Below are positions 1 through 44,086 of a DNA stretch of 44,086 bases, one piece after another. How positions within the stretch are numbered: position 1 is the first letter of the stretch; each line of letters opens with the position of its first letter. The translations under genes were made by a program, and so were the position numbers. The DNA is from an uncultured Fluviicola sp. (GTDB lineage: Bacteria > Bacteroidota > Bacteroidia > Flavobacteriales_D > Crocinitomicaceae): the NCBI GenBank assembly GCA_937919725.1, contig CALFOS010000087.1, positions 1-44,086 of the forward strand, read 5' to 3'. Below the pieces are notes generated by a model, which saw only the letters and a list, made by a program, of their open reading frames with translations, searched no databases and was not told the origin of the DNA.

Positions 1-2
1 CT

Positions 3-176
3 CAAATCATGGGCTACAATGTCCTGGACGGAAACGGACGTGTGGTTCTCGCAAAAACAATTGACGAGAACACAACTGAATTGGACCTCTCTTTGGAATC
101 AATCAGTGAAGGAATGTACATTTTAGAAGTAAATACTTCTAAGGGGAAAGTGTACAAGCCTTTTGTGAAGAAATAG
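3..176 (+). CDS. C-terminal end of a secreted protein with T9SS type A sorting domain (5' truncated by window)
   Basis: Frame 3 reads QIMGYNVLDGNGRVVLAKTIDENTTELDLSLESISEGMYILEVNTSKGKVYKPFVKK*, typical of the Por secretion C-terminal domain (GMYILEV...K.FVK). Confidence 0.75.
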   Translation, partial: QIMGYNVLDGNGRVVLAKTIDENTTELDLSLESISEGMYILEVNTSKGKVYKPFVKK

Positions 177-201
177 GATTCTGAATGAATTAAACTAGTG
201 G

Positions 202-232
202 GAGGCTCTAAGAAATTAGGGCCTCTTTTTTT
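202..232 (+). terminator. Rho-independent terminator after the first CDS
   Basis: GAGGCTCTAA-GAAA-TTAGGGCCTC stem (one G-U pair) followed by TTTTTTT. Confidence 0.8.
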
Positions 233-372
233 GGCGTTCCCCGTCAGCGGATGCCCCCTATCGCATCCATCTCTTAGCAGAGTGAACGATCAATCGACTC
301 GGTGTTCAATTCATCGCCCACCTACCAACTGCGTTCGGTCGAAATTATCCATTTTACGCACTAAAAAGCAAC

Positions 373-407
373 AAAAAAAGACCACCTGAAACTCAGGTGG
401 TCTTTTT
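373..407. terminator. Bidirectional rho-independent terminator
   Basis: AAAAAAAGACCACCTGA-AAC-TCAGGTGGTCTTTTT, perfect 10-bp stem with A and T tracts on either side; sits at the 3' end of the minus-strand lipoprotein gene. Confidence 0.85.
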
Positions 408-429
408 CAAAAGTGAAGTTAGAAATGAA

Positions 430-894
430 TCAATCATCTTGACTGTAAGTAGTAACATAAGTCGTGCTACCATCTATGTATTCCAGTTTCAGTTCTTTGT
501 TTTTCAACTTAATGATCGTGTAGATTCCGATGTCGCCATTATCTTCAGTTGTAGTAACTGTTGTTTTGTCGCTATTGAACGCCCATGTTCCATTGTCCGT
601 GGTAACAAGATTCCCGAATGTATAAATTACTTCATACGTATCATCTTTCTTTACTTTAAGAATTGTTGATGGGAAGTTTCCTGTCGCATCATACGTTGTA
701 TTTCCGTTTGTTGCCGTCACCTTCGTCATTTTCCAATGGTTGACCAAGCGCATCTTTGCCGTCAAAAGTGAATAATTTGCACCTTCCTCGTATTTGTCAC
801 AAGCCGTGAACGATACAACCACAAGAAAAAGGAATGCAATTTTTGTTAATGTTGATTTCATAATTGAAATTATTTTAAATTGATTACTGCGCAA
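430..894 (-). CDS. Lipocalin-like lipoprotein (hypothetical); likely start at the internal Met of MKSTLTK
   Basis: Signal peptide with lipobox-like FTAC; small beta-rich body ([12 protein letters not shown]..., [12 protein letters not shown]). Confidence 0.7.
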
Positions 895-931
895 AAATAC
901 GGAATACGCAGGAATTCCATATGATATACAG

Positions 932-939
932 TATATTTG
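932..939 (+). promoter_or_regulatory. Candidate Bacteroidetes -7 element
   Basis: TATATTTG matches TAnnTTTG; 27 bp upstream of the likely ATG at 966. Confidence 0.4.
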
Positions 940-965
940 TTCTCATTGGATCAAAGGGAATAGAA

Positions 966-2507
966 ATGGATAGAAACGAGCAACTATTAACGAAAAGAGA
1001 GTTATCGCAATTAGGTGGTGGAGAGGCGCGAATCGCACGTCAGCACGAACAAGGAAAACTTACCGCCCGCGAGCGTGTTGCTATCTTACTCGATGAAGGC
1101 TCGTTTCAAGAAATTGGTGCGTTTGTAGAACACCAATCCGTTTCCTTTGGTCTCGATAAAATGAAGTTTCCCGGTGATGGAGTAATCACGGGTTATGGAA
1201 CAGTTCATGGACGATTAATCTATGTTTTTTCGCAAGATTTCACTGTTCTTGGAGGTTCACTTTCCAAAACACACGCCGACAAAATTTGCCGAATCATGGA
1301 TTTGGCGATGAAAAATGGCGCTCCCGTAATTGGACTCAACGATTCGGGTGGTGCGCGCATCCAGGAAGGCGTGGTTTCCTTAGCTGGTTATGCTGATATT
1401 TTCTTCCGAAACACCCGAGCATCTGGCGTTATTCCGCAGCTAAGTGTGATTATGGGACCCTGCGCAGGTGGAGCCGTTTATTCTCCGGCACTTACGGATT
1501 TCGTGTTTATGGTGGAAGATACCTCGTATATGTTCGTTACTGGACCAAACGTGGTTAAAACGGTTACGCATCAAGAAGTTAGTTCTGAAGATTTGGGCGG
1601 AGCAAAAGCACATGCCGAAAAATCGGGGGTGAATCATTTCACTGCTGCCAACGATGTGGAAGTGATCAAACAAGTACGCGACGTGCTCACCTACATGCCC
1701 CAAAACGCCCAAGAACTCGCGCCCAAAACATCACAATTCGAATTTTCTAATGCGAAAAACTCGGCGATAAAGTCGGCGCTTCCAGAAAACATCAATTCGC
1801 CCTATGACATTCGCAAAGTGGTGGATGCGCTAATCGACGACCATAGTTTTAGAGAGGTACATGCTGATTTTGCCAAAAATATAGTAGTAGGATTCGCCCG
1901 AATCGAAGGACGCACAATTGGCGTAGTTGCCAATCAACCAGCAGCGTTGGCAGGTGTGCTTGACATCGACTCCTCGAGAAAAGGCGCACGCTTCGTCCGT
2001 TTTTGTGATGCATTCAACATTCCACTTTTGGTGGTAGAAGATGTCCCCGGATTTTTGCCTGGAACGGATCAAGAGTGGCGAGGAATTATCGCACACGGAG
2101 CCAAATTGCTCTATGCATTCGCAGAGGCTACCGTTCCACGAATTACTGTTATCACGCGCAAAGCGTATGGCGGTGCATTCGACGTGATGAACTCAAAATC
2201 CATCGGGGCCGATCTCAATTACGCATGGCCAACAGCCGAAATCGCAGTGATGGGTGCAAAAGGAGCGGCAGAAATCATCTTCAAACGCGAAATCGCGACT
2301 GCAGAAAATCCGGAGGAAAAATGGAAAGAGAAGGAAGCGGAATACGCCGAATTATTCGCAAATCCCTACCGTGCAGCCGAGCGTGGAATCATTGACGAGG
2401 TCATTCTCCCAGAAGAGACCCGCGCCAAACTCATCGCTGGATTCAAAATGTTGGAAAACAAATCCGAAGAGTTGCCAAAGAAAAAGCACGGCAATATTCC
2501 TCTCTAA
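966..2507 (+). CDS. Acyl-CoA carboxylase carboxyltransferase subunit (propionyl-CoA carboxylase beta family)
   Basis: ORF 921..2507; likely start MDRNEQLL at 966. Motifs [33 protein letters not shown] and [21 protein letters not shown] are typical of the PccB family. Confidence 0.95.
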
Positions 2508-2739
2508 AAGATTTTTTCTTTTAAGTCATTGAATTGCCTAGGTTTCCTGCTAATCGCTCAGCAAAATCAACTTTGGGGTCAACAGCTGCTCTCAACTAGA
2601 CTTCTTTGCTTCGACTCCACAAAAATTTCCTCTCAAACGGGAAGAACGCATCAATACTTAGATTGTCAAGAACTCGACTGAATTGTTGTAGCGGTCATTT
2701 TCCTTCATAATTTCAACTCACTATTCTCTATCAAATCCT

Positions 2740-2747
2740 TATTTTTG
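2740..2747 (+). promoter_or_regulatory. Candidate Bacteroidetes -7 element for aspS
   Basis: TATTTTTG matches TAnnTTTG, 19 bp before the ATG. Confidence 0.4.
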
Positions 2748-2766
2748 TGCCAATTAAGAAGAACAG

Positions 2767-4512
2767 ATGTATAGAACGCACACGTGTGGCGAATTGCGCC
2801 CCGAAAACATTGGAACAAAAGTCACACTATCCGGGTGGGTACAAACCATTCGAGATAAAGGAACCCTTGTTTGGGTTGATATCAGAGACCGATATGGAAT
2901 CACACAAGTGGTGGCCGAGTCTGACACGGCAGAGGATGTGATGGCGATCTTGAAATCTTTGGGACGGGAATTCGTGATACAAGTTACTGGAACAGTATCC
3001 GAGCGCAGCGCGTCGAACCCAAACATTCCAACGGGTGAAATTGAAATTAAAGTAGAAGCAGTGAAGGTGTTGAATGCATCGCTCACGCCTCCTTTTACCA
3101 TTGAAGATCAAACAGACGGGGGTGAAGAGCTGCGTGCGCAATACAGGTATTTAGATCTTCGAAGAAAACCAGTACTCGATAAATTGCGTTTGCGGAATAA
3201 AGTTTCCCTCGAAACTCGAAAATACTTGGATTCACAGGACTTCTTGGATGTGGAAACGCCTGTTCTCATCAAATCTACTCCGGAAGGAGCGCGCGATTTC
3301 GTTGTGCCTAGCCGCATGAACGGAGGACAATTTTATGCGCTTCCACAATCGCCACAAACGTTCAAACAATTGTTGATGGTTTCAGGTTTCGACCGCTACT
3401 ACCAAATTGTGAAATGCTTCCGCGACGAAGATTTGCGTGCCGATCGTCAACCAGAATTTACACAAATTGACTGCGAAATGGCTTTCGTAGAGCAAGAAGA
3501 TATCCTTAATACATTCGAAGGTCTAATTCAACACCTCTTCAAGGCTGTGCTGAACGTCGATTTGGACGAGAAATTTCCACGGATGACCTACGCCGAAGCA
3601 ATGAAACGCTACGGATCTGACAAACCAGACATTCGTTTTGGGATGGAATTCGTTGACCTCAGCTCGGTAGCAAAAGGAAACGGGTTTGCCATTTTTGATG
3701 ATTCAGAAGCAGTATTGGCCATCAACGCGGAGCAATGTGCAGTGTACACGCGCAAGCAATTGGACGAACTCACGGACTGGGTGCGTCGACCACAAATTGG
3801 TTGCAAAGGATTGATTTATTTGAGGTACACCGAAGACGGAACCTTTAAATCGTCAGTAGATAAATTCTATTCCTCCGAAGATTTGGCGAAATGGGCCGAC
3901 GCAGCGAATGCAAAACCGGGCGATTTGATCTTGGTGTTGAGCGGCGATGTGGAAAAAACGCGCAAGCAACTCAACGAACTTCGCTTACACATGGGGAATG
4001 AACTTGGCTTGAGAAATCCGAAGGTATTCAAACCTTTGTGGGTTTTGGATTTTCCTTTGCTCGAATGGGATGAGGAATCGAAGCGTTTTCATGCAATGCA
4101 TCATCCGTTTACCTCTCCGAAACCAGAAGATGAGCACCTCCTCAATACCGATCCAGGAAAAGTACGCGCCAATGCTTATGATTTGGCGATGAACGGAGTA
4201 GAGTTGGGTGGAGGTTCCATCCGAATCCACGACAGAGGAGTGCAATCGCGCATGTTTGACCTGCTTGGTTTCACCAAAGAAGAAGCGGAAGCACAATTCG
4301 GTTTCTTGATGTCAGCGTTTGAATACGGAGCTCCTCCACATGGTGGTTTGGCATTTGGACTTGATCGTTTGGTGGCGACCATGGGTGGGTCGGAATCCAT
4401 TCGTGATTACATCGCCTTCCCAAAAAACAACAGCGGTAGAGATGTGATGATCGATGCACCGTCTCCATTGAGCGATGATCAACTGAAAGAATTGAGCATC
4501 AAATTAATTTAA
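2767..4512 (+). CDS. aspS: Aspartyl-tRNA synthetase
   Basis: [34 protein letters not shown]-fold; [18 protein letters not shown] motif 2; [16 protein letters not shown] motif 3. Confidence 0.97.
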
Positions 4513-4566
4513 ACCTTCGTTCTTCCGGCTTGCGCCTTTGCTTCCAGAGAAACAAAACAATTCATT

Positions 4567-4791
4567 ATGACCTACATTGATTTAGTCGGGTACTTTGCGA
4601 GCGCATTCGTACTTTTATCTTTCATCATGAAAGAAATTACCACTTTGCGCTATGTGAATAGTGTGGGATGTACATTCTTTATCTATTATGGAATCATGTT
4701 ACACTCTTGGCCCATTGTTATCACCAACGTTGCTATTGTGTGTGTGAACATCCTTTACCTGTCTAAGGCGCGAAAATTATCGAGAAAATAG
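4567..4791 (+). CDS. Small multi-pass membrane protein (YgjV-like, hypothetical)
   Basis: 74 aa, three hydrophobic segments (MTYIDLVGYFASAFVLLSFIMKE...). Confidence 0.65.
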   Translation: MTYIDLVGYFASAFVLLSFIMKEITTLRYVNSVGCTFFIYYGIMLHSWPIVITNVAIVCVNILYLSKARKLSRK

Positions 4792-5106
4792 TCACGATCC
4801 TTTCGCTCCGAGAGGAAAAGTTAGGAATAGTACAAAAGGTAAAATTCAAATCCCCAAGATCATTTCGCACAACAACGTAATTTCCGAAATTATCCTGCGT
4901 AATAATCTGCATTTCATGACGTATAGGGGATGTTGGAATTATTCGTTTGCAACGATTTTAACAAACGTAAACAAAAGTGTGAATCAGGTATCATAAATGT
5001 AGCAAATATGTGTGTTAACATTTTTCTTCTTTAAAGGTGAAGAATTAAGCAATTTAAGCACTACAGTATATTTCTAATGTTTGCACAGTGATGCGATGGG
5101 TGCGGA

Positions 5107-5150
5107 TTTCCGCAATTCGTAATGCGGAAACACGAAATTTTGTAATTTCG
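5107..5150. repeat. Two adjacent hairpin-forming inverted repeats in the leader of the HTH gene
   Basis: TTTCCGCA-N8-TGCGGAAA (5107-5130) and CGAAATT-TTGT-AATTTCG (5133-5150). Confidence 0.7.
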
Positions 5151-5213
5151 CACATCAGGTCCCAATCGGGAAGAATTTTTATTATCAATTCCTTTTATCG
5201 GTTCAAATGTGTG

Positions 5214-5248
5214 TAATAAATGATATTTATTAGTCACCATGTATACAT
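5214..5248. promoter_or_regulatory. Inverted repeats immediately upstream of the HTH gene (candidate operators)
   Basis: TAATAAAT-GAT-ATTTATTA (5214-5232) and palindrome ATGTATACAT (5239-5248), 57-91 bp before the ATG at 5305. Confidence 0.4.
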
Positions 5249-5304
5249 AAATGTGTTGAATACGAAATGTTTATTTCACACCCGCTTTCTGACCTTTGTA
5301 GCGT

Positions 5305-5646
5305 ATGCAACATAAGGGTGAAATAATTGAAAAAGCAGTGCGCGAAAGTGGATTTTCCATCACGCGCCTAGCGAAACGAATGGGTAAAAGCCGACGTTGG
5401 GTTTACCAAATATTCGAAAGTCGCACAGTTCCTGTGGACTATGTCCTAGAGATCGGTAAAATCATACATCACGATTTTACTGAAGACATCAAGGAGTTGA
5501 AAACGTATAAGGTTAGCATGGCGAGACAAATGCTGAGCGAACCTGTTCAAGCCTTTGGTAACGATAAGGAGGAAGTAGAATATTGGAAAAATAAATACCT
5601 CGCCGTGCTCGAAAAGTACAACGATTTGTTGATTACATTGAAGTAA
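5305..5646 (+). CDS. Helix-turn-helix protein with C-terminal coiled coil
   Basis: SGFSITRLAKRMGKSRRWVYQIFE resembles an HTH_3-like motif; C-terminal EVEYWKNKYLAVLEKYNDLL is amphipathic. Confidence 0.7.
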   Translation: MQHKGEIIEKAVRESGFSITRLAKRMGKSRRWVYQIFESRTVPVDYVLEIGKIIHHDFTEDIKELKTYKVSMARQMLSEPVQAFGNDKEEVEYWKNKYLAVLEKYNDLLITLK

Positions 5647-5683
5647 GAATAAGATCTATCTACACTAGAAAACACACTTCTAA

Positions 5684-7816
5684 TTACTTACTCTTTAGAT
5701 CGAACGATTCGCCAACTACTTTAAACGAAGTTCGTCTGTTCCGCTGATGGTACTCTTCTTGGAGTTCTTCAGTTGACTGTGACATAATGTAGGCTTCGGT
5801 CAAAATGATTCTGTTTCCGTTCTCATCAAGAACTGGTTTTTTAGCTTCTCCTTTCAAATAATTCGGTTGGTATTCGCCATAACCGATTGCTTTTAATCGA
5901 TTGGTTGGAATACCTTTTGCAAGTAGATAATCAACGCACGATTTTGCTCGTTTCTCAGATAAGTTCTCATTATACTTATCTGATCCGCGAGAGTCTGTAT
6001 GAGAGTTGATCTCTACTATCAAATTATTATTCAGTATTAGGAAATCATACAACTCATCCAAAATTTCTTTTGAAATTGGACGTAGAACAGATGAATTGAA
6101 GTCGTACTCAATACCATCAATCTCAATCTCATCCGTCGGAATCGGACGGAGGTAAAAATCTTTAAGTAGAGTGGTAGTCTGTGTGATCGGTTTTGTATTG
6201 ACCGCTCCAGCATCTGCAAAATAAGAGGACTTCGTCGCTTTGATATAGATTTCCTGATTTTTGTCTAATTCTTTGCTGTAAAACCCGTTTTCATCAGTTA
6301 TTATCTCGAAGGGGTCAAATACAAAATCCACATCTTTGAAGGTCAAGGTAGTATTGGGAAGTTTTTCTTGTGTATCGTCGTCGAATGCGAATCCTTCCAA
6401 GAAGATGCGGATTGGCTCGTTTTTTACTTTATAGATGTCATAACAGTGACCATTTTCGCAAGGCGCGCGATCGCTAGCGAAATATCCGTAATGCATCATT
6501 GCGTCCCAAATAATGTATGCGTCGTCCTGACTCGAATTGATCGGAATTCCCATGTTTTGGGGGTCATCAAATGAGCGATTCATTTTGTTGTAGGATGCTT
6601 TGTAAATGTCCAATCCTCCGATGGAGTTGTGTCCATTTGAACTGAAAAACAGAACCGTCGACACTTCGTGAAAGAAAGGTGCAACTTCATCCAATTCAGA
6701 GTTGATTGGTCGGCCTAAATTTTTCGCCTCACCAATAACGTTGCCCGTTTCGTCGAGGGCAATTTTCCACAAATCCATTCCGCCTTCACCGCCAGGGCGA
6801 TTGCTCGAAAAATACAGGGTGAGTCCATCCGCAGTCACAAACGGGTTGATACTGCGATAACCTGGCAAATTAACCGCCTCCGGTAGTTGAAACGCTTCGT
6901 AGAATTTTAGATCGACCATTCGAGCGAGGTAAATGTGCTGCTCAGATCGGTCTTCGTCGTTCCATCGGGTGTAGTATATAACGTTGTTAATACTCAAAGT
7001 ACTCGAAGCGTCGTGGTGACCGGAATTGAGTGGACGACCGAAATTCGTTGCTTTTGCCCATGTGCTGTCCTGGTTCATTTCCGTCCAGTAGAGATCACAT
7101 AAATATGCCGATTCTTGTTTTTCTGGGTCAAAAAGCACTCCGCCGTCGCGCGCACTCGTGAACATCAACCTGTTTTCGTTGCCAAAATACATTGGGGCAA
7201 ATGAGGATGTACCACGATTGAAAACGGACGTATCGGCCAATTCAACACTAATTTTATTGCGTGTATTTGTTTCATCCATCGCGTAATAACACCCGGTAAT
7301 ACTTAATTGCGCGCTTCGAAGCAAAGAATCCGAATAGTTCTCCGATGCGATGTATTCCTCGAAGGTGCTAAGCGCGGCTTCATGTTGATTTACATTCATC
7401 TGAGATATCGCTAGATAGTATAAATCTTCGGGGTAAGAATCCAGGTTTTTTCTCGCCGAAAAATAACTTTCTGCCTTCGCATAATCGTACGTTCGCATGT
7501 AGCACATCCCAATTTGGTGTTCGATGTAGTCTTTTACAGGAACCACGCGGTTCGAATCGATCTCAGTCCCTTTGCTTTTTAAGCGTTGTTTCGATACACT
7601 TACTTCGTAAGGTAGAATAACAGATTGCAAGCCAGACGTGTCGCTGAGGGCATTCTGGTAGTTCAATAATGCGTTGTGGTAATCGGCATGGCGATAGTAT
7701 TCGTCGGCGTGATAGAGCCACACTTTGCGCGATTGACTTGTTGCCAAAAATGGAAGCAACATCAAACCAATAAGGAGGTATTTTTTCAAGAGCAGCTTCA
7801 TTATAATCGGGGACAA
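5684..7816 (-). CDS. OmpA-family protein with TPR, PD40 propeller and CRD domains (PorE-like, T9SS associated)
   Basis: N-terminal TPR-like region (DYHNALLNYQNALS), PD40 repeats (FSSNRPGGEGGMDLWKIAL), CRD-like insert (EGFAFDDDTQEKLPNTTLTF), OmpA_C (VEINSHTDSRGSDKYNENLSEKRAKSCVDYLLAKGI). Same domain order as P. gingivalis PorE. Confidence 0.9.
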   Translation of the reverse strand: MSPIIMKLLLKKYLLIGLMLLPFLATSQSRKVWLYHADEYYRHADYHNALLNYQNALSDTSGLQSVILPYEVSVSKQRLKSKGTEIDSNRVVPVKDYIEHQIGMCYMRTYDYAKAESYFSARKNLDSYPEDLYYLAISQMNVNQHEAALSTFEEYIASENYSDSLLRSAQLSITGCYYAMDETNTRNKISVELADTSVFNRGTSSFAPMYFGNENRLMFTSARDGGVLFDPEKQESAYLCDLYWTEMNQDSTWAKATNFGRPLNSGHHDASSTLSINNVIYYTRWNDEDRSEQHIYLARMVDLKFYEAFQLPEAVNLPGYRSINPFVTADGLTLYFSSNRPGGEGGMDLWKIALDETGNVIGEAKNLGRPINSELDEVAPFFHEVSTVLFFSSNGHNSIGGLDIYKASYNKMNRSFDDPQNMGIPINSSQDDAYIIWDAMMHYGYFASDRAPCENGHCYDIYKVKNEPIRIFLEGFAFDDDTQEKLPNTTLTFKDVDFVFDPFEIITDENGFYSKELDKNQEIYIKATKSSYFADAGAVNTKPITQTTTLLKDFYLRPIPTDEIEIDGIEYDFNSSVLRPISKEILDELYDFLILNNNLIVEINSHTDSRGSDKYNENLSEKRAKSCVDYLLAKGIPTNRLKAIGYGEYQPNYLKGEAKKPVLDENGNRIILTEAYIMSQSTEELQEEYHQRNRRTSFKVVGESFDLKSK

Positions 7817-8793
7817 ATTTTAGCGGTTTGTGGTTTGACTTTCTGACGGATATACGTGAAGGATAGTTCAAAGCCACCTCGTCCAGAAGACGCTGTAGAC
7901 AGACTCGAAATATTCACGTCGTATCCAATTTTCGCAACGAATTGATCCATTTTCGCTCCTAGTGTCACGATTCCGGCATCTTCATTTCTATAGATTAAGC
8001 CTGCCAAAAGGTATACATCTGCTCCTTTCAAGTAGAATCCTGCCTCCAAAGCGTAGGTTTGTTCCTGAAATGTGCGTTGCTGCATGAAAAGCACTTTTGG
8101 AAGTAAATAAAATGTTTCTGTGATGTTGATTCGTGTTCCTACGTGACCGTAAAATCGCATCGGCAGCGTATTGTCGTTGCTGAAAAACGATTCCCGTGGT
8201 TCAATCAAATTGAAGCCTGAAATTCCAATAAATGGATTCAATCGTGCTTCCTGCTTCGCGAAGAAATACATAAACCCGACGTTCGTAACAGGCACAATTA
8301 CTGATTGACCTGAAAAATTTTCGTTTGCACTAATCGTTTGGTCAAATCCTCCACCATTTTCTGTGGTGTATTGATTGTCGTACGTCAATAGCTGATATTC
8401 AATGGATTTCTGACCAAGTCCAGCTTGAATTCCAAAGGAAATATTGTGTCGCTTTTGCTTGTCGATAGGTGTGGTGTACGCCACCGAAACTGCCCCTTGC
8501 ACCGAATTATAGTTTCCAATTCCTGCTCGAAAGTTCATAATTTGTCCACCAAATCCCCATTTTCCCTTCGGGAGATCGAGACTGATAAGTGCAGCACTGT
8601 ATGGTTTGTAATTCACCGATTTCCATTGGTTTCTATATTGTGCATGCAAGCGCCAATTTCCCTCAAAAACTCCCGTCATGGCAGGATTCAAAAAGAGTGG
8701 TGCTGCGTCGTACATTGACATGTGGCCGTCCTGACTGCGTGCGGTAAATGAAGCGAAAGCCAGTAATAGGATGCTGAAAAATTTCTTTACCAT
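7801..8793 (-). CDS. PorP/SprF family type IX secretion system membrane protein
   Basis: QDGHMSMYDAAPLFLNPAMTGVFEGNWRLHAQYRNQW is the PorP/SprF N-terminal signature. Confidence 0.93.
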   Translation of the reverse strand: MVKKFFSILLLAFASFTARSQDGHMSMYDAAPLFLNPAMTGVFEGNWRLHAQYRNQWKSVNYKPYSAALISLDLPKGKWGFGGQIMNFRAGIGNYNSVQGAVSVAYTTPIDKQKRHNISFGIQAGLGQKSIEYQLLTYDNQYTTENGGGFDQTISANENFSGQSVIVPVTNVGFMYFFAKQEARLNPFIGISGFNLIEPRESFFSNDNTLPMRFYGHVGTRINITETFYLLPKVLFMQQRTFQEQTYALEAGFYLKGADVYLLAGLIYRNEDAGIVTLGAKMDQFVAKIGYDVNISSLSTASSGRGGFELSFTYIRQKVKPQTAKICPRL

Positions 8794-8795
8794 GC

Positions 8796-11700
8796 TTATC
8801 GAATTAGGGTGACATCACCCGATTGCTTAATAATTTTTCCGTTGGCAAGCTCCACCGAAAATGTCCACGTATATACTCCGAGCGGCACAGGTTCACCTTT
8901 AAATGTTCCGTCCCAGCCTACCAAATCTCCGTTCGATTCAAAAAGTAGTTCGCCCCAATGGTTGTATACTTTATAGTCAACCGATTTAAACGGACCACCG
9001 CGAATGATGTGTACGTCGTTCTCCCCATCTCCATTCGGAGAGAAACCACTTGGCAATACTGGAGGAAGGGCTATCGTCACAATTTTGGCAATCGTGTCGG
9101 TACAACCATTCGCATCTGTTACAATTAATGTCACCGTATAATCACCTCCATCGTTGTAGTTGTGAATTGGATCTTGAAGGTTGTCGCCTTCACCATCGCC
9201 GTAATTCCACAACCAATTATTGATTCCCGTTCCAAATGATTGATCTGAGAAAAAAATGTTTTCCAGAACAAGCGCTGGATTTGGAGTGAAGGTGAACTCG
9301 GCAGTTGGTGCGCCGTAAATAAATAAATTCATCGTCGTGTCATCCACGCATCCCAGGGCCGAGGTTACCGTAAGCGTAATTGGATATCCACCGGAACTAC
9401 TGAAAATATGTGTTGGGTTTTGCACGGATTGTGTATCGCCATTTCCAAAATCGTACAACCATTGGTTAATACTTCCTCCCGAAATGAAACTCAAATCGTT
9501 GAAGATAATCGGCGTGTTTTCGCATGCCACCGTGGGTGAGAAGTTTGCAAGAGGAACCGGATTCACTGTAATCGGATAGGATATTGTATCAGAACAGCCG
9601 TTTGACCCTGTTGCAATTAATTGCGCCGTATAGTTTCCATTCGCAGGATATAAATGTAGGGGATTCGAAGCAATCGAGGTTCCGCCATCACCGAATTGCC
9701 AATCCCACGTGGCAACTGTTCCGGGCGATATGGTTGTTAAATCGGTGAACACGGTGTTGTCGCCATAACACGCAGTCGTTTGACTAAAGTTAGCAACTGG
9801 TGCTGCGAGGAAAGTGATCGTAATGATGTCGTTATCGGGAACACAACCAAATGCACTCGAAGTTGTTAAAATCAGATTTACGGATCCATTCGAAACGTCC
9901 AAGGCCGATGGAATATAATTGGTGATCAAGAAGTTATTGCTTGGATTAAACGTTCCCGTTCCCATCGTTGACCAAGAGCCGGTTGTGTTGGCTCCCGTGA
10001 TCGTCCCATTCAATTGAACCACTTCGTTGCTACAAAAATCTTGATTGACTCCCGCGTTGGCTTTTGGAGGATCAATGAAGAAAATGCGAAGCGAGTCTTG
10101 CAGCGCTGGACAAATCCCCGTTGTCGTGGTCAGAAACACATCTACAAATCCTGCCGTAGTATCGGGTGTGGTGATCGTATATTGCGTATTCAAAGAGCCG
10201 GGTGTAATCACCGATCCAAATCCTGTGGTTGTCCAAGTGCTGGAATATCCAGAAGTGACAGTTCCACTGAGGTCAAGTAGGTTTAAGTTCGCACACACAC
10301 TGTCGCTTGCTGTTATGGCTACTGTTGGAGCACTCTGAAATGTTACGAGAATGTTGTCCTGTTCAGCAAGGCAGTTCCCGTTGTTGGTGGAAGTGAGAGT
10401 AAGCGTAATATTTCCAACCACGGTATCCGCGGAGCTAATGTTATAGTTCGTTACTGGATTCGACGCACCTGGAGAATATGTTCCAGAACCAGATGTGCTC
10501 CAAATGCCTGTTGAGCTTGAACCTGTGACGCTTCCATTTAAATTGATTTGCGTTTGCGTAGCACATACCACCAAATTGGAACCAGCAAATACTGACGGAG
10601 CTTCAGTGAAATAGATGATCACGGAATCAACATCGTCGGGACAGGCGAAGAAACTTCCTGCGGAAGTGAGGTAGAGAATAACGCTGTCGTTGGCAATATC
10701 GGTAGGGGATGGGGTGTAATTCGTTGATAAATTCCCCGGATTTCCAAATGCGCCTCCGCTTCCACCTGTCCAATCGGCACCTGCTGCGTAGGTGACGTTT
10801 CCATTTATCGGAATCAAGCCAATGTTGTTCTTGCAATAAGAATTGTTGCTGCCGGCTTCAGCTTGTGGCGATTGCACAAAACTAACGATGAGCGTATCGC
10901 GGACAGGATCACAATTCCCTGTAGATTCCAAAATAAACGTGAGCGGACCTTGTGTGTAGTCACCAGGACTGAACGAATAAGTTGTTACTAAATTTGTCGG
11001 ATTATTCAGCGTTCCTGTTCCATTCACTACTGACCAAATACCTGTGCTCGTTCCACCAGAAACAGTACCGTTTAAATCAATTGTGGCTACGCCGTTGCAT
11101 AGCGTCGTATCGTTTCCTGCCTTGGTGATCACTTTACGGTTGAAGGAGGACATGTAATGGTACAAACATCCTGTAGTTGCACCTCCGTTAATTACGCCGA
11201 GGGAAAATAAACCTGTGGAGTTGGTGATCAAATTTTGTGTCCCTACCCCAATTGTAGCGGTAGTAAAGTCAATTTGTGCTCCGCGCCAAAGTCCTCCCGT
11301 TCCGGGAACAATATTGAAAGCCGTGAATGGAATGGGTGCGCCACTTCCGTTGAGTTGAAAGTTGAAATGATCCCCGTCTCTGCACAATATGTTCAGAAGG
11401 AATTGCTGTGCGTTGTTTCGGGCAAATGCGACTTCATCAGATCCTGCACAATTGGTTGGCGGGATAATTGCCATCCCGAGCTCGCAGCCGTAGCCGGACA
11501 TGTGAACGACATAAACCGGTTTATCGGCATAAATAGAGGTAAGCGGTTGAGTGATGGAATATTGCCATGTGCTTCCTTGGTTCATCAATTGAGTAGTTAC
11601 GGCGCCATCATTCACTGTAATGCTGGTGAAGTTCTCGCTTGGAATGATGAATACGGATTCATTCGATCCTGGATTGAGAAATCCTTTATTGATGATGTAT

Positions 11701-12536
11701 TCCGTCCCAATCACGTCTGTTGGAACAATTTGGTCCCCCATCAAATCGAAACAGGTTCCGCCACCTGAAGGATTCACGGAGTCGTCGTTAATCGTAACAG
11801 AAACGGGTTTGTCTGATACTACAATCGATCCGCTCAAGGTATTTCCTGCTGCGCTGGTGGTTTGGGTGATATTTTGACAGGTGTATACATTTCCTGCTAC
11901 GGGAAGAAGCACCGAATAAGTGACGTTCGCTGGATGTCCTCCAACCACTGCACAGCGTGGGGTGATGTAGATGGTTGTGTTGTCTTCTGTGGCGATTACC
12001 GAGAAATATTGATAGGGTTGAGTGACTATGCCATCCAGGTTTCTATCTACGGTGAGCAATTTATTGTTCCACAAGGTTTGAAAAGGCACAACAAACTCAG
12101 TTCCCATCCCGTTTTGACCTTTCAAGGAATACGTTTCGGGATTGTTAGGTGTACCTGGAGTAATTGTAATGAGATCGGATATAAAATCGTACACGACGGT
12201 AATCAATTCATCCGAAGTAATTTTTATTCCTGATGTGAGCACAGCATCTGCAGGTTTGCTCTCCAAGTCGTCAACGATGTGATTGAGTGGAATGGAACTA
12301 ACCGAGTTCGCAGGAACCACAAAAGTGGTGTCGTAGCCTTGAGACGGCAGTTGCAATCGCACCGTAGAAGGACTTGCGAAGGAAGAAATTCGAAATGCGA
12401 GCTGCACGTTTCCGTCGTGATCGGGAGTTACCCATGGCGCGGCAAACCAGAAAACCGTGTCAATTTGTGCGTGCAGATTGCTCCATGTCATCTGACCGAG
12501 CATGCATACCAAAATGATGTATTTTAATTGCTTCAT
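8796..12536 (-). CDS. Giant secreted adhesin-like protein: IgGFc-binding-like N-terminus, about five ~85-aa Ig-like repeats, three PKD-like domains, type B (gliding motility) C-terminal sorting domain
   Basis: IDTVFWFAAPWVTPDHDGNVQLAFRISSF and VIATEDNTTIYITPR (IgGFc_binding-like); WDWQFGDGGTS and WLWNYGDGEGD (PKD); LPSGFSPNGDGENDVHIIRGG...WDGTFKGEPVPLGVYTW (CHU_C/CTD-B). Confidence 0.92.
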   Translation of the reverse strand: MKQLKYIILVCMLGQMTWSNLHAQIDTVFWFAAPWVTPDHDGNVQLAFRISSFASPSTVRLQLPSQGYDTTFVVPANSVSSIPLNHIVDDLESKPADAVLTSGIKITSDELITVVYDFISDLITITPGTPNNPETYSLKGQNGMGTEFVVPFQTLWNNKLLTVDRNLDGIVTQPYQYFSVIATEDNTTIYITPRCAVVGGHPANVTYSVLLPVAGNVYTCQNITQTTSAAGNTLSGSIVVSDKPVSVTINDDSVNPSGGGTCFDLMGDQIVPTDVIGTEYIINKGFLNPGSNESVFIIPSENFTSITVNDGAVTTQLMNQGSTWQYSITQPLTSIYADKPVYVVHMSGYGCELGMAIIPPTNCAGSDEVAFARNNAQQFLLNILCRDGDHFNFQLNGSGAPIPFTAFNIVPGTGGLWRGAQIDFTTATIGVGTQNLITNSTGLFSLGVINGGATTGCLYHYMSSFNRKVITKAGNDTTLCNGVATIDLNGTVSGGTSTGIWSVVNGTGTLNNPTNLVTTYSFSPGDYTQGPLTFILESTGNCDPVRDTLIVSFVQSPQAEAGSNNSYCKNNIGLIPINGNVTYAAGADWTGGSGGAFGNPGNLSTNYTPSPTDIANDSVILYLTSAGSFFACPDDVDSVIIYFTEAPSVFAGSNLVVCATQTQINLNGSVTGSSSTGIWSTSGSGTYSPGASNPVTNYNISSADTVVGNITLTLTSTNNGNCLAEQDNILVTFQSAPTVAITASDSVCANLNLLDLSGTVTSGYSSTWTTTGFGSVITPGSLNTQYTITTPDTTAGFVDVFLTTTTGICPALQDSLRIFFIDPPKANAGVNQDFCSNEVVQLNGTITGANTTGSWSTMGTGTFNPSNNFLITNYIPSALDVSNGSVNLILTTSSAFGCVPDNDIITITFLAAPVANFSQTTACYGDNTVFTDLTTISPGTVATWDWQFGDGGTSIASNPLHLYPANGNYTAQLIATGSNGCSDTISYPITVNPVPLANFSPTVACENTPIIFNDLSFISGGSINQWLYDFGNGDTQSVQNPTHIFSSSGGYPITLTVTSALGCVDDTTMNLFIYGAPTAEFTFTPNPALVLENIFFSDQSFGTGINNWLWNYGDGEGDNLQDPIHNYNDGGDYTVTLIVTDANGCTDTIAKIVTIALPPVLPSGFSPNGDGENDVHIIRGGPFKSVDYKVYNHWGELLFESNGDLVGWDGTFKGEPVPLGVYTWTFSVELANGKIIKQSGDVTLIR

Positions 12537-12541
12537 GAGGT

Positions 12542-13534
12542 CTAGTTTTTCTCTTTTTCTTCAATTGATTTCTTCAACTCATCAATAATACTTTTGTTGA
12601 GCTCGTCGTCTTTTTCGGTCATCGATGGTTTTTTGCGACTGATCACATACGAAAGCATTACTTCGTGCGAACCAGCTTGGTAAGAACTGAGCTTGGAAAG
12701 CGTGTAATCGTAGCCGTATGCCATGTTAAATTTGTCGCCAATTTGCATTCCCATCGAAACGCCAACAGCATCATCGGAACGGTAAATCAACCCAAACCAA
12801 TACTTTTTGTTAAAGGTCGTTTTCAGCATCGCAGAGCACTGAATCGGCACAGGTTTAACGTAACGAACCAAAAAGCTTGGTTGAATATCGATCGGCATTT
12901 TCTTTTTCTTCGGATCAGCATTGATGTTGATGTTGTATCCTGCGATAGCCGTATAATGAAATTGTAAGTTGCTGTTGTAGGAGGTAAATTGAATGCTCTT
13001 CCCCAATAAATGATGCAAGGATCCCATCACAAAAAACTTCTTCGAATACAAGTGAAATCCAGTGCTCACGTCCACCGCGCTGGCAGAATAAACACTTCCC
13101 GTTAATACCTCATCTCCCTGGTCTGCCAACTGAGCATCGTATAATTTTACGCGGTATTGCATATATCCAGGCTGAACTCCCAAGCCGAGTTTTACTTTGT
13201 CTGAGAGTTTGAAATGCTGTGCGTAATTCAAATAGAAGCCCGTATTTTGAGTAATTCCTGCGGTTTCAGAGATAAAGGAAACTCCATATCCTATTTTTCC
13301 TTCATTCTTTGCTGACCCACTAAAATTTCCCAGAATTAAACTCGGTGCTCCGTCAAATCCAACCCATTGATTGCGGTAAGTAATATTGGCTTGATGAACA
13401 TCTCTACTTCCTGCTATCGCAGGATTGTAGTAGAAGTCATTCATCAAAAAATTGGAATAAACTGCCCGCTGTTGAGCAGTAGAGAAGCTTGAACAAGCAA
13501 GCACAAACACGGCTATGATCAATAGTGTCTTCAT
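12542..13534 (-). CDS. PorP/SprF family type IX secretion system membrane protein (second copy)
   Basis: QQRAVYSNFLMNDFYYNPAIAGSRDVHQANITYRNQWVGFDGAPSL signature. Confidence 0.93.
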   Translation of the reverse strand: MKTLLIIAVFVLACSSFSTAQQRAVYSNFLMNDFYYNPAIAGSRDVHQANITYRNQWVGFDGAPSLILGNFSGSAKNEGKIGYGVSFISETAGITQNTGFYLNYAQHFKLSDKVKLGLGVQPGYMQYRVKLYDAQLADQGDEVLTGSVYSASAVDVSTGFHLYSKKFFVMGSLHHLLGKSIQFTSYNSNLQFHYTAIAGYNININADPKKKKMPIDIQPSFLVRYVKPVPIQCSAMLKTTFNKKYWFGLIYRSDDAVGVSMGMQIGDKFNMAYGYDYTLSKLSSYQAGSHEVMLSYVISRKKPSMTEKDDELNKSIIDELKKSIEEKEKN

Positions 13535-13535
13535 C

Positions 13536-16500
13536 TTACTTTTTCGTTTTAAGAATTAATACCGTGCCTTTAAATATGTCCGCTTCGTTGCCGGCGTCGT
13601 TGATGTCTATTACGTAGTAATAGGTTCCGTCGGGTAGCAACTCACCATTGTAGGTTCCGTCCCATGGGTAGTTGTAGCCTTTTGATTCATAAAGTTGCTG
13701 ACCCCATTGGTTGTATACTTCCACACGAGCATTTGGGTAAAGCAAATTGATGAAGTCCAATTTCCAGATGTCATTTTTGCCGTCACCATTCGGAGAAATT
13801 GCGTTGGGAATAAGTGTGGTAATCTCGTTGGTTACTGTGTTGATGATAATCGTTTGTGAAATACTATCGGAACAGCCGAGAGAGCCGTAAACGTATTGCG
13901 TAATCACGTAAGTTCCGTTGTTGAAATAAGTATTACTCGGATCCGAGCTCGTGGATGAATTTCCATTTCCGAATTCCCAGTAGTAGGTTGATCCGTTCAG
14001 GGATGTATTGATGAAGTTGAAAACCGCACCAATGTTGAGCCCATTATTCGTGTTGAGGCTGAAGCTTGCGATAGGGAAAGAGGGTATATTCAAAGTGTCG
14101 ATGATAGTGTCGTAACAGCCGTTCACCGTTCCAACAATGTGGGTGATCGTGTAATCTCCATTCACTTGAAAAAGCTGGGTTGCATTCTGTGTGGCACTGC
14201 TGCCGGCTCCTCCAAAATCGTAGTACCAATAATTGAGAGCGTCGGTATTTGTGGTCGACGCGTCGGTAAAATTGACGATGATTTGATTATTCGGACAGTC
14301 GGAAGTTGCGGTGTAAGCAGCAATTGGTATTTCGAACGCGTCGACTGTTTGTGTTAAGGTGTCCGTGCAGCCTACGCTAGATGTTACAATTAATTGTACA
14401 TCATAACTTCCTGCGGAGGAATAGGTGTGCGCCGAGTTTTGTGTCGTCGCGAATAATGCATCGCCGAAATTCCATTGCCAATTCGTGAGTGTGCCGTAAC
14501 CAGGAAGCGAGAAATCGGTGAAACTGGACCCCGTGTAGAGGCAATTTTCGGTAAAGTTGAAGTTCGCAAAAGGCGGGGCAACAAAGGCAATTTGCACAAC
14601 ATCATTTACCGCGTTACAACCATTGTTGTTGGTGGATGTTAACGTTAAAATGAGGTTTCCTGATGATATTTCACTGGCAGTAGGCACATAATTCGCAGTT
14701 AGATTTGTTGGTCCTCCAGAATATGCTCCGGCGCCTCCCGACCAAACTCCTGTGGTAGTTGGTCCAGAAACAAGGCCTGCCAAATCCACACTTGCGTCGT
14801 TCGAACATACGAGGAAATTTACGCCTGCGTCCACAGTAGGTGATGGCGTGAAAAGCACTAGAATGCTGTCGTATTCGGGAACACAACTTCCATTTCCTGT
14901 AGATTCAAGGTAGAGCATGATTGATCCACTGTTCACATCCGCAGGACTTGGCTGATAGTTCGCGTTCATGTCCAAATTGTTGGGCTGAAAAATTCCACCT
15001 CCCGACGTTGTCCATTTTCCTGTGGTGGTCGCTCCGGAAACAGATCCAGAAAGCGAAACGGTTGGTGCATTTTGACAAACAGAAATCGTGTCAGCGCCTG
15101 CGTCGACAATAGGGGGACCGGTGAAGGTGACTTCCATAGTGTCAGATTCGGCTTCGCAATTGCCCATGTTGGTGGAGGTAAGGACGAGCTGAACGGTTCC
15201 AGCACTTAAATCAGTGATGGATGGAACATATTGTGCGTTCAATGTTGTTGGATTTGGAGTGAATGTTCCGGATCCCAAAGTGGTCCAAATTCCGGTGTTG
15301 GCTCCTCCCGTTACTCCACCCGCTAGCTGAACAGTCGAATTGTTTTCGCACACTGTTTGATTGGCAGATGCAGAGACGATAGGCGCTGCAGTTACAGTTA
15401 AAACAATTGTGTCTTTTCTAACAGGGCACGATCCTGTGGACGTTAAAATCAGTTGAATGGGTGAAACAAGGGTGTCGAGTTGACTCGGCAAATATTCGTT
15501 GATGAGTGTGGTATTAGTTAATGCAAAAGAGCCAAATCCACTTGTGCTCCAACTGCCTGTAATGTCACCACCGCCAACTAATCCTGCCACGGGCAATGTT
15601 CTGTTTGCACAGATGGTCGTGTCATTTCCTACGGTAGCAAACGGATACGATTCAAATTCGGATAAGAAGGCGTAACCGGTTCCAGTTCCATTGTTACCGT
15701 GGATCATACCTAATCCAAAAATATCTCCGGCGTTCGTTACCTCATTATAGGATCCAACGGGAATATCAGCAGCCGAAAAATAGATCGCGGCCATTTTGTA
15801 ATTCCCAGATGTTCCGGGAACGTTCACAAATTGTGGTGCGGTGATTAATGTTGTATTTCCATTAATAGCGAATTGATTTTCAAATCCTGATCGCGTATAC
15901 AAGAATAATCCGAGTGAATCAGTAGATGTACGAGTGAATGCAGTCGAATACGTTCCGGCACAACTCAAATGGGGTACCTGAGCGCCACTCATTTCACAAC
16001 CGTAGCCTGATGCATGCCATACGTAAACGGGCTTTGTGGTTTGAATATACGTCTGGGGATCATTTAAATCAATTTCATACGTTTCGCCCCAATTTATTAA
16101 ACTAGTTGTTGTACCCGAATTTGTAATAGTTATTCCTGTACTATTTTGAGTTGCGAGAATATAAACGCGGTCGAAGGAGGACGTGCCTTTGTGAATGACG
16201 AAGTTTTTCCCGGTGTAGGAAGCGTTCGTGATTTGATCGCCCATGGAATTTGAACAGGCACTTTCTATTAATGCTCCCGAAAAAACAGTAAGTGCAATCG
16301 GCTTGTTCGAAGACACGATCGATCCAGCCAAGGTAGTGGAACCGAGTGTGTTCATGTCTCGTGCACTGTACGTTTGACCACTATTTAGCACCACAGTAAA
16401 AGTAGTGTTCTGTGCATGACCCGTGATGGCTGTGCGTGGGGTGATCAAAACAGTGGTGTTGTCCTCAGTTGCCACAATGTCGATCGACGAAAACGACGCT

Positions 16501-16979
16501 GGAGTAGTCACGGCATTGTTCCAATGTTTTTGGAAAGGAGTATAAAAATTCGTTCCGATGGCTTTTTTTCCCTTTAAGGAAAATATTTCTTTGTTTGTTG
16601 AAGACCCAAGTTCGTAAAAAGCACCAATATTAGCCGTTGAGACTATTTTCATTCCATTATTGGAGACTACATCTCCTGCGGGACTCTCGATCGAAGCTAA
16701 GAACGAAGTTAAATCAACACTGCTTGTGCTGTTCGCAGGGATCGAGATCGAAATAGGCGTGAAGCCACTGTTCGCTGGAAGCGAAACAGTAACAGTTGCA
16801 GGATTTTCGTAGGTCATGAAGCGCAAACGAATGGGTGAATCGCCAGCAGAGGCGGAAACTTCAGGGGAAGCGAACCAGAATAGCGTGTCGATTTGGGAAA
16901 AACTTGCGGACGATAAAAGAACGCCGAGCATCATCACAAACCACTTTGGACCAAGATTCATCGTTGGTTTAGTTTTCAA
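13536..16979 (-). CDS. Giant secreted adhesin-like protein (paralogue): IgGFc-binding-like N-terminus, about four ~85-aa repeats, three PKD-like domains, type B CTD
   Basis: IDTLFWFASPEVSASAGDSPIRLRFMTYENPATVTVSLPAN; VATEDNTTVLITPRTAITG; WQWNFGDALFATTQN; LIPNAISPNGDGKNDIWKLDFINLLYPNARVEVYNQWGQQLYES...WDGTYNGELLPDGTYYYVI. Confidence 0.92.
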   Translation of the reverse strand: MKTKPTMNLGPKWFVMMLGVLLSSASFSQIDTLFWFASPEVSASAGDSPIRLRFMTYENPATVTVSLPANSGFTPISISIPANSTSSVDLTSFLASIESPAGDVVSNNGMKIVSTANIGAFYELGSSTNKEIFSLKGKKAIGTNFYTPFQKHWNNAVTTPASFSSIDIVATEDNTTVLITPRTAITGHAQNTTFTVVLNSGQTYSARDMNTLGSTTLAGSIVSSNKPIALTVFSGALIESACSNSMGDQITNASYTGKNFVIHKGTSSFDRVYILATQNSTGITITNSGTTTSLINWGETYEIDLNDPQTYIQTTKPVYVWHASGYGCEMSGAQVPHLSCAGTYSTAFTRTSTDSLGLFLYTRSGFENQFAINGNTTLITAPQFVNVPGTSGNYKMAAIYFSAADIPVGSYNEVTNAGDIFGLGMIHGNNGTGTGYAFLSEFESYPFATVGNDTTICANRTLPVAGLVGGGDITGSWSTSGFGSFALTNTTLINEYLPSQLDTLVSPIQLILTSTGSCPVRKDTIVLTVTAAPIVSASANQTVCENNSTVQLAGGVTGGANTGIWTTLGSGTFTPNPTTLNAQYVPSITDLSAGTVQLVLTSTNMGNCEAESDTMEVTFTGPPIVDAGADTISVCQNAPTVSLSGSVSGATTTGKWTTSGGGIFQPNNLDMNANYQPSPADVNSGSIMLYLESTGNGSCVPEYDSILVLFTPSPTVDAGVNFLVCSNDASVDLAGLVSGPTTTGVWSGGAGAYSGGPTNLTANYVPTASEISSGNLILTLTSTNNNGCNAVNDVVQIAFVAPPFANFNFTENCLYTGSSFTDFSLPGYGTLTNWQWNFGDALFATTQNSAHTYSSAGSYDVQLIVTSSVGCTDTLTQTVDAFEIPIAAYTATSDCPNNQIIVNFTDASTTNTDALNYWYYDFGGAGSSATQNATQLFQVNGDYTITHIVGTVNGCYDTIIDTLNIPSFPIASFSLNTNNGLNIGAVFNFINTSLNGSTYYWEFGNGNSSTSSDPSNTYFNNGTYVITQYVYGSLGCSDSISQTIIINTVTNEITTLIPNAISPNGDGKNDIWKLDFINLLYPNARVEVYNQWGQQLYESKGYNYPWDGTYNGELLPDGTYYYVIDINDAGNEADIFKGTVLILKTKK

Positions 16980-17115
16980 TTAAGTATTTAGTAGAAGAAA
17001 TTCACATTGAATGAATTAAGGGCAAATGTATGGGATTTTTCTGAGAAGAAAAAAAATATCTAAAGGATTGGAAAGCTACGTTCTCAAATCAATGAACTTC
17101 ATACGTGAAATAAAG

Positions 17116-17123
17116 TATATTTG
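17116..17123 (+). promoter_or_regulatory. Candidate Bacteroidetes -7 element for cysS
   Basis: TATATTTG (TAnnTTTG), 26 bp upstream of the ATG. Confidence 0.4.
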
Positions 17124-17149
17124 TTCAAACACATCAATCAGATTAGTTC

Positions 17150-18616
17150 ATGGCGCCAAAAAGTGATCAATTGCATATTTACAATTCTCTCAGCGGAGTA
17201 AAACAACAGTTCAAGCCCGTCAATGATGGTTTTGTTGGATTATACGTATGCGGGCCAACGGTATACAGCAATGTGCATTTGGGAAATTGTCGCACGTTTA
17301 TCTCTTTCGATATGGTATACCGCTACTTGCTTCACCTTGGATACAAAGTGCGCTACGTCCGCAATATTACGGATGTGGGTCATTTGGTCGATGACGCCGA
17401 TGAAGGAGAAGATAAAATCGGCAAAAAGGCACGTCTAGAACAACTTGAACCGATGGAAATTGTGCAACAGTACACGGTAGATTTTCATACAGTGATGAGT
17501 CAATTCAACGCGTATCCACCCAACATCGAACCAACTGCAACGGGACATCTGATCGAACAAATCGAAATGATTCAAGCGATTTTAGACAATGGTTTTGCAT
17601 ACGAATCAAACGGTTCGGTGTACTTCGATGTGGAGAAATACAATAAATCGCATCCTTATGGCGAGCTGTCGGGAAGAAAAATTGAAGACTTGATCTCCAA
17701 CACACGAGAACTGGATGGACAAGATGAAAAACGAGCGCCACTCGATTTTGCGCTTTGGAAAAATGCATCAGAGGAACACTTGATGAAATGGCCTTCGCCG
17801 TGGGGAATTGGTTTCCCGGGCTGGCATATCGAATGTTCAGCGATGTCTACCAAATATTTGGGCGCCGAGTTCGATATTCACGGTGGTGGAATGGACCTCA
17901 AGTTTCCGCACCACGAATGTGAAATTGCTCAAGGTTGTGCCGCAACAGGAAAATCGCCTGTTCGCTATTGGATGCATGGAAATATGCTGACGCTCAACGG
18001 CAAAAAAATGGCGAAATCAACGGGAAATAGTCTCTTGCCGGACGAACTTTTTTCAGGTGACAACAATTTGCTTGAAAAAGCCTTCGACCCTATGGTCGTT
18101 CGGTTTTTTATGATGCAAGCGCACTACCGAAGCACGCTCGATTTCACATCTGATGCTCTCATCGCCTCCGAAAAAGGTTATGCGCGATTGACTGAAGCAA
18201 TGGAAGTGCTCCAAAATTTGAACGCCTCTGAAAATTCATCCGCCGATATTCAGGAAATGATCGCTAAGTTCTACGAGGCAATGAACGACGATTTCAATGC
18301 ACCGATTTTAGTGGCAAACTTGTTCGATGCCGTGAAGTTTATCAATTCTGTGAATGATGGGAATGCAACGATCTCAGCTGTAGATTTAGCGTCACTTCAA
18401 TCGGAGATTCAAGGCTTTGTGGTGGATGTTCTCGGCTTGAAACAATCGACTTCCAACAGTGAAAAGCGCCTCACACCCGTGATGGACTTGGTGCTCGACC
18501 TCCGACAAGAAGCGCGCACGAACAAAGATTGGACAACATCCGACAAGATTCGCGATGGTTTAGCAGCCGCTGGAATTGTCGTGAAAGACGGCAAAGAAGG
18601 AACTTCTTGGAATTAA
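17150..18616 (+). CDS. cysS: Cysteinyl-tRNA synthetase
   Basis: [24 protein letters not shown] and [19 protein letters not shown] (HIGH/KMSKS regions); [15 protein letters not shown] zinc-site region. Confidence 0.97.
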
Positions 18617-18617
18617 G

Positions 18618-19280
18618 CTATTCTCTTTTCCCAAATTGATAACGTAATCCGCCTGTAACAGAACCGAAGAGGTCAATCGTTGAATAATCATACGTCAATG
18701 AATTTGTCAAAATTCCGGCGAATCCAATTTCAGCATTGATTGATAATCGTTTAGAAATAGGAACGTCCATTCCAAAGGACAAGCCAAGTTGAGTGTTAAT
18801 CGCTTGCGTATCATCCATAAAACTATCCGAGCTAATTTCGTGCAAATTGAGTACGAAGGAATCATCCAGAACCGAGTCTCCAACAGAATACGTTGCTGAA
18901 TACCATCTGGTCTGACCTCGCTCATAACCCATTCCTAAAGTTGCTCCTGCATAGAAAACATCAGTGGCCAAAACACCTAACTTTCGTTGGACGCCAACTT
19001 TTAGAGCGTTGTTTTGTGTGTTGTAATTGTAATTTGAAACGGTGAAAAGACTATCACTGTAAATCGGTGTTTGTGACGAAGATCCTGTTTGGCGCCAACC
19101 TGTTACGAGTGCTACAACGACGCTATAAGGTGATTTAAGATGAAACCGTTGTTCCAATTGAAATCGTTCCATGCTGTAGGAAGACGCTCTAAGCCCTATA
19201 TCATATTTGTATTGCGCAAATGAACTGGACGACACAAAGATGATGAGTAAAAACGTAAATGATTTGATGTTGATCTTCAT
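18618..19280 (-). CDS. Outer-membrane beta-barrel-like hypothetical protein
   Basis: Signal peptide (IFVSSSSFAQ) then alternating beta-strand pattern ending GSVTGGLRYQFGKRE. Confidence 0.65.
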   Translation of the reverse strand: MKINIKSFTFLLIIFVSSSSFAQYKYDIGLRASSYSMERFQLEQRFHLKSPYSVVVALVTGWRQTGSSSQTPIYSDSLFTVSNYNYNTQNNALKVGVQRKLGVLATDVFYAGATLGMGYERGQTRWYSATYSVGDSVLDDSFVLNLHEISSDSFMDDTQAINTQLGLSFGMDVPISKRLSINAEIGFAGILTNSLTYDYSTIDLFGSVTGGLRYQFGKRE

Positions 19281-19570
19281 ATAAATTATTTATGGGGTTT
19301 GGACTTCAAACGCTGACGTATTTGATTTCGTATATCTATGAAAAAGATATAGTATTGTGCTAACAGGTTGGTTTTATCCCAATTCTATTTCTCATTTAAC
19401 GTTTCTAGATCAATCTTGAGTAGAGATGGAATATTGACCGTATTACATTCTTACTTATTTTCTAAATCTTGATGCTTTCGCATCGGTTTATCCACGAAAA
19501 AATCTGTATTATTAACCTCGCTCAATAATTGAATAAAAAACGAGGAGCTTTCCTCACTTAGTTATAGAAA

Positions 19571-22384
19571 ATGATTACTCCGGAAACTGACAAAAAACTC
19601 TTTTTAATTGATGCCTACGCACTCATTTTTCGTGCTTATTTCGCATTCGTGAAAAATCCTCGGATCAACTCCAAAGGACAAAACACATCTGCGGCGTTTG
19701 GGTTCACCAACTCGCTCATCGATATCCTCAAAAACGAGAAACCGACGCACATCGCCGTCGTATTCGATCCTCCAGGGGGTTCTAGTATCCGAAGAGAGGA
19801 ATTTGCCGATTACAAAGCGAACCGCGACGAAACACCAGAGGGAATTGTGACGATGATCGAACCGATTAAGAACATCATTCGTGCCTTCAATATTCCGATT
19901 TTGATGGTGGATGCTTACGAAGCGGATGACGTGATTGGAACGCTCTCAAAAATGGCCGAAAAAGCGGGTTTCACGACGTATATGATGACGCCCGATAAGG
20001 ATTTCGGTCAACTTGTCACCGAAAAATCCTTGATGTTTAAGCCGGGCCGTGGTGGAAATCCTGCGGAAATATGGGACGTTGCCAAGATCTTAGAGAAGTT
20101 TGAAATTGATCGAGTGGAACAGGTTATCGACATTCTTGGTTTGCAAGGCGATGCGGCGGATAACATTCCTGGGATTCCTGGAATAGGACCCAAAACAGCT
20201 TCCAAACTCTTGAAAATTTACGGCTCTGTGGAAGGAATCATCGAACACGCTCACGAACTCAAAGGAAAACAACGCGAAAACATCGAGAATTTTGCTGAAC
20301 AAGGCTTGATGTCGAAATCATTGGCAACCATTGTTCTTGATGTTGATGTAGAGTTCAATGAAGGAGATTTGGTGTTGTCACCCTACGATGAAGAAAAAAT
20401 TAAAGAGGTATTTACCGAACTAGAATTTAGAAATTTGGCGCAACGAGTTTTGGGTAGAGACATTGTGGTGAATACAACGGTGACGGCTAAACATGATGAT
20501 ACATCTCAGCTTGACCTTTTCGGAACCCAAAGCATGATGGAAGAGCGCGAGCCAGAACAAACGTCAGAGTTCAAAACAATCGCCACCGAAAAACCGAGTT
20601 ATCACTTGGTCACCAAGCCGGAAGAACGGAAGAAATTGTTGGATTTGTTGATGGAGGAATCGTCCGTGTGTTTCGATACAGAAACAGATAGTTTGGATTC
20701 GCTGCACGCAAACGCTTTAGGGATGTCCTTTTCATTCAAAGCGCGCGAAGGATATTACGTCGCTCTACCACACAATTTTGAAGACGCTAAAAGCATTGTT
20801 CAGGAGTTCAAACCATTTTTTGAGTCGAAAACGGTCGAAAAGGTGGCGCATAATATCAAGTACGACATGCAAGTGATCAATCGCTATGACGTCGCGATCA
20901 ATGCACCGATGTTTGACACCATGATTGCGCACTATTTGATCAATCCAGAATCGAAGCAAAGCATGGATTTCCTTTCGGAATTGTACCTCAAATACAAACC
21001 CATTTCCATCGAAGCTCTCATCGGAAAAAAAGGAAAAAACCAAGGAAACATGTCCGATCTCGATCCAGAACAAATTGTCGATTACGCCTGTGAAGATGCT
21101 GATATTACTTGGCAATTGAAGGAATTATTCTACCCTGAAATTCAAAAAGATCACCTGATTGATTTGTTCTACGGAATGGAAATGCCGCTCGTTTCGGTGC
21201 TTTCGGCGATGGAGCAGGAGGGAATTACCATTGATGCGGATGGACTTGGGAAATACTCGGTGGAACTCGGTGCTACGCTCAAAGAGTTGGAAGCGAGCAT
21301 CAAAGCCGAAGCGGGAATGGAATTCAACGTCGATTCGCCCAAACAACTTGGTGCAGTGCTGTTTGACCACATGAAAATTTCTTCCAAAGCGAAAAAAACC
21401 AAAACAGGACAGTACGCAACTTCGGAAGATGTACTCGATAAAATGAAGCACGATCACGCCATCATTCCGATGATTTTGGACTATCGACAATTGCGCAAAC
21501 TCAAAAGCACCTACGTCGATCCACTTCCAACATTGATGGATCCCGTAGACGGTCGAATTCATACAAATTACATGCAAACAGTCGCTGCCACGGGTCGATT
21601 GAGCTCGAACAATCCAAACTTGCAGAATATTCCAATTCGCACCGAAAAAGGACGCGAAATCAGAAAATCGTTCATTCCAAGAGGGAAAGAATATCAGTTG
21701 ATGGCAGCGGATTACTCGCAAATTGAGTTGAGAATCATTGCCGCACTTAGCGACGATTCAGCCATGATTGCAGCCTTCAAAAGTGGACAAGACATTCACG
21801 CTGCCACAGCATCGAAAGTGTTCAACGTTCCGATAGATACTGTTACTCGCGAACAACGAAGTGCTGCAAAAGCGGTGAATTTTGGAATTATTTATGGTCA
21901 ATCTGCCTTTGGATTGTCTCAAAATTTAGGAATTTCCAGAACGGAAGCCAAACAGATTATTGACAGTTATTTTGAGCAATATAGTACTATCAAAGATTAC
22001 ATGGATGGCGCCATCGCGAGTGCGCGCGAGAAAGGCTACGTGGAAACGATCATGCAACGTCGACGTTATTTGAAAGACATCAATTCTGCCAATGCTGTCG
22101 TGCGTGGGTTTGCGGAACGAAATGCGGTAAATGCACCCATTCAAGGATCCGCCGCAGACATTATCAAACTGGCAATGATTCGCGTATTTAACGCAATGAA
22201 TGATCTGAAGGTGAAATCGAAAATGCTCCTGCAAGTGCACGATGAATTGGTGTTCGACGTACACGAAAGTGAAATTGAATTGATGAAAACCTTGGTGAAA
22301 ACAGAAATGGAATCCGCAGTGGAAATGGTGGTTCCGATGGTGGTAGAAATGGAAATTGCCGACAACTGGCTCGACGCACATTAG
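19571..22384 (+). CDS. polA: DNA polymerase I
   Basis: N-terminal 5'-3' exonuclease (KPTHIAVVFDPPGGSSIRREEFADYKANR); 3'-5' exonuclease residues present (CFDTETDS, AHNIKYDMQV, YACEDADIT); polymerase motifs DYSQIELRIIAAL and QVHDELVFDV. Confidence 0.97.
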   Translation: MITPETDKKLFLIDAYALIFRAYFAFVKNPRINSKGQNTSAAFGFTNSLIDILKNEKPTHIAVVFDPPGGSSIRREEFADYKANRDETPEGIVTMIEPIKNIIRAFNIPILMVDAYEADDVIGTLSKMAEKAGFTTYMMTPDKDFGQLVTEKSLMFKPGRGGNPAEIWDVAKILEKFEIDRVEQVIDILGLQGDAADNIPGIPGIGPKTASKLLKIYGSVEGIIEHAHELKGKQRENIENFAEQGLMSKSLATIVLDVDVEFNEGDLVLSPYDEEKIKEVFTELEFRNLAQRVLGRDIVVNTTVTAKHDDTSQLDLFGTQSMMEEREPEQTSEFKTIATEKPSYHLVTKPEERKKLLDLLMEESSVCFDTETDSLDSLHANALGMSFSFKAREGYYVALPHNFEDAKSIVQEFKPFFESKTVEKVAHNIKYDMQVINRYDVAINAPMFDTMIAHYLINPESKQSMDFLSELYLKYKPISIEALIGKKGKNQGNMSDLDPEQIVDYACEDADITWQLKELFYPEIQKDHLIDLFYGMEMPLVSVLSAMEQEGITIDADGLGKYSVELGATLKELEASIKAEAGMEFNVDSPKQLGAVLFDHMKISSKAKKTKTGQYATSEDVLDKMKHDHAIIPMILDYRQLRKLKSTYVDPLPTLMDPVDGRIHTNYMQTVAATGRLSSNNPNLQNIPIRTEKGREIRKSFIPRGKEYQLMAADYSQIELRIIAALSDDSAMIAAFKSGQDIHAATASKVFNVPIDTVTREQRSAAKAVNFGIIYGQSAFGLSQNLGISRTEAKQIIDSYFEQYSTIKDYMDGAIASAREKGYVETIMQRRRYLKDINSANAVVRGFAERNAVNAPIQGSAADIIKLAMIRVFNAMNDLKVKSKMLLQVHDELVFDVHESEIELMKTLVKTEMESAVEMVVPMVVEMEIADNWLDAH

Positions 22385-22389
22385 AAATT

Positions 22390-24582
22390 ATGCCGTGGAG
22401 AAATTGGTTCATAATTGCCGCAGCCTATTGCTCTATTTTGCTCGGAGCTTGGTCTAGCGCGCACCTTGAAGTCGATTTTAGTCTCACCACACTCAGCGCA
22501 CGAAGCAGTGAAGATTATCAAAATTACCAAACCTACTCGAAGCGTTTTCCATTGGATGAAGACGGATTATCCATTGCGCTTGGCTCCAAAACGGCGTTAA
22601 AATCGCTCGAAGATTTCACTAAATTAGAACAACTTCGGCTCGATTTACTCGAACTCGATGGGGTGAAAAGTGTGCTCGCAATCACTTCGGTTGAACTTCC
22701 TCAAAAATCCCTTTTCGGATCGCGTACGCGCGCATTACTTCGTTTGGAAAGTCAACATCGATTCGAAAAATCCATTGACAAACTGAACGATTATCCCGAC
22801 GTGACGCCAAAATTTTTATCGGATGATAGAACCGCGACGCGGCTTTTTTTGGAAGTCGATTGGTCGAAAACAAAGCTCTCTGAAATCTATAAAATTGTGC
22901 GTAACCAGCACTATGCGGAAGTTCACTTCATGGGAAAAGAAGTTTTTTCCACCGAAATGAAAAAAAACCTAGTGGCCGAAATGCAAGCATTTCCCTTGAT
23001 GGCGGGCGTAATTTTGTTGTTTCTGTTTTTTCTTTGGTTCCGCGATGTGAAAAGTTTGATCGTAGTTGCGAGTATTCTAGCGCTCAATCTTTCACTCATA
23101 ACGCTCCTTTTTTGGGGATGTGGCATAAAAATCGGGCTGCTTACCGCCACCACACCACTTCTCATCCTCGTCTTGTCATTTTCCGATATCGTTCACATTC
23201 TCTATAAGTTCAAACAAGTCAAAAAGGCCGCCATCGAAGAGCGATTGCGCGATACCATTTTGCCACTCAAACTTCCACTTTGGCTCACCACATTAACCAC
23301 AGGAGTTGCATTTGCCTTGTTTTTTGTGAGTGGAGTCGCCGAAATCATGGAGTTTGCTTTCATTACGTGCGCCGGCATTTTACTCGCCTATTTCACCGCG
23401 CGTTACTTGCTTCCTGTCTTTTTATTGAGTTTTCGCATTCGGCCCTTCAATAAAGATGCGCAGTTCACGAATCTTGCTGAAAAGCTCATTCGGGTAGTTC
23501 GATATCGTCGCGCGATCATCTTAATTTCAGTGCTTTTCTTTGGATGTTTGACGTGGAGTTTAATCGCGCGTTTTGAAGTGGAGAATTCCTACCACCAAAC
23601 CTTTGGTTCAGATACGGAAATTGGAAAATCGCTCCGATTCAGCGACGATAAGTTTGAGGGCGTGCGAACCATTGAAGTCATTCTTGAAGCGAAAACTGGA
23701 TTGAGCGAAAAAATCACCCACATCGCTGATGAAATTGAGAAGGAATTGATCGATCGCTACGGATGCCGTTCCGTTTTCAGCGTAAACACCGCCATCAAAC
23801 GACTCAATCGCTACAATCACTTTGGAAAACCAACGAAGTATTCACTTCCAGAGCGCATCGATGAGGCGTTCCTAGGTGAACTCATTGAACATCAAAAAGA
23901 ACTTGGATTGGTGAATGCCATGACGGAAGATCAGCAGTTGTATCGAATCGTAGGTCGCTTGCCTGATTGTGGAAGCGCGCAAGCACTCAAAAAAAACGAA
24001 CACCTGGAAACCCGATTGCGTAGTTTGGAAAATGACGATCACACACTTTTTATTAGCGGCTTTTCGTTTGTAAAAGATCAGTCGACCACGCGGATCACGC
24101 TACTCATTTTGATCGGTGTTGGATTGAGTTTAATTGTGGCGATTTGTGTGATCGGCATTCTTTTTCGATCCTTCAGAATGGCACTCATTGCCTTTTTTCC
24201 GAATGCACTTCCTGTTTTAGTTGGACTCGCGCTGATGAGTTGGACAGGCATCGAATTGAACCCCACAAATGCTATGTCGCTTTCCATTATTTTGGGATTG
24301 GCACTCGACGACACCATTTATTTTTTGAGCAGTATCAAACTAGCAAAGCAGTTGAATGAGGTCGAAACGGTCGATCGATGTTTGCGCGAAAACACCTTTC
24401 CAGCTGCTGTTACGTCCATTATTTTGATGATCGGTTTTGGAATTTTAATGTTTTCTTCGGTAGAATCAAATAGGAATAGTGGCTTTTTGATTGCAACCAT
24501 GTTGTTTATTGCACTAATTTCGGACTTGGTAATTCTCCCTGCATTGCTACGCGCATTTTGGACTAAAACGAAAATAATTTGA
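22390..24582 (+). CDS. MMPL/RND family transporter
   Basis: Two repeats of TM bundles with large extracytoplasmic loops; LGLALDDTIYFLSSIKLAKQLNE near the C-terminus is typical of RND exporters. Confidence 0.88.
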   Translation: MPWRNWFIIAAAYCSILLGAWSSAHLEVDFSLTTLSARSSEDYQNYQTYSKRFPLDEDGLSIALGSKTALKSLEDFTKLEQLRLDLLELDGVKSVLAITSVELPQKSLFGSRTRALLRLESQHRFEKSIDKLNDYPDVTPKFLSDDRTATRLFLEVDWSKTKLSEIYKIVRNQHYAEVHFMGKEVFSTEMKKNLVAEMQAFPLMAGVILLFLFFLWFRDVKSLIVVASILALNLSLITLLFWGCGIKIGLLTATTPLLILVLSFSDIVHILYKFKQVKKAAIEERLRDTILPLKLPLWLTTLTTGVAFALFFVSGVAEIMEFAFITCAGILLAYFTARYLLPVFLLSFRIRPFNKDAQFTNLAEKLIRVVRYRRAIILISVLFFGCLTWSLIARFEVENSYHQTFGSDTEIGKSLRFSDDKFEGVRTIEVILEAKTGLSEKITHIADEIEKELIDRYGCRSVFSVNTAIKRLNRYNHFGKPTKYSLPERIDEAFLGELIEHQKELGLVNAMTEDQQLYRIVGRLPDCGSAQALKKNEHLETRLRSLENDDHTLFISGFSFVKDQSTTRITLLILIGVGLSLIVAICVIGILFRSFRMALIAFFPNALPVLVGLALMSWTGIELNPTNAMSLSIILGLALDDTIYFLSSIKLAKQLNEVETVDRCLRENTFPAAVTSIILMIGFGILMFSSVESNRNSGFLIATMLFIALISDLVILPALLRAFWTKTKII

Positions 24583-26042
24583 CCTATTTTGTTATCATAT
24601 TGTACGTGATAATTTCTTCTCTACTGCTGATATATAGTTTGGTAGAGTTCTCGCTCTTGCTTAATTTTTTGTTCCGAAAAAATGTCCACAAGCAGAAGAA
24701 ATGGGACGAGTTGCCCCTCGTAACCATTCAACTTCCTATGTACAATGAATCCTGCGTAGTAGAACGATTGATTGATCGGATTGTACAAATGAACTACCCA
24801 AAAGACAAACTTGAAATTCAAGTACTCGACGATTCTACTGACGATACGGTAGAAAAAGCAAAAGCAAAGGTTGAATTTTATCGCCAGCAGGGATTCGACA
24901 TTCAGTACATCCAACGCGAAAACCGTTCGGGTTTCAAAGCAGGCGCCCTCGATTACGGACTCAAGTCCGCAAAAGGAGAGTTCATTGCTATTTTTGATGC
25001 CGATTTCATGCCAAGCACAGAGTTTTTAATAGATTCGATTCCGTATTTCAGCGCAGATAATATTGGTGTGGTGCAATCGAGATGGACGTATCTTAACGAG
25101 AATTATTCACTGCTAACGCGCTTTCAAACAGTGATCCTCAACACACATTTTTCGGTGGAGCAGGGCGGAAGAAACGCTAGTGGAGCCTACATCAACTTTA
25201 ATGGAACTGCGGGAATTTGGCGAAAATCGTGTATCGATAATGCGGGCGGATGGCAAGCTGATACGTTAACTGAAGATTTGGACTTGAGTTTTCGGGCTCA
25301 AATCAAAGGATGGAAATTTTGCTTTGTGCGAGAAATTGAATCGCCTTCCGAACTTCCAGTAACGCTTCCGGCGTATCGCGTACAGCAGTTTCGATGGTCG
25401 AAGGGTGCAGCCGAGTGTGTCCGTAAAAACGTGCGAGCGCTCATTCACGACAAACGACCAAATGCATGGACAAAACTCATCGGCTCGTTTCATCTGCTGA
25501 ACAGTTCGGTGTATTTGATCGTGATTTCCTTTATTCTCCTTTCATTTCCGCTTACCCTGGCGGTACAAGAAGTTCCAACGAACTCATTTATTTTCTACCT
25601 TTTTCCTTTTTTTATTGGCACAAATCTGTTACTCTTGTGTGTGTTTGCTGGGGGTGACTTCTCAACTTCGAAAAACAAGTTGCTGAGCGCTTTCACCTTT
25701 CCTTTTATTTTCATCGGATTTTTGATAATGAACATGGGCATGTCGCTCTACATGTCTCTTGGTGTGATTGAAGGTTACCTCGGAAAAAAATCGGAATTTG
25801 TACGAACACCCAAGTATAACATCACCTCCAAAAAGGAGAAGGAAGCTCACACAGAATACAATAGAATTCAAATCACGCCTCTGCTTTTAGTTGAGTTTTT
25901 GATTTTCGGATACGGCGTTTTTCAGATTTTCTATCACATACAATTTTTCAATATTCCATCGCTCCTGTTTGCTTCGGCATTTACAATCGGCTTCGGATAC
26001 AACATTGGCGCGACGGTTTATCATTCACTAATTAGCAAATAA
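24579..26042 (+). CDS. Family 2 glycosyltransferase, cellulose-synthase-like membrane protein (TTG start)
   Basis: LPLVTIQLPMYNESCVVERLID, LDDSTDDT, AIFDADFMPS, LTEDLDLSFRAQIKGW, QQFRWSKGAAEC (D,D,D,QxxRW-type). Confidence 0.92.
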   Translation: MTYFVIILYVIISSLLLIYSLVEFSLLLNFLFRKNVHKQKKWDELPLVTIQLPMYNESCVVERLIDRIVQMNYPKDKLEIQVLDDSTDDTVEKAKAKVEFYRQQGFDIQYIQRENRSGFKAGALDYGLKSAKGEFIAIFDADFMPSTEFLIDSIPYFSADNIGVVQSRWTYLNENYSLLTRFQTVILNTHFSVEQGGRNASGAYINFNGTAGIWRKSCIDNAGGWQADTLTEDLDLSFRAQIKGWKFCFVREIESPSELPVTLPAYRVQQFRWSKGAAECVRKNVRALIHDKRPNAWTKLIGSFHLLNSSVYLIVISFILLSFPLTLAVQEVPTNSFIFYLFPFFIGTNLLLLCVFAGGDFSTSKNKLLSAFTFPFIFIGFLIMNMGMSLYMSLGVIEGYLGKKSEFVRTPKYNITSKKEKEAHTEYNRIQITPLLLVEFLIFGYGVFQIFYHIQFFNIPSLLFASAFTIGFGYNIGATVYHSLISK

Positions 26043-26058
26043 CACTTAAATTCATCCT

Positions 26059-27153
26059 ATGAGGGTTCCAATTTTACTGAATATATTATTGATTCTAGTC
26101 TTGTTTGCTTGCGTGCAACCGACTCTAGACAATCTGATTTTAAACAAGGCAACACGCTTGAAATTGACGGATACGGATGCAAAAAACTTGGTGAAGCTCC
26201 CTATTGCTTGCATCGACATCGAATTTCCAAATAAACTCAATCAAGTAATCGGTAGCGAGGCAGATTTGCGCAGGCCAAAGAGCCTGCATCCGGCGTTTTA
26301 CGGTTGCTTTGATTGGCATTCTGCTGTGCACGGGCATTGGTCCTTGGTGCGTTTGCTCAAAGAACAACCGAACTTAAAAGAGAAAAATCGGATCGTCAAG
26401 GGCCTGAAAACGCATTTATCCAAAGAGAACATAGCCAAGGAAATTCTTTACTTCAAAGATTCACTCAGCCGAGGATTTGAGCGCATGTACGGCTGGGCTT
26501 GGTTGCTGAAATTGACTGATGAAATTGAAACGTGGGACGATCCTTGCGCCAAACAACTCGGCGCAAACCTACGACCGCTCGCGAAAGTGATCGTGAAAAA
26601 CTGCGAAGAATTTCTGCCGAAATTGCACTATCCCATTCGCGTTGGAACGCACACCAATTCTGCATTCGCGATGTGCATGATGTACGATTATGCCGAAACG
26701 ACCAATAACAAAGCGTTCAAGAAACTGATTACGGAACGTGCAATTGACTATTACGCCCTCGACAAAGAATGTCCATTGTCATGGGAACCGAGCGGCACCG
26801 ATTTCCTCTCGCCATGCTTTGAAGAAGCCAATTTGATGCGCCGCGTTTATCCTAAAGGGAAATTCAGAGTTTGGCTTGACGCCTTTCTCCCAGAGCTGAA
26901 GAGTAAATCGTTCAAATTAATACCAGCCATCGTCACAGACCGAGCGGATGGACACTTGGTGCACCTCGACGGATTAAATTTTTCACGTGCATGGTGTTTG
27001 TATGGCATTGCGAAAACACTCCCTAAAGACTACGGTCATCTCGTGCGAATCGGAAACGAACACATCGAATATTCTTTCGGAAATTTGGTGGGGGATGGCT
27101 ACGAAGGAGGACATTGGTTGTCGAGTTTCGCTTTGTTGGCGCTCGCGAGCTAA
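26059..27153 (+). CDS. DUF2891 family protein, secreted/lipoprotein-like N-terminus
   Basis: LHPAFYGCFDWHSAVHGHWSLVRLL, WEPSGTDFLSPCFEEANLMRRV and DGLNFSRAWCLYGIA are recognisable DUF2891 motifs; hydrophobic leader with a candidate lipobox cysteine (LVLFAC). Confidence 0.85.
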   Translation: MRVPILLNILLILVLFACVQPTLDNLILNKATRLKLTDTDAKNLVKLPIACIDIEFPNKLNQVIGSEADLRRPKSLHPAFYGCFDWHSAVHGHWSLVRLLKEQPNLKEKNRIVKGLKTHLSKENIAKEILYFKDSLSRGFERMYGWAWLLKLTDEIETWDDPCAKQLGANLRPLAKVIVKNCEEFLPKLHYPIRVGTHTNSAFAMCMMYDYAETTNNKAFKKLITERAIDYYALDKECPLSWEPSGTDFLSPCFEEANLMRRVYPKGKFRVWLDAFLPELKSKSFKLIPAIVTDRADGHLVHLDGLNFSRAWCLYGIAKTLPKDYGHLVRIGNEHIEYSFGNLVGDGYEGGHWLSSFALLALAS

Positions 27154-27169
27154 ACTAATTCAAGAGACA

Positions 27170-30100
27170 TTAGGAGTAGCTCACCTTCCACCCCCGATAT
27201 TCCAAAACACCTTGCATCGTCGCCACCTCCCGTGCATTGGGCAACAATTCCTGAATGCGATCAAATACTAAGGAACTTCCATCAATTTTGGGCTTCAAGC
27301 CATGCGGAAAAATAAGTTCACGTTCCGAAAAGTTTTGCTCCGAAAACGCGATCCACTGGCGAAGTAGGTTGATTGATTCGTTGTCGCTCAATTTGAAATC
27401 TGACGAATGCACGGAGCAGAAAAAGTCAATTGATTCTCGGGCGCGCGTGAGCAAGACATTCAGTCGTTTGCGGCCGTTGGTGGTGTTCATCGGTCCAAAT
27501 CGAAGGTGAAAATCGCCCGTTTCGTTTGGCGCGTAGCCAAATCCAATGACCAAACTATCGCATTCATCGCCCTGTACGTTTTCGAGGGCTTTGAAAAATC
27601 CACCATGCTTTTCTTGATGAGCGATCAATTTTTCTTGCGTGGCACCATCGAGTTGTTTCCAAATGCAGTTCAATTGCTCTTCTGAAAACGCGACAATCCC
27701 CAAGCTTTCCGAATCGCTTAATTTTGGATGAATGAAATCGGCAATCGCTTTGGCTTCCTTTACATTGATACGGTCCACAAACAGGGCGTTTTCAATGAAA
27801 TGATGTCGGATGGGGGAGCTGTCATCAGCCGAGCGAAGGGAAGGATAAGCCATCAATTTTCCGTCGTAAAAATGGGTGTTCGAAAAGGAGATAAGTTCTG
27901 GATGAGCGCTGCGGTAATGGTGCAACAAATGAATTTTCGGGAAATAATAACTCGCTTGATGCAATAAATCTTGCACATCTTTCGATCCAGCTTGAAAATA
28001 ACTCGAAGGACCCATTTGATGTTCGTCGCCTGCTACCACAATGCGTTTGCTCCTTTGGATGCCGCCAAGTGCATGCTGAATGGGGATTTGACTGGCCTCG
28101 TCAAAAATCAGTAAATCGAATGCTCCCTGCTCCATAGGGAAACAATTCGCCAAACTGCTCGGATTGCTCAACCAAATCGGCTTCAATAATGAGATCCAAT
28201 TACGTGCTTCGGATTGAAACAACTCGCGCAATGTTGGATGACTCCGTGTTTTCCCAAACTCTTTCACCAAGATCGATTTTCCCTTCTTCAATGCCTTTTT
28301 TACCAGTTTTTGTTCTGCATTGAGTCGATTTGCTGGCGTGTTTAACAAGGCATGGAAATTCAAAAACTGGGTATGAATACTGTTCAGAAGTTGGCTTGCG
28401 TGCAATTGACCCTCATGGGACTGCGCGCTAAGAATAGAGTCTACTTTTTCTCCAATTTCTATTGGTTTGAAGTTCGAAAATACTGGAAATCGTTCCTTAA
28501 AAAGGGTGTGGTTGGAGGTGAAAATGAGCGCGGCAAAATCGGTAAAAGTGGCGCAATTTTTCATCGACTGAAAATCGATACTGCTCAGTTCGAGGATGTT
28601 TTTACGATCAGTCAACAAGTTGGGTAAGTCGGATTTCAAGCGCGTAAAAAACTCACTCAGTTGAGTATCTGCGTCGAGCTTAAACGCCGAAAGCAACTCG
28701 CTGTGGAGATGGCTCAATTCAGAATGACGACGGGTGATATTTACCCGTTTTCCCCTTGGAATCGCGGTGTATGCGTGCCAATTTGCTTCCGAAAATAAGG
28801 TCATTGTTTGCTGAATTTGCTCAATTTCTGTTCCCGGCTCCGTAATCCCAAGTTGACTCAATTGATCTAAGCATTTCTGCCATTTTACTTCATCCGATGC
28901 CTGATCCAAGCGCTTTTTTAACGCAGATTGAGCTTCAGAAAAGGGCAGGTTCGACAGTTCTCCCCACCGTTTTTTCAGTTTTCGTCGTTCAAAAAATGAA
29001 GCGTTCAGCAACTGCTTTCGCAGCGATTCAGACTCAACCAACGATGGATAAACTTTCCATTCCGAGCCAATTTCCTCACTACGTGAAAGCCTTTGATAGT
29101 GTTTGGCCAAGCGTTTAAATTGTTTTTGATCCTTGGATGAAGGTTCGAAAACAGAGGCGTAACGTTTGAATAAATCATTTTCGAATACTTGACAAATAGC
29201 GGCATCCTTCATCGCAAGCGACAAATCGTTCCACGAATCGAGCGTAAAACTCCCGCGGAGTATATTCGCCTGCAGTTGCCAAGCATCAATTTTTTGATCG
29301 AATGATAAAAACGTATCCGATTCCACCGTCTTCTTCCTTAGGAAAGACAATGAGTGCTGAAGTTCAGTTCCAAAAAGCTGCTCGAGCACCGCACGATGAT
29401 CAACAAAATCCGAAATGCTGGGCGAAAAACTCGAAAATTTTCCATTCTGAGGAAACTCAAGCGAAAGCTGATGAAATACATGAAAAGAAACGCCGCCAAT
29501 CAAATCCGGTTGGCGTAACAAATCCAAGGACATCTGTAAATTCGCTTCGTATTGTTCGGAAAGCATCAAATTTACCTTGGAACTTGGAAGATAGGATTCA
29601 AAAAAATCCCACGTCGCTTTTAAGCTGGATAGAAATTGGTGACTCTGACGATCCGCACCTGCGATAAAGCACAAACGATCCAAGCCAAAAGTTCTTAATT
29701 TAGATTGAATCACATCGAGTGCTGCATATTTCTCCGACACCACCAAAATGCTTTGCTCGGCATGAAGCGCTTTTCCTATGAGGTTGCAAATTACCTGCGA
29801 TTTTCCGGTTCCGGGGGGACCTTGAATGACTGCGTGAGATTTCTCAACAATCGAAAAAACGGATTCGTGATTGGTATCAGCTGCGAATAAATTGGAAGCG
29901 GACAAATTGAGAGCAGGAAGTTCTTGTTTTCCCTCACCAAAAAGAGCACTTAGCGCTGGATTGAATTTCGAACACATTTCCAATTCTTCCAATTCCCGCA
30001 GTACTTGATACCGATGGTGGTGGAAATTCCCGATGGAACACGTCGATGCGTCTGCCTTCAAGCCCTGCTCTTCACAAAAGTGTGCAATCGTATTCAGATC

Positions 30101-30520
30101 GCATGATTGGGCGAGTTCGAGGCTGAGTTCGATTTCCAAATTTTGTTTGAAATGTTGAACAATGAACGGATTTACAAAAGCAGCGTCGTCGATTTCTTCG
30201 AATGAAATGGTTTGCTGAATGCGGTTGGTCGAATTCTGCAGAGGAACCAAAACTAGTGGCGAGTGGACTTCCTTCCCCTTGATTTCGAGTCGAACGATCC
30301 CGCGAGCCACGCAGAGTGTATTCACACCCGACTCCTTCAAATTCAATCGTGCTTCGTTCAAAATTCGGCTCGGGAAATCACCCAGCGAAAACTGCCGAAT
30401 TTCCCCACATGCATACAATCGTTGATGATCCACCCGCGCATCCACCAATACATCATTCGCATTGAATTGACTGCATTCAACGCGCAAATTGGAAATAATA
30501 TGTCTGAGTTCTTTGGACAA
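27170..30520 (-). CDS. Large UPF1-like superfamily 1 helicase (AAA/DUF4011-helicase-type)
   Basis: VIQGPPGTGKSQVICNLIGKAL (Walker A), LIFDEASQIPIQHALGGIQRSKRIVVAGDEHQMGPSS (DEASQ motif II/III), VQGDECDSLVIGFGYA and RLNVLLTRARESIDFFCSV (C-terminal SF1 motifs). Confidence 0.9.
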   Translation of the reverse strand: MSKELRHIISNLRVECSQFNANDVLVDARVDHQRLYACGEIRQFSLGDFPSRILNEARLNLKESGVNTLCVARGIVRLEIKGKEVHSPLVLVPLQNSTNRIQQTISFEEIDDAAFVNPFIVQHFKQNLEIELSLELAQSCDLNTIAHFCEEQGLKADASTCSIGNFHHHRYQVLRELEELEMCSKFNPALSALFGEGKQELPALNLSASNLFAADTNHESVFSIVEKSHAVIQGPPGTGKSQVICNLIGKALHAEQSILVVSEKYAALDVIQSKLRTFGLDRLCFIAGADRQSHQFLSSLKATWDFFESYLPSSKVNLMLSEQYEANLQMSLDLLRQPDLIGGVSFHVFHQLSLEFPQNGKFSSFSPSISDFVDHRAVLEQLFGTELQHSLSFLRKKTVESDTFLSFDQKIDAWQLQANILRGSFTLDSWNDLSLAMKDAAICQVFENDLFKRYASVFEPSSKDQKQFKRLAKHYQRLSRSEEIGSEWKVYPSLVESESLRKQLLNASFFERRKLKKRWGELSNLPFSEAQSALKKRLDQASDEVKWQKCLDQLSQLGITEPGTEIEQIQQTMTLFSEANWHAYTAIPRGKRVNITRRHSELSHLHSELLSAFKLDADTQLSEFFTRLKSDLPNLLTDRKNILELSSIDFQSMKNCATFTDFAALIFTSNHTLFKERFPVFSNFKPIEIGEKVDSILSAQSHEGQLHASQLLNSIHTQFLNFHALLNTPANRLNAEQKLVKKALKKGKSILVKEFGKTRSHPTLRELFQSEARNWISLLKPIWLSNPSSLANCFPMEQGAFDLLIFDEASQIPIQHALGGIQRSKRIVVAGDEHQMGPSSYFQAGSKDVQDLLHQASYYFPKIHLLHHYRSAHPELISFSNTHFYDGKLMAYPSLRSADDSSPIRHHFIENALFVDRINVKEAKAIADFIHPKLSDSESLGIVAFSEEQLNCIWKQLDGATQEKLIAHQEKHGGFFKALENVQGDECDSLVIGFGYAPNETGDFHLRFGPMNTTNGRKRLNVLLTRARESIDFFCSVHSSDFKLSDNESINLLRQWIAFSEQNFSERELIFPHGLKPKIDGSSLVFDRIQELLPNAREVATMQGVLEYRGWKVSYS

Positions 30521-30601
30521 GTGGATAAATTTACGAAAAACAAGTTGGATTATTCAGTGCGATCCCGTTGGCAAAATCTTGGGTAGCATTATTGAAATTC
30601 G

Positions 30602-30609
30602 TACATTTG
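30602..30609 (+). promoter_or_regulatory. Candidate Bacteroidetes -7 element
   Basis: TACATTTG (TAnnTTTG) with a TTG about 20 nt upstream. Confidence 0.4.
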
Positions 30610-30663
30610 TCCCTCGATTAGCCATACTTGTAATCAAGCACTCGCTAATAAACACCTAAAAGA

Positions 30664-31365
30664 ATGAACTACAGTAAGTTTGCCGTAATTGGAGTTGGAC
30701 GCTACGGCGCCACAATCGCCCGAAGATTAGCCGAGAAAGGAGCACAAGTGTTCGCCTTCGATCCAGACGAGGAAAAAATTGAGAGCATCAAAGATGAAGT
30801 GGCATTTGCCGTTACGTTGGATGCCACCGATGTGCGTGCGTTACGCGCTCAAAACCTCGGGGAAATGGATGCTGCGGTTGTGGCAATCGGAGAAAATTTT
30901 GAAGCAACCGTACTCACGGCTGTCCACTTGATAGATTTGGGCGTGAAGCGCATTATTGCCCGCGCAAGTGGTGATCACCAGCGACTGATTCTCGAAAAAA
31001 TCGGGGTCACAGAGATTTTAACACCCGAAGACGAGGTAGCCTACGTAGTAAGAGAAAAATTGCTGAACCCGAACATCGTTTCCTTTTTGCAATTGCCCGA
31101 TGATCATGAAATTGCTGAAATTCGAGCGCCGAGAGGAGTTGTAGGTCGATCTATTGACGATGTCGGCTTCCGGAACAAGTACGAAATGACCCTCATCACC
31201 ATCAAACGTCAGTATGAATTGACCAAAAATGGTGAAGACACGACCGAACAACATATCATTGGCGTGCCGAAAGAAGATACTGTGATTCAAGAAAAAGATA
31301 CACTCGTTATTTTTGGCGCGGCAAAAAGCGTCGAACGATTTATTAACATCAACGAAGCACTTTGA
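30664..31365 (+). CDS. TrkA/KtrA-type potassium uptake regulatory protein (RCK_N + RCK_C)
   Basis: FAVIGVGRYGATIARRLAEKGAQVFAFD Rossmann motif; C-terminal RCK_C pattern (DTLVIFGAAKSVERFI). Confidence 0.93.
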   Translation: MNYSKFAVIGVGRYGATIARRLAEKGAQVFAFDPDEEKIESIKDEVAFAVTLDATDVRALRAQNLGEMDAAVVAIGENFEATVLTAVHLIDLGVKRIIARASGDHQRLILEKIGVTEILTPEDEVAYVVREKLLNPNIVSFLQLPDDHEIAEIRAPRGVVGRSIDDVGFRNKYEMTLITIKRQYELTKNGEDTTEQHIIGVPKEDTVIQEKDTLVIFGAAKSVERFININEAL

Positions 31366-32066
31366 TTTTTATCACGGGTGTATCGCGCGGTTTTGGCAAG
31401 GCCATTGCTGAACTCTACCTCGACTCAGGTGAAAAGGTGGTAGGAATTGGTCGTTCTGCTTCGATTGCACACGCAAATTTCTCTCTTATTTTGTGCGATT
31501 TATCGAATCTAACTGAAGTGCGAGCATTAAAGTTTGACTCAATTTCCGAACCCATCACCCTCATCAATAACGCTGGAATAGTTGGCGAGATCAGACGCTT
31601 GAGCGATCAGCAAAGAAGTGATGTGGACGAAGTCATGACCGTGAACGTATCGGCGCCCCTCATTTTGACTCAAAAACTATACGCAGCAGCGCACAACAAA
31701 GATCATTTCACCCTGGTCAACATTAGTTCGGGAGCAGCCACTCGCGCGATTCCATCTTGGGCTTCCTATTGTGCTTCCAAGGCAGCGCTCAACATGTTCA
31801 CTGAAACATTTTATTTGGAAGAGAAGGAAAAAGGAAACTTCCCAAAGGTGTATGCTGTGGCTCCAGGCGTGATAGATACAGGGATGCAAGAACAGATTCG
31901 ATCGGCGAATTCTGAGGACTTCTCCGCCTTGGATAATTTTATTTCCATGAAATCGGAAGGAACGCTTTTCTCTGCTGAGGAGGCTGCACGCAAACTGCAC
32001 CAATTAATATCGATCGGTTTTTCAGGAGCGATCTTTCACGATCTGAGACAGCTTTCCGATCAATAG
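31362..32066 (+). CDS. Short-chain dehydrogenase/reductase (TTG start)
   Basis: FITGVSRGFGKAIAELY (TGxxxGxG), LINNAGIVG (NNAG), YCASKAALNMFTE (YxxxK). Confidence 0.93.
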   Translation: MIFITGVSRGFGKAIAELYLDSGEKVVGIGRSASIAHANFSLILCDLSNLTEVRALKFDSISEPITLINNAGIVGEIRRLSDQQRSDVDEVMTVNVSAPLILTQKLYAAAHNKDHFTLVNISSGAATRAIPSWASYCASKAALNMFTETFYLEEKEKGNFPKVYAVAPGVIDTGMQEQIRSANSEDFSALDNFISMKSEGTLFSAEEAARKLHQLISIGFSGAIFHDLRQLSDQ

Positions 32067-32114
32067 GCATTCAATACCGTTCACCATTTCATTTCTACTT
32101 GTTACACAAAAAAG

Positions 32115-32145
32115 TTTGTGATTTGCCAACTACTCCGTACTTTAG
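32115..32145 (+). promoter_or_regulatory. Candidate Bacteroidetes promoter: TTTG-N19-TACTTTAG
   Basis: TTTG at 32115-32118, exactly 19 nt spacer, TACTTTAG at 32138-32145 (one mismatch to TAnnTTTG), just upstream of the M43 protease ATG at 32174. Confidence 0.5.
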
Positions 32146-32173
32146 CAGTATTAAGTAGAAATATGCTCAAACT

Positions 32174-34321
32174 ATGAAAAAAACTATACTCTCTGCGCTG
32201 GGGATCTTCACCTTTAGTGCCTTCTCTTTCTCTCAAACCCAAGGAACGCAGATCGATCCAACGAATGTCCGTGAGGGTGAGTCAGTTGAATACTGTATCA
32301 CGCACAAGAAGAAAGAAGAATTATTAATAAACCCAGCTGCGGTTGCATCTTTCGTTCAAGACGAAATAATTAGACAACAAGAGGCGGCTAACGGAGTTTC
32401 TGCTCCAAAAGCTACTGTTTATTATATCCCTGTAGTGTTCCATGTGCTCCACAATGGTGGACTCGAAAACATCAGCGATGAACAAATTCTCGATGCAATG
32501 TTTATCTTGAATCGAGATTTCCGCCTGCAGAATGCGGATGCAGCTAATGTGAACGCAGCTTTTACAGCTCTTCCGTCTGATATTGAGATCGAATTCCGAT
32601 TGGCTACCAAAGCTCCAAATGGCTTATGTTTTAGCGGCATTACACGTACGCAACATCCACTGTCAATGGACGGAAGTAGTGGTACGGCACAAGTAAACGC
32701 GATCGTAGCAGGAAATAATATATACAACAACCAATGGGCTGGGAACAAATACCTCAACATCTTTGTGTGTGGTGAAATCGGTGGTGCTGCAGGATATACA
32801 TCTACTCCATCAAATTGGACTGGAACAGGAATGACAAACGGAATATGGGTACTTGCCAATTACGTTGGCTCCATAGGAACGTCATCTACTTATACTAGTC
32901 GAACTTTAACACACGAAGTAGGCCACTGGTTGAATCTTGAGCACACTTGGGGAGGGAATAACAATCCGGGTAATGCTTCAAGCTGTTCAACGGATGATGG
33001 GGTTAATGATACACCGAATACAATTGGTGTAACATCATGTAACCAAAATGAAGCTACTTGTGGACCCCTTGCTAATGTGGAAAACTACATGGATTACTCG
33101 TACTGTTCTAAAATGTTCACTCCTGGACAACGCACACGAATGAGAAATGCAACTACTTCGAGTGTAGGAGGTAGAAGTAATCTGATCACACCAGCTAATG
33201 CTACATCTACTGGAATCTCTGAAACGCCATATTTGTGCGCTGCAGACTTCCAGGCGGACCGTGTAACGATTTGTGCTGGAAATCAAATCAACTTTGATGA
33301 TCAATCCTATAACTTAGTCTCTGGTTGGTCATGGACATTTCCTGGTGGAACGCCAGGGACATCCACTTCTCAGAATCCAACAATTACTTACAACACAGAA
33401 GGATTGTATGAGGTTACATTGAGTGCAACGGATGGCTCAACTTCCGATTCAGAAACAAAAACAGCTTATATCCGAGTGCTTCCTGCACCTTCAGGATTGC
33501 CTTTCCACGAAGATTTTGAAAGCTATTCAACATTGACGAACATTATTCCATGGGAAGTAATTAATCCAGGTGGAAATCCATGGGCTTTGCATACTGGAAC
33601 GGGATATACGGGTAATAAATGTGCGAAAATCTCGAACTTCAACCAAACTGTTGGTCAAATGGATGATTTGATCTCTGCGCCAATCGATCTTTCGTCTATC
33701 ACGGCATTAGCGGCAGTGACGATGAGTTTCCGTTATTCATACAAGAAACGCGCGACAACTAACTCTGAAACTTTAAAAGTCTACATCACCTCAAATTGTG
33801 GTGAGAACTGGGCACCGCGAAAAACGCTTACAGGATCGCAATTAGGGGCACTTACTCTTAGCACGGCTTGGACGCCTGCAGCTCAATCGGATTGGGTAAC
33901 TGTTCACATGACAAACGTAACGAGCACTTATTGGACGGATGAATTCCGTTGCCGATTTGAATTCGAATCGGATGGTGGAAACAACATTTATTTGGATGAC
34001 ATCAACATCTATGCAGGCGCACCTTCTGACAACATTGTGGTTGCTGGAATAGATGAAAATGGATTCGATATCGAAGAATTGTCCGTCTATCCAAACCCAA
34101 CAGACAAAGACCTCAACGTTCGTTTCGCATTGAAAGTAGCAGATCGTGCTAACTTGTATGTTCAAGATGTTTCAGGAAAAATCGTGCAATCGGCAATCGT
34201 GAACGGGGCAGAGGGAATGAACCTTGTGATGATGGACACTTCAGCTTTGGCTGCGGGAATGTATTTCTTGAAAGTTCAAATTGGAGGATCACAAAAGACA
34301 ATTCAGTTTGTTGTTAAGTAA
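32174..34321 (+). CDS. Secreted M43-family zinc metalloprotease with PKD-like and choice-of-anchor-J-like domains and T9SS type A sorting domain
   Basis: TLTHEVGHWLNLEHTW (HExxHxxxxxH), NYMDYSYCSKMF Met-turn, GWSWTFPGGTPGTSTSQNPTITYNTEGLYEVTLSATD (PKD), LSVYPNPTDKDLNVRF...AGMYFLKVQIGGSQKTIQFVVK. Confidence 0.93.
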   Translation: MKKTILSALGIFTFSAFSFSQTQGTQIDPTNVREGESVEYCITHKKKEELLINPAAVASFVQDEIIRQQEAANGVSAPKATVYYIPVVFHVLHNGGLENISDEQILDAMFILNRDFRLQNADAANVNAAFTALPSDIEIEFRLATKAPNGLCFSGITRTQHPLSMDGSSGTAQVNAIVAGNNIYNNQWAGNKYLNIFVCGEIGGAAGYTSTPSNWTGTGMTNGIWVLANYVGSIGTSSTYTSRTLTHEVGHWLNLEHTWGGNNNPGNASSCSTDDGVNDTPNTIGVTSCNQNEATCGPLANVENYMDYSYCSKMFTPGQRTRMRNATTSSVGGRSNLITPANATSTGISETPYLCAADFQADRVTICAGNQINFDDQSYNLVSGWSWTFPGGTPGTSTSQNPTITYNTEGLYEVTLSATDGSTSDSETKTAYIRVLPAPSGLPFHEDFESYSTLTNIIPWEVINPGGNPWALHTGTGYTGNKCAKISNFNQTVGQMDDLISAPIDLSSITALAAVTMSFRYSYKKRATTNSETLKVYITSNCGENWAPRKTLTGSQLGALTLSTAWTPAAQSDWVTVHMTNVTSTYWTDEFRCRFEFESDGGNNIYLDDINIYAGAPSDNIVVAGIDENGFDIEELSVYPNPTDKDLNVRFALKVADRANLYVQDVSGKIVQSAIVNGAEGMNLVMMDTSALAAGMYFLKVQIGGSQKTIQFVVK

Positions 34322-34339
34322 AAATTAATTAACTCATAA

Positions 34340-34372
34340 AGACCTTTTCACGCCGTGGAGAGGTCTTTTTTA
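34340..34372 (+). terminator. Rho-independent terminator between the tandem M43 protease genes
   Basis: AGACCTTTTCAC-GCC-GTGGAGAGGTCT (12-bp stem, two G-U) followed by TTTTT. Confidence 0.8.
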
Positions 34373-34384
34373 TACCAATAAATT

Positions 34385-36568
34385 ATGAAGAAGTATTTCA
34401 CGTTGGCAATCATCTCGCTGATTTCGGCCCTTAGTTTTGGACAAAAAACGGGCGAATGGTGTGCAACAGATCAACTCATTCAACAGCAATTTCAGAATGA
34501 CGCAAGCTTGCAAGAAACATTCCATCAGCAAATGATGGCTGCTGCGAAGTACCGACATACGAATTCGGGGAACCGTGCTGGAATTGTCATTCCTGTGGTG
34601 GTGCATATTATCCACGACAATGGAGCAGGGAATATTTCGGATGAGCAAATTCAGAGCGCAATTGATATTTTGAATGAAGACTACAACCGAATGAACCCGG
34701 ACACTTCGACCACTCGAAATACCGTGGATGCTCCATTTCAATTGCAAGCTGGAAGCATGGACATTGTGTTTAAACTCGCTAAATTGGATCCAAACGGCAA
34801 TTGTACAAATGGTATTGTTCGTGTGAATGCCCCGAGCTTAACGTACAACGCTGACGAGGATTGTAAATACTCCGCAAATGGTGGTTCAGATCAATGGCCA
34901 CGTGATGAATACTTCAACATTTGGATCGTAAACACGATTGACAATGGCGGTGCGGCAGGAATCACGCTTGGATATGCTTACTTGCCTTATGGCGGAGCTG
35001 GTGGAACTGGATATGGAATACTCATGCGACACGATTCATTCGGAGTAATAGAAACAGCTGACAACTCTGATGGGCGCACCCTCACACACGAAATGGGACA
35101 TGCCCTGGGCTTATCACACATCTTCAACACTGGATTTGGTGGCGGAGGATCAACCGGCTGTCATTTGGATGATTGTGATGCAAACGGCGATTACGCCTGC
35201 GACACGCCTCCTCAAGAAGAAGCGAACTGGAGTTGCTCACAAATTTGGAACTCGTGCTCTGAGATCCCAACAGGCGACACCTATGGATTCGATGCCTTGG
35301 ATCAAATTGAAAATTACATGAGCTACAACGCGTGTCAAAACATGTTCTCCTTGGATCAGGCCGGCATCATGCAAGCCAATTTTATTTCCATCAGCTTCTT
35401 GAACAATCTCAGGTCTCCAGCCAACTTGGTGAATACCGGCGTGAACGACCCAGACGTATTGTGTAAAGCCGATTTTGAAGCACTCAACAGAAGTATTTGC
35501 AGCGGAACGGTGGTCGATTTCAACGATTTTAGCTTCCATGGACCAATTAGCTGGACGTGGACAATTAGTGGCATCGAAGGAACGGATTACAATTATGTGA
35601 ACGGAACATCAGCTGCAACGCAGGAACCTTCGGTGGAGTTTATTTCATCGGGGAGCTATGATGTTCAACTCGTTGTTTCAGATGGTGTTTCGACAGAAAC
35701 GGAACTTAAAACAAGTTACATCAACGTGATTCCACTCCCAAATTCCATTGATTTGATAGAAGGATTTGAAGGCTACACATCATTTGGAGCAACCGATCAA
35801 TGGTCGGTTTACAATCCGTCGGGGAATGGTTTTGAAGTGGTAGAAGGCATCAGTCGCTCGGGCTGGAGAAGCGCGCGCCTCCTCAATTTTGGTCAACAAT
35901 CGGGCAATTCAGACGAACTCATTTCCGCTCCTGTGGATTTATCTGTGATCGATCCACTTACAGAATCAATTACGCTCAGCTTCCGTTATTCGTATAAAAA
36001 GCGCTTCGAGTCGAACAATGAATGGCTGAAGGTTTTCATAACGAATACCTGCGGAGAAACTTGGGTACAACGGAAAACATTGCAAGGCTCGCAACTCTCT
36101 CCAAATGTTCAAAGCTCCACTTGGGTTCCGAGTTCGGCCACCGATTGGACAACCATTCACATGACCAACATCACGAGTACCTATTTCGTAGAAAATTTCC
36201 GCTATAAGTTCGAGTTCGAGTCAGATGGCGGAAATAATTTCTATTTGGACGATATCAACATCTACAAAGGGTCACCATCGGACGTGTTGGTTGGGGTAGA
36301 TGAAACTGGAAATTTCATCGAATCGATGTCCGTTTATCCGAATCCAACAGCGGGAAGTGTAAACGTACGTTTCGCATTAGCAAATGGCGGTGCAGCGTCC
36401 GTAATTGTGACGGATCTTGCTGGAAAACAAATGGAAGCGCACCAACTGTTTGCAGCGCAAGGAAATAACTTGTTGCAATTGGAAACGGCGAAGTATGCAT
36501 CGGGAGTTTATCTGGTTCAATTGAACCTCGGAGGTGTGACGCACGTGAAGCAGTTGATGGTGGAGTAA
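34385..36568 (+). CDS. Secreted M43-family zinc metalloprotease (tandem paralogue), T9SS type A sorting domain
   Basis: TLTHEMGHALGLSHIF (HExxHxxxxxH), NYMSYNACQNMF Met-turn; MSVYPNPTAGSVNVRFAL...SGVYLVQLNLGGVTHVKQLMVE. Confidence 0.93.
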   Translation: MKKYFTLAIISLISALSFGQKTGEWCATDQLIQQQFQNDASLQETFHQQMMAAAKYRHTNSGNRAGIVIPVVVHIIHDNGAGNISDEQIQSAIDILNEDYNRMNPDTSTTRNTVDAPFQLQAGSMDIVFKLAKLDPNGNCTNGIVRVNAPSLTYNADEDCKYSANGGSDQWPRDEYFNIWIVNTIDNGGAAGITLGYAYLPYGGAGGTGYGILMRHDSFGVIETADNSDGRTLTHEMGHALGLSHIFNTGFGGGGSTGCHLDDCDANGDYACDTPPQEEANWSCSQIWNSCSEIPTGDTYGFDALDQIENYMSYNACQNMFSLDQAGIMQANFISISFLNNLRSPANLVNTGVNDPDVLCKADFEALNRSICSGTVVDFNDFSFHGPISWTWTISGIEGTDYNYVNGTSAATQEPSVEFISSGSYDVQLVVSDGVSTETELKTSYINVIPLPNSIDLIEGFEGYTSFGATDQWSVYNPSGNGFEVVEGISRSGWRSARLLNFGQQSGNSDELISAPVDLSVIDPLTESITLSFRYSYKKRFESNNEWLKVFITNTCGETWVQRKTLQGSQLSPNVQSSTWVPSSATDWTTIHMTNITSTYFVENFRYKFEFESDGGNNFYLDDINIYKGSPSDVLVGVDETGNFIESMSVYPNPTAGSVNVRFALANGGAASVIVTDLAGKQMEAHQLFAAQGNNLLQLETAKYASGVYLVQLNLGGVTHVKQLMVE

Positions 36569-37228
36569 TCACTTCGATTTCAAGTACGCCAACAACTCTT
36601 CCAAAGAAGACTTTTTTAAACAATATTCAACAGGAACAGCACGAGAAATCAGTGCTGTTTCTGTGCTTTTTCCCCATGCGATCACACGCGCAGCTTTGGG
36701 AATTTTGTTCAGCCCAAAGATCCCCTCCACGTTCGTGGGACTCGTAAAAACGTACACGTCGCTGTCCTCGACTAGCTCATTGTCAAGCTCCGTTTTGTAT
36801 GCAATTTTCACCTCCTTTTGCGCAGATGGAATGGGCTTGGAGATTGTTTTGAGCGATCGATCGGAAACAGGAAAGAAAACGCGCCTTTTGCCCAACCATT
36901 TTTTGAACTCCTGAGCCGTTGCTTGTGGATTTCCACTTTCTGAACCACAAAATGCTACTTCTCTACCTAAACTTATCACCAGTTCTGCCGTTTTTTCTCC
37001 TACGCAGCCAATTTGGGTAGATGCTGGAATGGATTGTTGATTCAAGAAGAAAATCACGGTGCGCGGACCTCCGAAAAAAATGACGTCATACGCTTGATCA
37101 ACATCAAACTCAACAGGAATAAAACTCAAAAAGGAGTGTGCATCTAGGGTATATCCCAATGATTCTAACTGCGACCGTATGGGATCAATTTCGTGAAGGT
37201 GCTTCGATATGAAAATGCGCTTAGCCAC
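36569..37228 (-). CDS. hemD: Uroporphyrinogen-III synthase
   Basis: Position directly after hemC plus HemD-like pattern (DVIFFGGPRTVIFFL, IGCVGEKTAELVISLG, VYVFTSPTNVEGIF, ARVIAWGKSTETAL). Confidence 0.85.
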   Translation of the reverse strand: MAKRIFISKHLHEIDPIRSQLESLGYTLDAHSFLSFIPVEFDVDQAYDVIFFGGPRTVIFFLNQQSIPASTQIGCVGEKTAELVISLGREVAFCGSESGNPQATAQEFKKWLGKRRVFFPVSDRSLKTISKPIPSAQKEVKIAYKTELDNELVEDSDVYVFTSPTNVEGIFGLNKIPKAARVIAWGKSTETALISRAVPVEYCLKKSSLEELLAYLKSK

Positions 37229-38117
37229 CGAGTGCTTCGTGTAAATCGGCGACCACTTTTTCGGCCATTCCGGGGAATTCTGTTACTTCATAATCGAAGA
37301 AAATACTCTCGGCTCCCGGTTTTTTAGCAAAGGCAACGTACAAATGATGATCTTCTGTGCAATAGGCCCCGAGTGGCAATTGACAGCCGCCTTCGAGTAA
37401 ATTCAAGATCTTACGTTCCAGGGAAATGCATTTTTGTACTTCCGTGTTGTTCATGCTCGCCATCAATTCAGCCATTTCGCCGTCATTTGAGCGAATTTGA
37501 AGTCCCAACACTCCTTGAGCGGGCGCAGGAACAAATTCTCGCGGGTCGAGTTCCACACAGGTGAACTCACTTAAGTCGAGTTCCAAACGATCGACGCCTG
37601 CCTTCGCCAAAATAATAGCGTCGTATTTTCCATTGCGGAGTTTATCAATTCGCGTTGGAACATTTCCGCGTAAATCGTTGATGGCGCAATCTTGGCGGAA
37701 GTGCAAAAACTGTGTTTTACGTCGAACAGATGACGTACCAACGTTGGCATTTTTCTTGAGCGACCATTTCGTAGTTGGGGAGACGCAGCTTTTTCGAATC
37801 AATAACAAATCCGAAGGATTCGCGCGATCAGAAACACAGGCAATCGTGAGTCCAGCGGGAGGATTCGTTTCCACATCTTTGTGTGAGTGAACAGCCAAAT
37901 CTACCTCGCCCGAGAGCAATGCATCTTCAATTTCTTTGGTGAAAAAGCCCTTTCCTTCGAGCTTGTCGAAACTCAAATGCTGAATAGCGTCGCCTTGTGT
38001 TTTGATGATTTTTATGTCCACAGAACAGCCGCGATTTTCGAGTTCGCCTTTCACAAAACGCGCTTGCCACAAAGCAAGATCACTCCCTCTCGATCCAATA
38101 ATTACGTGTTTTTTCAA
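37221..38117 (-). CDS. hemC: Porphobilinogen deaminase (hydroxymethylbilane synthase)
   Basis: IIGSRGSDLALWQARFV, VDLAVHSHKDVET, GTSSVRRKTQFLHFRQD, LRGNVPTRIDKLR, LEGGCQLPLGAY. Confidence 0.97.
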   Translation of the reverse strand: MKKHVIIGSRGSDLALWQARFVKGELENRGCSVDIKIIKTQGDAIQHLSFDKLEGKGFFTKEIEDALLSGEVDLAVHSHKDVETNPPAGLTIACVSDRANPSDLLLIRKSCVSPTTKWSLKKNANVGTSSVRRKTQFLHFRQDCAINDLRGNVPTRIDKLRNGKYDAIILAKAGVDRLELDLSEFTCVELDPREFVPAPAQGVLGLQIRSNDGEMAELMASMNNTEVQKCISLERKILNLLEGGCQLPLGAYCTEDHHLYVAFAKKPGAESIFFDYEVTEFPGMAEKVVADLHEALGG

Positions 38118-39400
38118 GATTGCCGTTTTAGCAAGATTTCTTTCGCCATCAGCATTGGCATGCTCATGTATTTCTTCTCCATGTAGCCGATCACGTTTTC
38201 CAAAACCGCACGGGCTTCGTCGTCCAAACCGCTCACATCGTTCTTGAAAACTTCATGCAGGGCAGTATGCTTAATTTCTCTCACCTTTGTCGGCACTTCG
38301 CGCATCGCAAGTTCTATAGAGCGTTCTTTGAAAATGTGCTTGAACTCATCTACCGCTTCGTCGATGATCAAATGAACGTGCTCCACCTCGCGCGAACGCA
38401 CTTTCAAATTTTCATTGGAGATTTTTTGAAGCACCTCAACCGAAATGTGATGAACTGAATGCTGGGCTTTTATTTCTGGAGATAAATCTTGTGGAATCGC
38501 TATATCAATGACCACTTTCCGATCCGTATCGCCTTGCAATAAGTGGGTGTAAATTTCTGGCGAGAGGATGTGCATCTCCGATCCAGTACATGTAATAATG
38601 ATGTCGAATCCACCCGAAAATGTGCTCAAGGTAGAGAGCGGATGCGCCGTACCGTTCAAATCTTTAGCAAGTTGCTCTGCTTTGGTAAATGTACGGTTGA
38701 AAACATCAAACTTCGTAAATCCATGCTTGCGCAAAAATTTGCCCATGTTTGTGTTCGTTACTCCCGCTCCAATGATGAGAATTCGTGAATCCAAAGGTAC
38801 GTTCATGTCGCGCAATTGGCGGTATGCCAATGAAACAACCGATACCGGTCGCTTCGCAATATTCGTTTCGGTGTACACCCGCTTTGCTGTTTCTATCGTG
38901 TGGCGCATCATCAATCGTAAGAAGTCGCCAGTAAGTCCATTTTCGCGGGACGAATCATAGGCGTTGCGCACTTGTGTAATAATTTCACGTTCACCAACAA
39001 TCATAGAATCTACCGAAGAGGCAACGAAGAGTTGATGGCGGATGGCGTCCATTCCTTGAAAAATTTCGGCGCTTTGAACGAGCGAAATTCGCTTTTCGGT
39101 AGAAATTTCAGGGTAGAGTGAGTGAATGAATCGGTCTACAAAATCGCTGTCGAAAGTGTGATCGGTAACCAGCGCAAACTCAATTCTATTGCACGTGGTC
39201 AAATACATCAACTCGGTCAAACCAAAAGTTAATTTTGCATTGGCGAGCAAAACGCGTCGATTTTCAGCATCGATGTGCAATTGACCGATCTCGGAGACCG
39301 CCAAATTTTTATGCGTAAAAGCGATAATATGTAAGGCGTTTAAGCCTGTTTGAGCATTCACAGCTACAAAGATGGAGATTACGCATGCTTCTTGTGTCAT
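38114..39400 (-). CDS. hemA: Glutamyl-tRNA reductase
   Basis: LMYLTTCNRIEFAL, VDSMIVGEREIITQVRNAY, RILIIGAGVTNTNMGKFLRKHG; overlaps hemC by 4 bp (ATGA). Confidence 0.95.
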   Translation of the reverse strand: MTQEACVISIFVAVNAQTGLNALHIIAFTHKNLAVSEIGQLHIDAENRRVLLANAKLTFGLTELMYLTTCNRIEFALVTDHTFDSDFVDRFIHSLYPEISTEKRISLVQSAEIFQGMDAIRHQLFVASSVDSMIVGEREIITQVRNAYDSSRENGLTGDFLRLMMRHTIETAKRVYTETNIAKRPVSVVSLAYRQLRDMNVPLDSRILIIGAGVTNTNMGKFLRKHGFTKFDVFNRTFTKAEQLAKDLNGTAHPLSTLSTFSGGFDIIITCTGSEMHILSPEIYTHLLQGDTDRKVVIDIAIPQDLSPEIKAQHSVHHISVEVLQKISNENLKVRSREVEHVHLIIDEAVDEFKHIFKERSIELAMREVPTKVREIKHTALHEVFKNDVSGLDDEARAVLENVIGYMEKKYMSMPMLMAKEILLKRQS

Positions 39401-39567
39401 AGTAATGTCATATTTGGATATTTAGAATTCATCTAAATTACGCCTGCACTCCTTTTGCGACGCGGATTAGTAAATAGGTGGATGATCCGAAAGTGCTTGA
39501 TCGAAGAATAGGCGACTATTTGTATGTTTTTTCGTTCAAAAATGTATCTTTAAGCGACGAAATCGCT

Positions 39568-40350
39568 ATGAAAAGCATCGAATTTGAATCCGCGCAAAAT
39601 GTGAAGATTGAGTATGAACTCGCTTCGGTTGGTCAACGCACTGTTGCCGCAATGCTCGATGTCATAGCTTTTTTGATCTATTTCATCATTCTCTCCCTTA
39701 TTCTCGGACTTGCAAATCCCTTTGGGTATAGTCCAGATGGAATGGGGAAGATGTCGTTTGTCATTTTATTAGCCATCAAAATTCCATGGATTTTTTACAA
39801 TCCGCTCATCGAGTACCTCACCCAAGGACAAAGTCTCGGAAAATACATCATGGGAATTCGTGTCGTTACTATTTCAGGAGAGCGACCTGGATTGCGCGAA
39901 GTGTTTACTCGTTGGATTTTTAAGGGCGATTTCATCTGGATCAGTGCCGATCCGTTCGCGATTTTGATTTGGATCGGTATTGGTTTGATCGGAATTCTCT
40001 TCGCGGGAACCTCAGAACGGCGGCAACGAATGGGCGACGCTATGGCAAACACGATCGTGATTCGAAACAAATCGAGCATGTCGTATTCCCTCCGCGATGT
40101 CCTCTCAATTAAAAGTCAAGACAATTACACACCCGTTTATCAAAACGCGATTCGGCTTACAGACGAAGACATGTTGCTGATCAAAAACACGATTCAGCGC
40201 GTGCGAGCAAATCCGAATACAGAAACAAAAAATTTCGCGGTCGAATTGGCAAACGAATCGGCGCGACTCATTGGCTTGGAAGAAACTCCGCCAAAACGAT
40301 TGGAATTTTTGCAAACACTTTTGCAGGATTACGTCGTTTTAACACGATAA
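39568..40350 (+). CDS. RDD family membrane protein (ORF 39478..40350; likely start at 39568)
   Basis: ASVGQRTVAAMLDVIAFLIYF, QGQSLGKYIMGIRVV, LREVFTRWIFKGDF are RDD motifs. The 30 aa before MKSIEFESAQNV begin at a GTG and do not look conserved. Confidence 0.88.
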   Translation: MKSIEFESAQNVKIEYELASVGQRTVAAMLDVIAFLIYFIILSLILGLANPFGYSPDGMGKMSFVILLAIKIPWIFYNPLIEYLTQGQSLGKYIMGIRVVTISGERPGLREVFTRWIFKGDFIWISADPFAILIWIGIGLIGILFAGTSERRQRMGDAMANTIVIRNKSSMSYSLRDVLSIKSQDNYTPVYQNAIRLTDEDMLLIKNTIQRVRANPNTETKNFAVELANESARLIGLEETPPKRLEFLQTLLQDYVVLTR

Positions 40351-40357
40351 TCAACAG

Positions 40358-41029
40358 ATGGCAAAACTTATTCTTGTTCCAACACCGATTGGAAATTTGG
40401 AAGATATTACCCTTCGTTCCATTCGTATATTGAAGGAAACAGAGCTTATTTTCGCAGAAGACACACGTGTTACCAACCGTTTGCTGAAGCATTTGGAAAT
40501 CAACAAGCCCGTCATTCCCTTTCATGCGCACAACGAGCACCGTTCGCTTGCCCTCACCATCGACAGAATTCGTGCGAACACCATGTGTGTTTTGGTTTCC
40601 GATGCAGGAACACCTGCCATTTCGGACCCTGGATTTTTGCTCGTCCGAGAATGTTTGAAAGAAGGAATAGAAATTGAGTGCTTGCCTGGGCCATCTGCGC
40701 TTATTCCCGCACTTGTTGCCAGCGGATTTCCGTGTGACAAGTTTGTGTTTGAAGGATTTTTACCCCACAAAAAAGGGCGACAATCGCGCTTGGTTGCGCT
40801 AGCAGAAGAAGAACGAACGATTATTTTGTACGAATCGCCGCATCGTTTGGTGAAATGCCTCGGACAAATTGCGGAGTTTTTGGGAGCGGATCGACAGGTG
40901 TGTGTGGCGCGGGAAATCACAAAAATGTACGAAGAGTATCGTCGTGGAACCGCTGTGGAAGTGCAGAAGCACTACGAGCAAAATCCTCCGAAAGGAGAAA
41001 TAGTTATTGTTATCGAAGGAAAAAAATAG
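40358..41029 (+). CDS. rsmI: 16S rRNA (cytidine(1402)-2'-O)-methyltransferase
   Basis: LILVPTPIGNLEDITLRSIRILKETELIFAEDTRVTNRLLKHL, VLVSDAGTPAISDPGFLLVREC, VFEGFLPHKKGRQSRL. Confidence 0.97.
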   Translation: MAKLILVPTPIGNLEDITLRSIRILKETELIFAEDTRVTNRLLKHLEINKPVIPFHAHNEHRSLALTIDRIRANTMCVLVSDAGTPAISDPGFLLVRECLKEGIEIECLPGPSALIPALVASGFPCDKFVFEGFLPHKKGRQSRLVALAEEERTIILYESPHRLVKCLGQIAEFLGADRQVCVAREITKMYEEYRRGTAVEVQKHYEQNPPKGEIVIVIEGKK

Positions 41030-41032
41030 AAC

Positions 41033-42061
41033 ATGGAATCACAGGCATTTTTTTTAACGAAAAAGGGATCAGCTCAGGAGGCATTCGAATTGCGAAACTT
41101 CGAAATTGAGGAACCACGAGGACAAAAAGTGCTCGTAGAAGTGGAAGCGTTTGGATTGAATTATGCTGATGTGATGGCGCGTCGAGGATTGTACCGTGAA
41201 GCACCACCATTTCCGTGTGTTGTTGGTTATGAGGCTGTTGGCAGAGTAATCGCCTGTGGACCTGATGCGAACAAAGAGAATTTGAACAAACGCGTGGTGG
41301 CTTTTTGCCGATTTGGAGGTTATGCCAAGCACGTGATCACCGACGATTATGCGACCGTTGCGGTGGGCGATCAAGATCCAATTGAATTGTTGGCGCTGTG
41401 CACCCAAGGAGTTACTGCTTATTACATGTCCGAATATTTAGCGCCTATTAACAGTATCGACCGTGTCCTTGTGCATGCTGCTGCTGGAGGAGTTGGAACG
41501 ATTTTGATTCAACTTGCGAAATTGAAAGGAGCAGAAGTGTTCGCAAAAGTGGGACAGAAGGACAAAGAACAATACGCCCGTGATTTGGGAGCCGATCACG
41601 TAGTGAATTACCGCAACTCTGACTATTCGGAGCAGTTGAAATCCATATTGCAAGGTGCCCGCATTGACGTAAGTTACAATCCTGTTGCAGGATCAACCTA
41701 CAAAAAAGACGTGGCACTTCTTGGTTCTGGCGGACGAATGGTGTTATTTGGCGGATCGGAGCTCGCGAATGGCAAGATGGGAATCTTCTCTAAGTTGAAT
41801 TTCGTTCGAAAAATGGGTCTCATCACGCCGATCGTGCTAATGATGCGCTCGAAAAGTGTGCTTGGTGTGAACATGCTGAAAATTGCAGACAACAAACCCA
41901 AAGTGCTCGAAATCTGCTTACATGCCATCGTTAACTTGTACGTCGAAGGAAAAATCAAGCCGCAAGTAGGAGGGAGCTATTCTTCAGATCAAATGGCGGA
42001 AGCCCACACAGCCCTGGAAAGTGGAAAAACCACCGGGAAACTGGGTGTAATTTGGTCGTAG
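41033..42061 (+). CDS. Medium-chain (quinone oxidoreductase / VAT-1-like) dehydrogenase
   Basis: EAFGLNYADVMARRGLY, VHAAAGGVGTILIQLAKLKGAEVFA nucleotide-binding motif. Confidence 0.92.
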   Translation: MESQAFFLTKKGSAQEAFELRNFEIEEPRGQKVLVEVEAFGLNYADVMARRGLYREAPPFPCVVGYEAVGRVIACGPDANKENLNKRVVAFCRFGGYAKHVITDDYATVAVGDQDPIELLALCTQGVTAYYMSEYLAPINSIDRVLVHAAAGGVGTILIQLAKLKGAEVFAKVGQKDKEQYARDLGADHVVNYRNSDYSEQLKSILQGARIDVSYNPVAGSTYKKDVALLGSGGRMVLFGGSELANGKMGIFSKLNFVRKMGLITPIVLMMRSKSVLGVNMLKIADNKPKVLEICLHAIVNLYVEGKIKPQVGGSYSSDQMAEAHTALESGKTTGKLGVIWS

Positions 42062-42062
42062 G

Positions 42063-42407
42063 ATGTTCAACCGAATCATCAAATGGCAAAAGATTTTCGA
42101 AACAAAAGAAGCGTTAATCGAGTATTTTGGAACGAAACAAACGGTGCTGTTCAAAAACACCTTTGGTGAAATCATGCTCGCTCGCGCGGGTGAAAATTTC
42201 TATGCTTTTGAGAATAAATGTCCACATCAAAATAAATCTTTGGTCGGTTGTGTGATCGATGAAGGCATGATCGTTTGTCCGTGGCACAAGTATGCTTTTT
42301 CCTGCGAAACCGGTCGCGGACATGCACTTTACTTGGAGAAATACCCGATCAAATTCGAAGATGACGGTGTGTTTATCGGGAAGGAAGGTTGGAGTTTGTT
42401 TGGGTGA
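42063..42407 (+). CDS. Rieske (2Fe-2S) domain protein
   Basis: CPHQNKSL ... CPWHKYAFS Rieske C-x-H / C-x-x-H pair. Confidence 0.92.
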   Translation: MFNRIIKWQKIFETKEALIEYFGTKQTVLFKNTFGEIMLARAGENFYAFENKCPHQNKSLVGCVIDEGMIVCPWHKYAFSCETGRGHALYLEKYPIKFEDDGVFIGKEGWSLFG

Positions 42408-42459
42408 TATTTTTAATACTCCCCGTTTCAAATCAACTTTATTTGCACTTCAGTTCACC

Positions 42460-42696
42460 TTATTTCTCATTTCTCCACTCGTTTCGTGTAATACAAAATA
42501 GTATATCATCGTTATCCACGGATTTATCTCCCGATTGAGCTGCTTTATTGAAATCTTCGCACGCATTTTGTGTCAGCTCCAAGGTCAATTTTTCGGGAGT
42601 CAATAACGACAAGGTTTTCGGCGCTGCTTCTCGGTCTGGAAGGTAAATATGTGTGGATATAGAACCGTTAACCTTAGTGGAGTTGCTACATTTGAC
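42460..42696 (-). pseudogene. C-terminal remnant of an unidentified protein gene, 5' end lost at the IS-like element
   Basis: Minus frame with no start codon, open up to the IS-like left end: VKCSNSTKVNGSISTHIYLPDREAAPKTLSLLTPEKLTLELTQNACEDFNKAAQSGDKSVDNDDILFCITRNEWRNEK*. Protein-like composition; not in the ORF track because it lacks a Met. Confidence 0.45.
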
Positions 42697-42750
42697 AGGA
42701 CAGATTAGTTAAGATAGTTGAGCATCAATGAACTATTCTAATTTAGAAGT

Positions 42751-43050
42751 ATGAAAACAAGAAAAAAGTTCAGTAAAGAATTCAAACGGAAAGCCATTGA
42801 AATAAGCAACAAAATTGACAACATCAAAGATGTTGCAATAAGTTTAGGGATACGAGAAGCATTATTATATCGTTAGCGAAAGGAGTTTTATCAAAAAGAA
42901 GGCGAAGTATTCTCAGGATCGGGAGTAACATCAACACGTCAAGATGCAGAAAAAGAGGAATTTCTTAGACTACGCAAAGAAAACCGAGATTTGAAACTAG
43001 AGCGTGACAGATTAAAAAAGGCGGTAGGCATCTTTTTCAAGAACGACTGA
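42751..43050 (+). pseudogene. IS3-family transposase orfA, interrupted by an in-frame TAG at 42874-42876
   Basis: MKTRKKFSKEFKRKAIEISNKIDNIKDVAISLGIREALLYR*RKEFYQKEGEVFSGSGVTSTRQDAEKEEFLRLRKENRDLKLERDRLKKAVGIFFKND*, an HTH_Tnp_1 / leucine-zipper pattern. Confidence 0.85.
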
Positions 43051-43249
43051 AACGACATGAATTTATCAAGGATCATCATAGTATGTTCCCAGTTGAAAAG
43101 ATGTGTAAAGTCTTGCGATTGAGCCGAAGTAGTTATTACAGTTGGAAAAATCGTAAGCCATCCAATAGAGATCAAGAAAACGAAGTCTTAGAAAAAATGA
43201 CAGCATAAATTCATTTGAAAAATTGAATTACAAAAAAGAGGCAGCTTGA
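43020..43249 (+). pseudogene. IS3-family transposase orfB, internally deleted (N-terminal ~60 aa plus last ~13 aa only)
   Basis: -1 frame: GRHLFQERLKRHEFIKDHHSMFPVEKMCKVLRLSRSSYYSWKNRKPSNRDQENEVLEKMTA*, then in another frame NSFEKLNYKKEAA* at 43208-43249; the DDE catalytic core is absent. Confidence 0.75.
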
Positions 43250-43468
43250 TACACCTTAACTAATTTATCTACTTTTTTTAGGAATTCCATGTTTCACCAT
43301 ACAGCAATTTTCTACAACGTAATTAATGAAAATGAGATCGTGTTGCTGCATCAAAATTCAGATGCGTACGGACGAAGAATTGGGTAATCCAGTTTATTTT
43401 ACGACCGGGTTCGATCTGAAAGAATGAGAATTTATCGCCCTCAAGAAAAGTAGTTGAATGCATCGATT

Positions 43469-44086
43469 TTACTCGAAAGCCATCCAATGTACATCCATAT
43501 TTTGCCCCCAAGTACTTCCATCTACACGGTTAATGATCATGGTAAACCCAGTACTTGTGACTTGGCGCGTCGTTACATCGAATGAGTCGTCGAAAATACT
43601 TCCAACTTGAGCCGATGCTGTACATATTACAGAAGGGGTGCCAACAAATGGAGTAGTAAATACCACGTTTACGATCATGATTTCCAATCCGCCGCTTGCC
43701 CCGACGTTCTGAGTTCCTCCTTGCATCGCGCTAAAGAAATTTGTACCTGGTACACCATCAGCACCATTAGCACCGTCTAGTCCAGGAACGCCATCAGCAC
43801 CATCAGCACCGTCAACACCATTAGCACCGTCTAGTCCAGGAACGCCATCAGCACCGTCTAGTCCATCAGCACCATTAGCACCGTCTAGTCCAGGAACGCC
43901 ATCAGCACCGTCTAGTCCAGGAGCACCATTAGCACCGTCTAGTCCAGGAGCACCATTAGCACCGTCTAGTCCAGGAACGCCATTAGCACCGTCTAGTCCA
44001 GGAACGCCATCAGCACCATCAGCACCGTCAACACCATTAGCACCGTCTAGTCCAGGAACGCCATCAGCACCGTCTAGTCCAGGAGC
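43469..44086 (-). CDS. Collagen-like (Gly-X-Y)n protein with C-terminal H-type-lectin-like domain (5' end beyond window)
   Basis: Minus frame is open from the window edge to the stop at 43469. 43739-44086 encodes 38 uninterrupted G-X-Y triplets (GLD/GAD/GAN/GVP/GAP/GVD...), then TNFFSAMQGGTQNVGASGGLEIMIVNVVFTTPFVGTPSVICTASAQVGSIFDDSFDVTTRQVTSTGFTMIINRVDGSTWGQNMDVHWMAFE*. The ORF track shows only the part after the internal Met (43726). Confidence 0.85.
   Translation of the reverse strand, partial: APGLDGADGVPGLDGANGVDGADGADGVPGLDGANGVPGLDGANGAPGLDGANGAPGLDGADGVPGLDGANGADGLDGADGVPGLDGANGVDGADGADGVPGLDGANGADGVPGTNFFSAMQGGTQNVGASGGLEIMIVNVVFTTPFVGTPSVICTASAQVGSIFDDSFDVTTRQVTSTGFTMIINRVDGSTWGQNMDVHWMAFE
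43739..44086. repeat. In-frame tandem repeat encoding the collagen-like stalk (9-bp triplets organised mainly in ~27-bp units)
   Basis: Recurrent GGAACGCCATCAGCACCGTCTAGTCCA / GGAGCACCATTAGCACCGTCTAGTCCA variants on the plus strand. Confidence 0.95.

Follow-up and report, generated by a model that had tools for sequence, protein, structure and literature searches.

The window, meaning the whole stretch of DNA analysed here, is the complete 44,086-nucleotide contig C87 from the 3.04 Mb genome (315 contigs) of an uncultured Fluviicola sp. in the family Crocinitomicaceae. At its right-hand end, on the minus strand, it carries part of a fibre gene with the following features:

43469..44086, minus strand: 3' part of a gene for a fibre with a collagen stalk and an H-type lectin tip, 205 codons plus stop; the frame is open at the contig end and the 5' end is missing
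43469..43471, minus strand: stop codon TAA of the fibre gene, from the open reading frame
43475..43672, minus strand: H-type lectin domain PF09458, within the six-stranded model of the tip (pLDDT 86; Pfam, AlphaFold2, Foldseek)
43673..43738, minus strand: neck and first tip strand, FFSAMQGGTQNVGASGGLEIMI, conserved in the relatives L031 and L032
43739..44080, minus strand: collagen-like stalk of 38 consecutive Gly-X-Y triplets, running off the contig (Pfam Collagen and triplet count)

A preliminary description of this DNA had placed a collagen-like protein with a lectin-like head at 43469-44086 and noted that it continues beyond the window, and both statements are accurate: a minus-strand frame of 205 codons encodes collagen and H_lectin sequence and is still open where the contig ends. 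It had also raised a frameshifted upstream part as a sign of a dead gene, of which nothing is visible in the available fragment, the 205 codons being free of internal stops and frameshifts. The frame contains 27/54-bp DNA repeat units, and these probably account for the break in the assembly at this point. The encoded tip is 60-80% identical to its homologues from other genomes, with dN of 0.20-0.36 and dS mostly saturated, indicating that the frame is not a product of chance. A dead gene was rejected on the basis of the open frame and the conserved tip, and a contaminating contig because cellular genes are found throughout. By sequence the rest of the 44-kb contig looks cellular, with aspS, cysS, polA and hemA/hemC among its genes, and Pfam identifies the type IX secretion system (T9SS) genes PorP/SprF and CHU_C.

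Two other features of the contig were recorded. The minus strand at 5684-16979 holds a type IX cluster with two giant cargo proteins of PKD/IgGFc_binding/CHU_C composition (8796-12536 and 13536-16979), PorP/SprF-like frames at 7801-8793 (profile-tested) and 12542-13534 (recognised by eye), and an OmpA/PD40 protein. Approximately 0.4 kb past the 3' end of the fibre gene, on the plus strand at 42751-43047, lies an IS transposase remnant (HTH_Tnp_1, resembling the first frame of IS3 elements) with an in-frame TAG at 42874-42876.

The stalk occupies residues 3-116, where the at least 38 perfect Gly-X-Y triplets claimed previously are present as 38 in a row, the kind of long unbroken run that characterises bacterial collagen-like proteins, and it matches PF01391 Collagen at 70.5 bits against a cut-off of 27.2 (E 1e-19). 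X positions are filled by Ala (18), Leu (10), Val (9) and Thr (1), and Y positions by Asp (21), Pro (9) and Asn (8), so that the Asp-rich character previously ascribed to the Y positions is correct (21 of 38). Proline occurs at Y only and there is no Lys or Arg in any triplet. This combination of 21 Asp with no basic residue makes the stability of a triple helix uncertain, and calcium is a possible stabiliser of the acidic stalk.

The resemblance of the C-terminus to H-type lectins, for which the preliminary description had proposed a profile search, was upheld both by that search and by the predicted fold. Residues 139-204 match PF09458 H_lectin at 31.8 bits (cut-off 24, E 1.6e-7), rising to 34.5 bits in a search of the genome, in which the window gene is the sole match; the same profile matched nothing in 14 control genomes. 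Searches of PDB sequences with the tip or a tip profile returned chance matches only, to dihydroorotate dehydrogenase N-termini, and the fold was therefore reached through structure. An AlphaFold2 model of the tip (pLDDT 85.9) is a six-stranded antiparallel beta-sandwich whose best Foldseek match in the PDB is the phage phi297 tailspike gp61 (2.9e-5), with the Helix agglutinins at 6e-5 to 1.2e-4 (HAA 6.0e-5, HPA 8.8e-5) and further matches to SLL-2, the R1 pyocin fibre, AP22 gp54, LKA1 gp49 and discoidin II. Against viral structure models the tip matched H-type lectin and tail fibre proteins. By profile match and predicted fold the tip is thus of the H type, a fold used in lectins as well as in trimeric spikes.

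Any ligand specificity would probably differ from that of HPA, whose GalNAc-contact residues are Asp26, Arg63, Trp83, His84 and Tyr89. In an alignment to HPA, Arg63 falls on Asp or Asn in all seven homologous tips and positions 26, 84 and 89 are not conserved, while the alignment of Trp83 is ambiguous; the HPA-type contacts are accordingly not kept. The seven tips align with one another over approximately 90 residues with 28 invariant columns, and the invariant polar and aromatic positions (D50, D51, S52, N70, R71, D73, W77 and Q79 in fragment numbering) lie in or beside the beta3-beta4 and beta5-beta6 loops of the model. This clustering suggests a conserved ligand site, and we infer that such a site, with a specificity other than that of HPA, is more likely than none. 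Glycan binding by the tip is plausible as a putative function.

Taken as a whole, the window fragment is with good probability the distal half of a surface adhesin of mosaic (chimeric) and probably trimeric build. A less probable but serious alternative is that the H-type domain acts solely as a C-terminal trimerisation cap, which would register and nucleate the collagen without binding glycans, any adhesion being left to the acidic stalk. The leading PDB match to a tailspike with LKA1 gp49 and AP22 gp54 close behind, the predominance of tail proteins among the named viral structure matches, and the loss of the residues aligned to HPA Arg63, His84 and Tyr89 are all consistent with a cap. Against it, the relative in L022 has no collagen stalk yet its tip shares 63% identity with the window's, which indicates that the tip is not retained solely for collagen nucleation; the invariant loop positions point to a ligand site, and other members of the fibre family described below bear adhesin-type tips.

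The adhesin reading draws on complete relatives for the part of the gene that is missing here. Four complete H_lectin-tipped relatives were recovered, from a Crocinitomicaceae genome of the same genus as the window (L022, on one contig with L033), a MAG named Aureispira (L031), UBA10329 (L034) and a further member of the Crocinitomicaceae (L035). All four start with a signal peptide and a base domain of approximately 115 residues (QAPEGFKYQAVVRD...SVPYALYAKTSGN), and three of them, that is all except L022, have a collagen-like stalk of varying length.

Four copies of this base domain are present in the window's own genome. Three belong to complete genes with other C-termini, on C108, C237 and C209 (the last with an S74-like end), and the fourth lies at the left end of C21, where it enters a collagen stalk and leaves the contig, directly after a gene whose 153-aa product bears a T9SS type A sorting domain. 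Two more free halves are C81, which has a leader of NVGIGTTTP type and ends inside a collagen stalk, and C157, which carries collagen and S74. The collagen ends of C81 and C157 have k-mers of up to 21 bases in common, and pairing them leaves C21 and C87 as the unpaired halves, so that C21 probably carries the 5' half that the window gene lacks. The collagen units of C21 and C87 are unlike each other in both sequence and codon use, with no common k-mer of 12 or more, and a search of the genome with the repeat sequence found the window alone. We therefore regard C21 as the likely 5' half by elimination. The pairs could instead be C21-C157 and C81-C87, in which case the window protein would begin with the NVGIGTTTP-type leader of C81 rather than a base domain like that of the Bdellovibrio mosaic adhesive trimers (MATs); C81 likewise ends within a collagen stalk, and the start of C157, GANGLDGATGPAG, resembles C21 at the protein level. 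This arrangement is improbable given the k-mers of up to 21 bases common to C81 and C157, the lack of any common k-mer of 15 between C21 and C157, and the presence of the base domain in every complete H_lectin-tipped relative.

Assignment of C21 to the window gene would place it in a large family. The base domain was found in 36 of 40 relatives (approximately 110 copies) and in 39 of 198 genomes of the phylum, and 34 fibres examined for their tips and stalks include collagen (10), Lcl_C (5), S74 (4), H_lectin (4) and a YadA head (1), alongside unassigned tips, so that one base is combined with diverse C-termini, as in the MAT fibres of Bdellovibrio. Isolated base domains, stripped of collagen, match NF053851 Bdello_MAT_N at E <= 1e-3 in 34 of 34 cases (best 3.6e-12); the scores displayed for members, 36-40 bits, lie below the curated cut-off of 60 bits. 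This level of similarity suggests remote homology to Bdello_MAT_N rather than membership of it. The base-domain model (pLDDT 87) has no PDB match at E <= 1e-3, like the N-terminal domain of the MAT paper itself. The window gene is most likely a member of a widespread family of adhesive fibres with interchangeable parts, related to the fibres with which predatory Bdellovibrio grips its prey. Other arrangements seen in the survey include a 963-aa base-domain fibre with 237 consecutive Gly-X-Y triplets, counted by pattern (L078:647-3538), and, in L040 and L042, an H_lectin-ended beta-helix-like frame with another frame, carrying the base domain, immediately behind it.

The most constant companion of these fibres is a small T9SS cargo gene. 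Of 54 loci with enough flanking sequence for inspection, 51 have a gene for a T9SS type A protein adjacent to that of the fibre. At 31 of 34 loci this is a protein of approximately 155 aa with the type A sorting domain, encoded on the fibre strand immediately upstream of the fibre gene, at anything from a 26-bp overlap to a 72-bp gap, and all 31 match TIGR04183 at E <= 1e-3. Across the phylum the neighbour measures approximately 150-180 aa (L046-L072, L075-L094 and others). In distant genomes it is adjacent at 20 of 20 loci, 18 times upstream and twice immediately downstream, as judged by a model that includes the sorting domain and would catch any T9SS type A protein. Por_Secre_tail matches none of the 34 fibres themselves, SprA is present in the window's genome, and a comparison of downstream neighbours between genomes revealed none in common. 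Two tandem base-domain fibre genes behind a single T9SS type A gene were observed in L081 and L085. We posit that the small cargo protein could be a surface dock or export partner for the fibre.

Tips may be exchanged between genomes. For the window tip, identity is 80% to the tip of the MAG named Aureispira (L031) and 63% to the same-genus tip, whereas the C21 base domain is 66% identical to the same-genus copy and 52% to the Aureispira copy; these identities run in opposite directions, which fits tip exchange. The H-type tip is rare, being found in 6 of 240 genomes of the family and above the cut-off in 7 of 395 of the class. A tail-module gene on a viral contig (L036:2209-3780) has collagen and beta-helix-like repeats together with an H-type tip that shares 63% identity with the window's, and has no base domain; this fits an exchange in which phages are among the partners. 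A tblastn search with the tip in annotated phages and plasmids returned nothing.

It is very improbable that the window piece is itself the tail fibre of a prophage or of a phage remnant, and a phage origin of the locus was rejected: the viral gene just described and PHROG tail-fibre profiles that match the collagen part speak for it, but collagen repeats attract unspecific PHROG matches, the remaining genes on the contig look cellular with no phage module seen among them, and cellular relatives have a signal peptide, a base domain and mostly a T9SS neighbour, whereas the phage gene is without the base domain.

A surface adhesin of the proposed kind might work as follows. The missing 5' half would encode a signal peptide and a beta-rich base domain of approximately 115 residues, as in the relatives. 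Three chains would come together at the H-type tip, in the manner of HPA, discoidin and tailspikes, and the tip trimer would nucleate the collagen triple helix. The base domain would remain at the outer membrane, perhaps held by its T9SS-exported neighbour, while the stalk would hold the trimeric tip away from the cell, where it may recognise a glycan displayed by prey, a host, a particle or an adjacent cell, its specificity being unlike that of HPA. Over evolutionary time tips and stalks would swap between genes, genomes and phages, with base and neighbour staying constant. More tentatively, we propose a phylum-wide two-gene display in which the T9SS type A cargo is a dedicated dock, and perhaps an export escort, for fibres that combine a MAT-like base with interchangeable stalks and tips; the window gene would be its H-lectin/collagen version, with a tip common to a phage tail gene.

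MAT fibres are the means by which the predator Bdellovibrio recognises many kinds of prey, and a family of MAT-like mosaic fibres with a conserved T9SS-sorted neighbour is a more interesting result than the fragment from which it was traced. The pairing of a related base domain with a single kind of small T9SS cargo gene offers a concrete candidate for the export and docking of such fibres, and the family provides a large collection of adhesin tips to search, from a phylum that matters in water, soil and hosts. The tip common to a phage tail gene suggests that recognition modules pass between phages and bacteria, and a bacterial collagen with a lectin head could serve as a biomaterial.

We found no description of the fibre/T9SS type A pairing, or of this architecture in Bacteroidota with T9SS or in Crocinitomicaceae, in a literature search of incomplete coverage. 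In MAT fibres the signal peptide is followed by a conserved beta-rich domain of approximately 130 aa that has no PDB relatives and positions interchangeable tips, among them S74, beta-sandwiches, TNF-like and C-type lectin domains (PMC10769870). The fibres described here resemble them in the signal peptide, in a beta-rich N-terminal domain without PDB relatives and in swappable tips that include S74 and known lectin folds. They differ in phylum and in an N-terminal match below the curated cut-off of NF053851, in their common collagen stalks and H-type tip, neither of which appears in the main text of the MAT paper (PMC10769870), and in the T9SS type A gene next to them, of which that paper gives no description. 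Legionella Lcl is a second precedent, with a collagen-like stalk and a C-terminal trimeric glycosaminoglycan-binding head, and its listed homologues in Bacteroidota include Fluviicola (PMC11162425). It shares with the window protein the collagen stalk ending in a head, and some other fibres of the family bear Lcl_C (DUF1566) tips; the Lcl head is C-type-lectin-like, however, and its N-terminus is a short amphipathic helix rather than a beta base domain. Pfam found no DUF1566/Lcl_C head in the window protein, whose only head domain is H_lectin.

Likeness to the H-type lectins themselves (HPA, SLL-2, the discoidin II C-terminal domain) extends to the Pfam H_lectin domain, the predicted fold and an expected trimer, at 17-21% identity, with the GalNAc residues of HPA not kept and the domain here placed on a bacterial collagen stalk. 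Phage tailspike and R-pyocin domains (phi297 gp61, LKA1 gp49, AP22 gp54, R1 pyocin) have the same predicted fold (Foldseek E 3e-5 to 3e-3), but sit in trimeric fibres of virions or pyocins and not on cell-surface collagen stalks. The logic of ficolins and collectins invoked by the preliminary description stands as an analogy of shape, a collagen stalk with a lectin head; these are animal proteins with an unrelated fibrinogen-like or C-type head, and the window protein has no Pfam match to either domain. That interpretation holds in part, as a collagen-stalk fibre with an H-type tip. Lcl and the Bdellovibrio MAT fibres are closer precedents than ficolins and collectins; the fibre type itself is a variant of known mosaic fibres, and the conserved T9SS-sorted neighbour is its newest element.
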